Positions 1-64,000 of a stretch of 64,000 nt of DNA are shown here, in pieces. Position numbers and translations under genes: made by a program. The notes beneath the pieces were generated by a model. The model ran no database searches, was not told the origin of the DNA, and saw only the letters and a program-made list of their open reading frames with translations. The stretch is from Bacteroidota bacterium. Lineage in GTDB: Bacteria; Bacteroidota; Bacteroidia; B-17B0; Aurantibacillaceae. Numbering within the stretch: position 1 is the stretch's first letter; every line of letters begins with the position of its first letter. The stretch is taken from assembly GCA_018267825.1 (NCBI GenBank), contig JAFDXR010000006.1:1-64000 (forward strand), written 5' to 3'.

Positions 1-221
1 ATTTACAATACTAACTAAAACAAGTATGTATACATATTTTCTCATAGAACAGGGTTTATAACCAAATGTAAGAAAAATAGGATTTTTCATGGCTTCATAA
101 TGAGCATCTAACAGTATTGGGTTAGCTATTCACAGGTATATTTTGTGTTTTAGGGAAATGCAAGATGATTGATTATTAAACGGCCCGATAAAACCGGTTC
201 GACCTACTGTAGAGAGGTAAT
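1..221. other. AT-rich stretch without a recognisable gene
   Basis: No convincing reading frame, RNA gene or repeat is visible here. It lies beyond the terminator of the tRNA-Val gene, so it may be the downstream flank of that gene and of whatever lies outside the window. Confidence 0.5.
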
Positions 222-250
222 AAAAAAGCCCAGCAATTACTGGGCTTTTA
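222..250 (-). terminator. Rho-independent terminator after tRNA-Val
   Basis: A 7-bp stem (AGCCCAG/CTGGGCT) with a 6-nt loop is flanked by A and T runs, so it can stop transcription in both directions. It lies just downstream of the minus-strand tRNA-Val. Confidence 0.75.
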
Positions 251-256
251 AAGGTG

Positions 257-331
257 TGGGAGCTACAGGGTTCGAACCTGTGACCCCCTGCTTGTAAGGC
301 AGGTGCTCTGAACCAGCTGAGCTAAGCTCCC
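257..331 (-). tRNA. tRNA-Val (anticodon TAC)
   Basis: Read on the minus strand, the 75-nt sequence begins GGGAGCTTAGCTC and folds as a cloverleaf. The acceptor stem is GGGAGCT/AGCTCCC with discriminator A, the anticodon stem CCTGC/GCAGG encloses CTTACAA (anticodon TAC, reading GUA), and the T arm is ACAGG-TTCGAAC-CTGT. The 3' CCA is not encoded. A terminator follows directly, and a broken copy of the gene's first half lies upstream in the direction of transcription. Confidence 0.95.
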
Positions 332-365
332 ATTATTTTCCGAAGAACGACTTTCTCTTTTGATT

Positions 366-420
366 CTGTGACTCTTCCGACAGCAGTCGGAATGCTCTGA
401 ACCAGCTGAGCTAAGCTCCC
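366..420 (-). pseudogene. Degenerate tRNA-Val copy (5' half)
   Basis: The first half of the tRNA-Val gene plus a few flanking bases is repeated exactly over 32 bp (304-335 and 393-424). After the D arm this copy diverges: it has a stem TTCCG/CGGAA around an 8-nt loop in the anticodon position, then a short match (GTCACAG) to the variable/T-arm region, and no acceptor 3' strand. It cannot fold as a normal tRNA. It lies upstream of the intact gene and would be in the same transcript, so it looks like the remains of a tandem tRNA array or of an unequal recombination. Confidence 0.65.
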
Positions 421-488
421 ATTACTGATTTGGGAGTGCAAATATATATGCTAAATATGAAATAACAAACATTTTCTGAAAAAAATTT

Positions 489-1775
489 TCAGAGGGCGTC
501 GGCCACGGTAAATGTGCTTCCGCCAACAAAGACCAGATCACCTGCTTTAGCCTGTTTTTTAGCGGCTTTCAGAGCATCCGGCACTGTTTTATAAGCCAAC
601 CCCTTCAGGCCTGCTTTTTTGGCCTGAGCCATGAGTTCCTGCTCATCGAGCGCCCTTGGAATAGATGCTTTACAGAAATAATAAACAGCATCTTTCGGTA
701 ACAGGCCAAGGATATTGGAGATCTCTTTATCGCTTACCATTCCCAATACAATATGCAGCTTCTTGTATGCATAGCGCTTCAGGTTGGCAAGCACTTCTTT
801 AATACCATCCTCATTATGACCTGTATCTGCAATTACCAGTGGTTTTGTACTAAGTGTCTGCCAGCGACCTTCCAGCCCGGTTAATTTTACCACCTGTTTC
901 AAAGCTTTCGCAATATGCTCGTCTTCAATAATGAAACCTTTCTGGCGGATAAAATCAACGGCATTCAGAACCCCCATGACATTTTTCACCTGGTACGTTC
1001 CCTGCAGATCAAGATCAAGATGAATGGTTTGATTATTTTTCTTATTGAGCAGCCCCACCTTCAGAAACTCTTTGTCATGAGCCACGCTCAGCACTTTAAA
1101 GTTCTTCTCGGCAAACTCAATCGGTGATTTAAGCTCCTTGGCTCTCTCTACAAATACAGGTCCCACTTCGGGCTGATACTGACTAATAACAACTGGTATC
1201 CTTGATTTAATAATGCCTGCTTTTTCAGTTGCTATTTTCTGCAAAGTATCCCCCAACAGATACATGTGGTCCATACCTATATTGGTAATCAGGCTGGTCA
1301 CAGGCGTGATCACATTGGTGGAATCGAGGCGCCCGCCAAGTCCCGTTTCAATAATAGCGACATCGACTTCCTCTTTGGCAAAATAATAAAATGCGAGGCC
1401 GACTGTCCATTCAAAAAAAGAAGGTTCAATTTTCTCAAAGGCTTCTTTGTATTGTTCCACAAACTGCACAACCTCTTTCTGCGAGATCATTTTACCATTG
1501 ATCTTGATCCGTTCGCGAAAATCTTTAAGATGCGGGGAGGTATACAAACCCGTTTTATAGCCCGCCTGGTTGAGAATGGCAGCCAGCATATGCGACGAAG
1601 ACCCCTTGCCATTGGTTCCGGCAATATGCACACATTTCAGGCTTTTCTCCGGATTCCCGAGAGCCTGGCAAATAGCCAGTGTATTTTTGAGGTCTGCCTT
1701 ATAGGCTGCCTGCCCGATACGCTGAAACATCGGCAACCGCGAAAACAGATAGTCTAATGTCTGGTTATATGTCAT
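489..1775 (-). CDS. folC: Bifunctional folylpolyglutamate/dihydrofolate synthase FolC
   Basis: Cytosolic Mur-ligase-type enzyme that adds glutamate to folates and, in the bifunctional form, makes dihydrofolate from dihydropteroate. The 428-residue length is normal. The nucleotide-binding loop GTNGKGS is at residues 53-59, followed by the YTSPHL folate-site motif and the C-terminal domain motif ADTGHNEDG. The start ATG lies 17 nt after the stop of the upstream tonB-like gene, so it may be read through from the exbB-exbD-tonB operon. No signal peptide or truncation is seen. Confidence 0.93.
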   Translation of the reverse strand: MTYNQTLDYLFSRLPMFQRIGQAAYKADLKNTLAICQALGNPEKSLKCVHIAGTNGKGSSSHMLAAILNQAGYKTGLYTSPHLKDFRERIKINGKMISQKEVVQFVEQYKEAFEKIEPSFFEWTVGLAFYYFAKEEVDVAIIETGLGGRLDSTNVITPVTSLITNIGMDHMYLLGDTLQKIATEKAGIIKSRIPVVISQYQPEVGPVFVERAKELKSPIEFAEKNFKVLSVAHDKEFLKVGLLNKKNNQTIHLDLDLQGTYQVKNVMGVLNAVDFIRQKGFIIEDEHIAKALKQVVKLTGLEGRWQTLSTKPLVIADTGHNEDGIKEVLANLKRYAYKKLHIVLGMVSDKEISNILGLLPKDAVYYFCKASIPRALDEQELMAQAKKAGLKGLAYKTVPDALKAAKKQAKAGDLVFVGGSTFTVADAL

Positions 1776-1792
1776 GGCATGCCTTGTCGGAT

Positions 1793-2491
1793 TTATTTAT
1801 AACTAAACAAAAATGTGATCCTCCCCCGCTGCGTTTCCATGGTTTTGCTTTCGCTGAATTTTGTTGTCAAGGCAGCCTGCCGGGCTTTTTCCCTCAATAT
1901 AGCGCTGGTTGTGGTAGTTCCCCGACCGTTAGGGCTGGCCATGGTGACGTTTCCATATTTATCCACTTCAATTTCTACAACTACTGCTCCTGCTTCCCTG
2001 GCATCTTGGCTCAATGCCGGAACTTCCAGGATGGTTCGCCCGGAGAGGCTGAACTGCATTTGGGGCGATATTGTTTCGGGGTCACCCTTGGTGCTGCCAC
2101 CTGGAGTTATCCCTTCATTTTCAGGTGTCCCGTCTCCCGCAGGTTTTGAACCGCTCTGCGTTTTATGTTGTTTGAATTGATCGATAAGTTTCTCGGCATC
2201 TGATTTTTCCGTCACCACCACAGGTGAGGCTTCGTTTGTGGTTTGAGGATTCCCTGCCGGCGTCTGTTTTGAAGAAGTCTGCGCGCCTGATGCCAGTCCC
2301 TCGTCTGTTCCTTCAGACGATATAGCAAGGAGTTGCGGCATCCCAGCTTCTTTTGTTTCAGCCGGTAATCTGTTTCGACTGGCATCAAGACTGTAATACA
2401 GCAATGCCAGCAGAAGCGCGGTCAGCAATGCCAGTGCAATACCACCCGAAATGGTCTGGTGCCTGTTTTTCTCTGACCGTGTTAATTCCAT
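1793..2491 (-). CDS. TonB-like energy transducer (second copy)
   Basis: A 232-residue protein with a short cytoplasmic N-terminus, one membrane segment at about residues 15-35, a Pro/Ser/Thr/Glu-rich periplasmic linker and a C-terminal domain of about 75 residues (VVVEIEVDKYGNV, then a GRG-T and K-RQAAL pattern) typical of TonB-family proteins. Such proteins pass proton-motive energy from ExbB/ExbD to outer-membrane receptors. It is a clear paralogue of the next gene upstream; both end in the same RQAAL-TKF block. It is the last transducer gene of the operon. Its specific receptor cannot be named from sequence. Confidence 0.8.
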   Translation of the reverse strand: MELTRSEKNRHQTISGGIALALLTALLLALLYYSLDASRNRLPAETKEAGMPQLLAISSEGTDEGLASGAQTSSKQTPAGNPQTTNEASPVVVTEKSDAEKLIDQFKQHKTQSGSKPAGDGTPENEGITPGGSTKGDPETISPQMQFSLSGRTILEVPALSQDAREAGAVVVEIEVDKYGNVTMASPNGRGTTTTSAILREKARQAALTTKFSESKTMETQRGRITFLFSYK

Positions 2492-2525
2492 GATATCTCA
2501 GGGTCTTATGCTGATGTAAGTGGTT

Positions 2526-3383
2526 CTACTTATCAAATGCGTATGTAAAACGAATCGTTCCTTTTTGTTCTTCATACACGCCGCTTACATTGAACTTGGT
2601 TGCCAGGGCGGCCTGCCGGGCTTTTGCTTTCAAAAGAGCGCTTGATGTGTTGGTTCCCCGACCGTTAGGATCGGCCTTAATCACATTCCCGTTTTTATCG
2701 ACCGTAATCTCTACAACCACAACCCCCTCTTCTTTGGTATCTTTACTCATGGGTGGTGGGGTCAGAACAGTTCGTCCTTTCAGATCAAAACCATATTGCG
2801 ATCCCGGGCCACTGCCAGGGCCATTTCCCGGACCTGAACCCGGGCCATTTCCTCCGCCATCACCACCACCGGTGCCACCGGTGCCATGTGTATTCGGATC
2901 ACCGCTGGGATCACCTTCGTTACCTGCATGTCCGCTGTTACCATCGCCACCGCCATTTTTTCCTTTGTTCTTATTGAATTTCTCGGCCAGTAATTCGGCC
3001 GCTGTTTTCTCCTTTGGTTTCACCGGGATAACAACCGTATTGTTGTTTTCCACCTTTGGCTTATCATTCTTGATATCAACGTTCTCACCATTCTCGCTCG
3101 TCACAATGTTCTCCTCATTCTTAACATTTTCCTGGGGACTCGTTTCTGCCGTTGTTACTACTGAAGTGGCGTCTCCAATTCCATTCTCTTCCACATCACC
3201 GGTACCTTCTATATATGTTCCGAAATTCAGGGCTTCGCCCCCGCCTCCGCCCACCGGAAATGGCGGGTTTGGTGTAATCAGTTTGAACCATATCAGGATC
3301 AGGATCAGTACACCGAAAAACAGCAGGGCAATACCCAGGGATATCGCCTTGTTTCTATTTTCTTCGGATTGAGAGAGGTGCAT
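2526..3383 (-). CDS. TonB-like energy transducer with Gly-rich linker
   Basis: A 285-residue TonB-family protein with one membrane anchor at about residues 14-33, an Asn/Lys/Glu-rich linker, then an unusually Gly-rich stretch (about residues 145-195: GGDG, GSGPG and GNGPG repeats) and a C-terminal TonB-like domain (VVVVEITVDKNGNV, GRGTN, KARQAALATKF). The start is 1 nt after the exbD stop, implying one transcript. The Gly-rich spacer probably gives a flexible reach across the periplasm. The neighbouring paralogue has a shorter linker without the glycine run. Confidence 0.82.
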   Translation of the reverse strand: MHLSQSEENRNKAISLGIALLFFGVLILILIWFKLITPNPPFPVGGGGGEALNFGTYIEGTGDVEENGIGDATSVVTTAETSPQENVKNEENIVTSENGENVDIKNDKPKVENNNTVVIPVKPKEKTAAELLAEKFNKNKGKNGGGDGNSGHAGNEGDPSGDPNTHGTGGTGGGDGGGNGPGSGPGNGPGSGPGSQYGFDLKGRTVLTPPPMSKDTKEEGVVVVEITVDKNGNVIKADPNGRGTNTSSALLKAKARQAALATKFNVSGVYEEQKGTIRFTYAFDK

Positions 3384-3384
3384 G

Positions 3385-3804
3385 TTATTTTCCGTTGCTT
3401 GATTTGGTCGCTAAAATAGGCTTGCAGTGCAGTCGGTCGCAGATCTGCATCACATCAGTAAGGTCCTGTATATTCAGATCCTTGTCAAGATGCATCACAA
3501 TGGTAGGTTCAGCCATACCGGCAATCTTAGGTGAAATTACGGATTCCAGGCTTCCGAAATCGACTTCCTGATTGTCTACATAATATTTACGGTCGCTGGT
3601 TACAGCCAGGTGAACCGGTTTTTTATTATTCTGTACGGTTTCCGTGGTGTGATCGCTTGGCAGGTTCACCTTCCGGGCATTGGGGCTCACCATGGTCGAC
3701 AGGATGAGGAAGAACAGCAGCAGGAAGAACATGATATCGTTCAACGAATCGGTGCTGACCTCTGCTTCCCTATGTGCTTTTTTTCTTAATCCCATTTTTT
3801 TCAA
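3385..3804 (-). CDS. exbD: ExbD/TolR-family proton channel subunit
   Basis: A 139-residue inner-membrane protein with one transmembrane segment (about residues 24-42, LNDIMFFLLLFFLILS). It carries the conserved membrane Asp of the family (D24), which relays protons, followed by a small periplasmic domain (about 55-135). It pairs with the ExbB encoded just upstream and powers the two TonB-like proteins encoded just downstream. A long inverted repeat separates it from exbB and may tune relative expression. Confidence 0.9.
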   Translation of the reverse strand: MKKMGLRKKAHREAEVSTDSLNDIMFFLLLFFLILSTMVSPNARKVNLPSDHTTETVQNNKKPVHLAVTSDRKYYVDNQEVDFGSLESVISPKIAGMAEPTIVMHLDKDLNIQDLTDVMQICDRLHCKPILATKSSNGK

Positions 3805-3814
3805 TTTTTAATTT

Positions 3815-3866
3815 TAAGTGTTTAGTTTTAAATAGACTTTACTAAAAACTCAACACTAAACACTTA
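3815..3866 (-). repeat. Inverted repeat between exbB and exbD
   Basis: A 12-bp perfect inverted repeat (TAAGTGTTTAGT and ACTAAACACTTA) with a 28-nt AT-rich loop lies in the exbB-exbD gap. No T run follows it, so it is not a standard terminator. An RNA hairpin here could protect the exbB 3' end or lower downstream expression. Confidence 0.5.
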
Positions 3867-3869
3867 GAA

Positions 3870-4619
3870 TTATTTAGATGGTTCATTCAGCATATCCAGA
3901 AACTGGATCTGGCTTTCTTCCATGCGGTGTGCCAGGCGGTCGATACGGGCATTGAGCCAGTGATAGGCCACGAACGCAATGACACCAACAACCAGACCAC
4001 CGGCCGATGTTATCATTTTCTGATATAAACCTGAAGAGATAACTTCAATATCTACTGTTTTGGCAAGTGAAATATCGTAGAAAATTCTAATAACCCCGAT
4101 AATAGTTCCGATGAACCCAAACATAGGAGCAATACGTCCTGTAATGTTCAGGATACTCATATGACGCTCCAGGCGGGCCAGTTCAGCCGATCCCGATTTA
4201 TCCATGGCTTCGCGGATCTCCTGCATGCTTTGTCCGATACGGCTTACACCCTGCTCCAGCATGAGTGATTCCGGCGTATTGATACTCTTACACATCTGGC
4301 GTGCATTCTGAATGTTGCCACTGTGAATCATATCTTTTAATCCCGGAATCAGAGTCGGATTCTTTTTGGAAGCTTTTGAAATGATCATCAGGCGCTCTAC
4401 CATCACATATACAGCAAGCAATAGCAATAATGCCAGTGGTATCATAATCACCCCACCCTTCATGACCATCGAGAACAATGAAATAGAGTTAGGTGGCAGT
4501 TCCGGTGTATTTACCGAAATTCCGGTTGTTGCAGGTGCAGCAGCAGTTGCTAATGAATCAGCGACATTTGTCGCAGCATTGGCAGCATGTATACCAGATT
4601 GTAAAATGAAAGCTAACAT
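3870..4619 (-). CDS. exbB: ExbB/TolQ/MotA-family proton channel protein
   Basis: A 249-residue inner-membrane protein. Membrane segments are visible at about residues 55-75, 150-175 and 195-218. The MotA/ExbB signature region (RIAPMFGFIGTIIGVIRIF; SGLYQKMITSAGGLVVG) lies in the second half. It forms the proton channel with ExbD to energise TonB. It heads an operon with exbD and two tonB-like genes. About 175 bp separate it from sufS, enough for its own promoter, but I see no clear consensus box there. Confidence 0.9.
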   Translation of the reverse strand: MLAFILQSGIHAANAATNVADSLATAAAPATTGISVNTPELPPNSISLFSMVMKGGVIMIPLALLLLLAVYVMVERLMIISKASKKNPTLIPGLKDMIHSGNIQNARQMCKSINTPESLMLEQGVSRIGQSMQEIREAMDKSGSAELARLERHMSILNITGRIAPMFGFIGTIIGVIRIFYDISLAKTVDIEVISSGLYQKMITSAGGLVVGVIAFVAYHWLNARIDRLAHRMEESQIQFLDMLNEPSK

Positions 4620-4794
4620 CGCGTTTGTTTTAGTGTTAAGATAATACCCAATCGTAAGCAGGAAAGTACTCGCCTGCTTAAGCGCTTTTTAGTCATACGA
4701 AATTAAGTGAGAAAAGAGCGGGTAAATTAGCTCATATGCGATGTTTTAAACAGTTTTGTGTTAGTATAACGACCCTCAGCCGAAAAGTAACACA

Positions 4795-6003
4795 CTACAG
4801 GAGCATCCGGATGCTTTTTTGAAGCGCCTCTATGAAAAGATCGATTTCCTCAATGGTATTGTACAGGGCAAAAGAAGCCCTCACCGTGCCCGGAATACCA
4901 TAATGCTGCATCAGGGGCTGTGTACAATGATGGCCTGTTCTCACGGCAATGCCATACTTATCGAGGAGGGTTCCTACATCAAAGGGATGCGCTCCTTTTA
5001 CATTGAAAGAAATCACAGCGGCTTTATGCAAATGATTGGCATAGATTTCCACTTCCGGTATTTCATTAAGGCGTCGCGTTGCATGCATCAGCAAATGATG
5101 TTCGTAATCGGCAATCGCCCTGATTCCTATGCTATTCACATAACGGATGGCTTCGGCAAAAGCAATAACACCTTCGATATGCGGTGTGCCTGGTTCCAGG
5201 CGTGAAGGCCCTTCGACATACTCTGTTTTGGCAAAAGTTACTGTTTTAATGGTGCCGCCACCTGCACGTGATAAGATCAGTGAATCGGGGTTCCGGGCCC
5301 AAAGCACACCAACGCCTGTTGGGCCGTATACCTTATGGGCACTGAATACAAAAAAATCGGCGTCCATATCGTGTACATGCACCTGCAGGTGAGGTGCCGA
5401 CTGAGCGCCATCAACCAGTACCGGGATATGCCCGCCCCGTGCCTTACGTACCCGTGCAATTATTTCTTTTACCGGATTAATTGTTCCGAGCGTATTAGAC
5501 ACGTGTGTTATTGCCAACAAGGCCGTTTTCGGATTTACCAGTGTTTCCAGAACATCCAGATCAAGTGTACCATCAGCTTTCACCGGAATCACACGCAGTG
5601 TACCATGATGGTGTTCGCACCACAACTGCCACGGCAAAATATTGGAGTGATGCTCCATCTCCGTCACAATGATCTCGCCACCTTCCGGCAATGAAAGACC
5701 GCCGGCCACCAGATTAATGGCATCGGTTGTACCTGCTGTGAAAATAATTTCCTGTTCTGCCGCACCAATAAATCCGGCCACCGTTTTACGGGCCTGCTCA
5801 AATAAAATTGTTGCCTCCCGGCTCAGCGTATGCACACCACGGTGAATATTGGCATTCTCTTCGGCGTAATACTTCACAATGGCATCAATGACCTTCTGTG
5901 GTTTTTGCGTGGTAGCACCGTTATCAAAATAAATAAGAGGCTTGCCATTTACTTTCCTTGAAAGAATGGGAAACTCCCGGCGTATAGCAGCAATATCGAT
6001 CAC
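4795..6003 (-). CDS. sufS: Cysteine desulfurase SufS
   Basis: PLP-dependent enzyme that takes sulfur from cysteine for iron-sulfur cluster assembly. I place the start at the GTG at 6003, one nt after the sufD stop, giving 402 residues, the usual SufS length; an upstream ATG at 6054 would overlap sufD by about 50 nt and add an atypical leader. The PLP lysine is in FSAHKVYGP (K224) and the catalytic cysteine in RTGHHC (C360), the group II arrangement that normally uses a sulfur acceptor such as SufE or SufU. Neither acceptor gene is in the window. It is the last gene of the suf operon. Confidence 0.93.
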   Translation of the reverse strand: MIDIAAIRREFPILSRKVNGKPLIYFDNGATTQKPQKVIDAIVKYYAEENANIHRGVHTLSREATILFEQARKTVAGFIGAAEQEIIFTAGTTDAINLVAGGLSLPEGGEIIVTEMEHHSNILPWQLWCEHHHGTLRVIPVKADGTLDLDVLETLVNPKTALLAITHVSNTLGTINPVKEIIARVRKARGGHIPVLVDGAQSAPHLQVHVHDMDADFFVFSAHKVYGPTGVGVLWARNPDSLILSRAGGGTIKTVTFAKTEYVEGPSRLEPGTPHIEGVIAFAEAIRYVNSIGIRAIADYEHHLLMHATRRLNEIPEVEIYANHLHKAAVISFNVKGAHPFDVGTLLDKYGIAVRTGHHCTQPLMQHYGIPGTVRASFALYNTIEEIDLFIEALQKSIRMLL

Positions 6004-6004
6004 G

Positions 6005-7285
6005 TTATAAAGCTTTTTCGAACAAATATAAAATACGTTCCTGCAATACCTCAACCTCTACCTTCTCAATCAGTTCCTGGGCAAAGGCCTGAAGCAACAG
6101 GCGGCGGGCACTGGCATCGCCAATACCACGGGCTTTCAGGTAAAACAAGGCATTCTCATCGACCTTACCAGTGGATGTACCATGCGAACATTTTACATCA
6201 TCGGCATATATCTCGAGTTGCGGTTTTGTATTGATGGTAGCATCATCACTCAGCAAAATATTTTTACTGCTTTGATAGGCATTGGTTTTCTGTGCGTCTT
6301 TGCGTACAAATATCTTTCCGTTGAAAATTCCGGTTGATTTATCCTTCGCTATACCCTTGTATAACTCATTACTCTCGCAGTTAGGTTTCTGATGATCCAC
6401 AAGGGTATGATTATCTACAAGCTGTGAACCGCCGGTAACAAATAAACCGTTTAAGTGAGCCTCGCCATGATCATCGGCTAACACTACATGCAGATTATTT
6501 CGAACCAACGAGCCACCAAAAGTGAATGTGTTTGTAGTATAATTACCATAACGTTTCACGATAGCTTCTGTGGTGTTCACCTGCGTCACCTTAGAGCCCT
6601 CCTGTTGCAGGCGATATGATTTGATCTTAGCGTTTTCATCCACGAAGATTTCCGTCAGGTGATTGTGAAAAACAGCCGGCGCATCACCTTCTGAAATAAA
6701 ACTCTCAATCAGTGTTGCTTCCGCATTTTTTTCGGCAATAATAAGCTGACGCGGATTCACCAGTGAAATGCCATTTGCAGAAATAACATTAAGGATGTGG
6801 ATTGGTTTTTCGGCAACACCACGAATATGAATGAACAAACCCGAACTACAGAAAGCTGTATTCATGGCTACAAATGCATCTGCATTTACATCGGCATAGC
6901 GGGAAAGGTGCTTCGCCAGAATCGCTTTATCAGCTTCATGAAGCGTAGAAACCGTTATGCCTTCGGCTTTATCAGATAGTTCAGCGTGGTAAGTACCATT
7001 TACCAGCACGAGGTTTATACATCCGGCCAGTTTATGACCAGCTACACCAAGTTGACTGCTAAACTGATTGCTGATACTTTTGAAGTCGCGGCGAAAAACA
7101 GCCTCGAGATTGCAGTACTTGTATTCTTCGTGCTTTGCGTTCGGGATTCCCTTTTCTTCGAGAAAACGAACCGCATCGAGAACAGAAGCATCGGGCATAA
7201 AAGATACTTTATTACCCGAGGTACTGAGGCTATCAATAATGGTTTGCGTGATATTTGTTTTTGTATCAATCATGTCTTTTGTCAT
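6005..7285 (-). CDS. sufD: Iron-sulfur cluster assembly protein SufD
   Basis: A 426-residue beta-helix scaffold subunit of the SufBCD complex. The C-terminal half is the conserved SufB/SufD core (for example DDVKCSHGTSTGKVDENALF with the conserved histidine, then RGIGDASARRLLLQAFA). The start ATG directly follows the sufC TAA, so the two are translationally coupled; a second ATG four codons on is also possible. Within the complex SufD aids iron entry and SufC binding. Confidence 0.93.
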   Translation of the reverse strand: MTKDMIDTKTNITQTIIDSLSTSGNKVSFMPDASVLDAVRFLEEKGIPNAKHEEYKYCNLEAVFRRDFKSISNQFSSQLGVAGHKLAGCINLVLVNGTYHAELSDKAEGITVSTLHEADKAILAKHLSRYADVNADAFVAMNTAFCSSGLFIHIRGVAEKPIHILNVISANGISLVNPRQLIIAEKNAEATLIESFISEGDAPAVFHNHLTEIFVDENAKIKSYRLQQEGSKVTQVNTTEAIVKRYGNYTTNTFTFGGSLVRNNLHVVLADDHGEAHLNGLFVTGGSQLVDNHTLVDHQKPNCESNELYKGIAKDKSTGIFNGKIFVRKDAQKTNAYQSSKNILLSDDATINTKPQLEIYADDVKCSHGTSTGKVDENALFYLKARGIGDASARRLLLQAFAQELIEKVEVEVLQERILYLFEKAL

Positions 7286-8047
7286 TTAGAGCGTTGCGTC
7301 TTCAAACTGATCTTTGATATCGTCGTAGCCCTTCGCTTCCAACTCAAGGGCAAGCTCTTTACCTCCACTTTTTACAATACGCCCTTTGTACAGGATGTGT
7401 ACAAAATCAGGCACGATATAGTCGAGCAGGCGCTGGTAGTGTGTGATCACAATAGTAGCATTGTCTTTGGTCTTCAGTTTGTTTACGCCGTTGGCCACAA
7501 TACGCAGGGCGTCGATATCCAAACCGCTGTCAGTTTCATCCAGGATAGCGAGCTTCGGCTCCAATACGGCCATCTGGAAGATCTCGTTCCGTTTCTTTTC
7601 ACCACCGCTGAATCCTTCATTCACACTACGGTTTGCCAGTTTTGCATCGAGCTCTACCAGTTTTTGTTTTTCTTTAATCAGTGCCAGGAAATCTTTCGCA
7701 GGAATTTCTTCCTGCCCCTTATAGGCACGGATTTCATTGAGCGCTGTTTTCAGGAAATTGATATTACTCACACCCGGAATTTCTACCGGGTATTGAAATG
7801 CCAGGAAAATACCTTCGCGGGCGCGATCTTCAGGCGATAACTCCAACAGGTCTTTCCCGTTAAAAACAACTTCACCTTCTGTCACCTCATAGTCCTCGCG
7901 TCCGGCCAGAACACTCGATAAAGTAGATTTGCCGGAACCATTAGGTCCCATGATGGCGTGTACTTCACCGGCTTTTACTTCCAGGTTGATGCCGCGCAGA
8001 ATTTCTTTTCCGTTGATAGATGCGTGTAAGTTTTTAATTGTAATCAT
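7286..8047 (-). CDS. sufC: Suf ATPase SufC
   Basis: A 253-residue soluble ABC-type ATPase that drives conformational changes of SufB/SufD. Walker A is GPNGSGKST (residues 34-42), the signature is FSGGEKKR, and Walker B is LAILDETDSGLD, the usual SufC form. It is separated from sufB by a large membrane-protein gene, which is unusual because sufB and sufC normally adjoin. Confidence 0.96.
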   Translation of the reverse strand: MITIKNLHASINGKEILRGINLEVKAGEVHAIMGPNGSGKSTLSSVLAGREDYEVTEGEVVFNGKDLLELSPEDRAREGIFLAFQYPVEIPGVSNINFLKTALNEIRAYKGQEEIPAKDFLALIKEKQKLVELDAKLANRSVNEGFSGGEKKRNEIFQMAVLEPKLAILDETDSGLDIDALRIVANGVNKLKTKDNATIVITHYQRLLDYIVPDFVHILYKGRIVKSGGKELALELEAKGYDDIKDQFEDATL

Positions 8048-8066
8048 GATCTGTATTGTGCTGCTT

Positions 8067-9848
8067 TTAATTTAAATAATTGTGATTGTAAAGTTCCAGT
8101 TTAAAATCGTCTATACCAAACCTTCCACCGGCTTTGTTCCATATAAATACCGAGAATGTATCGTCAGGTTCAAACATGGCACAGGCTGTAATCCCGTAAT
8201 GACAGGCTTTCCATTCGGCGCATCCTTCTGAGGGCACATCGTTGAGACGGAAAGTCTGAAATAATTTTTTAGTCCCGTCGGCTGCATCCAGCGATATAGC
8301 CAGGAGTGCGCCATCTGAATCATGGTTTCTGAATTCGAGCCGGTTGAGATCCACTTTCACATGTATTTTATTAGAACGGAATCCCAATGCCGGTGAAGTA
8401 TATGTAAAGCCGTATTCATTCCCGTTAAACAGATAGAATGCATTCCCATCACGGTGAACAAGCCTCGCAGCAGAATTGTTTTCAAATGTCTCGTGATATG
8501 AATATACAGGCACTGGCGGCTGTTGTTCCGAATACGGTTGCAGATCGTTGCAACCTCCCAACGTATTTTTGCAGGCATCGGAAGTACGCAGAAAAATGTA
8601 AGCGAATTTGTCGCGGGTCATGCCTGCACCGGGCAATATGCCTGCATAATACTGGTAACAGAATACCAGGTTCAGGAAAAGACTGATTCCAAATACCAGC
8701 GTGGAAACAGACCGCCCCTGCCATGTTTTCAGCGAAGAAAACAGCAGGGCCAGTAACAGGGCCAGTAAAGTAAAATAGTCGACATAAGCACGGATGCCAA
8801 TGCCATCGAAATAGGTCCAGCCCCAGTATGCTGAAAACACATAGGTAATAACCGCTGAAAACAGAATCAGGGCCCAGGCTGAAAATCTGCTTTTACGAAA
8901 CATGAACCAGAAACCCGCCAGTGCAAAGAAACAAAGCGGTGTGTAAATAAATAAACCGCCATTAAATCCAAACAGCATGCTAAGGGTATGGGGGGTGGCA
9001 AAATAAAATCCATTGCCCTTATAACTCCATTGCAGCAAATGACCGTTCTGAAAAAACCAGATTACACTTTGTACAGCCAAAACAGAAATACAGATGACCA
9101 TGGCCGCAAATACATGTTTCCGTTGCACCCAAAGACCCTGCATAAAGGCACGAAGTTGTTCTGAGGAAGATGCCAGGCATGGCAGAGCCAGAAGAACAAG
9201 ACCGTTAACAGGACGCACAAGAATAATAAGTCCCAGCAAAAAAGCCATCCTGTACAGGCGGCCTGCTGTGCACTCCTGAACAAGTCTGCCGGCATAAAAG
9301 AGAAAGGCCGAAATAAGTGCAAAAGAATAAATATGCGACATGGATGGCTCGTGAATCGCGTAATTGATCAGGGTGGTGCCGAAAAAAACAACAGCCAGAA
9401 CCAGTGCTATGATCTGGTCTGAAAAACCGCGATCGGCCAGGAACCTTGCAGTATAGAATAAGCCAACGATCAGGTATACCCAGGCCGCCACCTGGATCAT
9501 TACCTGGAAAGGTTGCGAAAAACCCGTAAGCTCTGCATGCGTGAGATTAGCCCAGAACAATCCTGCCAGGAAAAAGGGCAGTTCCATGAGGGCCACACCT
9601 ACCGTATGCAGATTGATAGCTCCACCGGGTGTAGAAACGGCGTACCATTGCGACGGATCGACACGCATATCGTGTTTAATGAAAACAGAAACGAGATAAG
9701 AGTAATAATCTTCGCCATCGCCGGCAATGACATGGAGCGGCTGTGGCGACGATACCCATTTGAAATAAATAAGAGCCAGTGCTGAAAGGGCAATAAATAT
9801 GATACTGTAAACAGACATTTTATAATTCAGGGTGGCTTTAAAGCTCAT
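8067..9848 (-). CDS. Polytopic membrane protein, GT-C glycosyltransferase-like, inside the suf operon
   Basis: A 593-residue protein with about 11 predicted membrane helices (residues 12-402) and a C-terminal soluble part of about 190 residues that looks beta-rich. An acidic cluster (GDGEDYY) follows the first helix, the position where GT-C glycosyltransferases such as PMT- and ArnT-type enzymes carry their catalytic Asp. This supports, but does not prove, a lipid-linked-sugar transferase. It lies 28 bp after sufB and 19 bp before sufC, so it is co-transcribed with them. No link to Fe-S assembly is apparent. A start ten codons later (9818) is possible. The precise function is unknown. Confidence 0.6.
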   Translation of the reverse strand: MSFKATLNYKMSVYSIIFIALSALALIYFKWVSSPQPLHVIAGDGEDYYSYLVSVFIKHDMRVDPSQWYAVSTPGGAINLHTVGVALMELPFFLAGLFWANLTHAELTGFSQPFQVMIQVAAWVYLIVGLFYTARFLADRGFSDQIIALVLAVVFFGTTLINYAIHEPSMSHIYSFALISAFLFYAGRLVQECTAGRLYRMAFLLGLIILVRPVNGLVLLALPCLASSSEQLRAFMQGLWVQRKHVFAAMVICISVLAVQSVIWFFQNGHLLQWSYKGNGFYFATPHTLSMLFGFNGGLFIYTPLCFFALAGFWFMFRKSRFSAWALILFSAVITYVFSAYWGWTYFDGIGIRAYVDYFTLLALLLALLFSSLKTWQGRSVSTLVFGISLFLNLVFCYQYYAGILPGAGMTRDKFAYIFLRTSDACKNTLGGCNDLQPYSEQQPPVPVYSYHETFENNSAARLVHRDGNAFYLFNGNEYGFTYTSPALGFRSNKIHVKVDLNRLEFRNHDSDGALLAISLDAADGTKKLFQTFRLNDVPSEGCAEWKACHYGITACAMFEPDDTFSVFIWNKAGGRFGIDDFKLELYNHNYLN

Positions 9849-9876
9849 AATCCCTCAGGCTATCTTCTTGATTTAA

Positions 9877-11340
9877 TTATCCGACACTTCCCTCAAGGCT
9901 GATGGCCAGCAGTTTCTGTGCTTCCACAGCAAACTCCATCGGAAGCTTGTTCAGTACTTCTTTGCAATATCCGTTTACAATAAGACCAATGGCCTTTTCG
10001 GTATCAATACCCCGTTGCTTACAATAAAACAACTGGTCTTCACCGATTTTGGATGTTGTGGCTTCATGTTCCACCACTGCACTTTTATCTTTGATTTCGA
10101 TGTACGGGAATGTATGTGCCCCACAGGTATCGCCCATTAGAAGGCTGTCGCATTGCGAAAAATTACGGGCATTTGCAGCACCTTTACGGATTTGAACAAG
10201 CCCACGGTAACTGTTGTTACTCACGCCTGCAGAAATACCTTTCGAAATAATGGTGGAACGTGTATTCTTACCGATATGGATCATTTTGGTGCCGGTGTCG
10301 GCCTGCTGATGATTATTGGTAACAGCTACCGAATAAAATTCGCCGACCGTATTGTCGCCTTTCAATATCACCGAAGGATATTTCCAGGTAACAGCCGAAC
10401 CGGTCTCCACCTGTGTCCAGCTGATCTTTGCATTATCCTCGAGGCAGATGCCACGCTTGGTCACAAAGTTGTATATACCGCCCTTACCGTCTTTATCGCC
10501 GGGATACCAGTTCTGAACGGTACTGTATTTGACCTCAGCATTTTTGTGTGCTACAATTTCGACAACAGCTGCGTGCAATTGATTTTCATCGCGCTGAGGT
10601 GCTGTACAGCCTTCCAGGTAACTCACATAGCTATCCTCGTCAGCCACAATGAGTGTACGCTCAAATTGCCCGGTACCACTGGCATTGATCCTGAAATAGG
10701 TTGACAATTCCATCGGGCATCGAACGCCTTTAGGAATATAACAGAATGAACCGTCACTGAAAACCGCTGCGTTCAGGGCTGCATAAAAATTATCGGTATG
10801 CGGCACCACCATGCCCATATATTTTTTAATCAGCTCCGGATGCTCCTGTACGGCTTCACTGAACGAACAGAAGATAATTCCTTTTTCGGCCAGTGTTTCA
10901 CGGAAGGTGGTCTTTACCGAAATACTGTCAAACACAGCATCTACGGCAATATTACTCTGGACACCAGTCAGACGTTTTTGCTCTTCCAGGGAAATACCAA
11001 GCTTCTCAAAGGTTTTGAGTAATTCCGGATCTACTTCATCCAGGCTTTTTATTTCAGGTTTTTGTTTCGGTGCCGAGTAGTAAATAATATCCTGGAAATC
11101 CGGCTTTTTATACGTCACATGGGCCCATGATGGTTCCACCATGTTCAGCCAGTTACGGTATGCTTTTAAGCGATACTCCAGCAACCATTCCGGTTCATTT
11201 TTCTTTTTGGAAATAAAACGGATAATATCTTCATTGAGCCCTTTGGGAGCCTCATCTGCTTCAATGTTGGTCGAAAAACCCCATTTGTATTCGCTCTGGA
11301 TATGCTCTTCTAAAATTTCGTTAGCCATGTTGTCGCTCAA
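9877..11340 (-). CDS. sufB: Iron-sulfur cluster assembly scaffold SufB
   Basis: A 487-residue core scaffold of SufBCD on which the nascent cluster is built. The family is highly conserved: [37 protein letters not shown] and, near residue 395, [13 protein letters not shown] with the cysteine that accepts sulfur; the conserved glutamate-rich end ([18 protein letters not shown]) is also present. It follows the sufA-like gene by about 70 bp, a gap holding an imperfect inverted repeat around GGTTCAAA. Length is normal. Confidence 0.96.
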
Positions 11341-11412
11341 GGTTTATATGGAAAGTTCAAATGAATAGTTCGGAAAATTTTGAACCTTGAATTTTAAATT
11401 TCCGTTTTTGAA

Positions 11413-11739
11413 TTATACTGAAAAACTCTCGCCACAACCGCAGGTGCGCGATGCATTCGGGTTATTAAATACAAAGCCTTTACCATTCAGTCCACCGGTA
11501 TACTGCAGTTCGGTACCCACGAGGTATAAAAAGCTCTTGCGATCAACCACAATTTTAATCCCCTTGTCTTCAAATGCCTGGTCGCCTTCTTTCATCACAT
11601 TGTCAAACTCCAGCTTATAGGATAAGCCGCTACATCCACCACCTTCAACACCTACACGGATAAACGAATCGATGGGTCTGTTTTCGTCTTTAATTAATTG
11701 CAAGGCATGTTGCTTTGCTTCTTCTGATACAGTTATCAT
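11413..11739 (-). CDS. A-type Fe-S carrier (SufA/IscA/ErpA family)
   Basis: A 108-residue protein with the three cluster-binding cysteines of A-type carriers: C36 in GGCSGLS and the C-terminal C-G-C (C100, C102). It delivers clusters from SufBCD to apoproteins. It is the first gene of the operon, directly downstream of the consensus promoter and palindrome. SufA is likely from context, but ErpA-like or IscA-like naming cannot be excluded. Confidence 0.92.
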   Translation of the reverse strand: MITVSEEAKQHALQLIKDENRPIDSFIRVGVEGGGCSGLSYKLEFDNVMKEGDQAFEDKGIKIVVDRKSFLYLVGTELQYTGGLNGKGFVFNNPNASRTCGCGESFSV

Positions 11740-11782
11740 TTTTATATCTATTTGATGTACAGACTTTTACTTTTTATTCTTA

Positions 11783-11799
11783 TTTAGATTAAATCTAAA
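11783..11799. promoter_or_regulatory. Candidate operator at the suf transcription start
   Basis: A perfect 17-bp palindrome (TTTAGATT-A-AATCTAAA) immediately follows the -7 box of the suf promoter, where a bound repressor would block the start. The form resembles inverted repeats bound by DtxR/IdeR-class metal repressors (TTAGG...CCTAA). An iron or Fe-S sensing repressor is therefore my inference; no regulator gene is adjacent. Confidence 0.5.
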
Positions 11800-11806
11800 A
11801 TCAATA

Positions 11807-11838
11807 CAAAAATACCACATTTAAGGTAGCTGTGCAAA
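11807..11838 (-). promoter_or_regulatory. suf operon promoter (Bacteroidota type)
   Basis: On the minus strand TTTG is followed after 20 nt by TATTTTTG, matching the Bacteroidota -33 (TTTG) and -7 (TAnnTTTG) consensus exactly. The start is expected near 11800, about 60 nt before the sufA-like ATG. Confidence 0.7.
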
Positions 11839-11987
11839 GGTTTTAGCTTTATTTCGACATTTTATGCATTGCCGCTCATGAATGTGCATGCTGTTCGCAA
11901 AAAGCCTCCCGACGTTCTGACACAATCCCCCCTGTTGTCTGAAAACGCGACTAACATATATCATATGTCAGTACTCTGGCTTTTTAT

Positions 11988-11995
11988 TACATTTG
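11988..11995 (+). promoter_or_regulatory. -7 box for the 12019 lipoprotein gene
   Basis: TACATTTG matches TAnnTTTG and lies 23 nt before the ATG at 12019. It supports that start over an in-frame ATG at 11869. No clear TTTG -33 element was found. Confidence 0.35.
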
Positions 11996-12018
11996 ATTAC
12001 CAACCACAATCTGCCGTT

Positions 12019-13095
12019 ATGAAACCAATCTATTTCTTTTTATTTACTGCAAGCCTGTTTCTGAGCGCTTGTAAAGGCTGCAAGAAAGATAAACCCGCTG
12101 AAGAACCCGTTGCAACAGAAGATCCTATACCCAATGAAAACACGTTTATAAAAGGTTATAATATATTGTCTAAACTCACCGGGATCTGGAACGGCCCTGT
12201 AAGCTCCACAACACCGCTGGGCGGTTACCCTGAGTGGATTGTAGATTTCAGACCTGTGTCGGCGGCGCAAATGTGCGGCAAATCGGAACTTGATACTGCC
12301 AACAGCATTTTTATGAGTTTCTTTGTTGTGAAAAACGGTAACGACTATGTGATGGCTTTTCGCAATGGTGGCACTTTTTCGAGTATGCAACGTGTGTCGT
12401 ATGCCGTTATCGACAGTGTTTCTGAAACGGCTAATCAGTCATTCTATCGTTTTGTTGATTTCAAAGCCGGCAAAAACCGTGTATACAGCGATATCTGCTT
12501 CCGCAGCGACAGCTTGCTTATGAAGGTATATACCAATCATTACAATACCCAGTCGTCGCCCACCATACACATGAACTGGCAGGCCAAACTACAGGACCTG
12601 AGTTCCGCGGCGCCCGCTGTGAGCGCATTCAGCTTCCCTAAAAAACAAATGGTGAAGGATTTTACAAGTACGTTTAACTCCGTGACAGAAGCTATTTATT
12701 ATAATAACCCAACCGCCGACCCCTACAACGAAGCTTCGCAGCCGTACCTCGGCAAAACCACGGTGAATGTCAGTTTCGGAGGTGGCTTAACCGCTCCGGC
12801 GGGAAAAAACAACACCCTTATTATTACAACGCAACCGCTTTTCAGCGGCATGACCTTTAATCCGGCGCAGATGAAATACCGTTCGCGTTATGTGATCCTC
12901 AGCAGCACCAACCCGCAGTTTACCTTTAATTATATGCATCCGGGCACCTATTACCTTTATGCTTTTTGCGACAAGGACGGCAATGGCACCTATAGTTCAG
13001 GAGATTATATGAGCTCCAATCTCAGCAATACATTTACCCTGTCGGCTACCGGCCAAACTACGGTAAACAGTGTGATTGACTTCACAATCCCATAA
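12019..13095 (+). CDS. Predicted lipoprotein of unknown function
   Basis: I chose the ATG at 12019 (358 residues) because it opens a lipoprotein signal, MKPIYFFLFTASLFLSAC, with the lipid-carrying cysteine at residue 18; an upstream ATG at 11869 would bury this signal. Residues 40-210 and 230-358 look beta-rich. The C-terminal part (residues about 240-355: VNVSFGG, GTYYLYAFCDKDGNGTY) resembles an immunoglobulin-like or lipocalin-like fold with an Asp/Asn-rich turn. No enzyme motif is visible. It is probably attached to the outer membrane. The next operon is about 220 bp away and appears to have its own promoter. Confidence 0.7.
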   Translation: MKPIYFFLFTASLFLSACKGCKKDKPAEEPVATEDPIPNENTFIKGYNILSKLTGIWNGPVSSTTPLGGYPEWIVDFRPVSAAQMCGKSELDTANSIFMSFFVVKNGNDYVMAFRNGGTFSSMQRVSYAVIDSVSETANQSFYRFVDFKAGKNRVYSDICFRSDSLLMKVYTNHYNTQSSPTIHMNWQAKLQDLSSAAPAVSAFSFPKKQMVKDFTSTFNSVTEAIYYNNPTADPYNEASQPYLGKTTVNVSFGGGLTAPAGKNNTLIITTQPLFSGMTFNPAQMKYRSRYVILSSTNPQFTFNYMHPGTYYLYAFCDKDGNGTYSSGDYMSSNLSNTFTLSATGQTTVNSVIDFTIP

Positions 13096-13096
13096 A

Positions 13097-13142
13097 AAAC
13101 CGACCACTTATCGGCCAAAACTGACCACTTACAAAACAGTAA
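13097..13142 (+). promoter_or_regulatory. Upstream element shared with the TonB-dependent receptor operon
   Basis: GACCACTTA occurs twice with starts 21 bp apart (13102 and 13123), about two DNA turns. The second copy and its flanks (13114-13142, GCCAAAAC before it and CAAAACAGTAA after it) match nearly base for base a sequence in front of the receptor operon at 43995-44024, in the same orientation relative to the gene. It lies about 100 bp before the exbB promoter, as expected for an activator site. Confidence 0.55.
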
Positions 13143-13244
13143 AATTTTTCTGAATTTTACCGGCAATATTTGTAGTCGTAACCCGTTGAAAGAACAGTAA
13201 AGAGAAAGCAAGGCAAACGTTAACAAAAAGGTAAGAAACCGTAT

Positions 13245-13276
13245 TTTGTTCTTTTCAAACCTTTTTAGTATGTTTG
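13245..13276 (+). promoter_or_regulatory. Promoter of the exbB-exbD-exbD-tonB operon
   Basis: TTTG is followed after 20 nt by TATGTTTG, an exact Bacteroidota-type promoter. The predicted start is about 35 nt before the exbB ATG at 13317. Confidence 0.65.
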
Positions 13277-13316
13277 GCAGCTATAAAAATTAACAAAACA
13301 CAAAAAAACCATAATC

Positions 13317-14120
13317 ATGAGCAACAAAAAAACATCAGGAGGATTTCCATTAATCGTGTCATTTTTCGCAATTGTTATTTGCATCGGCATCGGGATTTTC
13401 ATTTACAAAGGTATTCTAGGTTCTGCAAGCAACTTTGAAGGCGGCGACCCTGAAAAAGGACACCCTCACAACATTTTAGGTACAATGTATAAAGGTGGTT
13501 TCATCGTACCTATCCTTATTGGTTTTTTCCTAACTGTATTGACTTTCGCTGTTGAGCGTTTCATTACTATTCAAAAAGCAACAGGGCGTGGAAAAACCGA
13601 CAAGTTCATTTCTAAAATCAAAGCGCTTATCGCCAGTCATGATTTTGACGCGGCTATCGCTGAGTGCGACAAACAAAAAGGTTCATTAGCCAACGTGGTT
13701 CACGAAGGTATTGCAAAATACAAATTCGTTCAAAACGATGCCAACATGGATAAAGAAGCGAAAGTTCACGCCATTCAGAAAGCACTTGAAGAAGCTACTG
13801 CCTTAGAATTACCGATGTTGTCTAAAAACATGGTGGTTATTTCAACACTGGCCTCTATCGGTACATTAGCCGGTCTGATCGGTACAGTATTAGGTATGAT
13901 CCGTGCATTCGCGGCCTTAGCAAACGCCGGTGCTCCTGACACTTCAGCACTCGCAACCGGTATCTCCGAGGCCCTTGTAAATACATTAGTTGGTATCTTA
14001 ACATCTGCATTCGCGATCATTTTCTACAACTTCTTCAGTAACCGTGTAGATCAGATTACCTATGCCATGGATGAAGCCGGATTCTCTATTATCCAGGAGT
14101 TTCAATCAAGCGGCAAATAA
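13317..14120 (+). CDS. exbB: ExbB/TolQ/MotA-family proton channel protein
   Basis: A 267-residue inner-membrane protein with segments at about residues 10-32, 58-78, 155-180 and 205-228. The MotA/ExbB signature (IGTLAGLIGTVLGMIRAFAAL; ISEALVNTLVGILTSAFAI) is in the second half. The N-terminal extra helix is common in Bacteroidota ExbB. It forms the channel with the two ExbD proteins that follow and powers the TonB at 15531. It is different in sequence from the minus-strand ExbB at 3870. Confidence 0.92.
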   Translation: MSNKKTSGGFPLIVSFFAIVICIGIGIFIYKGILGSASNFEGGDPEKGHPHNILGTMYKGGFIVPILIGFFLTVLTFAVERFITIQKATGRGKTDKFISKIKALIASHDFDAAIAECDKQKGSLANVVHEGIAKYKFVQNDANMDKEAKVHAIQKALEEATALELPMLSKNMVVISTLASIGTLAGLIGTVLGMIRAFAALANAGAPDTSALATGISEALVNTLVGILTSAFAIIFYNFFSNRVDQITYAMDEAGFSIIQEFQSSGK

Positions 14121-14180
14121 TTTTTAAAAATTATTTGTGGAATTTTTATTCTGTATTCATCTTATTTAAAAAATTAAACC

Positions 14181-14870
14181 ATGTCTAAAAAACCATCCAA
14201 AGGAGGAGCCCCTTCATTAGATATGACACCCATGGTGGACTTAGCGTTCCTCCTGGTGACATTCTTTATGTTGACGGCATCGTTCCGTATGGCTGAGCCG
14301 GTAACGGTAGATCCCCCTTCTTCGATCGGGGATGTAACCCTGCCCGACAACCATATTATGGTAACGATCGACAACAACGGACGTGTGTTCTTTGGAATCA
14401 GCAATACCACTGCCAAAATAGCCGCACTTGAGAAAATGAGTACCAAATACGGCGTGAAGTTTACCCCTGAACAGGTTAAAAAGTTCAGCGGTTTACCAAG
14501 CATTGGAGTTGATATCAAAGACCTGCCTCGTTATATTGACGCTACTGAAAATGAACGCACGAATTTTCAGCCACAAAAAGGTATTCCGAACGACTCGTTG
14601 AAAAATCCACAGTTAAAAGACTGGATTGCCAATGGCGGTACGGAAGCTGTGAGAGCCTACACCGAAGCCAAAGAAAAAGCAGAAGCTGCAGGCCAGGAGT
14701 TAAAAGCTGAAAAACCACGTTACGCCATTAAATGCGACGGTAAAACCAAATACATCTTCGTGAAAGATGTGGTAAAAACCTTTACCGACCTTAAAATTTA
14801 CCAGTTTAACCTGATTACTTCGCTTGAGGGCGGTGGAACCGTGTTAGACCAGGAAGAGAAAAAGAAATAA
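14181..14870 (+). CDS. exbD: ExbD-family protein (first of a pair)
   Basis: A 229-residue ExbD with one membrane helix at about residues 17-34 (MVDLAFLLVTFFMLTASF) carrying the conserved Asp. The periplasmic part is about 195 residues, longer than the usual 100 or so, with an inserted Lys/Glu-rich stretch (about 150-185). It forms a heteromeric channel with ExbB and the second ExbD; paired ExbDs are common in Bacteroidota. Both ExbD copies carry the same DMTPMVDLAFLL start of the helix. Confidence 0.9.
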   Translation: MSKKPSKGGAPSLDMTPMVDLAFLLVTFFMLTASFRMAEPVTVDPPSSIGDVTLPDNHIMVTIDNNGRVFFGISNTTAKIAALEKMSTKYGVKFTPEQVKKFSGLPSIGVDIKDLPRYIDATENERTNFQPQKGIPNDSLKNPQLKDWIANGGTEAVRAYTEAKEKAEAAGQELKAEKPRYAIKCDGKTKYIFVKDVVKTFTDLKIYQFNLITSLEGGGTVLDQEEKKK

Positions 14871-14890
14871 CTCACTAAAAACACTATAAC

Positions 14891-15529
14891 ATGGCAGAAA
14901 TAGCAGAAGATGGTGGTGGTGGCCATAAAAAAGGCGGGAAGAAACGCGCCAAGAAGCAATCCACCAAGATAGATATGACGCCCATGGTTGACTTAGCGTT
15001 CCTGTTATTAACGTTCTTCGTATTAACATCAACGTTCAGCAAACCAAAATCCATGGAGCTGACATTTCCGGCTCCACCGCCTCCTGGCCCACCTGTAGAA
15101 ATTAAAAACGGTATCACGTTTATACTAACGAAAGATGATCGCATTTTTTATTACAAAGGTGAGTTCAGAGACAAACCAAATGATAAAGGTCCTGCAACGG
15201 AATTACAGGAATTGAATTTTTCGCAGGGTAAAGGTAGTTTACACCAGTTCCTTGCAGATGAAACAAAAGGTCTGCATGATCAGGTATTAGCTTATGATAA
15301 ACAGTTGTTGAATAAACAATTGGCTGATACCACATACAAACGTTTGGTAAAATTGGCGAAATCGAATAAAGATACACCTACCTTTCTTATCAAAACAGAC
15401 GACAAGGCTACTTACAAAGATGTGATCGATCTTATTGATGAATTAAACATCAACATTGTAGGTAAATATGTTGTTACGGATTTAATGAAAGGTGAATTGG
15501 ATTTAGTAAACGCAAAAACAGGAGGTTAA
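14891..15529 (+). CDS. exbD: ExbD-family protein (second of a pair)
   Basis: A 212-residue ExbD with a Gly/Lys-rich cytoplasmic head (GGGGHKKGGKKRAKK), the membrane helix at about 34-52 with its conserved Asp, then a short Pro-rich strand (PAPPPPGPP) and an extended periplasmic domain. It is 20 nt after the first exbD and 1 nt before tonB. The basic head differs from the first copy and may contact membrane lipids or ExbB. Confidence 0.9.
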   Translation: MAEIAEDGGGGHKKGGKKRAKKQSTKIDMTPMVDLAFLLLTFFVLTSTFSKPKSMELTFPAPPPPGPPVEIKNGITFILTKDDRIFYYKGEFRDKPNDKGPATELQELNFSQGKGSLHQFLADETKGLHDQVLAYDKQLLNKQLADTTYKRLVKLAKSNKDTPTFLIKTDDKATYKDVIDLIDELNINIVGKYVVTDLMKGELDLVNAKTGG

Positions 15530-15530
15530 A

Positions 15531-16334
15531 ATGTTTCACAGTTGGAATAACGTCACACTTGACGAGCGTAATGAGCTTGTTTTTGACGGAAGGAACCAAA
15601 ACTATGGTGCCTACGAATTGCGGCAGACATACAACAGACGCATCAGTTTTATTATTGGTGGTGTACTTTTGTTTTCGTTTGCTTTATTTGGCTTGAAAGT
15701 TATTATTGATAATAAGCCAAAAGAGGTGGATAAAAAAGTGGATATGCAGAATATCCCGGTTGACTTAACACCGCCACCGCCACAGGAAGAGCAACCGCCT
15801 CCCCCACCGCCACCGCCACCACCCCCAATGGCTGAGATGGTGAAATTCGTTCCTCCGGTAATTAAAGATGATGCTGTGGAAGAAGAGCCTCAGAAATTAC
15901 AGGAAGATGTGAAGGACAGCAACGTGGGTGAAAAAGACCAGGAAGGCGATAAAGACCTGCCGGTTGTGCCAACCGAAAACGCCGGTAACGGCCCGGTTGA
16001 AGTAGCAGCCCCTGAAATCTTTACCGTGGTAGAAGAAATGCCTGAATTCCCGGGTGGACCTGTGGAAATGATGAAATACATCCAGAAAAACATCCAATAC
16101 CCTCAGATGGCTAAAGAAGCCGGCTTAAGTGGTAAATGCTTCCTCAAATTCGTTGTGGGCGGCGATGGTAATATCAGCGATGTACAGATTCTGAAAGGCG
16201 TTCCGGGTTGCAACGATTGCGATAAAGAAGCGATCCGCGTGGTGAAATCCATGCCAAAATGGAAAGCCGGTAAACAAAACGGTAGAGCGGTAAACGTGTA
16301 CTTTAACTTACCAATCAACTTCCAGTTGAAATAA
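15531..16334 (+). CDS. tonB: TonB energy transducer
   Basis: A 267-residue TonB with a membrane helix at about 38-58, a polyproline-rich linker (residues about 80-102) and acidic region, and a C-terminal domain (MPEFPGGPVEMMKYIQKNI, GKCFLKFVVGGDGNISDVQI, INFQLK) of the typical TonB_C form. The start overlaps the exbD context closely (1-nt gap). It transmits energy to outer-membrane receptors. A strong terminator follows, separating it from the downstream genes. Confidence 0.93.
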   Translation: MFHSWNNVTLDERNELVFDGRNQNYGAYELRQTYNRRISFIIGGVLLFSFALFGLKVIIDNKPKEVDKKVDMQNIPVDLTPPPPQEEQPPPPPPPPPPPMAEMVKFVPPVIKDDAVEEEPQKLQEDVKDSNVGEKDQEGDKDLPVVPTENAGNGPVEVAAPEIFTVVEEMPEFPGGPVEMMKYIQKNIQYPQMAKEAGLSGKCFLKFVVGGDGNISDVQILKGVPGCNDCDKEAIRVVKSMPKWKAGKQNGRAVNVYFNLPINFQLK

Positions 16335-16355
16335 CCTGAAATCACTTTATAAATT

Positions 16356-16388
16356 TCCCCGTTAGATTTTCTATCGGGGATTTTTTTT
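16356..16388 (+). terminator. Rho-independent terminator after tonB
   Basis: A stem of about 10 bp with one mismatch (TCCCCG-T-TAGA/TCTA-T-CGGGGA) closes a TTT loop and is followed by eight T. It ends the exbB-tonB transcript before the gene at 16401. Confidence 0.85.
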
Positions 16389-16400
16389 AATAGCACGAAT

Positions 16401-16616
16401 ATGAATTTACAGGCACGGATCATGATAGCATACAGCGCCCTGGCGGTGATCATTCTTTTTGCACTGGCCTATGTACTCATTGCTACCGACCTTATGGCCG
16501 ACAGATTGGTGAGGCCAAACCGAACCTATGCGGGCTTCATGCTGCTGGCCTACAGCATCTACAGAAGTTATCGCTTATGGGTTCAATTTAAACGCCTAAA
16601 AGATGATGAAGAATAA
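16401..16616 (+). CDS. Small two-helix membrane protein
   Basis: A 71-residue protein with two likely membrane segments (about 8-30 and 43-60) and a charged C-terminal tail. It overlaps the start of the PstS-like lipoprotein gene by 14 nt, showing translational coupling. I do not recognise a family name; a similar small gene often sits between tonB and pstS-like genes in Bacteroidota. It could help assemble the neighbouring lipoprotein or the ExbB/TonB complex, but this is only context. Confidence 0.65.
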   Translation: MNLQARIMIAYSALAVIILFALAYVLIATDLMADRLVRPNRTYAGFMLLAYSIYRSYRLWVQFKRLKDDEE

Positions 16617-17565
16617 ACTTACAATTCCGCTTATATCGGCCTGCCTGATAATTTCCGGAGGACTTGCTGTACTCAGCGGCTGCGATAATTATTATAAAGA
16701 CGATTATGTAGACAACTCTCCTACCTCCGGCAAACTGAAAGTATTCTGCAGCGAAGGCCTTGTAACACATGTACAAAACCAGGCCTTTACGTTTTGTGCG
16801 CAATATAGCAGAGCCACCGTGGAAGTTGTTGCCATGAACGAAAAAGATGCTATTGACCTTTTGCTGAAAGACAGCTGCAAGAGCATTATCATTACCCGTT
16901 TGCTTGGAAACACTGAAAAACAGGCCTTCAGCGAGAAACAACTGAACCCGGGTTATTCGCCCATTGCCAAAACAGGTATTGCGCTCATTACCAATACAGC
17001 CACACCTATAGATCGCATGACCATCGACCAGGTGAAAGAACTGCTGAAAAATGAAATTACATTGAAAGATTCCCTTGGACGTAGCATATCACCTGTGGCT
17101 GTGCTCGATAATAAAAACTCATCGGTATGTAATTTTCTGCTCGACAGCCTGATTCAAAAAGTAAAATTCGGCCCTAAATGTTTTGCTCTCGAAAATACCC
17201 TGGCCCTCATTAAACAAATAAGCGAAACACCCAACCAGATAGGATTTATTGATTTTGCATGGCTCAGCGATGTAGACGATAGCTTGTTTAAACAGGTGAA
17301 GGACAAAATAAAATTCATTCCACTGGCAGCAAGCGGGCATATTTATTACGCTCCCAACCAGAGTTCGTTCAAAACCGGAACCTATCCTTTAACCCGCACG
17401 GTTTACTTTCTGCGCAGAACCGATGATTTCAGTCTCGCCAAAGGTTTTGAGTCGTTTCTGGCCGGCCCGAAAGGGCAACTTACTTTTCTGAAGCAGGGCC
17501 TCCTCCCGATCCGGCAGGCTGAGCGCAACATTGAAGTAAAAATGGAACCCATGAATACCCAATAG
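16603..17565 (+). CDS. PstS-family substrate-binding lipoprotein
   Basis: A 320-residue protein with a lipoprotein signal ending at LSGC (cysteine near residue 27), then a periplasmic-binding-protein fold like PstS (GKLKVFCSEG, IGFIDFAWLSDVDD, RTVYFLRRTDD, FESFLAGPKGQLTFLKQGLLP). The classical phosphate ABC genes are absent, and the gene follows exbB-tonB. A role in TonB-energised uptake rather than ABC import is inferred. Ligand unknown; phosphate is not certain. Confidence 0.75.
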   Translation: MMKNKLTIPLISACLIISGGLAVLSGCDNYYKDDYVDNSPTSGKLKVFCSEGLVTHVQNQAFTFCAQYSRATVEVVAMNEKDAIDLLLKDSCKSIIITRLLGNTEKQAFSEKQLNPGYSPIAKTGIALITNTATPIDRMTIDQVKELLKNEITLKDSLGRSISPVAVLDNKNSSVCNFLLDSLIQKVKFGPKCFALENTLALIKQISETPNQIGFIDFAWLSDVDDSLFKQVKDKIKFIPLAASGHIYYAPNQSSFKTGTYPLTRTVYFLRRTDDFSLAKGFESFLAGPKGQLTFLKQGLLPIRQAERNIEVKMEPMNTQ

Positions 17566-17614
17566 CCCGAAAATTAACCAATTTTAACGCTCCTATTAAT
17601 TCATGGCACCAAGC

Positions 17615-17643
17615 TTGACTATCTAATAAATATATTAATTTTG
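17615..17643 (+). promoter_or_regulatory. Promoter candidate for the TPR gene
   Basis: TTG is followed after 18 nt by TAATTTTG, close to the Bacteroidota consensus. The predicted start lies only a few nt before the ATG at 17655, so the leader would be very short. Confidence 0.35.
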
Positions 17644-17654
17644 AGTCTTTCGAT

Positions 17655-19271
17655 ATGAACATGAAAAACACATTAATAATCGCATCCATTGCCCTCACAG
17701 GTGCAATGAAAGCACAAACCCTCCAGGATGCTATTACAAAAACGCTGAACGAGCGTTATGAATCAGCTGCCGCAGATTTCAGATCCCTGATCGCCAAAGA
17801 ACCCGGAAAAGGTGAAAACTATTTTTATTTTGGCGAGAACTATTTCGCAAACGACGAGCTTGATTCAGCCAATATTTTTTATCAGAAAGGTGTAGACGCC
17901 AATGCTACAAACCCTTTGAACTATGTAGGACTTGGCAAGGTACTTTGGTATAAAGGCAAAACAGCCGATGCCAAAACGCAATTCTATAAAGCCGCTACAC
18001 TGGGCGCCAATAAAAATGGCGAAGTGATGCGCAAAACAGCTGAAGCCTATACCAATGCCACAACCAAAAATCTGGATGAAGCCATTCAGTTGTTAAACAA
18101 CGCTATTAAACTGGAACCGAAAAATCCCGACAACTATATTCTGCTCGGTGATGCCATGTTCCAGAAAAATCCATCGGATGGAACATCGCCGATTAAAAAT
18201 TATCAGAAAGCAACTGAGTTAAATCCGAAAAGCACCATCGGTGTATTGCGTGAAGGTAAACTCTACCAGTACAGCCGCAACTATCAGCTGGCGCTCGAGA
18301 AATACAAATCGGCCTTACAGATCGATGCCACATTTGCACCGGCTTACCGCGAGATTGCTGAGATGTACCTGCTCGCAGGCCAGAATAACAAATCGATTGA
18401 AAACTGGAAAAAATACCTGGAGCTCAATAACAGCAACTACGCCCGTTACCGTTACATGAGTGCACTCTATAACAATAAGCAATATGCTGAAGCTGTTACA
18501 GAAGCCGAAGGTCTTAAGAAAAACGGATTCACCAACCTTTATGTAGAACGCATTGCCGGATACAGTTATTACGAACTGGGTGATAAAACCGATAAAGAAG
18601 CCTACAACAAAGGTCTTGCAGCTATCAACGAGTTTTTCAAACTGGCAGGCCCTAACTTCAAATACATTGCAACCGATTACAAATACAAAGGCTTATTAAT
18701 GGCTAAAACAGGCCAGGATTCATTAGGTGTACTCGAGATTGAAAAAGCGATTAACATGGATGCTGCCAACTGCGACCTTTGGGTAGATGTTGCCGGTGTA
18801 TGGATGAAATCCAAAAAATATGCGAAAGCTATTGCCGCATTCGACAAGAAGGCAGCATGTCCTAAAGGCTTAAGCGGACAGAACTATTTCGACCTGGGTC
18901 GCGCTTATTATTTTGGCCCGAAAGATTTCGTGAAAGCGGATACCTGTTTCTCGAAACTGATCCAGGCTTCAAACACGTTTCCTGCAGGTTATTTCTGGAG
19001 AGGAAAAGCAAACATTCAGCTTGATCCGAAAAACGAAAAATGGTCAGCAAAACCTTTCTTTGAAAAAGCGCTTGAATTATTGAAACCGGAAGAAAAAACA
19101 TCCGGGGCATACAAAAACAACGTGATTGAGGCTTATGAGTATCTTGGCTATTACTATGTGGTGCAAAAAGACAATGCGAAAGCCACAGAGTATTTCACGA
19201 TGCTGAAAGAGGTTGACCCAACCAATAAAAAAGCAACGGATTTCTTCAAGAAACCAGCTGGCGGCAAATAA
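17655..19271 (+). CDS. Secreted tetratricopeptide-repeat protein
   Basis: A 538-residue protein with a signal peptide (about residues 1-21, cut before QTLQD) and TPR-like helix pairs through most of its length (for example YFYFGENYFANDELDSANIF and YILLGDAMFQK). It is probably periplasmic or outer-membrane associated and scaffolds other proteins. It follows the PstS-like gene by 90 bp, and a strong terminator follows it. A second ATG two codons on is also possible. No enzyme motif. Confidence 0.8.
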   Translation: MNMKNTLIIASIALTGAMKAQTLQDAITKTLNERYESAAADFRSLIAKEPGKGENYFYFGENYFANDELDSANIFYQKGVDANATNPLNYVGLGKVLWYKGKTADAKTQFYKAATLGANKNGEVMRKTAEAYTNATTKNLDEAIQLLNNAIKLEPKNPDNYILLGDAMFQKNPSDGTSPIKNYQKATELNPKSTIGVLREGKLYQYSRNYQLALEKYKSALQIDATFAPAYREIAEMYLLAGQNNKSIENWKKYLELNNSNYARYRYMSALYNNKQYAEAVTEAEGLKKNGFTNLYVERIAGYSYYELGDKTDKEAYNKGLAAINEFFKLAGPNFKYIATDYKYKGLLMAKTGQDSLGVLEIEKAINMDAANCDLWVDVAGVWMKSKKYAKAIAAFDKKAACPKGLSGQNYFDLGRAYYFGPKDFVKADTCFSKLIQASNTFPAGYFWRGKANIQLDPKNEKWSAKPFFEKALELLKPEEKTSGAYKNNVIEAYEYLGYYYVVQKDNAKATEYFTMLKEVDPTNKKATDFFKKPAGGK

Positions 19272-19294
19272 GCTCTGAAAAGAACTTCTTTTTG

Positions 19295-19330
19295 AAATCC
19301 CGTATCCCACACGATACGGGATTTTATTTT
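19295..19330 (+). terminator. Rho-independent terminator after the TPR gene
   Basis: A 12-bp perfect stem (AAATCCCGTATC/GATACGGGATTT) with a 6-nt loop, followed by a T-rich tract. Confidence 0.85.
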
Positions 19331-19341
19331 ATATTTATGCT

Positions 19342-19857
19342 ATGAGCCAGTCCCTGAAACGTTTTACAGCACTTGCCCTGACCATGGGACTGGTGCTGCA
19401 TTTCATCCTGGTGATTGTTTCCGGTGGGGCTGAAAACTCGAAGCTGACCCGATTTGCCGGGAAATACACAGAACCTCTTTTCCACCAGACCTGGAAATTA
19501 TTCGTCCCGCCGCCCGAATACAATTACCATGTATATGTCAGAAGTTTGCATGATAAAACCTGGAGCGCCTGGCAGGATGAGCTGACCCACCTGTTAGAGA
19601 AACATCAGTGTAATCGGTTTGCAGGGCATGAATTGTCGCTGCTGGCCCTGAGTAACTCGCTGTTCTATTTAAACGGCGAACTCCCCGACACGAATACCGT
19701 GTACAATAATCCTCCGGACAGCCCAGCATTCAGAATATTTCAGAAAGCTATTTTTCACTTTACAACAAACGTAGAAACCGCTGATGGCGTAGAAATGATG
19801 ATTGTGAGGGAGAATCAAACAATCCGAAACATTTACTATTTCAGAAACCTGCATTGA
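19342..19857 (+). CDS. Membrane-anchored DUF5819-like protein
   Basis: A 171-residue protein with an N-terminal membrane helix (about residues 7-29) followed by a region with FHQTWKLFVPPPEYN, a motif I associate with DUF5819-type proteins, and a soluble C-terminal part. The stop overlaps the next ATG by 4 nt, so it works with the HTTM-like partner that follows. The biochemical role is not known. Confidence 0.6.
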   Translation: MSQSLKRFTALALTMGLVLHFILVIVSGGAENSKLTRFAGKYTEPLFHQTWKLFVPPPEYNYHVYVRSLHDKTWSAWQDELTHLLEKHQCNRFAGHELSLLALSNSLFYLNGELPDTNTVYNNPPDSPAFRIFQKAIFHFTTNVETADGVEMMIVRENQTIRNIYYFRNLH

Positions 19858-20678
19858 ACCAGCTGAGTCTATATTTTTTTGGTGAGCCCAGGCACCTGGC
19901 TGCAACGAGGGTTTTCAGGAAAGCCCTCTACGCCTTATTGCTCTATAGGATTCTGGTTGGTCTCCGGCACTTCGACGATCTGTTTGGTGTCAACAGCCTG
20001 ATTTACACAAAACATATTTCCCTGAGCGGAGTCAAAGATCTCGTTTACCTTCTGAATATATATGAACTACCCTGGCTAAGACTCAGCTTTCTTATTGCAG
20101 GCGGTATTATATGCCTGGCTGGTATTTTTAACCGGCAATCGTTTGTGACCAACGTACTGCTGGCCCTTGTGATCTATAATATTCACTCCTACCTGTATTC
20201 GGCACTTACCGCGGGCGATTACCTGCTTAACATGATGGTGTTTTTCAATTGCTTCTTATATACAAAACCCCGGAAAAACATTGTATTAAACGAACTCAGC
20301 ACAGCCGCTCATAATGCCTCCTTGCTGGCATTGAAAATACAGGTTTGCCTGGCATATGTACTGGCTGCATATTATAAACTGGGCGACAACAGCTGGCTGC
20401 ATGGCGAGGCTGTTTTCCGGAGTTTCCAGGCGGATGTATACAGTTCGCACTTATTACACCTGATTCCGCATGGTGTGGCCGTGTGTATGAATTACGCTGT
20501 GATAGCATACCAGGGCTTATTTGCAGGCCTTGTCTGGATAAAACCCCTTAAGAAATGGATATTATGGCTGGGTGTGGCCCAGCACCTTTTCATAGCCTTC
20601 GGTATGGGCCTTATGTCGTTTGGCTTTACCATGATAATTAGTTATTTATTATTTCCGGACTTTACAAAGAAAGATTAA
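19854..20678 (+). CDS. HTTM-like polytopic membrane protein
   Basis: A 274-residue protein with about six membrane helices, including LYRILVGLRHFDDLFG near the N-terminus and YVLAAYYKLGDNSWLHGEAVF in the middle, a pattern shared with HTTM/vitamin-K-dependent carboxylase-like and DoxX-like membrane proteins. It is translationally coupled to the DUF5819-like gene. True gamma-carboxylase activity is not shown by the sequence. Function inferred only from family. Confidence 0.65.
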   Translation: MNQLSLYFFGEPRHLAATRVFRKALYALLLYRILVGLRHFDDLFGVNSLIYTKHISLSGVKDLVYLLNIYELPWLRLSFLIAGGIICLAGIFNRQSFVTNVLLALVIYNIHSYLYSALTAGDYLLNMMVFFNCFLYTKPRKNIVLNELSTAAHNASLLALKIQVCLAYVLAAYYKLGDNSWLHGEAVFRSFQADVYSSHLLHLIPHGVAVCMNYAVIAYQGLFAGLVWIKPLKKWILWLGVAQHLFIAFGMGLMSFGFTMIISYLLFPDFTKKD

Positions 20679-20689
20679 CTTTGCACACT

Positions 20690-21782
20690 ATGTTTACAAT
20701 CGACCAACTTAAAGACGTTACAGAGCGCCATGCTGCGTTGAGGGGGTTTCTTTGACTACGATAAGAAGCTACACGAATTAAAAGAACTTGAAGAGAAAAT
20801 TGCTGATCCGAATTTCTGGAATGATCCCAAAAAAGCGGAAGGTGTTTTAAAAGAATCCAAAGCCCGAAAGCAATGGATATCTGCCTACGACGACCTGACC
20901 AGGGCCGTTGACGATCTCAATACCATGTATGAGTTTTACAAAAGCGGTGATGCAACACAGCAGGACGCCGAAGAGCAGTTTGATATAACTATGAAACAGC
21001 TCGAAGAAGTAGAATTCAAAAACATGCTGAGCGGCAAAGAAGATGCTCTCAGTTGCGTACTTGAAATCAATGCAGGTGCCGGTGGTACCGAAAGCTGCGA
21101 CTGGGCCAGTATCCTGATGCGTATGTACCTGATGTGGGCCGACAAAAAAGGCTTTAAGGTTACAGAGCTTGACTTCAATGCCGGTGATGTGGCAGGCATT
21201 AAATCGGTATCGATTCAGATCGACGGTGAATATGCCTATGGCTACCTCAAAGGCGAAAATGGCGTACACCGCCTGGTACGGATCAGTCCGTTCGATTCCA
21301 ATGCCAAACGCCATACCTCTTTTGCATCGGTTTATGTATATCCTGTGGTAGATGATACCATCGAGATCAATATCCATCCGAATGACATTGAAATGTCGAC
21401 CTCGCGAAGCGGTGGTGCCGGCGGACAAAACGTAAACAAGGTAGAGTCGAAAGTACAGCTCCTTCACAAACCTACAGGTATTGTGGTGGTATGCCAGGTA
21501 GAGCGTTCACAGCTTGGTAACCGCGAACGTGCCATGCAGATGCTGAAATCACAACTATACGAACTGGAAATGCGCAAACGCAATGCTGCCAAGGATGCCA
21601 TCGAAGAAGGAAAAATGAAAATCGAATGGGGTTCACAGATCCGCAGCTATGTATTGCATCCTTATAAAATGGTGAACGATCATCGCACTGAATTTAAACT
21701 GACCGATGCCGACGGTGTTCTCGACGGAAACATTGATGAACTCCTGAAAACATACCTCATGAGCCAGGGCAAAAAAGCATGA
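20690..21782 (+). CDS. prfB: Peptide chain release factor 2 with programmed +1 frameshift
   Basis: RF2 ends translation at UGA and UAA. Translation begins at ATG 20690 and reads 21 codons to CTT, then an in-frame TGA at 20753. A +1 shift at CTT-T continues with GAC at 20754, giving about 363 residues. The shifted frame carries the SPF recognition tripeptide ([10 protein letters not shown]) and the GGQ catalytic motif ([10 protein letters not shown]). This is the known autoregulatory design: low RF2 favours the shift. Reading only the long uninterrupted frame would wrongly start the protein at 20925. The stop overlaps the next ATG by 4 nt. Confidence 0.96.
20741..20756 (+). promoter_or_regulatory. 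prfB programmed frameshift site
   Basis: AGGGGG-TTT-CTT-TGA-C matches the bacterial RF2 shift site: a Shine-Dalgarno-like AGGGGG three nt before the CTT slippery codon and a slow TGA stop followed by C. Confidence 0.95.
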
Positions 21783-22141
21783 GTCAAAAAATAACCATAC
21801 TCTATAATCCGCGCTGCTCCAAATGCAGAGAGGCTCTGGGCCACCTGGAAGATAACCATTGTGAAATAGAAGTTGTTGAATACCTGAAAAAACCGCTAAC
21901 CAAAAAACAACTCAAGGATATTTTAGCCAGACTCGGTGTAAAAGCCTTTGATATTGTGAGGCAGAAAGAAGAACTTTTCCTGGAAAAATTCAAAAACAAA
22001 AAATTCACAAATGAAGAGTGGATCCAGATCTTACTGGAAAACCCCATCCTGATTGAACGGCCGATTGTGATTGATGGCTATAAAGCCATTATCGGCAGGC
22101 CTCCGGAGCTGGTTATCGACCTTATAAAGCGAAAAAAATAA
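21779..22141 (+). CDS. ArsC/Spx-family protein (arsenate reductase-like)
   Basis: A 120-residue thioredoxin-fold protein with the motif [10 protein letters not shown] at residues 9-18, the family active-site position, and a second part with [13 protein letters not shown] and GRPPELV that matches the ArsC fold. Glutaredoxin-linked arsenate reductases use the first cysteine. It overlaps the prfB end by 4 nt and is not next to other arsenic genes, so a general redox role is equally possible. Confidence 0.8.
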
Positions 22142-22148
22142 TTTTCTT

Positions 22149-22178
22149 AAAACCACTCCAGCGAGTGGTTTTTATTTT
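22149..22178 (+). terminator. Rho-independent terminator after the ArsC-like gene
   Basis: A 10-bp perfect stem (AAAACCACTC/GAGTGGTTTT) with a CAGC loop, followed by TATTTT. Confidence 0.85.
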
Positions 22179-22310
22179 CACATACCCATTCATACGTAGT
22201 TTCACGACACTTGTACATTATAGGATTGTGATTGTATTATGATTCCGGATATGCTTTCTGAAACAAAGCGGGATCAACTCTTGTTGAACTAAATACAAAA
22301 ACGCTGCGCC

Positions 22311-22733
22311 ATGAAAACAGTCATTCAACTTAACAAATGGGCAAACGCGCACACTCATATTTCTATTGATATTATACGCGTTGCGACAGGGTTACTTCTT
22401 TTTATGAAAGGAGTACAGTTTGCTTCACAAACAGATTATCTGCTAAACATGATCCGTCCAAATCACCCTGAGGCGGCGACATTATTTCTCGTGCACTATG
22501 TGGCCATGTCGCATCTGGCCGGAGGCGCACTGATTGCCATGGGTTTACTTACCCGTTTATCGGCACTGGTTCAACTCCCCATACTTATTGGTGCTTTCCT
22601 GATTAATTTTACGGGTGTGATGGATATAGGAAATTTAATACAGGCTTCGTTGTTATTGATCGCTGCCGTTTTTTTCATTTTTTACGGCTCCGGGAAACAC
22701 TCCGTCGATTATTCTTTAAAAATGAATATGTAA
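22311..22733 (+). CDS. DoxX-family membrane protein
   Basis: A 140-residue protein with four likely membrane helices. The pattern IDIIRVATGLLLFMKG, then HYVAMSHLAGGALIAMGLLTRLSALVQ, matches the DoxX/SURF4-like family, whose members are loosely tied to redox or stress functions. The gene stands alone between an upstream terminator and the convergent glycosyltransferase. Its end overlaps the end of a possible lysine-rich small gene on the other strand. Confidence 0.8.
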   Translation: MKTVIQLNKWANAHTHISIDIIRVATGLLLFMKGVQFASQTDYLLNMIRPNHPEAATLFLVHYVAMSHLAGGALIAMGLLTRLSALVQLPILIGAFLINFTGVMDIGNLIQASLLLIAAVFFIFYGSGKHSVDYSLKMNM

Positions 22734-22850
22734 GCCTGTCGGGGCCGGGTTAAACCCAGCAGCTTTTTTTATGCTTGCTTTTTTTACAGGCCCGGGAGCT
22801 TTTGTCGCTACTCTTTTTCCAGCAGTTGACTTTATTGGTGCTTTAGCCAT
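22716..22850 (-). CDS. Possible small Lys/Ala/Pro-rich protein
   Basis: A 44-residue reading frame (MAKAPIKSTAGKRV..., with KKASIKKAAG) starts 4 nt after the glycosyltransferase stop. It is strongly basic and resembles the low-complexity tails of histone-like or DNA-binding proteins. It is short and overlaps the convergent doxX end by 18 bp. It could equally be chance; there is no family match I can name. Confidence 0.3.
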   Translation of the reverse strand: MAKAPIKSTAGKRVATKAPGPVKKASIKKAAGFNPAPTGLHIHF

Positions 22851-22854
22851 GACC

Positions 22855-23940
22855 CTATAAATTGAAATGTTGTATATTATTTTGGAGCATCTGCCTGGCA
22901 CCGAATTTCTCCTGCCAGTATTTCGCCAGGTATTCCTGTTCTGTCTGACCATGTGTAGGCACCAGGATCAGTTCTTTTTTTCCAAGGTGGTGCATATCCA
23001 TCAATGTGCTGTATCCGCTCCGGCAAATAACCTGGGCCGAAATTTTTACAAAAGCACTGATTTGTGCAGGCGATGCAAAATCAATAAAGGTAACCGTAGG
23101 CGGTATTTCCCTGGAGATATTGGTACCGCGCACAAGCATTACACGCCTGTTTCCATGCTGAAATTTGGCAATCAAAAGGCTTTCTAAAATAGTACGCTGG
23201 GGCTCTGGCCCCGATAGCAGGACCAGGTAATCATAGAGGCATTCCGCTTCCGTTTCTTCGGCTACCAGGCGACTCTGGGGGCCAATATAACGAAGCGGTG
23301 GATAAATTCCCTTTACATGGTGTGCTAATTCTCCGCTCAGGCATATTTTATCCGATTCATAATCGGGCACCCATACCTCGCGGAAGCGGTTAATATATCG
23401 CCGGTTGACCCGGTTGGCCTGCCCGCTGAATACGGGTGTTTTCAGGGAAAGCTGATGGGTTATAAAAACGGTATACGCTGTGTTATGATATAAACCAAAA
23501 CGATTGTCGCTGATAACAACATCGACCAAACACTCTGAAACAATAGATTTCAGGAGTTCATGTTCCTGTCGGATTATACGTTTGATACGACCGGAGTCGC
23601 CCAAAAGTTTAAGCCACAAAGGTATTCTTTTGCTATACGTAATATTATAGGCTGGTAATACGATCTGTTGCAATTGCGGAAATTCCTGATCGAAAACAGG
23701 TTTGGTCAGCGCTGTCACACCAAGGATAATCCGATTATGCTGTAAAAGCTTTTTAATCAACGGAACACAGCGGGTAGCATGGCCCAAACCCCAGTCGAGC
23801 GGGGCGACAAATATGGTTTTGCTCTTAAATATTTTACAAGTTAAAACAAAAATTTTAAAGTTTAAAGGGTTAAATTTACAGCATGAGTGAGGCTTTTTCG
23901 GATCACATACATAGCATTTTAAAAACCCTGCCCGATTCAC
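22855..23940 (-). CDS. Glycosyltransferase, GT28/MurG-like (start uncertain)
   Basis: The conserved core begins near 23820 with KTIFVAPLDWGLGHATRC, the N-terminal Gly-rich loop of GT-B glycosyltransferases, and ends with a donor-site-like region (CRSGYSTLMDMHHLGKKELILVPTHGQTEQ) like MurG-type enzymes. It probably transfers a sugar from a nucleotide donor at the inner membrane. The only in-frame ATG before the core (23940) overlaps uvrC by 58 bp and adds an atypical Cys-rich leader; a non-ATG start near 23830 is possible. It runs divergently from uvrC. Confidence 0.72.
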   Translation of the reverse strand: MNRAGFLKCYVCDPKKPHSCCKFNPLNFKIFVLTCKIFKSKTIFVAPLDWGLGHATRCVPLIKKLLQHNRIILGVTALTKPVFDQEFPQLQQIVLPAYNITYSKRIPLWLKLLGDSGRIKRIIRQEHELLKSIVSECLVDVVISDNRFGLYHNTAYTVFITHQLSLKTPVFSGQANRVNRRYINRFREVWVPDYESDKICLSGELAHHVKGIYPPLRYIGPQSRLVAEETEAECLYDYLVLLSGPEPQRTILESLLIAKFQHGNRRVMLVRGTNISREIPPTVTFIDFASPAQISAFVKISAQVICRSGYSTLMDMHHLGKKELILVPTHGQTEQEYLAKYWQEKFGARQMLQNNIQHFNL

Positions 23941-25709
23941 CGGGTGTATATCAGTATTATGATAAAGAGGGGGTATTATTGTATGTGGGCAAAGCCAAGA
24001 ATCTCAAAAAACGGGTAACATCTTATTTCACCAAAGAGCATGACAATGGCCGTTTGCGTTTAATGGTTCGTAAAATACACGACATCAAAACCATCAAAGT
24101 AAATACGGAACTGGATGCCCTTTTGCTTGAAAACAACCTGATCAAGAACCTGAATCCACGATACAACATCAACCTGCGCGATGATAAAACCTATCCGTGG
24201 ATCATTATCAAAAATGAACGTTTCCCACGATTGTTTCATACACGGCAGTATGTAAAAGACGGATCAGAGTATTACGGTCCCTATGCCTCCGTACAGATTA
24301 TGCATACCCTGCTCGATCTGATCCGGCAGCTTTATCCTCTGCGGAGCTGTAGCTACGATTTAAACGAAGAAAATATTGCCAAAAAGAAATTCAGACCCTG
24401 CCTGGATTATCATATCGGAAAATGCAAGGCTCCCTGTGTTGGCTATCAGACTGCAGAAGACTATAATGATAACATGAAACACATTCGTGAGATCATTAAA
24501 GGGGATATTCATTTTGCGATCCGCGACATGAAAAAACAGATGCATGCCTTGTCGGAGAACCTGGCATTTGAGGAAGCCGCGAACCTGAAAAAGAAAATCG
24601 ATCTGCTGGAACGCTACCAGAGCAAATCTACTATTGTGCATCCTTCTATTACCGACACAGACGTGTTTTCAATCATCAGTGATGAAAAGAGCGCTTATGT
24701 GAGTTATTTCAAAGTGATGAACGGAGCCATTATACAGGCTCAGACCATTGAACTGAAAAAGAAACTCGAAGAAACCGACGAAGAGATGCTTGTGTTTGCG
24801 ATCAATGAGATACGTCTGCGTTTTCATTCGCAAAGCAAAGAGATTCTTGTACCATTTGAACCCGAGCTTGAATTTCCGGGTGCCCGTTATAGTGTACCAA
24901 AAATCGGCGATAAGAAACAACTGCTGGATCTGTGTTTCCGGAATGCAGAATCGTATAAGCGTGAGCGTGAAAAACAACTGGCTATTGTTGACCCTGAAAG
25001 GCACACAGACCGGATTATGCAGCAGATGATGAAAGATCTGCGGCTCACAGAAGAACCACGCCGTATCGAAGGATTTGATAACTCCAATATCCAGGGAAAT
25101 TTTGCCGTGAGTGCCATGCCTGTTTTTATTGATGGTAAGCCTGCTAAAAAAGAGTACCGGCATTTCAATGTAAAAACAGTGGAAGGCCCTGATGATTTTG
25201 CTACCATGGAAGAAGTGATTTACAGACGCTATTCGCGCGTATTGCATGAAAACTCTCCCATGCCTCAGCTCATTGTGATTGATGGCGGAAAAGGTCAGCT
25301 CGGAGCTGCGGTGAACAGCCTGCAGAAACTGGGCCTGATGGGAAAGGTTGCCGTGATCGGGATTGCCAAGCGCCTCGAAGAAATTTATTTTCCGGGAGAT
25401 TCAGTACCACTTTATCTCGACAAGCGCAGTGAAACACTGAAAGTGATCCAGCAAATCCGTGATGAAGCGCATCGTTTTGGCATTACGCATCACCGTAATA
25501 AACGAAGCCGTGAAACTTTTAAAACGGAGCTGAGTGAAATCAAAGGCATCAGTGATAAAACCGCCCAGAAATTATTGACAGAACTGAAATCGGTAAAACA
25601 AATAAAAGAAGCTACCTTAGAAGACCTGTCTAAAATCATAGGGCAGGCAAAAGGTAAACTGGTTTACGATCATTTTTACCAAAAAGAAGAAGGCCGTGAA
25701 CACATTTGA
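23883..25709 (+). CDS. uvrC: Excinuclease ABC subunit C (UvrC)
   Basis: A 608-residue nucleotide-excision-repair endonuclease that cuts both sides of a lesion after UvrAB loading. The N-terminal GIY-YIG domain is visible (GVYQYYD, LLYVGKAKNLKKRV), followed by the UVR helix pair for UvrB binding (FEEAANLKKKI), the RNase H-like domain (RIEGFDNSNIQG, LIVIDGGKGQL) and C-terminal helix-hairpin-helix repeats. The ATG is 10 nt after a TTAAATTTAC box. Confidence 0.95.
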   Translation: MSEAFSDHIHSILKTLPDSPGVYQYYDKEGVLLYVGKAKNLKKRVTSYFTKEHDNGRLRLMVRKIHDIKTIKVNTELDALLLENNLIKNLNPRYNINLRDDKTYPWIIIKNERFPRLFHTRQYVKDGSEYYGPYASVQIMHTLLDLIRQLYPLRSCSYDLNEENIAKKKFRPCLDYHIGKCKAPCVGYQTAEDYNDNMKHIREIIKGDIHFAIRDMKKQMHALSENLAFEEAANLKKKIDLLERYQSKSTIVHPSITDTDVFSIISDEKSAYVSYFKVMNGAIIQAQTIELKKKLEETDEEMLVFAINEIRLRFHSQSKEILVPFEPELEFPGARYSVPKIGDKKQLLDLCFRNAESYKREREKQLAIVDPERHTDRIMQQMMKDLRLTEEPRRIEGFDNSNIQGNFAVSAMPVFIDGKPAKKEYRHFNVKTVEGPDDFATMEEVIYRRYSRVLHENSPMPQLIVIDGGKGQLGAAVNSLQKLGLMGKVAVIGIAKRLEEIYFPGDSVPLYLDKRSETLKVIQQIRDEAHRFGITHHRNKRSRETFKTELSEIKGISDKTAQKLLTELKSVKQIKEATLEDLSKIIGQAKGKLVYDHFYQKEEGREHI

Positions 25710-27474
25710 TCGTTTTAAAATATACCATAAGGTTATTGACTGGTTGCATAGCAAACTAAACGCCCAGCAATTCATTATTTTTTCCAGCATCCTTGTAGGC
25801 CTAACTGCGGGGCTTGGCGCGGTAGCACTCAAAATGGCGGTGCACTACCTCCAGGTATTTTTATCCGACGCCAGTATCACCGGCAAGTATACCATGATTG
25901 CATTTCCGTTTATCGGGATCGGTTTATCGGCATTATTCATTCGTTACATCAATCACAAAAAACTGGGCAAAGGCATTGCCAATATTATTCACTCTATTGC
26001 CAGGCGTTCTTCGCTTCTGCCACGCGACCAGATGTATTCGCATATTGTAACATCGGCGGTGACCGTTGGCTTCGGTGGTTCAGCCGGCCTTGAGTCGCCT
26101 ATTGTTACAACCGGTGCAGCAATTGGCTCCAATTATTCGCGCACCTATAAAATGAATTACAAAGAGCGCACCCTGCTCCTGGCTTGTGGTGCAGCAGCCG
26201 GTATTGCCGGTGCTTTCGACACACCTATAGCCGGCGTGCTGTTTGTGATGGAGGTCATCCTTATTGAAACGGGTATTTCCTCATTTATTCCATTAATTAT
26301 TGCTTCTGCCACAGGAGCACTGTGTTCCAAAATAATACTGCATGGCGATGTGCTTTTGTTTTTTAAGCTGAAGCAGGCTTTCAATTACCAGAATGTTCCT
26401 TTTTACATTATCCTTGGCTTGCTGGCCGGGCTGGTATCGGTAATGTATGCGCGCATTTTCCATAAAACGGAACAGTTCTTCCTCAAATACAAGGAGGCCG
26501 GCTTGCTCAAATGGTTTGTGGGTTGCAGCATTCTGGGTGTCCTCATCTTATTTTTTCCGGCCTTATATGGCGAGGGTTATGCGGGCATTAAAGCCCTGGC
26601 AGAGCAGAATATTCAAAAGGTTTTCAGCACCGGCATTCTTGGTGAACATAGTACACTCCTTGGTATATTAGTTCTATCGGTAGCCATACTTTTCCTAAAA
26701 CCGATTGCTGTAGCCTGCACGATCGGGGCCGGTGGTAATGGGGGGAACTTTGCCCCTTCCCTGTTTATGGGTGCATTTCTGGGATTTGCATTTTCGACGG
26801 TTCTCCGTGAACTCGGTATCTGTGATCTGCCGGTAAGTAATTTCACCATCGTTGCAATGGCCGGTATTCTAAGTGGTATTTTTCATGCACCCCTTACAGG
26901 TATCTTCCTCATTGCTGAGATCACAGGCGGTTATGAACTCATCATTCCGCTCATGATCGTATCGGCACTCAGTTATGCTATTTCCAAATACTTCATGCCT
27001 TTAAATCTCGACATGAAGAAGCTGGCTGAAAAAGATAAAATTATCACTACCGATACCGACAGTTTTATTTTAAGCAAGATCGATCTCAAGGGCATGATCG
27101 AAAATGACTTCATCCCCGTGCAGCAAACAGCAACGCTTGGCGACCTAGTCAAAATTATTTCGTCATCCAACCGGAATATTTACCCGGTACTTGATAAGGA
27201 CAATCATTTACGCGGCATTGTGCAGCTCGACATGATCCGCGAACTTATCTTCAAACAGGAAATGTATGAGAAACTGAAAGTAAAAGAGCTCATGCGGAAA
27301 CCACTCGCCATTATCGATGAGAATGATACACCGCACAGCATCATGAAAAAATTCGATGCCAGCCAGTTATGGAATCTGCCAGTGGTGAGGCATGGCGAAT
27401 ACATTGGTTTCATTTCCAAATCAGGCATGCTGGAACAATACCGCGAAGATTTACTGAAGCATATTTACACATAA
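25696..27474 (+). CDS. ClC-family chloride channel/transporter with CBS domains
   Basis: A 592-residue membrane protein. About 18 helical segments carry the ClC signatures GGSAGLESP (gating glutamate) and GGNFAPSLFMG; two CBS domains follow (about 450-590). The position that is E203 in the E. coli antiporter, after the conserved Glu in FVMEVI, is Val here, so proton coupling may differ. It begins with GTG and overlaps the uvrC end by 14 nt, implying co-transcription. Whether it is a channel or an antiporter cannot be read from sequence alone. Confidence 0.88.
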   Translation: MNTFDRFKIYHKVIDWLHSKLNAQQFIIFSSILVGLTAGLGAVALKMAVHYLQVFLSDASITGKYTMIAFPFIGIGLSALFIRYINHKKLGKGIANIIHSIARRSSLLPRDQMYSHIVTSAVTVGFGGSAGLESPIVTTGAAIGSNYSRTYKMNYKERTLLLACGAAAGIAGAFDTPIAGVLFVMEVILIETGISSFIPLIIASATGALCSKIILHGDVLLFFKLKQAFNYQNVPFYIILGLLAGLVSVMYARIFHKTEQFFLKYKEAGLLKWFVGCSILGVLILFFPALYGEGYAGIKALAEQNIQKVFSTGILGEHSTLLGILVLSVAILFLKPIAVACTIGAGGNGGNFAPSLFMGAFLGFAFSTVLRELGICDLPVSNFTIVAMAGILSGIFHAPLTGIFLIAEITGGYELIIPLMIVSALSYAISKYFMPLNLDMKKLAEKDKIITTDTDSFILSKIDLKGMIENDFIPVQQTATLGDLVKIISSSNRNIYPVLDKDNHLRGIVQLDMIRELIFKQEMYEKLKVKELMRKPLAIIDENDTPHSIMKKFDASQLWNLPVVRHGEYIGFISKSGMLEQYREDLLKHIYT

Positions 27475-27613
27475 AAAGGGGGACCGAATAGCCACCTTAG
27501 GCAGTTTTTTCATGATCAGAATCGAATGCTCTTTTCTAGCGGCCTAAATGCGGAATAACGCGTTCGACTCCTATGGAGCCTCCTGCCTGATCTTTTATAC
27601 TTGCGTTAATGAC

Positions 27614-27958
27614 GTTAAGCCCCTACGGGGCTGCCGTGTTTGGATTAAACTATTGTGTGAATTTTCGAGTTGAAAGCTTATGCAGGATACATGATCCATG
27701 GCCCCGGCGGGGCCAAATATTATTAATAGCCATCCGTCATAGCTCTCTCATTGCTCCGTAGGAGTAAAACATTTATTCGCAAGTTCACCCGAGTACCTTC
27801 TTTTTTGTGTTGATAAAGAAAGAGGTGGAGAGATCAGGGATGGATACATTTTTTTACTTGTTGGTGATAACACCAACAAGGGCATAAAACTAATCCCGGA
27901 AATATTCGACACCTCCGGAGCCGCAGACAGTACAACCATGTTTACTTATATTAATAAT
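27614..27958. repeat. 345-bp tandem repeat, copy A
   Basis: It begins GTTAAGCCCCTACGGGGC, has a GGCCCCGGCGGGGCC palindrome near 27700, then TTGCTCCGTAGGAGTAAAAC and a well-conserved 200-bp block that includes GGTGATAACACCAACAAGG. The unit contains several small palindromes. Confidence 0.85.
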
Positions 27959-28305
27959 GTTAAGCCCCTACGGGGCCACTGTGTGTAGGGTTTAACGGTC
28001 ATTCCATTTTTCGAGAATGAAAATTCATGTGAAATGTATATGATCTCCGGCCCCAGCGGGGCCAAATATTATTAATAGCCATCCGTCATCTCTCTCTCAT
28101 TGCTCCGTAGGAGTAAAACATTTATTCGCAAGTTCACCCGAGTACCTTCTTTTTGTGTTGATAGAGAAAGAGGTGGAGAGATCAGGGATGGATGCATTTT
28201 TTGCTGGTTGGTGATAACACCAACAAGGGCATAAAACTAATCCCGGAAATATTCGACACCTCCGGAGCCGCAGACAGTACAATCATGTTTACTTATATTA
28301 ATAAT
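27959..28305. repeat. 345-bp tandem repeat, copy B
   Basis: Copy B follows copy A directly and is nearly identical from about 28063 onward; its first 90 bp are more diverged. The palindrome here is GGCCCCAGCGGGGCC. It encodes the same short minus-strand frame as copy A, with a few changes and no sign of coding constraint. Confidence 0.85.
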
Positions 28306-28460
28306 GTTAAGCCCCCTCCGGGGCTAGTGTTTGTGCCGGAGGAAATTGCCAGAGCGTGATCTTTCACATAAGATGCTTGGCCGCCCTGACCTCTAGGGGC
28401 TAAATATGATTAATCCGCAAGTTCAGATGGGATTCATTGCTCCGTAGGAGTAACACACAC
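28306..28460. repeat. 345-bp tandem repeat, partial copy C
   Basis: It starts GTTAAGCCCCCTCCGGGGC and ends with TTGCTCCGTAGGAGTAAC, but lacks the conserved 200-bp block. It is the most diverged copy, next to the terminator of the following gene. Confidence 0.7.
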
Positions 28461-28503
28461 ATATCTATTTACCTGACCACAGAAAAACCAATCATTCACG
28501 AAT

Positions 28504-28531
28504 ATAAAAAAGGCCGGAATTTCTTCCGGCC
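28504..28531 (-). terminator. Rho-independent terminator after the 28556 gene
   Basis: An 8-bp stem (GGCCGGAA/TTCCGGCC) with a 4-nt loop is followed on the minus strand by six T. Confidence 0.85.
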
Positions 28532-28555
28532 ATAATTAATACTAAGCAGTCTCTT

Positions 28556-29200
28556 TTATTTTTTAAGCAGTTTAAACGCATGCGACCAGCGGTTTTCCAA
28601 AAAGCCCGGAATGCACCATAACATACAGAGTGGCTCAATAGCCCTGGCAGCTTCTGCTTTACCCATGTCTTCAATTTCCCAGCCAAATGCCACCAGAATT
28701 TCTTTCACCTGTTGTTTGGCTGCGTCGTTGTTGCCACAGATAAACATGCTTGGTTTTACGCCTCCAAAATCAGGATCCACCATAAAAGCGCTGCCAACAC
28801 TATTAAATGCCTTAACAAAGTGTGCGGTGGCAAACTGCGCCTGCAGCTGCTCCATGAGCGAACCATCCGGGCTTGTGAAAAATTTCAGCACACCGTTTTG
28901 TGGCGGCGCATCGGCGATGGGGTTCGTGGCATCAATGATCGTTTTACCATTAAGGTTCGCCAGCCCAGCCAGTTTCAGGGCATCTCCTGCAATATTTCCT
29001 TTTGTAGCCAGCACCAGTATCTCCCCGAACCGGGCGGTTTCTTCGAAAGAGGCCACTTTTGCTTTCGGGTTTTTCTCAAGCCAGGCATTCAGCTTGGCTG
29101 TATCACGTGTACCGATGGTTACTTCGTAACCGTGTTTTATGAAACCTGCAGCCAATACCTGGCCTACAGCTCCTGAACCAATGATTCCTATTTTTTTCAT
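28556..29200 (-). CDS. NAD(P)-binding oxidoreductase, F420-dependent-NADP-reductase family
   Basis: A 214-residue Rossmann protein with GSGAVGQVLAAGF near the N-terminus and the family pattern TIIDATNPI and AHFVKAFNSVGS. It resembles F420-dependent NADP reductases, but such proteins in Bacteroidota usually act on other substrates, since F420 is not made there. It is preceded by a MarR gene and a 14-bp palindrome in the 46-bp gap, which suggests control by that regulator. A strong terminator follows. Confidence 0.82.
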   Translation of the reverse strand: MKKIGIIGSGAVGQVLAAGFIKHGYEVTIGTRDTAKLNAWLEKNPKAKVASFEETARFGEILVLATKGNIAGDALKLAGLANLNGKTIIDATNPIADAPPQNGVLKFFTSPDGSLMEQLQAQFATAHFVKAFNSVGSAFMVDPDFGGVKPSMFICGNNDAAKQQVKEILVAFGWEIEDMGKAEAARAIEPLCMLWCIPGFLENRWSHAFKLLKK

Positions 29201-29216
29201 GAAAATTTTATTATTG

Positions 29217-29230
29217 TTTGTACATACAAA
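29217..29230. promoter_or_regulatory. Candidate MarR operator
   Basis: A perfect 14-bp palindrome (TTTGTA-CA-TACAAA) lies in the 46-bp gap between marR and the oxidoreductase. MarR proteins bind such dyads. It may control the oxidoreductase alone or an operon. Confidence 0.4.
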
Positions 29231-29246
29231 TAAACAACGAAAAAAA

Positions 29247-29675
29247 TTAACTACCTAATTTTCTGTTTGCATAAATCACTTTATCGGTCAGAACTTTACT
29301 TTCTTTCTCTCCAAGTACTTCTACATAGCGTGTATAAAGGCTTTGCCAGGCTTTGGTAATTGTTTTTTCGATAGCCAGCGACTTTTTAGTAGGATAAAGC
29401 AGGGAAAACTTACCCGAAACTTCGCGGGTGATGTATCCTTTCTGTTCCAGTTTCTCGATCAGGCGTGTAATAGTGCTTGGTGTCAGCTGCATGATTTTGG
29501 CTACTTCGCCGGAGAGGATGCCTGGTTTTTTATTGACCGACATCAGAATAAAGGCGTATGAGGGAGACAGACCTGTTACGGCAAATTCTTCTTCAGCCAT
29601 CTTGGTGATCTGCCGCGACAAAGCGTTTACTGAGTAAAACAGGCAGTTACAGTATGGCGAATCGTTTGAGTTCAT
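29247..29675 (-). CDS. MarR-family transcriptional regulator
   Basis: A 142-residue winged-helix protein with the MarR pattern (AEEEFAVTGLSPSYAFILM, GEVAKIMQLTPSTITRLIEKLEQKGYI). The wing is rather short. Two cysteines near the N-terminus (YCNCLFYS) could sense oxidation as in OhrR-like members. It lies just upstream of the oxidoreductase on the same strand and probably represses it. Confidence 0.88.
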   Translation of the reverse strand: MNSNDSPYCNCLFYSVNALSRQITKMAEEEFAVTGLSPSYAFILMSVNKKPGILSGEVAKIMQLTPSTITRLIEKLEQKGYITREVSGKFSLLYPTKKSLAIEKTITKAWQSLYTRYVEVLGEKESKVLTDKVIYANRKLGS

Positions 29676-29708
29676 TTTAAAGCAGGAAGGTACATATATA
29701 TTAACGGA

Positions 29709-30968
29709 TCAATTTCCCATCACGGGTTTTGAATCAATGGATTTGGCATCGAGTGCATCACGCAGACCATTGCCGACAAGCATAAAGGCCAATACCAGAA
29801 TCATAATGGCAATACCCGGTGCAAATGCCAGGTAGGCTGCATCAAGCAATACATAGCCCTGGTGCGCATTAATCATTTGTCCCCACGATGGTGTTGGTGG
29901 TTGTGCTCCGATACCTAAGAAACTAAGACCGGCTTCGGTTAAAATAGCTGTTGCAAAATTTGAAGCGGCAATTACCACCACGGGTCCCATAACATTGGGC
30001 AATACGTGTTTGGTGATGATCCGCATGTGTTTATACCCTAAAGCACGTCCGGCTTCAATAAACTCTTTTTCACGAAGACTCAGGATCTGGCCGCGGATCA
30101 GACGGGCCACATCCACCCACATGGTGAGCCCAACCGCAATAAATACCTGCACAATCCCTTTACCGAGTACCAGTGTAATGGCAATAACGAGTAATAAAGT
30201 CGGGATCGACCAAACCACGTTGATCAGCCACATGATCACATCATCGATCCAGCCCCTGAAATAACCGGCAATGGCGCCCATTAAAATACCGATAACAATC
30301 GAAATGAATACCGATACGAAACCTACTGCCAGGGAAATGCGTGTCCCGATCAGCAGGCGGCTCAGCAGATCGCGTCCGGCAAGATCAGTTCCCAGGATAT
30401 AATTACGGTATACCACGTTTTCTTTCCGGATTTTCTGTTGCAGGTCGCTTACTTTTACTTTTAATTTCTCACCACTGCTCAATTGATAAAACTCGACGGT
30501 ACCGTGGGCGGTATCGTTTACAATAGGGTAATTCGTATTCACATCATAAACCACATCGGCCACATTGATGCGTGAAATTTCTCCTTTATTCGGATCGTTG
30601 CCGGTATACTCCTCAGCCACGAGATCAAAGCCATTGAAATAATAAAGATAGATGGGTATGCCTGAATAATCACTGACTTCGCCATTCATCATTTTCATGA
30701 AAAAATTACGTTCATGACTCAGTTCATTTTTCTTAACCATCAGCATTTTAGCCTTGAATCCCGGTTTCTTGATATGAAGTTCCGGTTTCTGGTCATTGGC
30801 AAAAGGTGTCTGATCGGGCGTAATGGCAAAACCAAGAATAGAAATAATTGTTGCCAGTATAATCATGGCAAGGCCAAAGAGGCTTAGCTTACTTCGCTTA
30901 AAGCGCCGCCAGGTCTGTGCGCTCAGTGACTCTGAAACGAAGTCGCTATGTTTTTTCTTAAATAACAC
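29709..30968 (-). CDS. ABC transporter permease, OppC/DppC-like (orphan)
   Basis: A 419-residue protein with the BPD-type permease domain (six helices, about residues 195-400) and the EAA loop (EFIEAGRALGYKHMRIITKHVLPN). A large N-terminal periplasmic insert (about 45-180) follows the first helix, which is typical of Bacteroidota OppC-like proteins. It begins with GTG directly after the stop of the GT2 gene, so it is co-transcribed with it. No partner permease, ATPase or binding protein is in the window. Confidence 0.82.
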   Translation of the reverse strand: MLFKKKHSDFVSESLSAQTWRRFKRSKLSLFGLAMIILATIISILGFAITPDQTPFANDQKPELHIKKPGFKAKMLMVKKNELSHERNFFMKMMNGEVSDYSGIPIYLYYFNGFDLVAEEYTGNDPNKGEISRINVADVVYDVNTNYPIVNDTAHGTVEFYQLSSGEKLKVKVSDLQQKIRKENVVYRNYILGTDLAGRDLLSRLLIGTRISLAVGFVSVFISIVIGILMGAIAGYFRGWIDDVIMWLINVVWSIPTLLLVIAITLVLGKGIVQVFIAVGLTMWVDVARLIRGQILSLREKEFIEAGRALGYKHMRIITKHVLPNVMGPVVVIAASNFATAILTEAGLSFLGIGAQPPTPSWGQMINAHQGYVLLDAAYLAFAPGIAIMILVLAFMLVGNGLRDALDAKSIDSKPVMGN

Positions 30969-32099
30969 TTAAAGGATCTTTCTGTTTTTCCATGTGGGTT
31001 TTAATATCATGGAAGATAAACCTATAACCGTTGCATACACCCAATAAATGCATTCGAACGGGAGCAGGAATATCAGCATGTATCTGATGCCCAAGAAATC
31101 TGAAGCTAAAAATAACAACAAAAAGTCAAAAACCGCCTTTGCTGCCATAAAAATAGACAAATAATAGATTAAGGCAGATTTCTGGAGGATTCCGACGATC
31201 AATGCCGGAAACAGCAGATTCGCTGCCACAATGATAAAACCGATGAATGTATTGATTTTATTGGAGTTATACTTTGCCTTATAAGCCCAGCGCAGGCGCT
31301 GATGAAACAATGCGCCTACACTCTTTACAAGGTAGGTTTTAGCCACGGCTTCCCGTGAAAACAGATAATGAATAGACCCGGCCGAGTACAATTTCTTAAT
31401 ATCCTCGAGCAAAAAAACGTCTTCCCCGGAAGCAATATCCACATGTGCATCATACCCTCCAACTGCTTCGAAAGCTTCTTTTTCGAAAGCCAGGTTGGCT
31501 CCGTTACACAAAAAAGGCTTTCTGATTCCTGCAAATCCGGCTGTAATACCGGTCAATGCAATGTTTTCAAGGATCTGAAAATAAGCCAGTGCGGAATAGC
31601 CGGTTCCGAAACCCAGTGGCAGAATAATAAAGCGTGGCTGCCTGTTCTCATAATAGTTGACAATGGTCTGCAGCCAGTGATCGCTTCGGCCAAACGTATC
31701 GGCATCGCTGGTTACAATCAGAGTGCCTTTTGCTGCTTTTACACCGGCTGCCAGGCAGCGCTTTTTTCCGGCGTGTTCCGGCTGATGAATCACGCGTATG
31801 TTTGTTCTGGCCTGGCTCGCAAAGGCTACAATTATTTCATAGGTTTCATCTTCCGAAGCATCATCCACGACAATAATCTCAAGCAGGTGAGCCGGATAAT
31901 CCTGGCGGCTAAGCTCTTTCAGGCAGGCTTCTATAGTGGTGGCTTCATTTTTTGCGGCGATAACAACGGAAACCTGTGTGCGGCAAACGTGATTACGTCC
32001 AGATTTGAAATATGTCAGACGCCCCCAGCCGATCATGGCCAGCGTTAAAACAAAGCCATACACGATAACAATGACGCCAAATATGCCTACCAGGATCAT
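30969..32099 (-). CDS. GT2-family membrane glycosyltransferase
   Basis: A 376-residue protein with an N-terminal membrane helix, a GT-A domain (VSVVIAAKNEATTI, DDASEDET, TSDADT as the DxD) and a QRLRW-like motif (FHQRLRWAYK), then C-terminal helices. It resembles processive or lipid-anchored sugar transferases. It overlaps the flippase-like gene by 4 nt, so the two probably make and handle one membrane glycolipid or polymer. The product is unknown. Confidence 0.87.
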   Translation of the reverse strand: MILVGIFGVIVIVYGFVLTLAMIGWGRLTYFKSGRNHVCRTQVSVVIAAKNEATTIEACLKELSRQDYPAHLLEIIVVDDASEDETYEIIVAFASQARTNIRVIHQPEHAGKKRCLAAGVKAAKGTLIVTSDADTFGRSDHWLQTIVNYYENRQPRFIILPLGFGTGYSALAYFQILENIALTGITAGFAGIRKPFLCNGANLAFEKEAFEAVGGYDAHVDIASGEDVFLLEDIKKLYSAGSIHYLFSREAVAKTYLVKSVGALFHQRLRWAYKAKYNSNKINTFIGFIIVAANLLFPALIVGILQKSALIYYLSIFMAAKAVFDFLLLFLASDFLGIRYMLIFLLPFECIYWVYATVIGLSSMILKPTWKNRKIL

Positions 32100-33055
32100 G
32101 TGAACTTTGTTTTGATAACGAATTTCTCTTTCAGAATGATAATATATCCTATGAGGCTCGGAAGCACAATATTAATAAGCCACAGCAGCGTCGATATGGT
32201 AACGAGTTTAACCGACTCTTCATCGCTCATATTGAAAACAAACAGCGCAATCGCCGCACGGATCGCAGGTTCAATAATGCTGATCATGGGGACGATGCTC
32301 GTAAGCATAAAGTAAATGCCCACACTGCATAAAAAAGATGACATAGGTGTTTCTACCTGCAGGCAGGCAAACAACAGGAAAAACTGGATCACAAATACAG
32401 TATAACGCCATACGGAACAAACAAAAAGCATCAGTAAACGGCGTAGCGGAAGTTCTACAGGTTCCTCCGGTTTATAGGGGCGAAGCCATTTCAGGGAAAA
32501 CAGCCATGACTGAAGAGCGCGGAAGCGGAAAATAACCAGAAGAAAAAGCAGCAGCAACAATCCGGAAAACAACAGGATGCCATATATCATGGGGCCGGCC
32601 TGGCCTGTATCACCGATACGCACCATAAAGGCAAGCACCCCGATCACAATGGTAACAGACAACTGCAACATGCCATTTACGAAATGAAGTACTGAAATCA
32701 GGGCGCGGTTCTCGGGTTTGAAAAAAAGAATTTTCGCTACAAATTCCGTCGATCGGCCCGGAGCCAGGTTACCTGTGCACACTCCTGCCATTACCGAACC
32801 GTATGCACGCCAAAAACCGATAGGTTCCACGCCTTTGGTGATCAGTCGCCATTTATACGCTTCAATACCCCAGTTCACAGGCATAAACAGGCAGCATGCT
32901 GCCAGGAGCCAGAGCGACACCGGATCATTCAAAAATCCAAATACAGATGCATTGTTTCCAAAGGCCGAACGCATCCGGAAATAGATAATACCGAAGCACA
33001 ATACACCTACTGATAATTTAATTGTATAGGCTAATATCTTTTTACGCTGACTCAA
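32096..33055 (-). CDS. Flippase-like/lysylphosphatidylglycerol-synthase-TM-like protein
   Basis: A 319-residue integral membrane protein with about eight helices, of the family once called UPF0104 (the transmembrane part of MprF, AglD-like). Members are linked to glycolipid synthesis and transport. It sits with the GT2 gene. It is divergent from ruvC with 35 bp between the starts. No soluble lysyl-transferase domain is present, so lysinylation is not expected. Confidence 0.8.
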   Translation of the reverse strand: MSQRKKILAYTIKLSVGVLCFGIIYFRMRSAFGNNASVFGFLNDPVSLWLLAACCLFMPVNWGIEAYKWRLITKGVEPIGFWRAYGSVMAGVCTGNLAPGRSTEFVAKILFFKPENRALISVLHFVNGMLQLSVTIVIGVLAFMVRIGDTGQAGPMIYGILLFSGLLLLLFLLVIFRFRALQSWLFSLKWLRPYKPEEPVELPLRRLLMLFVCSVWRYTVFVIQFFLLFACLQVETPMSSFLCSVGIYFMLTSIVPMISIIEPAIRAAIALFVFNMSDEESVKLVTISTLLWLINIVLPSLIGYIIILKEKFVIKTKFT

Positions 33056-33090
33056 ACAACCGGGCTTATTATGCCTTAAATTTACACATT

Positions 33091-33648
33091 ATGCGGCTTA
33101 CCGACAGGGTAATATTAGGGATTGACCCGGGAACCATTGTGATGGGTTACGGGCTTGTGCACATAAAAAACAACAAGCCGGAGCTATTAAGCCTGGGTGT
33201 GGTGAAACTCGATAAATACGAGGATCATGCCGTGCGCCTGAAGAAAATTTTCGAACGCACCATTTCCCTGATCGAAGAATATAAACCGGATGAACTGGCG
33301 ATTGAAGCGCCTTTTTTCGGAAAAAACGTTCAATCGATGCTGAAACTGGGTCGCGCGCAGGGTGTGGCCATTGCGGCTGCCCTATCGAAGGGAATGCCTG
33401 TAAATGAATACTCCCCGAAAAAAATCAAAATGAGTATTACCGGAAACGGAAATGCCTCCAAGGAGCAGGTTGCGGCCATGCTACAGAATATGCTTCAGTT
33501 TAAAAATGAGGATAAGTACCTGGATGCAACAGATGCTTTAGGAGCCGCTGTTTGTCATTACTTTCAGAATAAGACACCGGGCAGCGACAAGAAATCCTAT
33601 ACAGGCTGGAAAGCCTTTCTGACAGACAATCCGGCACGTAAGGCCTGA
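33091..33648 (+). CDS. ruvC: Holliday junction resolvase RuvC
   Basis: A 185-residue nuclease that cuts Holliday junctions with RuvAB. The four catalytic acids fit: D12 (LGIDPGT), E72 (AIEAPF), D145 and D148 (LDATDALG). I start it at the ATG at 33091, just after a TTAAATTTACAC box; an upstream in-frame ATG at 33022 would overlap the divergent gene and add an atypical tail. Confidence 0.95.
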   Translation: MRLTDRVILGIDPGTIVMGYGLVHIKNNKPELLSLGVVKLDKYEDHAVRLKKIFERTISLIEEYKPDELAIEAPFFGKNVQSMLKLGRAQGVAIAAALSKGMPVNEYSPKKIKMSITGNGNASKEQVAAMLQNMLQFKNEDKYLDATDALGAAVCHYFQNKTPGSDKKSYTGWKAFLTDNPARKA

Positions 33649-33656
33649 TATGTACT

Positions 33657-34052
33657 TTATTGGAATGCAGCAGCAATCGAAGCTGCAATCGCCTTAAATT
33701 CTTCTTTGGTAAGCTGGAGTTTTGGGTTTGAGAAGTTCATGTCGTGAACTCCCTGAATCGGAATCAGGTGCACATGGGCGTGTGGCACTTCAAGACCTAT
33801 AACGCTTACACCTACCCGCTTACAGTCTATTACACGGCCGATAGCTCTGGCCACACGGGCCGAAAAATTCATGAGTCCTTCGTAAGTCGCTGAATCGAGA
33901 TCGAAAATATAATCCACTTCTTTTTTAGGGATCACAAGGGTGTGTCCTTTTTTAAGGGGGAAAATATCCAGGAAAGCCAGGAACTCCTCATTCTCTGCTA
34001 CCTTGTAACATGGAATTTCGCCGGCTATTATTTTAGAAAAAATGCTTGCCAT
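33657..34052 (-). CDS. HIT-family nucleotide-binding protein
   Basis: A 131-residue protein with the histidine triad motif HAHVHLIP near residue 100 and the common start SIFSKIIAGEIPCYKV. Such proteins hydrolyse or bind nucleotide adducts. Its ATG overlaps the greA stop by 1 nt (TAATG), so the two are co-translated. Substrate unknown. Confidence 0.9.
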   Translation of the reverse strand: MASIFSKIIAGEIPCYKVAENEEFLAFLDIFPLKKGHTLVIPKKEVDYIFDLDSATYEGLMNFSARVARAIGRVIDCKRVGVSVIGLEVPHAHVHLIPIQGVHDMNFSNPKLQLTKEEFKAIAASIAAAFQ

Positions 34053-34525
34053 TAAAGGGTAATTTCCATAATCTGGAATGGGATAACACCGGCAGGTACG
34101 GTAATTTCGACTTTATCGCCTACTTTTTTACCAACGAGTCCTTTACCGATCGGTGAATCGATCGATATTTTACCGGATTTAAGATCTGCTTCATTTTCTG
34201 CCACCAGTGTGTACTTCATTTCCATGTTGTTTTTCATGTTTTTGATCTTCACGGTGGTAAGGATACTCACTTTGCTCGTATCGAGTTGTGAGCCGTCTAC
34301 AATACGGGCATTGGCCAGAATTTCTTTCAGTTTGGCTATTTTAAGTTCCAGAAGACCCTGTGCTTCTTTTGCAGCATCATACTCGGCATTCTCAGATAAG
34401 TCGCCTTTATCACGGGCTTCTGCAATCTGCCTGATCACATTTTTACGTTCAACTGATTCCAGCTGATACAATTCATCTTTCAGTTTTTGTAATCCTTCTT
34501 CTGTGTAATATGCAATGGTTGCCAT
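34052..34525 (-). CDS. greA: Transcription elongation factor GreA
   Basis: A 157-residue protein with the coiled-coil head (GLQKLKDELYQLESVERKNV, DLSENAEYDAAKEAQ) with the acidic tip Asp/Glu pair, and a C-terminal globular domain. It rescues stalled RNA polymerase by stimulating transcript cleavage. The preceding terminator separates it from the PorV-like gene. It has a strong Shine-Dalgarno (AAAGGAGGT, 5 nt before ATG), rare in this genome. Confidence 0.95.
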   Translation of the reverse strand: MATIAYYTEEGLQKLKDELYQLESVERKNVIRQIAEARDKGDLSENAEYDAAKEAQGLLELKIAKLKEILANARIVDGSQLDTSKVSILTTVKIKNMKNNMEMKYTLVAENEADLKSGKISIDSPIGKGLVGKKVGDKVEITVPAGVIPFQIMEITL

Positions 34526-34530
34526 CTGTA

Positions 34531-34539
34531 ACCTCCTTT
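34531..34539 (-). promoter_or_regulatory. Strong Shine-Dalgarno of greA
   Basis: AAAGGAGGT is 5 nt upstream of the greA ATG. Almost no other gene of this window has such a site, in line with Bacteroidota in general. Confidence 0.7.
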
Positions 34540-34573
34540 AAAAAATAAAAGAATCCCGAATATAATTCGGGAC
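34540..34573 (-). terminator. Rho-independent terminator after the PorV-like gene
   Basis: An 8-bp stem (TCCCGAAT/ATTCGGGA) with a short loop and a T-rich tail on the minus strand lies between the PorV-like gene and greA. Confidence 0.75.
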
Positions 34574-34604
34574 TCCTTATGATCAACAAAACAAATTTAA
34601 TAAA

Positions 34605-35678
34605 TTATAGACACAAACGCACACCAAATGAGTGTACTCCGCCAAATGGATTTGTGAAACGGTATGAGTAATCAATACCGAATGTTGTTTTCTTTTCGCC
34701 AAATGGAATTTCGAAAGTTGCACCACATGAAGGACCTGTAAATACAGTGGTACGGCTATCTGTTCCTTTGAAAATGCCTTTTTCGGTATACATACCACCG
34801 CGGATCATCAACATGTTTTTCCAGGCATATTCTACACCCACCAGGAGGTTATCCTTGGTAAAAGAGTTGGATGTGAACGTACCGGCAAGACTGATGCGGT
34901 GTGTTTGTAATAATCCCGTGCTGTCTTTGGTCAGATAGAAGTCATAAGCACCGGACAGGTTGATGAGAGAAGGTAACTCGAATGAACCGGATTTGTGATC
35001 AGCTGATAATTCATATCCTCCTGATGTTAAGGTCTGGAAAGTTAAACCGTCACCTTTATACTGCATTTTAGGACCTACATTTTTGAGGGCAATCCCGAGG
35101 TGAACCTGGTCGTGTTTACCGGTGTGGTACTGAATACCTGCATCGATAGCAACACCCTGGGCCTTTACGTTATCAATACCTTCTGATAATACTTTCACGT
35201 TGATACCTCCGTAGATATTGTCGGAGAACATTTTCGCATAGGATAATGAGATATTGGTAGCGCGGTATTGGAATGTACCGATACCACCTTCAGGCTGGTC
35301 TTCTGTAGTACGCTGAATTTTATCTGTACCCAGTGTCATGATACCAATACCAATTGCTCCGGTTTCGCCCACACGCTGAGTTAAGCCAAAAGCATTGAGG
35401 TGAATACCTGTGCCACCTAACCACGATGTACGTGCAAACAGCATTTCTGTTTTTCTGGTTGCAGCAATACCGGCTATGTTCATATACTGAGCTTCCAGAC
35501 CTTTGGCGCGTGCACCATTGGCTCCTGCCCAACCCGATGAACGGGCATACGGGTTGATCAGCAATTGCGAAGCGCCTGCCTGACCCGAACGATCAGGGTT
35601 ACCCGCGTTAGCTACAGGAATTGATAATAACATGCCTCCTGCGGCTAAACTCAATGCTATTTTAGAAAAATGCTTCAT
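34605..35678 (-). CDS. PorV/PorQ-family outer-membrane beta-barrel protein
   Basis: A 357-residue protein with a signal peptide (about 1-25, ANAG cut) and beta-barrel strands through the rest, with the family start (AGASQLLINPYARSSGWAGA). PorV-like proteins act in T9SS cargo processing at the outer membrane; this copy may instead serve the receptor and secreted protein encoded just upstream. The C-terminal strand ends HSFGVRLCL. It is one transcript with the two upstream genes. Confidence 0.8.
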   Translation of the reverse strand: MKHFSKIALSLAAGGMLLSIPVANAGNPDRSGQAGASQLLINPYARSSGWAGANGARAKGLEAQYMNIAGIAATRKTEMLFARTSWLGGTGIHLNAFGLTQRVGETGAIGIGIMTLGTDKIQRTTEDQPEGGIGTFQYRATNISLSYAKMFSDNIYGGINVKVLSEGIDNVKAQGVAIDAGIQYHTGKHDQVHLGIALKNVGPKMQYKGDGLTFQTLTSGGYELSADHKSGSFELPSLINLSGAYDFYLTKDSTGLLQTHRISLAGTFTSNSFTKDNLLVGVEYAWKNMLMIRGGMYTEKGIFKGTDSRTTVFTGPSCGATFEIPFGEKKTTFGIDYSYRFTNPFGGVHSFGVRLCL

Positions 35679-35707
35679 AAGCTATGTATTAGAATAAGGT
35701 AAATCGA

Positions 35708-38700
35708 TTAATAATTTTGTAAATCCAGTGGACGCATTACACCAAACCATTTCAGGATTTTCTCGCCAAGGCCCGGAGCATCGATGTGGATGATATATAA
35801 TCCACTGGCTACGGTAATACCGCTTTGGTTTTTCAGATCCCAATCCTGGTAAGAAACATATTTCGTATGGTGGAAATCACTCACCTCTCTTACATCTATA
35901 TCTTCCTGGCCGGTAACATCACGGTTAATTGTTCTAACCAGAGTACCATTCAGTGTATAGATACGGATTTTACATTTGTTTGGCAGGTTGGTGATTCGAA
36001 CACGTGTATCGAGCCTGTTTCCGGTCTCATAAGTTGAGTATCCGTAGTATGGATTCGGTACAATGTTGATCAGATCCAGTGCATTTTTTGCAACATCTCC
36101 ATTACCGACGTTGGCATAAATATCGGATGTTGTAAATGTATACATCGGGAAGTTATTGTTCAATGGTGCAGCAGAAATATCGCTAGGGAACTCTGCGATG
36201 TTCGAAGCCGCATTTTTTGCCGTACTTGGATAAGACGCTGTAGTTAAACCACCCGGTGCCGGAGTGAACACAGATGCATAACCATAACGGTATGCGCGTT
36301 TCACACGCAGTCTTACTTTCACATCGCAAGGCATATTGCTTGGGTTTGTAAACTCAAACTTAGGACTGGCCACTACAGGGATATTTACCCACATACCATC
36401 AGACATTAAGTTTTTATAAGCAATCTGTAACTGGATCACAGAAGATCCGAATGTATTTTTGTAAACACCAACCATATCTTTCAGGTCTTTGTATGTACCG
36501 GCCCCCATGTTCTTGCCGAAGATCGGAGCAAGTGCAGCAGGTGATGTACCGTATTTCTGGCGTTTGTTGTTACCGAATACATAGATATAGTGACGGCCAC
36601 CGAATGTAAACGGATAGTTTTGTGTTGAAACAGTGGCTGTTGGATTCCACATCATATCACGTCCGTTTTTAGACTGATAGCTGTCTTCGCCGAAAGCCAT
36701 GTTTAAACGCTCACCGGTTTCAATATTGATAGCATATCCCGGGAACCAGCCCATACCATACTGTACAGTATCGAAAGCGGCTTCGGAAGTATTACAGTTT
36801 GGATCACCCAATGGACGGCCGTCTTTATCAACAGAGCGGCTTCTGCGCATTTCCAGTTTCTTAGCATTGTTTACTGCTAAAGCCGGATCATCACACTCTT
36901 CAAGTACCATACAGTGTGTCCATTTACTTCTGTCGGATGTAATGATCACATCGATACTTCCAAGTGTACGGGTATCCATACCAATGTAACCGTATGTGCT
37001 ACCAGAATAGAGCGCTGCGATACTAGGACCTGCAGGGCCTTCGATAGTATTGGTTGTTGCATTGGAATAAGAGTATGCTGCCAGGCAGAAAGGTGCCCAT
37101 GTACGACCCAGGATTTTCTCAAAGATCTCATCCGGATCAGCAAAACGTTTGTCCTTAGAAGTGTTTAACCAGTTGTAGTCATCCTGGTGCGGATCTGCAG
37201 GTGATGCATTGTCAACATATTTACCTGAACGAATCCAGTTAAAGCCGTTGTCGTTTACACCCTGGAAGTTAGAACCATCAACATCAGGTACACCGGTTAA
37301 CCATGGTGTAGTACTTTCAGCAAATGTAATCGATGCATCCAGTAAATCGCCATCACGGTAGTTTTTAAGTGTATCTGTACCGAATGCTGTAGAACCTGCA
37401 TCAGTAACCTGAGATAAAGAAACAGAAAGACCCAATTCCTTGAAGTAGAATTCCTGTTTCAGTTTAATGGCTAAACCAGGATAATATGTTTTGTTATTGG
37501 TGTTATTGATCAGTACCCATGTCAGAGAGTCACCGAGAGCCTGGCCATAACCGGCATCTGTCAGATTAGGTGTTACAGATGGTGTTACAGGAGCCAATGG
37601 ATGGTTTGATGGATCGTACTGTGTTTTTGGTAAGCGCAGGAATTTCACAGTGAAATCAGCATTTGGTACGTTCAGCGGATCAACCACTTTAATGTTCAAC
37701 GGACCTCTGCCATTTTCGTAAGTGATTTTAGCAACACGGTCTCCGTTGTTGAAAATCTCATCAATACTGGCTTGTGTCAGATCAAGGATGTTACCACCGT
37801 TACCCTGGCCTTCGATACGGGTTACTTTAGGCCCGTAACCATAGTAAGAGTTTAACTCAGAACCACCTTTCTCAGGAGATGGGGTATGTGGAATACCATA
37901 GGCTTTTTTGTTGATACGACCCTCGAGGTAAGGGCGTTTCTGACCGTATTTGTTATTGTAAAGATCCTGTGAGCAATCCACATCTTCTTTATAAGTAAGG
38001 TAGTTGTTATAAGCATAAGCCACAACCATGAAGTAATATGTTTTGTTGTTGATTACTTTCTGATCAGAGCTGCTTGAGAAAAGGTCTTTGGTAAAATGGA
38101 AGCTAGTTTGCAGACCGTTGTCCTGACCTTCCACCATTACTTTAGGAACGTCGCCACCAATACTTGGATCGAGGGTAAAGTTCACCAGTTTGGTTACACC
38201 GTTTTTCACGTCGCACTGGAAAGCCAGTTTTGCTTTATTCTCATCAAATAATTCTTCCTGTAATACAGCATCGTTTTTAAGCTGGTAAATTTTGTAACCT
38301 TCAAAACGGTATAAACTGTCAGGGTGAGCGTAATTAGTGATCGTTCCTGTAGCGCAACCTGTGATAATCGGAAGGATCGTTACATCCTGCTCCTGGTAAT
38401 CGTTTGGAGTTTTCTGGAAGTTGTTGCTACCGAATTTATTGGTTAAATACAGGATCAGCTCATTGTCTAATTCCTGGATAGTAAGATCCGGAGCTTCAGG
38501 ACCATTTAATACTTTAAAGCAGTTGTCGAATAAAGCCTGGGCTTTATCATCGGCGCTTTTCAGGAGTGTTACTGAACTTAATGGGTTACCTGCAGTTGTT
38601 GTACGTGCCCAAGGTAAACCAACAGTAATGTAGTTTACAGCACCTGCCTTCAGTGTAAATGGTCCGGCAGACTGTACAAAACGACGGTCACCCGGTACGT

Positions 38701-40075
38701 TACTGGCGGCTGCCTCTGTCCAACCTGTACCACAGGTAGGCAATAAAGTTGCAGGATATGTGTCGTCCGGATAAACATATTTAGTTACAGTAGATCCGCC
38801 GTAACCGTTACCACCACATGTAAATGGTGTACCGTCACGCCAGAAGCCAGTCATGTAGTTACGCACCTGTGTGGCATTCTGAGGGTCAGTTGTCTGAAGC
38901 GGCACACCAGGGAAAGAGTTGTTGAAGTAAGTGAAGTTAGACATGATAATTTGCTCACCCAATTCATCGGTAATACCATCCAGGTCATTATCAATGTGGT
39001 CATTGGCATCTGCAAGAGGGCCCTGGAAGAAGTCGCAACCCAAAGACGGGATATAGGTACCGTAACCGTTTGTACCGGAAACACTCTCATCGAATGCGTC
39101 GCCGTTGTAGATAAATCCTAAACCGCGTTTAATATCACAACCGATATAGTCATCACCATAATAACCTAAGTCAGCATCGGTCCATACAGACATGTATGTA
39201 TTATTGAGATCTTCGTGTGCACGGTTAATAATCTGGTAGTTATAGAAAGTCATGTTATTGATCTCGTCGGTAGTTTTGAATGCAAATGCCTGAGCTCTTA
39301 CTTCCAGACCGATAGCGAGGTTACTTTGAGAAGCCGTGTGGATCCCACCCGCATCGTTATAAACCCACCATAATGTTTTATCACCGAAAACACGGGCTTT
39401 ACAAACACCCAGGTTGTCTTTACCGGCATTGTTGTAAATATCATAGTAAGGATAATCTCCATCGTCTGTAGAATAGAAACCATCACCGTTGAAATCAATA
39501 TATGGTGCAAGGTTCGGATCCTGGTTTTTGGAAATATCACCATTACCCGGCCAGTTTTTCACATTATCAGAAGCACCAAGACCTTTAATAACAAAGTCTT
39601 CAACCTCGGTACGGGTTAACTGGAAAATTTTATCGTATTGCGAACAAACATCCGGTGATGTTTTTGCATCAATGGTTGACAATGGGCCAGTCCAGAAATC
39701 GATACCATCCTGGCGGTATGTCTGGGCAGCTACTTTCAGGTTTCCACCTCCATCGTAACCACTGAACCAAACGTTACCGGCAAAGTTCGAAGATATCCAT
39801 TGTGCCTTGGCATCTACTTTCGGAATAACGTAATAGGCATTTCCCTGGCCAAACAAGTCCCACCACATATCAGAGCCTGAAAAGATAATGGTTCGAACGT
39901 TGTTGATAGATAACTCCGCGCTGCTTTGAGCAGGCGAACAATCTGTCATGACTTTACTGGAAGCTGACTGTTTATGAACACTCCAGCCATATTTCTCTTT
40001 TGCAGGCATTGCCACGGTGCTCAAAAGAGCCGCTGCCAAAGAGAGATTCCGGGTAATTATACTTATTCTTTTCAT
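35708..40075 (-). CDS. Giant secreted protein with C-terminal sorting-like domain
   Basis: A 1455-residue protein with a signal peptide (about 1-25), Asp/Asn-rich turns that resemble calcium-binding loops (DFNGDGFYSTDDGDYP; DNDLDGITDELG), and a C-terminal beta-sandwich of about 90 residues (IVPNPYYGYSTYETG, RITNLPNKCKIRIYTLNG, GLYIIHIDAPG) like T9SS or FlgD-like sorting domains. It lies between the receptor and the PorV-like gene, 19 and 29 nt away. It may be a surface protein working with the receptor. No enzyme motif seen. Confidence 0.75.
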   Translation of the reverse strand: MKRISIITRNLSLAAALLSTVAMPAKEKYGWSVHKQSASSKVMTDCSPAQSSAELSINNVRTIIFSGSDMWWDLFGQGNAYYVIPKVDAKAQWISSNFAGNVWFSGYDGGGNLKVAAQTYRQDGIDFWTGPLSTIDAKTSPDVCSQYDKIFQLTRTEVEDFVIKGLGASDNVKNWPGNGDISKNQDPNLAPYIDFNGDGFYSTDDGDYPYYDIYNNAGKDNLGVCKARVFGDKTLWWVYNDAGGIHTASQSNLAIGLEVRAQAFAFKTTDEINNMTFYNYQIINRAHEDLNNTYMSVWTDADLGYYGDDYIGCDIKRGLGFIYNGDAFDESVSGTNGYGTYIPSLGCDFFQGPLADANDHIDNDLDGITDELGEQIIMSNFTYFNNSFPGVPLQTTDPQNATQVRNYMTGFWRDGTPFTCGGNGYGGSTVTKYVYPDDTYPATLLPTCGTGWTEAAASNVPGDRRFVQSAGPFTLKAGAVNYITVGLPWARTTTAGNPLSSVTLLKSADDKAQALFDNCFKVLNGPEAPDLTIQELDNELILYLTNKFGSNNFQKTPNDYQEQDVTILPIITGCATGTITNYAHPDSLYRFEGYKIYQLKNDAVLQEELFDENKAKLAFQCDVKNGVTKLVNFTLDPSIGGDVPKVMVEGQDNGLQTSFHFTKDLFSSSSDQKVINNKTYYFMVVAYAYNNYLTYKEDVDCSQDLYNNKYGQKRPYLEGRINKKAYGIPHTPSPEKGGSELNSYYGYGPKVTRIEGQGNGGNILDLTQASIDEIFNNGDRVAKITYENGRGPLNIKVVDPLNVPNADFTVKFLRLPKTQYDPSNHPLAPVTPSVTPNLTDAGYGQALGDSLTWVLINNTNNKTYYPGLAIKLKQEFYFKELGLSVSLSQVTDAGSTAFGTDTLKNYRDGDLLDASITFAESTTPWLTGVPDVDGSNFQGVNDNGFNWIRSGKYVDNASPADPHQDDYNWLNTSKDKRFADPDEIFEKILGRTWAPFCLAAYSYSNATTNTIEGPAGPSIAALYSGSTYGYIGMDTRTLGSIDVIITSDRSKWTHCMVLEECDDPALAVNNAKKLEMRRSRSVDKDGRPLGDPNCNTSEAAFDTVQYGMGWFPGYAINIETGERLNMAFGEDSYQSKNGRDMMWNPTATVSTQNYPFTFGGRHYIYVFGNNKRQKYGTSPAALAPIFGKNMGAGTYKDLKDMVGVYKNTFGSSVIQLQIAYKNLMSDGMWVNIPVVASPKFEFTNPSNMPCDVKVRLRVKRAYRYGYASVFTPAPGGLTTASYPSTAKNAASNIAEFPSDISAAPLNNNFPMYTFTTSDIYANVGNGDVAKNALDLINIVPNPYYGYSTYETGNRLDTRVRITNLPNKCKIRIYTLNGTLVRTINRDVTGQEDIDVREVSDFHHTKYVSYQDWDLKNQSGITVASGLYIIHIDAPGLGEKILKWFGVMRPLDLQNY

Positions 40076-40094
40076 AACAATGAGTTTATTTTAA

Positions 40095-43000
40095 TTAGAA
40101 GTCTAACATAACACCGATACGGATGGTGCGTGGTCTTGAATAGTTATTAGGATTGTTGATATAAATGTTGTACTGATCCGTGAACGCTGTCGGGCTCAAT
40201 GCGTTGTGCACGTTCTGCGCACCCACAGGAGAGTTCAGGTATCCGTCGTCATCCGGGTTACCGGTAAAGTTATACACAGTCAGGATGTTTTTAGTGTTCA
40301 GTAAGTTCAATACCTGTAAGTAGATATTCAGGTTAGCTGTTTTGCGGCTGTCGCCTTCTTTTTTACCCCATGATAATTCGATGTTTTTATCGAGACGTAA
40401 ATCCGTTCTGAACTGCCATGGTTTGTTAGAACCATTTAAACTACCAAGGATGTTTGAACGACCACCGATTGGAACTGCGTTTGACCAGCGTGTATAAGGA
40501 GAACCCGAACCTAAGTGAACGATGAAGTTAGCACCAACATCTTTCAGCAACTGAATGGTTTGCTCGCTGCCATCTTTTTTCTTCTTATCCCATTTCGGAC
40601 CTCTGTAATCTTTACCGGCACCAAAACGGTAATCGAGGTTCACCGTAATGTTATGGCGTTGATCGTAGTCGAGTGGTAATGTTACACGCAGGTTAGGCTG
40701 ACCTGAAGTTGCAAGGTTAGCACCTGAGTTTCTGTTTGAACCTGAACCATCAGCAAACTGTAAGGTATAGTTAGCTGTTAAACGAACACCGTTTGTACGA
40801 CGGAGGTCAAACTCCATACTTAAACCTTTTACAGTACCGAAATCCTGGTTAGCGTAAGTCAGGTATGTTTTAGGATAAGCCATGTTCAACGATACCACGG
40901 TGATCTGATTTCTCATCTCACGGTAGAATGCTGTAATTTTTAAAGCAGCATTTTTCTTTTCGTTTAATACCTGATTGTAACCTAATTCGTAGTCAACTGT
41001 TTTTTCAGGTTTCAGGTTCGGGTTGGTAATGAATGCACCGCTCGACTGAGCTGCGAGGAAGTAGTAATCTTTAGGGTCGAAACGCATAGCGTTTCCTAAC
41101 GAAGGACGTTGTGTTAACACGTCGTAGTGAGCAAAGAAGTTAGCTACGTCAGAGATAGGGAAAGAGAAAGCCACACGCGGCATGAAGTTGATCTGTGCTT
41201 TGTAATCTGTAAATGCCGATGCACTGAAAGGTTTTGCTGCTTGTGACGGATCTTTTAAGTAAGGGTAAGATGTAGCACCTGAGTTTAATGCTGTTGGGTC
41301 AGACACCTCTTTACCTTCAGCGTTATACCATTTGTTGGTAGTACCATCGCGGTAACCTGTTACTGTAGGGTTTGTTGCGTTACCATTGCTGGCCAGGTTT
41401 TCTTTAATATAAACAACATAATCTTTACCGATATTGTCCGGAGTACCGTTAGAGAGGTCACCGGCTTTGTAGGTATCATAGAATACGTATTGATCTTTAG
41501 GTACTTTCTGGTTGGCATCAAAACGATCCACACGTAAACCCACGTTGAATTTCATGTCTTTGAAGTCGAATTTATCCTGGATATAACCAGCTACATAAAT
41601 CGGACGGAAAGAACCAACCGGGTAAAGGTTATTACCATGAGCATCTTTTTTGTTGAGGAAGTCGTCGAGGTTGGTTGCCTGGTTGTAACGGTTACCGAGG
41701 TAATCGTAACCATAGTAATCAACCAGTGAACTTACACCACCATTTAATAAGTCATCAGCGCTGAACATGCTGAGTTTGAACTGGCTTGGATCGTATTGGT
41801 CAACATTGATATATGTTGCCGATTTTCCTGGAGCGCCCAGTTCTTCAACCATAGAGCGAATAAACTGTGAAGAAGAATTTGCGTTATCGTAACGGATCAT
41901 ATACGCATCGTAATTGTTGTACTGGCCGATATATGTTGTATCGGTATTTTTACTCAGGTAAGCGAGCTGGCGCATACGGGTCCAGAGATCAATAGGAGAA
42001 ATCTGGTAACCGCGTTCGTTACGCTGATCGTATTCAACCCCAACCATGATCGCATGGTTTTTAATATCGGATGAGAAACTGGCTGAGAAACGCAGCTGTG
42101 AACGCTCATTTTTCAGGTTACCGTTGTACTGACGGCCTGTAGAAGAGAATAAACTATTGATCCCCTGCGGACGGTCACCGTTGATAAACCCGTTGTTGAT
42201 CTGAACAGCGTTCAGGGATTGTAATGAACCGTAGTAGTTAAAAATCTGTGATGTATAGTTTGCAGCAGTAGCGTTGATATCGCTACGGTCGAATGTTACA
42301 CCGGTGAGGGTTGGACCGTTATAGTAGTAGTTAATGTCCTGACCGTTGTTGATTACTTTCAGGCTGTAGTTGCTGTAACCTGTATCGTAGTTTTGGTAGA
42401 ATTTACCGATATAACCGTAGTTGAAGAGGTTGTCTTTGTGAGAATCATCCTGTGTTTTGTCGCGGTATTGTTCGTAACTGGCGAGGAACGTAAAATAGGA
42501 GTTGGAAACGAGCGACTGTGATTTTTCTTTAGCAGTACCGGTCAGGTTGTTACCAAATTTCTGGCTGATACGTGCGAAGGTTCTCCAGGTGCTTTTAATA
42601 ACCTGTGGGTTATTTTGTGAGTTGAACATCGAATAATCAAAAATGAAATCGTGGTAGTTTTGATAATCCAATGATCCACCTACTGTTAAGTTTGTATTCG
42701 GAGCTAATTTGAAATCGAGTTTACCGGTCACCTGGATGGCTTTGCTGGCCACATTCTGACGGGCTTTGGAAGACACCATGTCTTGTTTTGTAACATAGTC
42801 CAGTTTACGGATAAAGTTGGCTCCTGTAGGTGATAAACGCAGAGGTTCATCTTCAATTTCTTTTAACAGATCATCTTTCGCTCGGTACAATGGTACATAA
42901 GACGGGCTCGGATCTTTTTGATATGTACCCTGACCGGATAAGAAGAAACCGATAACAGGGGTTTTATGACCTGCTGAATCTTTTTTCTGGAGGATAGGAC

Positions 43001-43775
43001 CACCTACGCTGAAACCTAAAGAGTTATAACCGTAAGCATCGGTAAGCTGAGAAGAGATTAACTCAACACCACCGAAGAACTGGCTTTGAGGACCACGCGT
43101 TGTTACAGAGATTACACCGGATGTAGCATCACCGTACTGAGCCGGTAAACCACCGGTAATTACGGCAATCTGCTCAACCGATTGCTGAGGAATGTTATTA
43201 CCACCGATTACTTTAACACCATCCACAAAATAAGTGGTGTTATCAGAACGACCACCACGTACGTTAATATCTTTTCCTTCGTCAGCCTGGAATACACCGG
43301 CTGTTGTTGCAGCTACCGAGTTAATGTTTTTGGTAGCCATGTTCTGGTATTCTTCACGGGTTACTGTTCCACCCGATTTGGTATCCGGGTCGATCAGTGG
43401 CACCTGGTATTCAACAACCACAACCTCATCGAGGTTAACACCTGAACCGTTTGATAATTTAATCGTTTGATACGCAGTTGCACCTTCCTTAACAATAATA
43501 CCTTTCACCTCTGCTGCCTGGTACCCAACGTAAATACCTTTCACATCGTATTTACCGGGAGCAAGGGGTTTAATCACTGCATAACCATCAATATCGGTTG
43601 TCGCAACGCCCACCTGTACTCCATTCTGGTAAGCTACAACGTTCGCAAAAGGGATTGCTTCTCCATTCGCATTATCTTGCAGTAAAACTTTAATGGAACC
43701 GTTGTTGTTCTGCGCAAACGCAACAGCTCCAAAGAGGATAAAAGCTACGATAGAAAAGTAAATTTTTCTTAGCAT
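40095..43775 (-). CDS. TonB-dependent receptor with carboxypeptidase-like N-terminal domain
   Basis: A 1226-residue outer-membrane protein. A signal peptide (1-21) leads to a CarboxypepD_reg-like beta-sandwich (about 26-110), a plug domain (about 130-250: NSVAATTAGVFQADEGKDINVRGG, PAQYGDATSGVISVTTRG) and a large barrel ending in RIGVMLDF with the terminal Phe needed for assembly. No SusD-like gene follows, so it is not a normal polysaccharide locus. Its substrate is unknown. It heads the operon with the giant secreted protein and PorV-like gene and shares an upstream element with the tonB operon. Confidence 0.88.
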   Translation of the reverse strand: MLRKIYFSIVAFILFGAVAFAQNNNGSIKVLLQDNANGEAIPFANVVAYQNGVQVGVATTDIDGYAVIKPLAPGKYDVKGIYVGYQAAEVKGIIVKEGATAYQTIKLSNGSGVNLDEVVVVEYQVPLIDPDTKSGGTVTREEYQNMATKNINSVAATTAGVFQADEGKDINVRGGRSDNTTYFVDGVKVIGGNNIPQQSVEQIAVITGGLPAQYGDATSGVISVTTRGPQSQFFGGVELISSQLTDAYGYNSLGFSVGGPILQKKDSAGHKTPVIGFFLSGQGTYQKDPSPSYVPLYRAKDDLLKEIEDEPLRLSPTGANFIRKLDYVTKQDMVSSKARQNVASKAIQVTGKLDFKLAPNTNLTVGGSLDYQNYHDFIFDYSMFNSQNNPQVIKSTWRTFARISQKFGNNLTGTAKEKSQSLVSNSYFTFLASYEQYRDKTQDDSHKDNLFNYGYIGKFYQNYDTGYSNYSLKVINNGQDINYYYNGPTLTGVTFDRSDINATAANYTSQIFNYYGSLQSLNAVQINNGFINGDRPQGINSLFSSTGRQYNGNLKNERSQLRFSASFSSDIKNHAIMVGVEYDQRNERGYQISPIDLWTRMRQLAYLSKNTDTTYIGQYNNYDAYMIRYDNANSSSQFIRSMVEELGAPGKSATYINVDQYDPSQFKLSMFSADDLLNGGVSSLVDYYGYDYLGNRYNQATNLDDFLNKKDAHGNNLYPVGSFRPIYVAGYIQDKFDFKDMKFNVGLRVDRFDANQKVPKDQYVFYDTYKAGDLSNGTPDNIGKDYVVYIKENLASNGNATNPTVTGYRDGTTNKWYNAEGKEVSDPTALNSGATSYPYLKDPSQAAKPFSASAFTDYKAQINFMPRVAFSFPISDVANFFAHYDVLTQRPSLGNAMRFDPKDYYFLAAQSSGAFITNPNLKPEKTVDYELGYNQVLNEKKNAALKITAFYREMRNQITVVSLNMAYPKTYLTYANQDFGTVKGLSMEFDLRRTNGVRLTANYTLQFADGSGSNRNSGANLATSGQPNLRVTLPLDYDQRHNITVNLDYRFGAGKDYRGPKWDKKKKDGSEQTIQLLKDVGANFIVHLGSGSPYTRWSNAVPIGGRSNILGSLNGSNKPWQFRTDLRLDKNIELSWGKKEGDSRKTANLNIYLQVLNLLNTKNILTVYNFTGNPDDDGYLNSPVGAQNVHNALSPTAFTDQYNIYINNPNNYSRPRTIRIGVMLDF

Positions 43776-44120
43776 ATGATTAAATTTTTAGTAACGTTCA
43801 ACTTTTTATGAGCGGATAAATTTATAAATGAATGGGAACCCGTGCAAATTATTTTGCGTTTATTTCCTAATTTTCTGATTATCCGCTCTTTATTTTCCAA
43901 ATTTTTGTCGTTAAAAGCCTGTAAAAGTTAACAAGATTTAACACGAATTTAAGGGGCCGGAAGGGCTTAAAAAACAGGCTCCTCACATGTGGGCTTACTA
44001 TTTTGATAAGTGGTCGGTTTTGGCAAATAACTGGTTAATGCCCCGGGGCGGGACAAACTTATACACCGGAACTGAAACGGCTGAATCCCTTTTGTATCAA
44101 GGGTTTCGGGATACGAAAGT
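43776..44120. other. Long intergenic region upstream of the receptor operon
   Basis: No gene. It holds the element at 43995-44024 and AT-rich sequence nearer the receptor ATG. I found no full consensus promoter; TAAGTTTG on the minus strand at 44054-44061 lacks a -33 partner. Confidence 0.6.
43995..44024 (-). promoter_or_regulatory. Upstream element shared with the exbB-tonB operon
   Basis: On the minus strand it reads GCCAAAACCGACCACTTA, then TCAAAATAGTAA. It matches 13114-13142 with about three differences, one a single-base insertion, and in the same orientation relative to the gene. It lies about 220-250 nt before the receptor ATG. Confidence 0.55.
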
Positions 44121-44474
44121 CTATTTTCGCTTTTTGTGAAACAAACGCTGGAAAAACGGTTCGCGTTCGTGATTGTTGTTGCGCACTGCTTTTTTCTTGC
44201 TTTGCTTCATACGTTTACGCACTTCCTTGGTTTGCAGGCGTTTATGGTGTCTTTCAATTTTCTTTTCTTCCTCGTGTTTCAAACGTCGCTCTTCTTTCCA
44301 TTTCTGTTTGTCTTCTTTGCGCTGTTTGCGCTTGCTTTTGAGCGACTGCTCTTTTTTGGGAGCATCGCCGCCCCCGTTGTCCTGGGCCACAGCCCTACCC
44401 TGCAGCATCAGCAGCATCAGGAAAGCAAAGAGTATTTTAAACGAACGTTTCAAAACGATTATCTGAATAAACAA
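44121..44474 (-). CDS. Small secreted, strongly basic coiled-coil protein
   Basis: A 117-residue protein with a signal peptide or anchor (about 1-31), followed by a very Lys/Arg/Glu-rich helix (KKEQSLKSKRKQRKEDKQKW, KRMKQSKKKA). It is probably periplasmic or outer-membrane attached. Similar small proteins are common in Bacteroidota; I know no function. A start a few codons on (near KRSFKIL) is also possible. Confidence 0.6.
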   Translation of the reverse strand: MFIQIIVLKRSFKILFAFLMLLMLQGRAVAQDNGGGDAPKKEQSLKSKRKQRKEDKQKWKEERRLKHEEEKKIERHHKRLQTKEVRKRMKQSKKKAVRNNNHEREPFFQRLFHKKRK

Positions 44475-44491
44475 TTTACACTAAAACGGAA

Positions 44492-44947
44492 TTATGGCAT
44501 TTTCGTTACTTCAACGCCAAACTTACGCAGAAAATCCACCCCTTCGTCGGTCGGAATGTTTTTAAACTCAGCGTAACTGTTTTTATAAAGTACCCTTCTG
44601 ATCCCGGTCGAAAAAATAACGCGGGCGCAGGCAATGCAGGGCGAAAGGGTCACGTAGAGCGTAGATCCCTCGATAGAAACATTGTTCTTGGCGGCATAAA
44701 GAATAGCGTTTTGCTCGGCATGCAGCGCCAGTGAACAGGATCCTTTGCTATCGCGCGGACAGCCTTCTTCGGGCCACTCGATATCGCAATTGTGTGTGCC
44801 GGCGGGCGGGCCATTGTAGCCCAATGAAACAATACGGGTATCTTTGGTAAGCACGGCTCCTACCTGGGCTTTTACACAGTGGGAACGCAGGGACAGCTTC
44901 TCAGCGAGGTCCATGTATATTTCATCAAAACTTGGTTTTTTTGCCAT
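44492..44947 (-). CDS. dCMP deaminase-family protein
   Basis: A 151-residue cytidine/dCMP deaminase with zinc ligands H76 and the PCIAC cysteines (C104, C107) and the catalytic E78 (LHAEQNAI). It makes dUMP for thymidylate synthesis. I use ATG 44947 (MAKKPSFDEIYM); an upstream ATG at 45001 would add 18 atypical residues. A TACATTTG box lies 8 nt before this ATG, which supports the choice. Confidence 0.9.
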   Translation of the reverse strand: MAKKPSFDEIYMDLAEKLSLRSHCVKAQVGAVLTKDTRIVSLGYNGPPAGTHNCDIEWPEEGCPRDSKGSCSLALHAEQNAILYAAKNNVSIEGSTLYVTLSPCIACARVIFSTGIRRVLYKNSYAEFKNIPTDEGVDFLRKFGVEVTKMP

Positions 44948-44955
44948 AGCGGTTA

Positions 44956-44963
44956 CAAATGTA
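44956..44963 (-). promoter_or_regulatory. -7 box of the dCMP deaminase gene
   Basis: TACATTTG matches TAnnTTTG and is 8 nt before the ATG, so transcription may begin at or near the start codon. No clear -33 element was checked out further upstream. Confidence 0.4.
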
Positions 44964-45010
44964 CGCTTTCCCCCGAAATAATTCAGAAGCTCTGCCATCA
45001 AAGACAGCCC

Positions 45011-45853
45011 TCAGAGTGCGCGCATTTTCAGGCAATGTTCACGTCCGCTGGCTAATCCGTAACGGTAATCTTCGTGAAGCAGTTCTTTGGAATTGGTAAA
45101 TACACCGGCTTTCAGCGAGTCGGCCGGAGCTATCTGATGAATGGTGATACCGGCAGGAGGGTTGTTGATGAAATCGACAGAGCGGTTGTACTTCGCAATA
45201 TTTTCAGAAAAGGCTTTCCGTACATGCTCCTGTTTGTTGTAATACATTTCGCCAATGACATCGATCCACGACTTTCCTATTTTTTCGTTGGCAGGTGTTG
45301 TACGCACCACTGTAATGTCGGTGGCCCCCTGTGCTACTACCCACTCTACCGGCAATGGATCGCCCCAGGCTCCATCCATATAATCCTGTCCCTGTACAGG
45401 ATGTTTTCCTTTCGAGATGAAAGGCAGAGAGCATGATGCTATGATAGCCTCACACCAGTTGGTTTGTGTGGGATCGCAGTAATATGGCTCGCCGGTTGTT
45501 CTGCTGGTCATCACCACGGCAAATGTGCGGCCCTGCAGATGCTGGTTTGCAGCGATGATATCGAATGGAAAATGAATGGTTGAAATGTCGTAAAACACAT
45601 CTACGTTCATTACCGGTTGCAGACGCAGCACATTGGCATAGTCAACGAAACGTTTTTTCTCGGAAAGGAAACAAATGGCGCCAAAGCAATGCCCGGGCTG
45701 ATTGGCAATGTAATACGATGCGGCAATAGCACCCCCCGAAACCCCGGCGTATATATCGAATGGCTTGTAATCATGCTCCAGGAAAGCATCGAGCACACCC
45801 GAGCTGAATGCTGTGCGAAACCCACCTCCCTGTATGATCAATGCTTTTTTCAA
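45011..45853 (-). CDS. Patatin-like phospholipase
   Basis: A 280-residue serine hydrolase of the patatin family. The oxyanion loop is GGGFR (9-13), the nucleophile S39 is in GVSGG, and the partner D160 is in MDGAWGDP. Such proteins deacylate phospholipids. There is no signal peptide. It resembles YjjU-like bacterial patatins. Its role here is not evident. Confidence 0.85.
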   Translation of the reverse strand: MKKALIIQGGGFRTAFSSGVLDAFLEHDYKPFDIYAGVSGGAIAASYYIANQPGHCFGAICFLSEKKRFVDYANVLRLQPVMNVDVFYDISTIHFPFDIIAANQHLQGRTFAVVMTSRTTGEPYYCDPTQTNWCEAIIASCSLPFISKGKHPVQGQDYMDGAWGDPLPVEWVVAQGATDITVVRTTPANEKIGKSWIDVIGEMYYNKQEHVRKAFSENIAKYNRSVDFINNPPAGITIHQIAPADSLKAGVFTNSKELLHEDYRYGLASGREHCLKMRAL

Positions 45854-46086
45854 TGTACTCTAAAGTATAAAACTAGTTCTTAATCCTGAAAAGAAAATGA
45901 ACTTTTGTTCTATCTTACTATCCTTTATGTTCAGGCAATGAGCCGGTTTCGCTAAGACCAGCTGCCAGCCTGTTCCATTTTGATGAGCATGCGGACTATG
46001 TTTTCAGAAGCATGATTTCCCGGATTGAGAAAAACCGCGGAATTTTTATCGGCTTTTACAGGCAAGGCCGGAGCGGTATCCAAAGA

Positions 46087-46830
46087 TTAATTAATGATCT
46101 GTCCTTTGTTATTCTCCAGTTTTTCCCTCCATTGGCGGAGTTCCCCGGATGTCTGCCCGACCCAATCAGTTATCTCACCCACAATTTTCAGGGGTTCTGT
46201 ACTGCGATAAGACTGCGTCATATTTCCGGGAAATTTCTTATTCGTTACGTTCGGATCATTCTCAAAACGTCCCGTAGGCTCCACGATATAAACGCGTTCA
46301 CGCCCAGCTCCTTTGGCCAGGGCTGCAGCCAGCCCTGCACCATTTACCAGGGCCGTAAAATAAATATGGTTCATCACAAGATCCGCCTCGTAGTTGGATT
46401 TGCTGCCGGCCGTGAGAAAATCGCCCACCTTTAAATCGGCTTTTGTTCCATGATAAAAAGGGCCTGTGCAGGAAGGCTCATCGGTATACGAAGCCGCTGT
46501 TTGGCGGTGTTTTTGGGCAGCAGCATGGTCGCCCAGCTCCTCACAGCATTTGGCAAGGTCGGAATATATAAGGGGAAAAGCACTCTTAACCGAATCGTCG
46601 TTTATGTTCAAGGCCATTTGCAAAACAGTCTCTTTCCACTTCAAGCGATCGGCAACATGTTTCTGATGGCGCGATACATAATGGGCGGCAATGAATTTTT
46701 CGAAATCCAATGTGGCTTCGTTCCAGGCACGGAGAAATACTTCAGCCGCTTCTTCCGGCTGGCCTTTTCCTTCCAGTGCCATTCCCTGGATACAGAGTTT
46801 AACAATTGTGTTGGTCGGGTCGAATGCCAT
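46087..46830 (-). CDS. arr: Rifampin ADP-ribosyltransferase (Arr) with N-terminal helical domain
   Basis: A 247-residue protein. Residues 122-240 match Arr enzymes almost end to end (GPFYHGTKADLKVGD, SNYE, NHIYFTAL, VYIVEPTG, DPNVTNKKFPGN, SYRS-EPLKIVGE), which inactivate rifamycins by ADP-ribosylation with NAD. Residues 1-118 are an extra all-helical domain like a TPR fold, absent from the approximately 140-residue classical Arr. The rest of the neighbourhood shows no mobile element, so it appears to be a native chromosomal gene. Resistance needs testing. Confidence 0.85.
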   Translation of the reverse strand: MAFDPTNTIVKLCIQGMALEGKGQPEEAAEVFLRAWNEATLDFEKFIAAHYVSRHQKHVADRLKWKETVLQMALNINDDSVKSAFPLIYSDLAKCCEELGDHAAAQKHRQTAASYTDEPSCTGPFYHGTKADLKVGDFLTAGSKSNYEADLVMNHIYFTALVNGAGLAAALAKGAGRERVYIVEPTGRFENDPNVTNKKFPGNMTQSYRSTEPLKIVGEITDWVGQTSGELRQWREKLENNKGQIIN

Positions 46831-46874
46831 ATACCGTTTTTTTAAATGCGACCTGACAGCCGTTCAGGCTTTAC

Positions 46875-47702
46875 CTATTCCAGAATGATCTTCTGATATT
46901 GCGATTGGCTGCCTTCTTCAATTAAAACAAAGTACATACCTCTTTCCAGGTCTTTCACATTTATTTTTTCGTTGCTTTGCGAAGACTTCATAGTGCTTAT
47001 GGTTTGTCCCAATTGATTCAACAATGTAATGGTGTGTTCGGCTGAAGGATTGCTGAACTTAATATCCAGCTGGTTGGTAGCGGGGTTTGGGGATACGGTA
47101 TTATTATTTACCAGGTTGTTTTTTTGTATACCGGTTGTAACAGGGGGCTGAATGCAGCAATTGCCGCCAGCTGATACATTCTGAGGCGAAGTACTTAAAT
47201 AGCATCCGTACTGTGTCTTGTGATAATAAAATGTCCCGCCGAACATGGCCATAAAGTAATCGGTGATCTGGTCGGGTGTATTACAGCCCCCCTGGCTGGT
47301 GGTGTTGCTGCAGGAATAATTGCATATAACAGACGTATAGCCATAGGAGTTACTATATGTTACCGTCGGAGCGAAAATAATACTTGTGGATGTGGTAGGC
47401 GCCACATGCAGCGTAGTGGTAGGAACGCCCGGGCTGCAATGTGTACTCGGACTACTATTATAACCAGCGTAAACAACCTGCACCACATTGGCTGAATAAG
47501 TTCCGGTTACCTGAACATCGATGGCTTCATAACTGACAATTCCAATTTTGAGGTTCGGAATATTCTGGTCGACATTAATTTGCAAAAATCCTCCATCGTA
47601 ATTCGAATAGATGATCACGTTACCGCTCGCGTTGCAAAAGCTTTGAGCCCTTGACAGCATAGACAGAGTAACCAGAAATAAACAGGTGTAAAGTAGTTTC
47701 AT
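46875..47702 (-). CDS. Secreted protein with T9SS type A sorting domain
   Basis: A 275-residue protein from ATG 47702 (signal peptide MKLLYTCLFLVTLSMLSRAQ). The middle has several cysteines (CNYSCSN, GGNCCIQ), and the end (VSPNPATNQLDIKFSNPS, LERGMYFVLIEEGSQ) is a T9SS C-terminal domain, so it should be exported and anchored at the cell surface. An upstream ATG at 47801 would put the signal inside. Function of the body is unknown. Confidence 0.85.
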   Translation of the reverse strand: MKLLYTCLFLVTLSMLSRAQSFCNASGNVIIYSNYDGGFLQINVDQNIPNLKIGIVSYEAIDVQVTGTYSANVVQVVYAGYNSSPSTHCSPGVPTTTLHVAPTTSTSIIFAPTVTYSNSYGYTSVICNYSCSNTTSQGGCNTPDQITDYFMAMFGGTFYYHKTQYGCYLSTSPQNVSAGGNCCIQPPVTTGIQKNNLVNNNTVSPNPATNQLDIKFSNPSAEHTITLLNQLGQTISTMKSSQSNEKINVKDLERGMYFVLIEEGSQSQYQKIILE

Positions 47703-47859
47703 AGAAGTTTGTTTTAGGTGGTGAGGGATATTTAACAAACTTAGTAAAAGTCTGCTTATATCAAACCAGGTTTCCTGAAAAATGACAAACAATGCGTCCA
47801 CATGCTTCTGCGGTTTCCTGAAACAATCCGTTTTATTTTACCGGCAATACTTCATTTCA

Positions 47860-49269
47860 TTAACCGGGTAATTGATAATTCAACGAACCGTTTATATAGG
47901 TCAGCTCCATAAATAGTTTAATAAACTTCAGTTTATATTCCGCCAGTTTTACTTCTGCATCCAACCACTTATTCTCGCGTGAATTAAGCATGAACAAAGA
48001 ACTTTCGCCTCCTGTAAATTTTAATCTTTCCGCTTCAAGAAGCAATTTACTGTAGGTCAGAGAGCGCTCTGCATGACTGATCTGTCCGGCTACAATATGG
48101 ATGGCTTCCTGCAGGTATTTTCTTTTAAACGTCAGTTGATTTTGTTTGTTGGCCGTTTCCAGTTCATTGTTTTTAACTTCCAGTGCAGACATTTTATATT
48201 CATTCCGTGGTTTTCTCAAAAACAATGGAAAGGAAAAATTGGCGCCCCATTTATAGGCATTCGCATTAAAACCTGCATAATTCAACGTATTCGGCGTGTT
48301 CAAAAAATTGTAATTCAGGTCGAGTACCGGTTTTATCATTTCACGCTTCAGTCTTTTTTCCGCCTCCAGTATCTTCTGCCTGGATACATATTGGGAAATA
48401 ATGGGGTTATTGCTTCCTTCAAAAATCATGGCCTGTTGCACCTGTTTAAGAACAGACAAATAGACCGATTCGAGGCTGTCTGACAAATGACTTGCAGAAA
48501 GTGCCACCTGACCTGTCATTGGATTTAATACAGACAATTCATTCAACTTTTTTACAAGCTCCATACTTACAGCCTGTTTATCGAGCAGGCGGCCCTGATA
48601 AAGAATAGCAGCCTCAATGGTATCGACCGAAGGTCTTTCGCCGATTGCCGAAAGGTCTGCCACTCCCTTCAGACGCTGATCCGCAAGATTGGTGAAGTAA
48701 GCATACAGGCCATTCATTTTTTTGGTAAAAAGCGCCTCCACATAGGTATTGGAAGCGGCGAACAAAAGTTCATTGAACTGTATCTTTTGTTCAGCAGTAA
48801 AATAATCGGCATAATGCCCGGCTTTTATGAATTCAGCCCGGCGTTTATCAAACATCAATCCCTGAAGCAAACTGGCTTCTAGGCCAATGTATGGAAGACC
48901 AGCAGAGGGCGTATTTTTTTCAGGATTCAAATAAACGCCCTGCCCGTATTGATATCCCACTTTCAGGTATTGCGCTGTAAATAATGGCTGCTTTAATTCT
49001 GCATTCCCAAATGTGTAATAATTGGAGGAGTTAAACTGTTTGCTTTCCATACCTGCCGACAACAGCGGATCATAGTTCCCCCGGGCAGCGTTGAAAAGTG
49101 ATTGTCCATAGGCTCTGCTATTCTCTGCTTTGCAGGCCAATGGATTAGACTCCCTGATCGCATCCAGAAAAGAATTATAATTGTAAGACACATCTGGTTG
49201 TGACACACAGATTGCACTAAACGCAACGAATACTATACTTACTTTATTTCTTGTCAGAAACCGCATCAT
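47860..49269 (-). CDS. TolC-family outer-membrane efflux protein
   Basis: A TolC-like protein of 469 residues from the preferred ATG 49269 (signal peptide then SQPDVSYNYNSFLDAIRESNPL). It forms the outer-membrane channel for the ABC/HlyD fusion encoded just upstream; the start overlaps that gene's end by about 25 nt. An ATG at 49350 gives a longer non-signal leader. The typical helical pattern and ends are visible, but the export substrate is not. Confidence 0.85.
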   Translation of the reverse strand: MMRFLTRNKVSIVFVAFSAICVSQPDVSYNYNSFLDAIRESNPLACKAENSRAYGQSLFNAARGNYDPLLSAGMESKQFNSSNYYTFGNAELKQPLFTAQYLKVGYQYGQGVYLNPEKNTPSAGLPYIGLEASLLQGLMFDKRRAEFIKAGHYADYFTAEQKIQFNELLFAASNTYVEALFTKKMNGLYAYFTNLADQRLKGVADLSAIGERPSVDTIEAAILYQGRLLDKQAVSMELVKKLNELSVLNPMTGQVALSASHLSDSLESVYLSVLKQVQQAMIFEGSNNPIISQYVSRQKILEAEKRLKREMIKPVLDLNYNFLNTPNTLNYAGFNANAYKWGANFSFPLFLRKPRNEYKMSALEVKNNELETANKQNQLTFKRKYLQEAIHIVAGQISHAERSLTYSKLLLEAERLKFTGGESSLFMLNSRENKWLDAEVKLAEYKLKFIKLFMELTYINGSLNYQLPG

Positions 49270-51478
49270 TTTTAACCTTGTTTTTTGTTTTATAAAACTC
49301 CGGCGGAAATCCATTCGCTTTTCGCCATAATTCGTAAACCAGCGGAACATTCCTCAGCAGGGCAAATCCCTTAACGCCACCGCCGATCTGAATGGCATCG
49401 GGCCAGCGATTGCCTTTGTTGATTGCCAGGACCCTGAATTTTCCATTGGATGATATAGCTTTGTCGAATGTGACTATTTCGGCACTAAAGCTACCATAGC
49501 TCAATCCGGGCCAGCCGGAGAATACGAATGCAGGCCAGCCATCAAAGATCAACTGCACGGTTTGTCCTTTTTCAATGAGCGGCAAATCCACCGGGTCGAT
49601 ATACAATTCAACCGCCTGTTCTTTCTGAACCGGCACAATGTTACAGATCATACCACCTTCCTTCACAATTTCACCAATGCCTTTCAATGCCATGTTGTTC
49701 ACATAACCATCCTGTGGGGCCAACACATAATAGTATGTATTTCTGAGAGCGTAGTTTGAAAGCTGATTCTGTAACTTGGTCAAAGAACCCTCAGCTTCAT
49801 AATACATAGATATTGTGCTGAACTTATCGGATTCCGCTTTCATGAGTTTTTCATTGTATTCCTGGGTTGTGGCATGAAGCTCTATCTCCGCGATTAAAAG
49901 TTCGTTTTTTGTGGCGATGACTTTATTCTCAGCCGCAATCCGCCTGGCATAGACCTCCTGTACTTTCACTTTCCTGTTTTCCAGTTCCGTTTTTGAAATA
50001 ACGCCTTTTGACAGCAACTCTTCAAAGCGTTTCATTTGTTCTTCTGCCACTTTATAATTGCCCGCCGTGGCCTTTACCTCTGCACTGTCGCTCGCCAGTT
50101 TCGCCTTTATCTGTATGATCTTATTCTTTATCTGTTCCGTTTTGAGGCGAAGCGACTTGTTAATAGCGTCGATCTGATTATTGATGGCTGCTGTCTTGCT
50201 TTCGTAAGAGCGGAGAGAAACTTCCTTGGATTTCACTTGTGCTTCGGATCTCTGCACCAGCAGCGAATCCATATACTCCTCCTTGATCTCCGATATAAAA
50301 GCAATCGTATCATTCTTCTTCACGAAGTCACCATCCCGGATGAACCATTTCTCGATCCTTCCTGCGATCCTGGAGGTGACCTGCTGGGGCTTGTTTTCCG
50401 GGTTCAGCACACTCACTTCGCCCGACATGCTCACACTCTGGGTCCAGGGTAGAAAAAGCGTTACCCCAAAAGCCAGTAACAGTGCATAAAACATCCATTT
50501 CATGGGCCTGGTAAAATAGGGACGATACACTTTTGCTGTTGCGCGCAGGTAATTCGTTTCTTCGGAACGCAGGTAAGATTCTTGCGGATTCTTCTCAAAC
50601 AGAAGCTCCAGTTTATATAAGCCAGTCACCATGTCGTAGCACGTACCAAGACCACTGACCAGCTTTTCAACTGAATTAATAACGAGGAGTATGATCACTT
50701 CAGAAGCCACAAACTGGCCAATATTCAGCTCTCCGGCCTGAACAAGATATGCCCCAAAGAAGAGCAAAACACCGGCAAAGAGAATTTTGAAAAACAATAT
50801 TCCTTTGTACTGCTTTTCAAATGCATGGTAATACTCCTTCCTATAATCAATATACCGGTTCAGCTCAGCATCGATTTGCGCTTCGTGGAGTTCCCCGGAA
50901 CTCAGGGTTGCAAAGATCTGATACTTCTGCGTGGAGGTGTTCAGATTGGCGTTCTGAGCCCGTTTGCCATAACAGGCAATGATAAGATAGAAAACCACTC
51001 CGAGAACAACAGAGAACAGAAAGAACCAATTGCTGTAAGCCGGAAGCAAAAGAATCCCAAAAACCACGCTTATAACTGAAAATGAAAAATCAAGCAGAAT
51101 TTTACCAATGCCTTTCTGCAGGGTGACCACTTCAAAAAAATGCGCGATCTTTTTATGCACCCCACGCTCATTGCCGGTAACCATTGCGATGCGCTCCGTG
51201 AGGTTGCAAAATATGCGCTCCTGAAGCGTTTCATTGAGCCGCATTTGCCATAGCTGCAAAAGACCGATGAACAATATTACAGCAAGCGTCAGCAAACTTA
51301 ACAATACGAGTGAAGCAGAAAAACGACCGGCCATGGTGTATGTAATAATTCCCTGGATCGTCAGCGGAATGGTCATATACAACACGCCCTGGAGCATGGC
51401 AAGGGCATAAATATTATAAACCACTTTCTTTTCCCTGCTGAGCCACTTAAACAGCAGTTTTGTTTTATCACTTATCAT
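49244..51478 (-). CDS. ABC-exporter transmembrane domain fused to HlyD adaptor, no ATPase
   Basis: A 744-residue protein. Residues 1-300 are an ABC-exporter membrane domain (helices about 20-45, 55-75, 125-170, 228-275; NSVEKLVSGLGTCYDMVTGLYKLEL is typical of the end of such domains). Instead of the nucleotide-binding domain, residue 305 onward leads to a new membrane helix (327-346) and a HlyD adaptor: lipoyl part (365-395), long coiled coil (about 400-600, with RFEELLSKGVISKTELE near 484-500 for TolC contact) and beta-barrel. No Walker A, signature or Walker B is present. Next to TolC it looks like an exporter whose ATPase is missing or acts in trans. Confidence 0.85.
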   Translation of the reverse strand: MISDKTKLLFKWLSREKKVVYNIYALAMLQGVLYMTIPLTIQGIITYTMAGRFSASLVLLSLLTLAVILFIGLLQLWQMRLNETLQERIFCNLTERIAMVTGNERGVHKKIAHFFEVVTLQKGIGKILLDFSFSVISVVFGILLLPAYSNWFFLFSVVLGVVFYLIIACYGKRAQNANLNTSTQKYQIFATLSSGELHEAQIDAELNRYIDYRKEYYHAFEKQYKGILFFKILFAGVLLFFGAYLVQAGELNIGQFVASEVIILLVINSVEKLVSGLGTCYDMVTGLYKLELLFEKNPQESYLRSEETNYLRATAKVYRPYFTRPMKWMFYALLLAFGVTLFLPWTQSVSMSGEVSVLNPENKPQQVTSRIAGRIEKWFIRDGDFVKKNDTIAFISEIKEEYMDSLLVQRSEAQVKSKEVSLRSYESKTAAINNQIDAINKSLRLKTEQIKNKIIQIKAKLASDSAEVKATAGNYKVAEEQMKRFEELLSKGVISKTELENRKVKVQEVYARRIAAENKVIATKNELLIAEIELHATTQEYNEKLMKAESDKFSTISMYYEAEGSLTKLQNQLSNYALRNTYYYVLAPQDGYVNNMALKGIGEIVKEGGMICNIVPVQKEQAVELYIDPVDLPLIEKGQTVQLIFDGWPAFVFSGWPGLSYGSFSAEIVTFDKAISSNGKFRVLAINKGNRWPDAIQIGGGVKGFALLRNVPLVYELWRKANGFPPEFYKTKNKVKNDAVSDKK

Positions 51479-51540
51479 ATTCTCTCAGAAGAAAAACAGG
51501 ATTAAATTTAAATTGTCACTTCATTATCTTTTCTAGGTAA

Positions 51541-51648
51541 TCATCCGGAAAAACCACTGCTCCTATTGATAGCATTGATCTGTGTCTTTATTACCATATA
51601 GCTCAACGGTGAGACGTTGGTAAAGCGGATGGGTTTTTTTCTTTTCAT
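51541..51648 (-). CDS. Possible small protein downstream of sbtA
   Basis: A 35-residue frame (MKRKKPIRFTNVSPLSYMV...) starts 8 nt after the sbtA stop on the same strand, so it would be the last gene of that operon. It is basic and has no known family. It may be chance; no other support. Confidence 0.3.
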   Translation of the reverse strand: MKRKKPIRFTNVSPLSYMVIKTQINAINRSSGFSG

Positions 51649-51656
51649 ATAAATGA

Positions 51657-52613
51657 TTATTTGATGAATGACAAATACAAGGGCATACCAAGCGTGATGT
51701 TCAGCGGGAATGTAACCGCAAGGGCCATGGGCAGATAAAGGCCCGGATTTGCTTTAGGTACTGCCAGTTTCATGGCCGCCGGTACAGCAATGTAGGAAGC
51801 ACTTGCCGCCAGGACCGCAAAAATAAACCGGTTGGCTACATCTGTTGTCACGAAACCACTGAGCAATGCAACCACCGAGCCATTAACCAGGGGAACTATG
51901 ATTGCAAATAGCAGGGGAAATAAACCATGAGAAGAAAAGGAACTTAATTTTCTTCCGCTGGAGATGCCCATATCGAGCAGGAAAATAGCCAGGAAACCTT
52001 TAAAGATATCGGTTGTAAAAGGTTTAATTCCTTCTGCCTGCTTGGCATTCGCAAAGTATCCGATAACCAGGCTGCCAACAATCAATAACACACTCCCGTT
52101 GGTAAAGGAATGCAGGATCAGTGACTTGCGGTTAATCACTTTCGACTCATCCTGCGCATAGATAGAGAAAAGCACGAGGGCAGAGATAATAGCCGGCGAC
52201 TCCATCAATGCCATCACCGCTACCATGTGGCCATGCAATTCCATTTTTTGAGACTCGAGGTAAGAGACCCCGGTTACAAATGTGACGGCGCTAACCGATC
52301 CATAAGCTGCTGCAATGGCCACCGCATCGTAAACCGACAACTTCCGCCTGAGGATAAAAAACGTGTATACCGGAATCAAGACACTCAGGCCGACACCAAA
52401 CAACATCGTAAACAGGATTTCAGAGGTCATTGTTTCATTCGACAATTCCTGACCGCCTTTAAATCCAATGGCAAACAGAAGATAGAGTGAAATAAACTTG
52501 GACGAGTTCGCAGGGATCTCGAGATCACTTTTGATTTTTACTGCGATGATGCCCAAAAGAAAAAACATAAACGCGGGGTTTGTAATATTGGATATAAGTA
52601 AATCCAGATTCAT
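51657..52613 (-). CDS. Sodium-dependent bicarbonate transporter, SbtA family
   Basis: A 318-residue integral membrane protein with about ten helices, arranged as two inverted halves. It matches the SbtA-type bicarbonate permease family (for example AAAYGSVSAVTFVTG, PAFMFFLLGI, FLLDMGISSG, AASASYIAVPAAMK). These take up HCO3- with Na+. The SbtB PII-like partner of cyanobacteria is not present next to it. It is the fourth gene from the end of a tight operon, 5 nt after dihydroorotase. Confidence 0.88.
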   Translation of the reverse strand: MNLDLLISNITNPAFMFFLLGIIAVKIKSDLEIPANSSKFISLYLLFAIGFKGGQELSNETMTSEILFTMLFGVGLSVLIPVYTFFILRRKLSVYDAVAIAAAYGSVSAVTFVTGVSYLESQKMELHGHMVAVMALMESPAIISALVLFSIYAQDESKVINRKSLILHSFTNGSVLLIVGSLVIGYFANAKQAEGIKPFTTDIFKGFLAIFLLDMGISSGRKLSSFSSHGLFPLLFAIIVPLVNGSVVALLSGFVTTDVANRFIFAVLAASASYIAVPAAMKLAVPKANPGLYLPMALAVTFPLNITLGMPLYLSFIK

Positions 52614-52618
52614 CGTCT

Positions 52619-53968
52619 TTATCTGTTTTGGTTAAAAATTAATCGGTGAACATGCCTTTGATTCGTCCATTTTCCGGACCGGAGTATCATGGAGCCATTT
52701 ACCATGACGGTATCAATCACCCCTCTGAGTGTTTCATGCTCAAAAGGTGACCAGCCACATGTGTATAGCAAATCACTGCCGGCGATTGTGTGAGCTGCAT
52801 GCAGGTCGAATAAAACCAGATCGGCATAATATCCCTCCCGGATATACCCCCTGTCCCTGATACAAAAAATATCTGCCGGATGATGGCTCGTCTTTTCCAC
52901 CATATCCTCCAGCGAAATTTCTCCGCGGTGGTAAAGCTCGGTCAGCACCGGCAATGTATGCTGAACGGATGGCGCACCGGACTTGCTATTGAAGTAATCC
53001 GTTAGTTTTTCGGTTAAAAGATGGGGGGCGTGATCTGTTGCAATCGTGTCGATCCGGTTACTTCTGATGGCTTCCAGAAGCTGAACCCGGTCCTGCTCAC
53101 TCTTGATCGAGGGATTCCATTTGATGCGCATGCCTTTTTTCCCGTAATCGCCTGAATTGAAATAAAGGTGATGAATGCAGGCTTCTGCTGTAATACGCTT
53201 ATGGCCGGAAGCGATAGCATGATCAAATAAACTGGTTTCAACTCCTGTTGACACATGAAGGATATGCAGCCTCGCATTGTATAACCTGGCCATCTCCACC
53301 ACCCTGCCGGTAGCCGCATAACAGGCTTCTGAACTCCGGATCTCCGCATGCATGTGAGCTTGTATATTCTTTCCATGAAGGGCTCTGTATGCTGTTTCAT
53401 TTTTCCCGATGATGTTCTCATCTTCACAATGCAAGGCAATTAAAGAACCGCTCCTCGAAAACAGCTCCTTCAGATAAGCGGGATTGTTGCACAACAGAGA
53501 ATCCTTCTGATCAAAATAAAGTCCATCGTCGGTGAGCCCGCACACCAGTGCATTATCGACCCTCAAGGCCTCTTCCAGGTTTTGCGCATTCAGTCCAAAA
53601 TAAAAGGAATAATTGGCGTAAGACGACTGAGATGCAAGTCTGTATTTCTCCTCCAAATGCTCCATGGTGGTAGCATTCGGCAACGTATTGGGCATTTCCA
53701 TGTACGAAGTCACGCCGCCTGCCACAGCCGCTTTTGATTCACTGTCGATCGTTCCTTTGTAACTCAGACCAGGTTCCCGAAAATGAACATGGGTATCAAT
53801 CAAACCCGGGATCAGGTATAATCCTGAAGCATCGATTACTTCATCATGAGGCTTTGCCTGAATGGAAGATCCAACATGTTCTATGCGTTCGCCACGGACC
53901 AGAACATCTCCCTGGCTGATCTGACCTTCATTAATAATGGTGGCGTTTTTTATCAATTGATTTTTCAT
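52619..53968 (-). CDS. pyrC: Dihydroorotase (class I)
   Basis: A 449-residue amidohydrolase. Metal and catalytic motifs: HVHFREPG near residue 60, TDDG, HCED, HVSTG and DHAPH. It makes dihydroorotate in pyrimidine synthesis; hydantoinase-type activity is a less likely alternative. It is part of the LysR-linked operon, 3 nt after the zinc-ribbon gene. Its substrate pathway starts from carbamoyl phosphate, which is made from bicarbonate. Confidence 0.88.
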   Translation of the reverse strand: MKNQLIKNATIINEGQISQGDVLVRGERIEHVGSSIQAKPHDEVIDASGLYLIPGLIDTHVHFREPGLSYKGTIDSESKAAVAGGVTSYMEMPNTLPNATTMEHLEEKYRLASQSSYANYSFYFGLNAQNLEEALRVDNALVCGLTDDGLYFDQKDSLLCNNPAYLKELFSRSGSLIALHCEDENIIGKNETAYRALHGKNIQAHMHAEIRSSEACYAATGRVVEMARLYNARLHILHVSTGVETSLFDHAIASGHKRITAEACIHHLYFNSGDYGKKGMRIKWNPSIKSEQDRVQLLEAIRSNRIDTIATDHAPHLLTEKLTDYFNSKSGAPSVQHTLPVLTELYHRGEISLEDMVEKTSHHPADIFCIRDRGYIREGYYADLVLFDLHAAHTIAGSDLLYTCGWSPFEHETLRGVIDTVMVNGSMILRSGKWTNQRHVHRLIFNQNR

Positions 53969-53971
53969 CGT

Positions 53972-54802
53972 TTATGGGTTACAGAAATCGCAGTACATGG
54001 GATCTTCAAATTGTTTTTGATGCGGATAAAGAATCTCATTCCGGTGGCCGCAGTTTTTACAGGTCCGAATATGTTTGAGAGAGGAGCGTGTCGGGAGGTG
54101 ACATAATTCACAGGGAAGCCCCGGCTCTGCGTCTGTGACTACAAAACCGGGCATTCCACATGCCGGGCATGAAGATTTTATTGCCGCTACCAGCTTATGT
54201 GCACAGGCCTCAATAACACGCATGCGCGTTGGATTGAAGTGCGCACGCATATCCGTTTCAACCTTTACGGGCACACCAATGCATAAAGCCTGATTGAATT
54301 TCTCCGACAGTTTATCCCAATCCGCAATGCCCTTTGCTATAACACGGCCCGAAAGGTCTTTCAGAATCAAGCCGTGAGACGGAAACCGCGCACGCAAAGC
54401 AAATTGTTTCAGGGCTTCAAAATCCTGTACATCATCCCCTGCAAAATTGGTTTTTGTACTTAGCTCCCTGACAACAATTTCGATGTGATGTTTCCGGTCG
54501 CAGAAAAACAAGATTTCTTCATCGCAGGGAATAAAACCAACAACAGGATGAGAACCGAAAGATCCCTCACTCGATACGGCGAGGTCACACCCTGTGAGGG
54601 CCATGGCCCGGATACATTTCTGCCTGGCTGCCTCCACAGGTGTGCCCGATCTTTCAATCTCCCCTGTAAAAGTTCCCATGAGATCTGTGTTTAGTTCGCT
54701 GCACGTGAAACAACGCACACCAAGAGCCTGCTCCAATACAGGAGCAATGAACGTTTCTTTTTGATGCATGGTTGCTATACACAGATCTCTGCCGTCGAAC
54801 AT
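53972..54802 (-). CDS. DUF6671-like zinc-ribbon protein
   Basis: A 276-residue protein. The first 185 residues form a mixed alpha/beta domain (IATMHQKETFIAPVLEQALG, DLAVSSEGSFGSHP, ILKDLSGRVI) with no known catalytic motif. The end has two zinc-ribbon pairs (CPACG-x12-CELC and CKNCG-x16-CDFC). I believe this is the DUF6671 family, whose function is unknown. It is 2 nt after the second small paralogue. Confidence 0.65.
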   Translation of the reverse strand: MFDGRDLCIATMHQKETFIAPVLEQALGVRCFTCSELNTDLMGTFTGEIERSGTPVEAARQKCIRAMALTGCDLAVSSEGSFGSHPVVGFIPCDEEILFFCDRKHHIEIVVRELSTKTNFAGDDVQDFEALKQFALRARFPSHGLILKDLSGRVIAKGIADWDKLSEKFNQALCIGVPVKVETDMRAHFNPTRMRVIEACAHKLVAAIKSSCPACGMPGFVVTDAEPGLPCELCHLPTRSSLKHIRTCKNCGHRNEILYPHQKQFEDPMYCDFCNP

Positions 54803-54804
54803 GG

Positions 54805-55101
54805 TTATTTTCGTTTTGGTTTGCGCGTTACAAATTCCATTTTAACCATGCAGTCCAGCTTTACATTCAATTCAGGATCGCTCAGGGTTTGGAGGCTCTT
54901 CACCAATCGTTCCAATGACCCGATCAGCTCCTGCTTTCTCGTATTATCTACCCCGGATTCTTTACCCGTCTTGACATACGTACTGAAAGAGGACAATGTA
55001 TGCATCTGTATCTTACTCCGGAATAAGGTTGTAAGCACTTCCCTGGCTTGCTCCGGCGTAAAAATGCCTTTTATGAGCGCTTCTTTATGCGTGGTTTTCA
55101 T
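54805..55101 (-). CDS. Small paralogous protein 2 of the sbtA operon
   Basis: 98 residues (MKTTHKEALIKGIFTPEQAR...). Its first 35 residues align with the preceding gene (MKT-H...LKG-FT-E-A...L--L...KI--H), after which the two differ. The ATG overlaps the stop of gene 1 by 1 nt (TGATG), so they are coupled. It is all helical and basic at the end; no known family. Confidence 0.7.
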   Translation of the reverse strand: MKTTHKEALIKGIFTPEQAREVLTTLFRSKIQMHTLSSFSTYVKTGKESGVDNTRKQELIGSLERLVKSLQTLSDPELNVKLDCMVKMEFVTRKPKRK

Positions 55102-55349
55102 CACAAAATAATTTCACTGTTCAACTCAATCCTTCCCTGCTGCTTTTCGATATGAAGCCTGGCTTCATAAAGCTCTTTCTGCAATTGTTTGATGCGGTTT
55201 TCACGCATTTTGATATCTTCTTCGCTCGACGTCTGATGAATTTTATCCTCATGGTATTTGATCTTTACATCGACCAGTCGTGTTAAGAGGCTGATGGCTT
55301 CTTCTTTTGTGAAACTGCCTTTTAATAATTGAAGGTTGTGTGTTTTCAT
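55101..55349 (-). CDS. Small paralogous protein 1 of the sbtA operon
   Basis: 82 residues (MKTHNLQLLKGSFTKEEA...). After the shared N-terminal motif it has a long charged helix (SSEEDIKMRENRIKQLQKEL, a likely coiled coil), suggesting oligomer or partner binding. It starts 12 nt after icd. No known family. Confidence 0.7.
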   Translation of the reverse strand: MKTHNLQLLKGSFTKEEAISLLTRLVDVKIKYHEDKIHQTSSEEDIKMRENRIKQLQKELYEARLHIEKQQGRIELNSEIIL

Positions 55350-55361
55350 ATCTGTATTGTT

Positions 55362-56795
55362 TTATTGTCCCTGACCCAGTGAATAAGCGGCTTTACCATT
55401 GAAATTGTAGAGGTTCTCGGTTTTGATCACATCCAACCCGGCATCCATTGTTTTCATCATCACGTCCAGTACCTCCTTCGGTTGTACCTGATTGCCGTTT
55501 TTTGCCTTAAACCGGCAGCGCCAGTGATCTGTGCAAAACGTTTCTTTCATTCCTTCCGGCCATACTTTAATGCCACGGTTGCTGATCATGCTCAGCTGAA
55601 GGTTTGTTCCGGTCATTTTCGAAAGTTTCTCGCCGATTTCATTCGGATCCAGGCCCTTCCAATGAATGAATACGTCAACACCCATCAATTCTTTAGGCTG
55701 AGATTCTTTTCGGGCATAGGGCTTGAGATGAATCGGTTTATTTTCGAAGCGGACCTCGCGGAGTTGTTGAGGCTTCTGTCCAAGGCGCTCGATGATCGCA
55801 TCGGCGAACTCCGCCGTTCCCACTTTTTGGCGGCTTTTACCTTCCTTATAGATATCGTAGGTATGAATGCCGTCTTCGATGGTTTTCAGCCAGGCATTCT
55901 GAATTTTTTCAGCCGCTGCCGTTTCCCCGATATGATTCAGCATCATGATCGCGCCTTGTAGCAGACCGGATGGGTTTGCCACATTTTGCCCTGCTCTTCG
56001 CGGTGCCGAACCATGAATAGCTTCGAACATACTGCATTCTTCACCGATATTGGCAGACCCTGCAAGACCCACCGATCCTGCGATCTGCGCTGCAACATCC
56101 GACAACACATCGCCGTAAAGATTCAAGGTTACAATCACATCGAACACTTCCGGTGTGTCTGCCATTTTTGCCGCACCAATATCTATGATCCAATGTTCTT
56201 TTTCTATTTCAGGATACTCCAGCCCGATTTCATCAAATACCTGGTGAAACAAGCCATCGGTTTGTTTCATGATATTGTCTTTTGTGAAACAGGTTACTTT
56301 TTTGCGACCATATTGCCTGGCGTATTCAAAAGCATAGCGGATAATTTTTTCGCAACCGGGCCGGCTGATCAGTTTCAGGCACTGCACCACTTCATCGGTT
56401 TGCTGATGCTCGATTCCTGCATAGAGGTCTTCTTCATTCTCGCGGATAATCACGAGGTCCATTTCCTGATGTTTTGTGGAAACAAAAGGATAATAGCTCT
56501 TACACGGCCTGACATTGGCATAAAGTCCGAGCATTTTACGGGTTGTGACATTCAGGCTCTTATAACCACCGCCCTGCGGTGTGGTGATCGGGGCTTTCAG
56601 AAATACTTTATTCTTTCTGATAGAATTCCAGGATTCGGAACTGATCCCGGATGTATTTCCTGCCAGATAAACTTTTTCGCCGACTTCGATTTCTTCGAAA
56701 TCCACATGAGCCCCGGAGGCTTTAATGATTTTCAATGTGGCATCCATAATTTCCGGACCGATGCCGTCGCCCTTTGCTACTGTGATTGTTCTCAT
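55362..56795 (-). CDS. icd: NADP-type isocitrate dehydrogenase with C-terminal extension
   Basis: A 477-residue decarboxylating dehydrogenase. The catalytic core (KGDGIGPEIM, LKAPITTPQGGG, RENEEDLYAGIEHQ, IHGSAPRRAGQNVANPSG) is followed by an extension of about 140 residues, as in Thermus- and Rickettsia-type enzymes. It makes 2-oxoglutarate, CO2 and reduced cofactor. It is the first gene of the LysR-divergent operon, so may be a special copy for that system; other icd genes may exist elsewhere. Confidence 0.88.
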   Translation of the reverse strand: MRTITVAKGDGIGPEIMDATLKIIKASGAHVDFEEIEVGEKVYLAGNTSGISSESWNSIRKNKVFLKAPITTPQGGGYKSLNVTTRKMLGLYANVRPCKSYYPFVSTKHQEMDLVIIRENEEDLYAGIEHQQTDEVVQCLKLISRPGCEKIIRYAFEYARQYGRKKVTCFTKDNIMKQTDGLFHQVFDEIGLEYPEIEKEHWIIDIGAAKMADTPEVFDVIVTLNLYGDVLSDVAAQIAGSVGLAGSANIGEECSMFEAIHGSAPRRAGQNVANPSGLLQGAIMMLNHIGETAAAEKIQNAWLKTIEDGIHTYDIYKEGKSRQKVGTAEFADAIIERLGQKPQQLREVRFENKPIHLKPYARKESQPKELMGVDVFIHWKGLDPNEIGEKLSKMTGTNLQLSMISNRGIKVWPEGMKETFCTDHWRCRFKAKNGNQVQPKEVLDVMMKTMDAGLDVIKTENLYNFNGKAAYSLGQGQ

Positions 56796-56881
56796 GGTTG
56801 TTTTGTTTATTGATGCAAAATTGAAACTATTCGTTCATATATTTTTATTTATATTTGATATATCGACTATAACAAATAATT
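56796..56881. promoter_or_regulatory. Divergent control region between icd operon and LysR gene
   Basis: The 86-bp AT-rich gap has TATATTTG (56850-56857, plus strand) as a -7 box for the LysR gene and several small dyads (ATAT-TTG-ATAT around 56851-56861) of LysR-box form. A LysR protein probably binds here to control both sides. The exact site is not defined. Confidence 0.5.
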
Positions 56882-57793
56882 ATGAACTATACATTACATC
56901 AATTACAGGTTTTCACAAAAGTTGTTCAGACCAGGAGCATCACCAGAGCTTCTGAAGAGCTCTACATGACTCAACCGGCTGTGTCAATTCAATTGAAAAA
57001 ATTTCAGGATCAGTTTGAAATTCCCTTAACAGAAACCATCAAAAAGCGTCTCCGGGTTACTGATTTCGGAATGGAGATTTACAAGATGAGCGAACGAATA
57101 CTCAGTGAAGTATATGCCATCAATTACAAAACCGAAGCTTATAAAGGCTTGTTGAGCGGCAGGCTTTCGATAAGCGTTGTATCAACCGGCAAATATGTGA
57201 TGCCCTATTTCTTAGCAGATTTCATGAAAAAGCATACGGGTATCGACCTTATTATGGATGTGACCAATAAATCCAGAGTTATGGAGAGCTTATTAAACGG
57301 TGATATAGATTTTGCACTGGTTTCAATAGTTCCGGAAAAACTTGATGTGAATGAAGAAATTTTAATGGAAAACGAACTTTACTTCGTCGCCAACAGGAGT
57401 TTCGAATCGGCAAAAAATAAATTAACCAAAGAAGACCTGGAAAAACACGCCTTGATCTTCAGAGAAGATGGCTCCGCTACACGAAAAGTGATGGAAGAAT
57501 ATTTTGAGCAGAAAAATTTAAGAGCCAGAAAAAAAATTGAATTAACCAGCAATGAAGCCGTGAAACAGGCCGTCATGGCCGGCTTGGGAATTTCGATTAT
57601 GCCCATAATCGGCATACGTGAGGAACTGCATCATAAAAAAATGAAAATCGTTCCTGCCGCAGGGCTCCCCATTAAAACGAAATGGCGCCTGATATGGCTC
57701 AAGGAAAAAACACTGACCCCCGTGGCGAAAGAATACCTGGAGTTCCTTAAGGTTAATAAAACAGCGCTTATAAAAAATCATTTCAAAATGTAA
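56882..57793 (+). CDS. LysR-family regulator, CbbR/CmpR-like
   Basis: A 303-residue regulator with an N-terminal winged helix (YTLHQLQVFTKVVQTRSITRAS, LYMTQPAVSIQLKKFQ) and a two-lobe effector domain (about 90-300). The start sequence is the form typical of the CbbR/CmpR/CcmR branch, which controls carbon-fixation and bicarbonate-uptake genes. It is divergent from the sbtA-containing operon, so is the likely regulator. The effector is unknown. Confidence 0.88.
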   Translation: MNYTLHQLQVFTKVVQTRSITRASEELYMTQPAVSIQLKKFQDQFEIPLTETIKKRLRVTDFGMEIYKMSERILSEVYAINYKTEAYKGLLSGRLSISVVSTGKYVMPYFLADFMKKHTGIDLIMDVTNKSRVMESLLNGDIDFALVSIVPEKLDVNEEILMENELYFVANRSFESAKNKLTKEDLEKHALIFREDGSATRKVMEEYFEQKNLRARKKIELTSNEAVKQAVMAGLGISIMPIIGIREELHHKKMKIVPAAGLPIKTKWRLIWLKEKTLTPVAKEYLEFLKVNKTALIKNHFKM

Positions 57794-57871
57794 ATACCAC
57801 CCGGCAGGGAATAAAACCCAAAGCACACTCTCCCATACAGCATCGCTTCTTATACATTTAACAAAGCGCCC

Positions 57872-58480
57872 TTACTGCCTGTAATGATTGGCTTTGATAT
57901 TTTTTGAAGCGCATGCAACGGTTTCTTCTATTCTCTTTTGCCGCGTTTCCGGTTTTTTCGCATTTAAAATCCACTCCAAAATAATTCGCTTGCTGGAAGG
58001 CGGAAATGCCATGAAATTTTTCAAGGCGGTTTTATTCTTTTGGAGTAGTCTCTGCAGATCATCAGGAATAACCGAATTCTGCACGTCAACCAGAGCCTCC
58101 CAGGTTCCTGTTTTCTTTGCCAGATCAATCATATTCTGACCGCCTGGTTGCATGAGTCCCTGAGCGACCATTTTTTCGGCTCTTTCACGATTGGCCTTGC
58201 TCCAATTACTCCTGGGTTTCCTTACTGCAAAGAACTGATATTTACTCTCTTCATCTCTTTTATGGGCAATACTATCGATCCACCCGAAACAAAGCGCCTC
58301 TTCTACTGCCTCATCATGGTAAACGCTTTTAACAGGACTGGTTTTATGGTAAATAATTAGCCAGACAGAGGTTTCCGATTGGTGGTTCTTCTCCAGCCAT
58401 TTGCGCCATTCTTTACGGGATTTGGCGTGAAACGTATTGATGCCCTTGTGTAATTCCATATTCAAAAATAATGAATTCAA
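57872..58480 (-). CDS. YdeI/OmpD-associated-family protein
   Basis: A 202-residue soluble protein with the family pattern (HAKSRKEWRKWLEKNH, YHDEAVEEALCFGWIDS, PRSNWSKANRERAEKM). Such proteins are widespread but poorly known. The ATG at 58459 (MELHKGINTF) is an alternative start, 7 codons in. Alone in its transcript as far as seen. Confidence 0.85.
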   Translation of the reverse strand: MNSLFLNMELHKGINTFHAKSRKEWRKWLEKNHQSETSVWLIIYHKTSPVKSVYHDEAVEEALCFGWIDSIAHKRDEESKYQFFAVRKPRSNWSKANRERAEKMVAQGLMQPGGQNMIDLAKKTGTWEALVDVQNSVIPDDLQRLLQKNKTALKNFMAFPPSSKRIILEWILNAKKPETRQKRIEETVACASKNIKANHYRQ

Positions 58481-58548
58481 AATTCACATGAATGCCAACA
58501 ATACTCCGGATGCATAAATTTAAGGGGTACCGAACACGGATTTACTAT

Positions 58549-59901
58549 TTATTGCTTCACAAACTTTCCGGTAGTTACATGCGCTGTGTTCCCGATCCTA
58601 TAAAAATACATGCCACTGCCCAGGTGTTTTATGTCAAATGATTCGACAGAGGATTGTATTGTAAACTGTTCTACCATTTTCCCATTCACATCGGTAATTT
58701 CCAGTTTCTCATTTTCAGAAAACCGGTCCGACTTAACCACTAAAACATCGCATGCCGGATTGGGATAAATACTGACTTCTGCCGGGGCCTGCGTTTCATT
58801 TATACCCGTTGTCAGAGGCGAGTATTTCATAACGTAAGCCGATGCATTTGATACTACTGTTGAAAATGCTTTGTACGATACGTATGGTGTACCCGAAATA
58901 ACCTTTATTGTACAAAAATCAAAAGGGCTGCCTCCGGCCGCAAAAAGCGATTGACCCACCAGATTCCAACTTGTGCCATTGAAAGCCGACACACTATACC
59001 TGCCATTATTTGCTAAATCAGAATAAGCAACATACGGTGTGTTTCCATCCAGGGTGAGTGCTATTCCGTTTGTAGGAACGCCAACGGAAACAGTAGAGAT
59101 ACTAAGGGGTGCGCCTACGCTTGTCCATACACTGCCCGTATATTCAACAACCGCTACTTTTAATGTTGCATTGTCTGTATATGCCAGGTATGGATTCTGA
59201 TTACTGTCAAAACAAACTTTTGAAGGTGCCATACCTGCTATGATGGCTCCAACTGTACTCCACGTATTCGCTACATTACTGAACTGAAGTACATGGATAT
59301 CTCCTGAATTTGAGTCCCAATATGAAAGGTAAGGCGTACTGCCGTTTAATGAAATCTGCGGGTAATTGGTTGAATTGGTCGGGAAGCCTGCCATAGAAAG
59401 ATTTGACCATGAAGCTCCATTCCATTTTTTAACCCCTACACTTCCCGATCCGCTGGTGTATGCAACATACAAATTTCCCATGCCATCAAAAGCCATACTT
59501 GTCCCGATAATAGAGGATGCTGTGATTCCGGCGGCACCAACATAACTCCATGTTCCGCCGCTATATTGCATCACCGATAATTTTCCGCTGTTTGCATTAT
59601 CTCCAAAAGCAATATAGGGTATCGTCTGGTTTATGGCCAGAGAAACATAATCCGAGCCCGAGCCTGTAATTCCTGCTGCGCCTACATTTTGCCAGGTCGA
59701 ATTGGAATACGTTCTTACAGTAGGACTGCAGCCGTTGGCACAATCGCGATAAGCAACATAGGGTGTTGTTCCGTTAAAATCCATAGATACCCACCAGGCC
59801 TGGCCTGCAGACATTCCACCGGGAGTACCAACCTCATTCCATTGTGCGAACGATTTAAGAGAAATAAGTAAAATGCTAAAAAAGGTAATTGTTTTTTTCA
59901 T
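58549..59901 (-). CDS. Secreted beta-propeller-like protein with T9SS sorting domain
   Basis: A 450-residue protein with a signal peptide (1-19). Seven repeats of about 45-60 residues share a TPYVAYxD-type strand, which suggests a seven-bladed beta-propeller. The C-terminal domain (YPNPACDVLVVKSDR, GSGMYFYRIGN, GKFVKQ) is a T9SS type A sorting signal, so it should be surface exposed. Ligand unknown. Confidence 0.8.
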   Translation of the reverse strand: MKKTITFFSILLISLKSFAQWNEVGTPGGMSAGQAWWVSMDFNGTTPYVAYRDCANGCSPTVRTYSNSTWQNVGAAGITGSGSDYVSLAINQTIPYIAFGDNANSGKLSVMQYSGGTWSYVGAAGITASSIIGTSMAFDGMGNLYVAYTSGSGSVGVKKWNGASWSNLSMAGFPTNSTNYPQISLNGSTPYLSYWDSNSGDIHVLQFSNVANTWSTVGAIIAGMAPSKVCFDSNQNPYLAYTDNATLKVAVVEYTGSVWTSVGAPLSISTVSVGVPTNGIALTLDGNTPYVAYSDLANNGRYSVSAFNGTSWNLVGQSLFAAGGSPFDFCTIKVISGTPYVSYKAFSTVVSNASAYVMKYSPLTTGINETQAPAEVSIYPNPACDVLVVKSDRFSENEKLEITDVNGKMVEQFTIQSSVESFDIKHLGSGMYFYRIGNTAHVTTGKFVKQ

Positions 59902-60367
59902 GTCTGATTTTTTTAATCAAAAATCTGCACTATCTCTTATGCATGATACCACCGGTTAGTGAAACAGGCTTTTGGGTTTGTGTAAACGCGTCCACGCATT
60001 CCCGGAAAGTAACAAATTACATGCATGAATATTGCTGATTACCCACTCATACATTCAATGCAGAAGGAATAAAGCAAGTAGAATCCGATTACCGGAAGAA
60101 TCAGGATATTTTACAGGACACCATGCCGTTGGTTCTTCAGCGGCTCCCCTTCATTGCATCCTACATGTTGACATTATCGAACTTTTTCGAAGATTTTAAC
60201 AGAATTAGGAAACTTAAATCTTTCATAGAACTGAAACAGTAGTACAGCTCAATTCCTAGGCCTGGATTTATTTCCAGCCGTCTATGCCGGTTTGTGTCTT
60301 TTGAAGGGAAAAGCTAATTTGTTATGTTAATCTTGGCTATCTTTAATCTCCGAAATCACAATTGTTT
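59902..60367. other. Intergenic region without a recognised gene
   Basis: No gene or RNA is supported in about 460 bp. The final part (TATCTTTA near the ATG at 60368) is a weak -7 box for the nuclease gene. No repeat is seen. Confidence 0.5.
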
Positions 60368-61978
60368 ATGATCTCAAATTCCGATAAATATTTCGACATT
60401 GTTAATGTTCTTAAGGAAAAAATCCGGCTGGCCCGGATAAAGGCGAGCAATGCCGTTAATACACAATTGCTGCAATTGTATTGGGAAATTGGCACTACCG
60501 TTTTAAACGAGGAGAAGTCGGCGGGTTGGGGCGCTAAGATCGTGGATAAGCTGGCGAAGGACCTCCGGCTTGAATTCAGCGATATGAAAGGGCTTTCTGC
60601 CCGTAATCTCAGGTATATGCGCAATTTTGCTAGCGCCTACCCCCATTTTTCAATTTTGCAAGGCAGCCTTGCAAAATTTCAAACGTCTGAAAATGAGAAA
60701 AATACAATTTTGCAAACAGACCTTGCAAAATTAAGCTGGTACCATCATATTACCCTGTTGGACAAGGTTAAAGATAAAGAAATAAGGGAATTTTATATCC
60801 GAAAAACGATAGAAAATGGCTGGACAAGAGATAACCTGGTTCATCAGATAGAAAGTGGGCTTCACAAAAGACAAGGCGCTTTAACTCATAATTTTGAGAG
60901 CACGATTCAGGCTTATGATAGTGAGTTAACCAAACAGCTCTTTAAAGACCCCTACAAATTTGAATTTATAGGCCTGGGAGAAGAAGCAAAAGAACGAGAT
61001 CTGGAACAGGCACTTATGCATCAAATCGAAAAAGTGCTGCTGGAGCTTGGTGAGGGCTTTGCCCTGTATGGTAGGCAATACGGGCTAAATGCAGGTGATA
61101 AAGAATATTTTGTTGACTTACTATTCTATCATACCAAGCTAAGACGCTATGTGGTCATTGAGCTGAAGATTGGAGAATTTATGCCGGAGTACGTGGGTAA
61201 AATGAACCTGTATCTGGGATTGGCGGATGACAAGCTAAAAGGGCTATACGATGAGCCAACCATAGGGCTGATCCTATGCAAAACGAAAGACAAGATAGTA
61301 GCTGAATATGCCTTGAGAGATACCAGCAAACCTATTGGTATTGCAGAGTATAAAATCACCGAAATGCTGCCCGAAGACATTAAAGGCGAGCTTCCAAGCA
61401 TCGAAGAAATTGAACAAAAGCTGGATGAGGAAATAGAGCAATACCAAAACCCAACAGATGCCCGACTAAAAGCGGTTAAGAACAAACTAAAGACAATAAA
61501 TTCAGAAGAGTTGCGTACACCAGCAACCTATCAGATTATGCAGGATTTGTTTCAGAAAGGTTTAAAGCCTATGTACCAACAGATCATGCAAAAACTCTTT
61601 ACCGAATTCCATGAACAATTTTTAACCCAATCGCTTAGCTGGACATGCGATCGTCATATAGTTTATGGTATTGAGGATGTTGAAACTTTTTGGAAGAAGG
61701 AAGAAAACTTAAGAGGATTGAGAAGCCTGGATTTTAGCTACAAATTAAATGGTTTTATAAAAGGCGGAGCTAATAACTACAATGAATATCTTGATCTACG
61801 TTTAATCATAGATGACTACTGGTATGGCTTTATGATCATTAACTGTGATAGCCAGCCGTTCTTAAAAAAAATGTATCACCAAAGTATGACTAAGGAAGAT
61901 TTTCATCTTATAGAAGACCGGTTAGTAAATAAAGTGCTGGATAGAATTGAAGAGATAATAACTTTAATTGAAAAATAA
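60368..61978 (+). CDS. PDDEXK nuclease-like DUF1016 (YhcG) protein with long C-terminal extension
   Basis: A 536-residue protein from ATG 60368. Residues 1-180 are the DUF1016 N-terminal helical domain (GTTVLNEEKSAGWGAKIVDKL, GLSARNLRYMRNFA, LSWYHHITLLDK) and about 200-340 the PDDEXK-type nuclease domain (FVDLLFYHTKLRRYVVIELKIG). About 190 further residues after the usual end (SLSWTCDRHIVYG, WYGFMIINCD) have no known family. A role in DNA repair or defence is plausible; the function is unproven. Confidence 0.75.
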   Translation: MISNSDKYFDIVNVLKEKIRLARIKASNAVNTQLLQLYWEIGTTVLNEEKSAGWGAKIVDKLAKDLRLEFSDMKGLSARNLRYMRNFASAYPHFSILQGSLAKFQTSENEKNTILQTDLAKLSWYHHITLLDKVKDKEIREFYIRKTIENGWTRDNLVHQIESGLHKRQGALTHNFESTIQAYDSELTKQLFKDPYKFEFIGLGEEAKERDLEQALMHQIEKVLLELGEGFALYGRQYGLNAGDKEYFVDLLFYHTKLRRYVVIELKIGEFMPEYVGKMNLYLGLADDKLKGLYDEPTIGLILCKTKDKIVAEYALRDTSKPIGIAEYKITEMLPEDIKGELPSIEEIEQKLDEEIEQYQNPTDARLKAVKNKLKTINSEELRTPATYQIMQDLFQKGLKPMYQQIMQKLFTEFHEQFLTQSLSWTCDRHIVYGIEDVETFWKKEENLRGLRSLDFSYKLNGFIKGGANNYNEYLDLRLIIDDYWYGFMIINCDSQPFLKKMYHQSMTKEDFHLIEDRLVNKVLDRIEEIITLIEK

Positions 61979-62033
61979 GCGTTGAAGTGCTCACTCTATC
62001 TCAAATTGATTAAGCTTACTATATTACCGAACA

Positions 62034-62060
62034 AAAAGCCGCTGATTTTCAGCGGCTTTT
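62034..62060 (+). terminator. Rho-independent terminator after the DUF1016 gene
   Basis: A 9-bp perfect stem (AGCCGCTGA/TCAGCGGCT) with a TTT loop, followed by a T run. Confidence 0.85.
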
Positions 62061-62246
62061 GCATGTATACCCACGACCGGGCTTAAACCCAAGTATAAAC
62101 CTGAAGGTTTTTATACAACAATTAAACCTCTGAGATCATAAAACCAGGCCTCCGGTTATAGGTTAATAAAACGGAACATAGCATAACAAAAACATAACAA
62201 AAGCAAAGGGCCCCCTGCATAATCAAGTATTTTTATCCGATTAAAA

Positions 62247-62264
62247 ATAGGTATTTATACCTAT
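62247..62264. promoter_or_regulatory. 18-bp palindrome upstream of the haem-lipoprotein gene
   Basis: ATAGGTAT-TT-ATACCTAT is a perfect dyad about 103 bp before the ATG at 62368, in the form of an operator for a dimeric regulator. The regulator is unknown. Confidence 0.45.
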
Positions 62265-62367
62265 ATAAATATCAGATGGATTTAAGAGATTTGGACAGAC
62301 TCAAACTATAAAATCAGTATAGCGGTCGTTCAAAAAAAAGAATCACACTTAATCAGAATCAGAGCCT

Positions 62368-63843
62368 ATGAAAACAAAAATGCTTTATGCCTGTGGAAGC
62401 CTCTCTTTTATTCTCTTTATTTTACTCCGCATCACCGGATGTAAATCGGGCAACTCAACCGGATTAACCACAAATCCCGGTGTGGTTGCACCAACCTTCT
62501 GGTTCTCGGGTGCTACTACGCCAGCGCCCAGCGATGTAACTCCATTTAATAATCCCGCTGCTACAAGCGACAGTTCGTTTCACCTGTGGGCCTGGCAAAA
62601 ATTTTTGTCCATCACGCGTTCGTCCGGAACAAAAGCACCATTCGAAAATTATGTACAGGTCGATAATTTCTTCAACCCGGTGTCTGATACCATTTTCCTT
62701 TCCGACTCATCGCAGGCAGGTACACATGGTGTTCTGTACGACAAACAGAACCATGCTATACTCTATACCATTCATGTGAATCAGCAGATGCATGATTTTT
62801 CACAACAGTATCTCCCGCAGTTTCGCAGCGTGATGGCGGCCTATGCCTCGTGGCCACACGCCAACAAGCAAGACAGCCTCAGCCATGACCTGGCTGTGCA
62901 GCATGCACTGGATTCCCTGCACCTCGACACCTTGAATTATCCTGTGGGTTGCGTGGAACTGAAAACGTCCTGGATCTATGCGTCTGACCTTGGCGCCGAC
63001 TCGGTAAATTATTACCTGACCAGCGCCATTGTGGAAACATCGGCTCCACTATACACAAAAAACAAGGTGTTATATTTAACGCACCGTTCCGTGAAACGCA
63101 TGGCCATGCTGGGCATGCATGTGATTGGCCGTGTTTCCAATCACCCTGAACTGATCTGGTCAACCTTCGAGCACGAAGGTCTGGCGCCACAATATCCATG
63201 GGGTACACAATGGCCACAGGATACAATCAACGCTGTGCCGAGCCCGAACAATTATCTTTTTTACAAAGGTGGTTCTACGGTGGCGCAGTGCCCGATGAAT
63301 AACGGACCAACATCTCCGGCCGGCTTCACCGGTTTGTATAATATGTTTGAGCTGGGTATTGCCAAATCGTTTATAAGCAATACACTCCCTTCTCACCGCG
63401 ACAGCACCGACCAGGCGAATGTCATTTCGCTCAATGCCAGCGTGAAAGCACACCTCCAACAGGTGAGCGGTCCATGGAAAAATTATTTCTATAAAGGCGC
63501 TCTGTGGCTGAATTATCCGAACAGTGTATACGGTCCCGGCAGGGGTTATCTCGGCTCGCTTACCAATGAACCCCTGAGAGGGGCAAGGGCCCTCTCCGAC
63601 ATTACGATGGAGAGTTTCGGGCAGGTCGATTTCTCCGGCAACTTCGCAAGTGGCTCCATGAATTGCTTCGGATGTCATGGAACGGTTGATTATGTGAATG
63701 TATGGTACACCCAGGGAACCGGAGATTCATTGAAGTATAATCTGGCGCTGAGTCATTTGTTTAAAAATGCACTCGGGAAACCGCAGCCTGATGTAACGGC
63801 TACCGGCTGCCGTAACTGTAATGTTGAATTGCACAAACGATAA
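62368..63843 (+). CDS. Lipoprotein with one haem-binding CXXCH motif
   Basis: A 491-residue protein. The signal ends RITGC (cysteine near residue 25), so it is a lipoprotein. A large middle region (HLWAWQKFLSIT, HVIGRVSNHPELIWSTFEHEG) has no named family I am sure of. Near residue 440 MNCFGCHGTVDY holds one CXXCH haem c site; a second cysteine pair (CRNCN) is close to the end. An electron-transfer or sensing role at the cell surface is inferred. Confidence 0.65.
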   Translation: MKTKMLYACGSLSFILFILLRITGCKSGNSTGLTTNPGVVAPTFWFSGATTPAPSDVTPFNNPAATSDSSFHLWAWQKFLSITRSSGTKAPFENYVQVDNFFNPVSDTIFLSDSSQAGTHGVLYDKQNHAILYTIHVNQQMHDFSQQYLPQFRSVMAAYASWPHANKQDSLSHDLAVQHALDSLHLDTLNYPVGCVELKTSWIYASDLGADSVNYYLTSAIVETSAPLYTKNKVLYLTHRSVKRMAMLGMHVIGRVSNHPELIWSTFEHEGLAPQYPWGTQWPQDTINAVPSPNNYLFYKGGSTVAQCPMNNGPTSPAGFTGLYNMFELGIAKSFISNTLPSHRDSTDQANVISLNASVKAHLQQVSGPWKNYFYKGALWLNYPNSVYGPGRGYLGSLTNEPLRGARALSDITMESFGQVDFSGNFASGSMNCFGCHGTVDYVNVWYTQGTGDSLKYNLALSHLFKNALGKPQPDVTATGCRNCNVELHKR

Positions 63844-63855
63844 AAAACAATCTAT

Positions 63856-64000
63856 ATGGCTACAAAACCCTTTACCGTTGCTGATTACCTGCTCACAAGG
63901 CTGAAGCAACTCAACGTCACAGATGTTTTCCAGATTCCGGGAGACTATGTCAAACACTTTACCCAGGCGCTCGAATATTTCGATGGCATCAAAACCATTG
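63856..64000 (+). CDS. 2-Keto acid decarboxylase-family protein (partial)
   Basis: The window ends inside this gene after 48 codons. The visible start, MATKPFTVADYLLTRLKQ followed by VFQIPGDYV, matches the N-terminus of thiamine-diphosphate-dependent pyruvate/indolepyruvate decarboxylase-like proteins. Product and substrate cannot be fixed. Confidence 0.75.
   Translation, partial: MATKPFTVADYLLTRLKQLNVTDVFQIPGDYVKHFTQALEYFDGIKTI

Follow-up and report, generated by a model that had tools for sequence, protein, structure and literature searches.

A Bacteroidota gene joining an ABC exporter membrane domain to a HlyD adaptor without an ATPase domain: a conserved fusion possibly driven by an ion gradient

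What can an ABC exporter membrane domain do when it is joined directly to its adaptor protein and carries no ATPase domain? The question is raised by a gene in a 64,000-nucleotide stretch of a Bacteroidota genome (contig JAFDXR010000006.1, positions 1 to 64,000; hereafter the window). The original prediction, made from the letters alone, was that a reading frame of 744 codons passes from an exporter transmembrane domain (TMD) into a HlyD-type adaptor without any nucleotide-binding domain (NBD), beside a TolC gene, and that this was either a deletion product, namely a new architecture using an ATPase in trans, or an inactive or moonlighting assembly. The domain order, the missing ATPase domain, the TolC neighbour and the open frame all stood in the ORF call, the Pfam and NCBIfam searches and the AlphaFold model, with one amendment: the gene is on the minus strand, and the plus-strand translation of 49244-51478 is full of stops. 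The features of the locus are as follows.

49244..51478, minus strand: TMD::HlyD fusion gene, 744 aa, without NBD (ORF call, Pfam, relatives, tree, AlphaFold model)
50582..51478, minus strand: ABC-exporter (type IV) transmembrane domain, residues 1-299 (Pfam ABC_membrane; structure matches to the TMDs of TmrAB, HlyB and PCAT1)
51146..51190, minus strand: tip of ICL1, residues 97-111, shortened; modelled as a turn at 101-106, no coupling helix (alignment, model)
50864..50920, minus strand: tip of ICL2, residues 187-205, shortened; modelled as a turn at 194-198, no coupling helix (alignment, model)
50699..50701, minus strand: codon of the invariant TM6 Glu260 (100% of fusions, 99% of full-length relatives, absent in 6 active exporters)
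50666..50668, minus strand: codon of the invariant TM6 Glu271 (100% of fusions, 96% of full-length relatives, absent in 6 active exporters)
50510..50581, minus strand: linker, residues 300-323, at the site of the NBD in relatives (alignment with relatives, model)
49247..50509, minus strand: HlyD-type membrane fusion protein (Pfam, NCBIfam, AlphaFold model)
47860..49350, minus strand: TolC-family outer-membrane factor (Pfam OEP, 55.5 bits; TolC-family neighbour in all loci read)

In the Pfam scan, the 744-aa protein scored above cut-off for ABC_membrane (31.5 bits) and for HlyD_3 (35.7 bits); HlyD_D23 also matched in the HlyD part, and no ABC_tran was detected. Walker A and the signature motif were absent from all 21 fusions checked. 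Among the NCBIfam models, HlyD/MFP models covered residues 329-655 (TIGR01843 over 329-649, below its subfamily cut-off), and type I exporters were matched weakly, in their TMD parts. Searching PDB sequences with phmmer brought up nothing related to the fusion, and a BFVD search gave generic viral ABC proteins alone. The structure prediction proposed at the outset yielded a type IV exporter TMD, a linker and an HlyD part in a monomeric AlphaFold model of modest confidence (mean pLDDT 72). In this model, transmembrane helices with cytosolic extensions span residues 2-293 (helices 2-15, 17-49, 55-100, 107-148, 151-193, 199-247 and 253-293) and are followed by a loop and the HlyD membrane helix (324-342), a barrel-sandwich (lipoyl) part and a long hairpin (helices 407-490 and 496-577), so that the C-terminal half has the membrane helix, barrel-sandwich and hairpin of an HlyD adaptor. 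Residues 1-299 matched solved type IV ABC exporters with structural Z scores of 20-24, among them TmrAB (24.1), HlyB of the HlyB/HlyD complex 8dck (22.2) and PCAT1 (21.9).

The same in-frame architecture, sought in other genomes, was found full-length in 34 of the 87 genomes of the window's own family (51-81% identity to the window), with long partial matches in two further genomes of that family, and also in two genomes of other families (f38 and f11); named records with the fusion were uncultured Bacteroidota MAGs from other assemblies. About ten genomes of the window's family have the separate-gene form instead, and none of the 87 had both. This recurrence excludes chance or misassembly. 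That the frame is an error of assembly or sequencing, or belongs to a pseudogene in decay, has a negligible probability: we found no point in favour of it, and it is refuted by the identical open frame in many independent assemblies, including the 2-contig assembly G042, and by purifying selection on both halves. The close pairs with finite dS gave dN/dS values of 0.035-0.07 for the TMD and 0.024-0.07 for the adaptor. The membrane half is thus under strong purifying selection, and since it is constrained nearly as much as the adaptor, the inactive remnant offered as one option by the original prediction is unsupported, while a deletion leading to a new and selected architecture agrees with both the conserved clade and these ratios.

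In midpoint-rooted trees, the 38 distinct fusion proteins formed one clade against 78 full-length relatives (SH-aLRT 100), and a subset of them again formed one clade in a more careful tree (SH-aLRT and bootstrap 100/100); the fusion is of single origin. L137 and L138, from other families and at first sight separate fusion events, were rejected as such, as both fall inside the single fusion clade. Rooting the TMD tree with active exporters was uninformative, with one control matched on a very long branch. A literature search, mostly of sources outside subscription journals, returned nothing on point for a TMD-HlyD fusion or a pseudo-ABC family.

What had been lost with the NBD became apparent from the separate-gene relatives, in which a TMD-NBD protein is encoded directly upstream of HlyD and which occur across the phylum; the adaptor profile A1 matches 211 of 396 genomes of the class and 118 of 196 genera. 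An LSGGQ-like signature was present in none of 88 full-length relatives, compared with all six active exporters of the window's genome, and Walker A was kept in 62 of the 88 (both by alignment-free motif search). Of 78 relatives compared by alignment, 4 kept the Q-loop Gln, 4 the H-loop His and 15 the catalytic Glu, and 53 had a full Walker A. Walker A was also lost in one subclade of the full-length relatives, and the loss of NBD motifs was alike in members from other classes of the phylum. These motif patterns indicate that the ATPase domain of the family had lost its catalytic motifs before the deletion and that no active ATPase was lost in the fusions. Since Walker A persists in most of the relatives searched, those bearing it may still bind nucleotide, perhaps in a regulatory role. 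The possibility that homologues all keep the ATPase domain, named beforehand as a refutation, did not materialize: many keep it as a pseudo-ATPase, and many are without it. Some full-length relatives (L076-L081, L090, L091 and others) are extended at the N-terminus by about 150 residues ahead of the TMD, in the place of the C39 peptidase-like domain of PCAT-type transporters; Pfam matched no such domain in these extensions.

The NBD is also missing in another family, f63, where TMD-only ORFs (open frame 334-424 aa) occur in 36 of the 111 matching genomes; here the domain loss was not accompanied by fusion to HlyD. In all eight NBD-less f63 loci read, the genes for the TMD-only protein, HlyD and TolC are directly consecutive, with a divergent TetR gene in four of them.

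L245-L249 and L251-L253, in genomes G853, G891, G872, G848, G356, G310 and G817: NBD-less f63 operons, TMD-only protein of 332-353 aa

Two of these genomes (G891 and G872) are single contigs. The f63 TMD-only proteins formed one clade, apart from the fusions and adjoining full-length f63 members, and NBD presence accordingly showed two state changes on the midpoint-rooted tree, of which two independent losses would be the more plausible reading. One genome, G848, has three paralogous operons (L248, L249 and L250), two NBD-less and one full-length.

If the family's own ATPase domain is degenerate or gone, might an ATPase act in trans, as the original prediction had allowed? The loops on which an NBD would dock bear directly on this. 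The median lengths of ICL1 and ICL2 are 25 and 22 residues in the fusions, compared with 29 and 29 in full-length relatives. Identity within the fusions was 0.33 for ICL1 and 0.20 for ICL2 against 0.62 for the remaining TMD, and the corresponding values within full-length relatives were 0.53, 0.45 and 0.51. The NBD-docking coupling helices were thus not recovered in the fusion, the shortened and decayed loops being turns in the modest-confidence model. In the model of a full-length relative from Flavobacterium, a short ICL1 helix (104-110) appears at low confidence, and this helix alone was used from that model, the NBD being unusable at a pLDDT of about 30. Loop decay is not an invariable sequel of NBD loss, since in the f63 TMD-only proteins ICL2 is relaxed (0.37) and ICL1 is conserved (0.73).

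A partner ATPase was likewise sought with a profile of the family NBD, which scored 352 bits in G033, whose genome has the full-length form. In 16 fusion genomes, its best matches reached at most 170 bits and lay inside TMD-NBD proteins, and standalone NBDs scored at most 106 bits among the matches listed; no family-specific orphan NBD was found in these 16 genomes with this profile, nor in the NBD-less f63 genomes (full-length f63 genomes, 262-268 bits), and no NBD gene lies in the operon in the fusion loci read. Among such scores, an orphan NBD that had decayed as far as the Walker-A-less domain of G017 (86 bits) would pass unnoticed; one in that state is not expected to hydrolyse ATP.

Two readings keep ATP as the energy source. 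A separately encoded NBD could dock on the fused TMD and power it, in line with the 40 ABC_tran matches in the window's genome, many of them in short proteins, and with the split TMD and NBD genes of other ABC families (PMC13316013). However, the selective decay of both docking loops and the lack of a family-specific orphan ATPase in the 16 fusion genomes make an ATPase in trans unlikely as far as sequences can tell; the fusion model has no coupling helices, the f63 genomes gave the same negative search, and the NBD of the relatives is itself without catalytic motifs. We regard the docking reading as quite improbable, and the in trans part of the original prediction found no support. The other possibility is a heterodimer of the fused TMD with an intact half-transporter that is encoded elsewhere and supplies the ATPase. 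Six TMD-NBD half-transporters are encoded in the window's genome, and exporters with one degenerate half, such as TmrAB, are known (PMC8277102). This arrangement is very improbable in our estimate, given the decayed docking loops and the export operons read for the fusion and f63, which carry one half-transporter gene each. Besides, the usual ATP sandwich dimer is not formed by one NBD alone, and the lone NBD of such a pair would be unable to make it.

The TMD itself offered a candidate for the energy coupling. Five charged residues (E83, K122, K231, E260 and E271) each occur in 71-78 of the 78 full-length relatives and are likewise invariant, or almost so, in the fusions. The six active exporters, controls that come from one genome, have none of the five. 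Conserved acidic TMD residues are also known in SbmA/BacA (the SLiPT group), an ABC exporter TMD without NBD or coupling helices that is thought to have descended from a full ABC transporter (PMC13316013), and MsbA deprived of its NBD moves ethidium with a pH gradient, though with poorer performance than the wild type (PMC4979069). Together with the HlyB/HlyD assembly described below, these points lead us to propose that the fusion is an ABC-derived tripartite exporter which, like SbmA, runs on an ion gradient; the balance of the evidence tilts modestly towards this reading, in which the energy source is inferred. The invariant charges could instead serve folding, gating or substrate binding.

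According to this proposal, one chain would provide both the inner-membrane engine and the adaptor of an exporter running from the inner membrane through HlyD to TolC. Its ancestors would be type I-secretion-like ABC exporters, a Bacteroidota family whose ATPase domain has lost its catalytic motifs, and in the fusion lineage the dead domain would have been deleted, the docking loops would have decayed and the TMD would have become joined to HlyD. The C-terminus of a TMD and the N-terminus of HlyD are both cytosolic. The HlyB/HlyD complex contains three dimers of HlyB and six copies of HlyD, a 1:1 ratio (PMC11026475), and a 1:1 fusion is sterically reasonable on that ground. The chains may thus pair as TMD dimers within a six-adaptor assembly and open alternately to both sides of the membrane, presumably in the direction of export, powered by a proton (or other ion) gradient through E83, K122, K231, E260 and E271.

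The TMD might not pump at all; it could be a scaffold that dimerises, a gate or a sensor for an HlyD-TolC conduit through which periplasmic substrates or the cargo of another partner would pass. The loss of the NBD in two lineages that kept the adaptor and TolC is in keeping with this, as is the better conservation of the adaptor half within the fusions (mean identity 0.65 vs 0.57 for the TMD). We nevertheless consider a scaffold doubtful, because many invariant residues of the TMD core and a full type IV exporter fold exceed the needs of a simple anchor, and the conserved charges sit in transmembrane helices.

Compared with known systems, the proposed ion-driven exporter is most like type I secretion (HlyB/HlyD with TolC; PrtD, LssB and PCAT types) in build, sharing the TMD fold, the HlyD-type adaptor, the adjacent TolC gene and the 1:1 ratio of TMD to adaptor. 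It differs in that the fusion has no NBD and its relatives have a pseudo-NBD, in that TMD and adaptor form one chain, and in that no substrate with a type I signal was identified for it. In logic it resembles SbmA/BacA, likewise an ABC TMD without NBD and coupling helices; the glutamate ladder of SLiPTs lines a cavity, and the fusion has the invariant E83, E260 and E271 in a model that is monomeric. SbmA is, however, an importer with extra TM0 helices and without an HlyD or TolC partner, and the SbmA_BacA model had no match in the fusion (Pfam scan, E <= 1). MsbA-MD and LmrA-MD, also TMDs alone of type IV ABC exporters, are laboratory truncations, whereas the fusion lost its NBD in nature, and many species share that loss. 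The Pfam family PF13748 (ABC_membrane_3), which describes transmembrane regions of ABC transporters, showed weak similarity to residues 16-180 (15.8 bits, below the cut-off of 27). The fusion is filed neither as an ABC exporter, since NBD and coupling helices, two defining features, are missing, nor as a SLiPT, since the sequence match is missing.

More broadly, there is in our judgement an even chance that tripartite exporters throughout the phylum switched from ATP to an ion gradient, with a pseudo-ATPase arising first and then at least two deletions, one of them with HlyD fusion. If so, the fusion and its TolC would be a two-gene secondary export pump spanning both membranes, and pseudo-ATPase, TMD without ATPase and TMD fused to the adaptor would form a natural staged series bearing on how a primary ABC exporter becomes a secondary transporter, a question discussed for SbmA. 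In Bacteroidota, many proteins that are encoded beside HlyD and TolC and are likely to be annotated as ATP-binding proteins of ABC transporters may not hydrolyse ATP, and the invariant charges would give a direct mutational handle on how such transporters are powered.

As for the operon, a TolC-family gene lies downstream of the fusion in all 21 loci read, including the window, where its translation probably begins close to 49269, within the 3' end of the fusion gene. A TetR-family gene stands beside the operon in 19 of the 21 (absent in the window and in L057); the TetR-like gene is usually divergent to the operon, suggesting that a small molecule or peptide is exported under regulation. In the window, an SbtA-like (Sbt_1) transporter gene (51657-52613) sits immediately upstream of the fusion, and at least two further loci (L069 and L085) have a gene of this type next to the export operon. 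A CutA1-like gene of about 100 aa recurs beside export operons (L056, L058-L060, L076-L079 and others) with both the fusion and the full-length form. On the other side, just downstream of the TolC gene, the product of 46875-47801 carries a C-terminal sorting domain for type IX secretion (Por_Secre_tail). The protein encoded at 46087-46830 combines a weak TPR-like part at its N-terminus with a strong C-terminal match to Arr-ms (rifampin ADP-ribosyltransferase).
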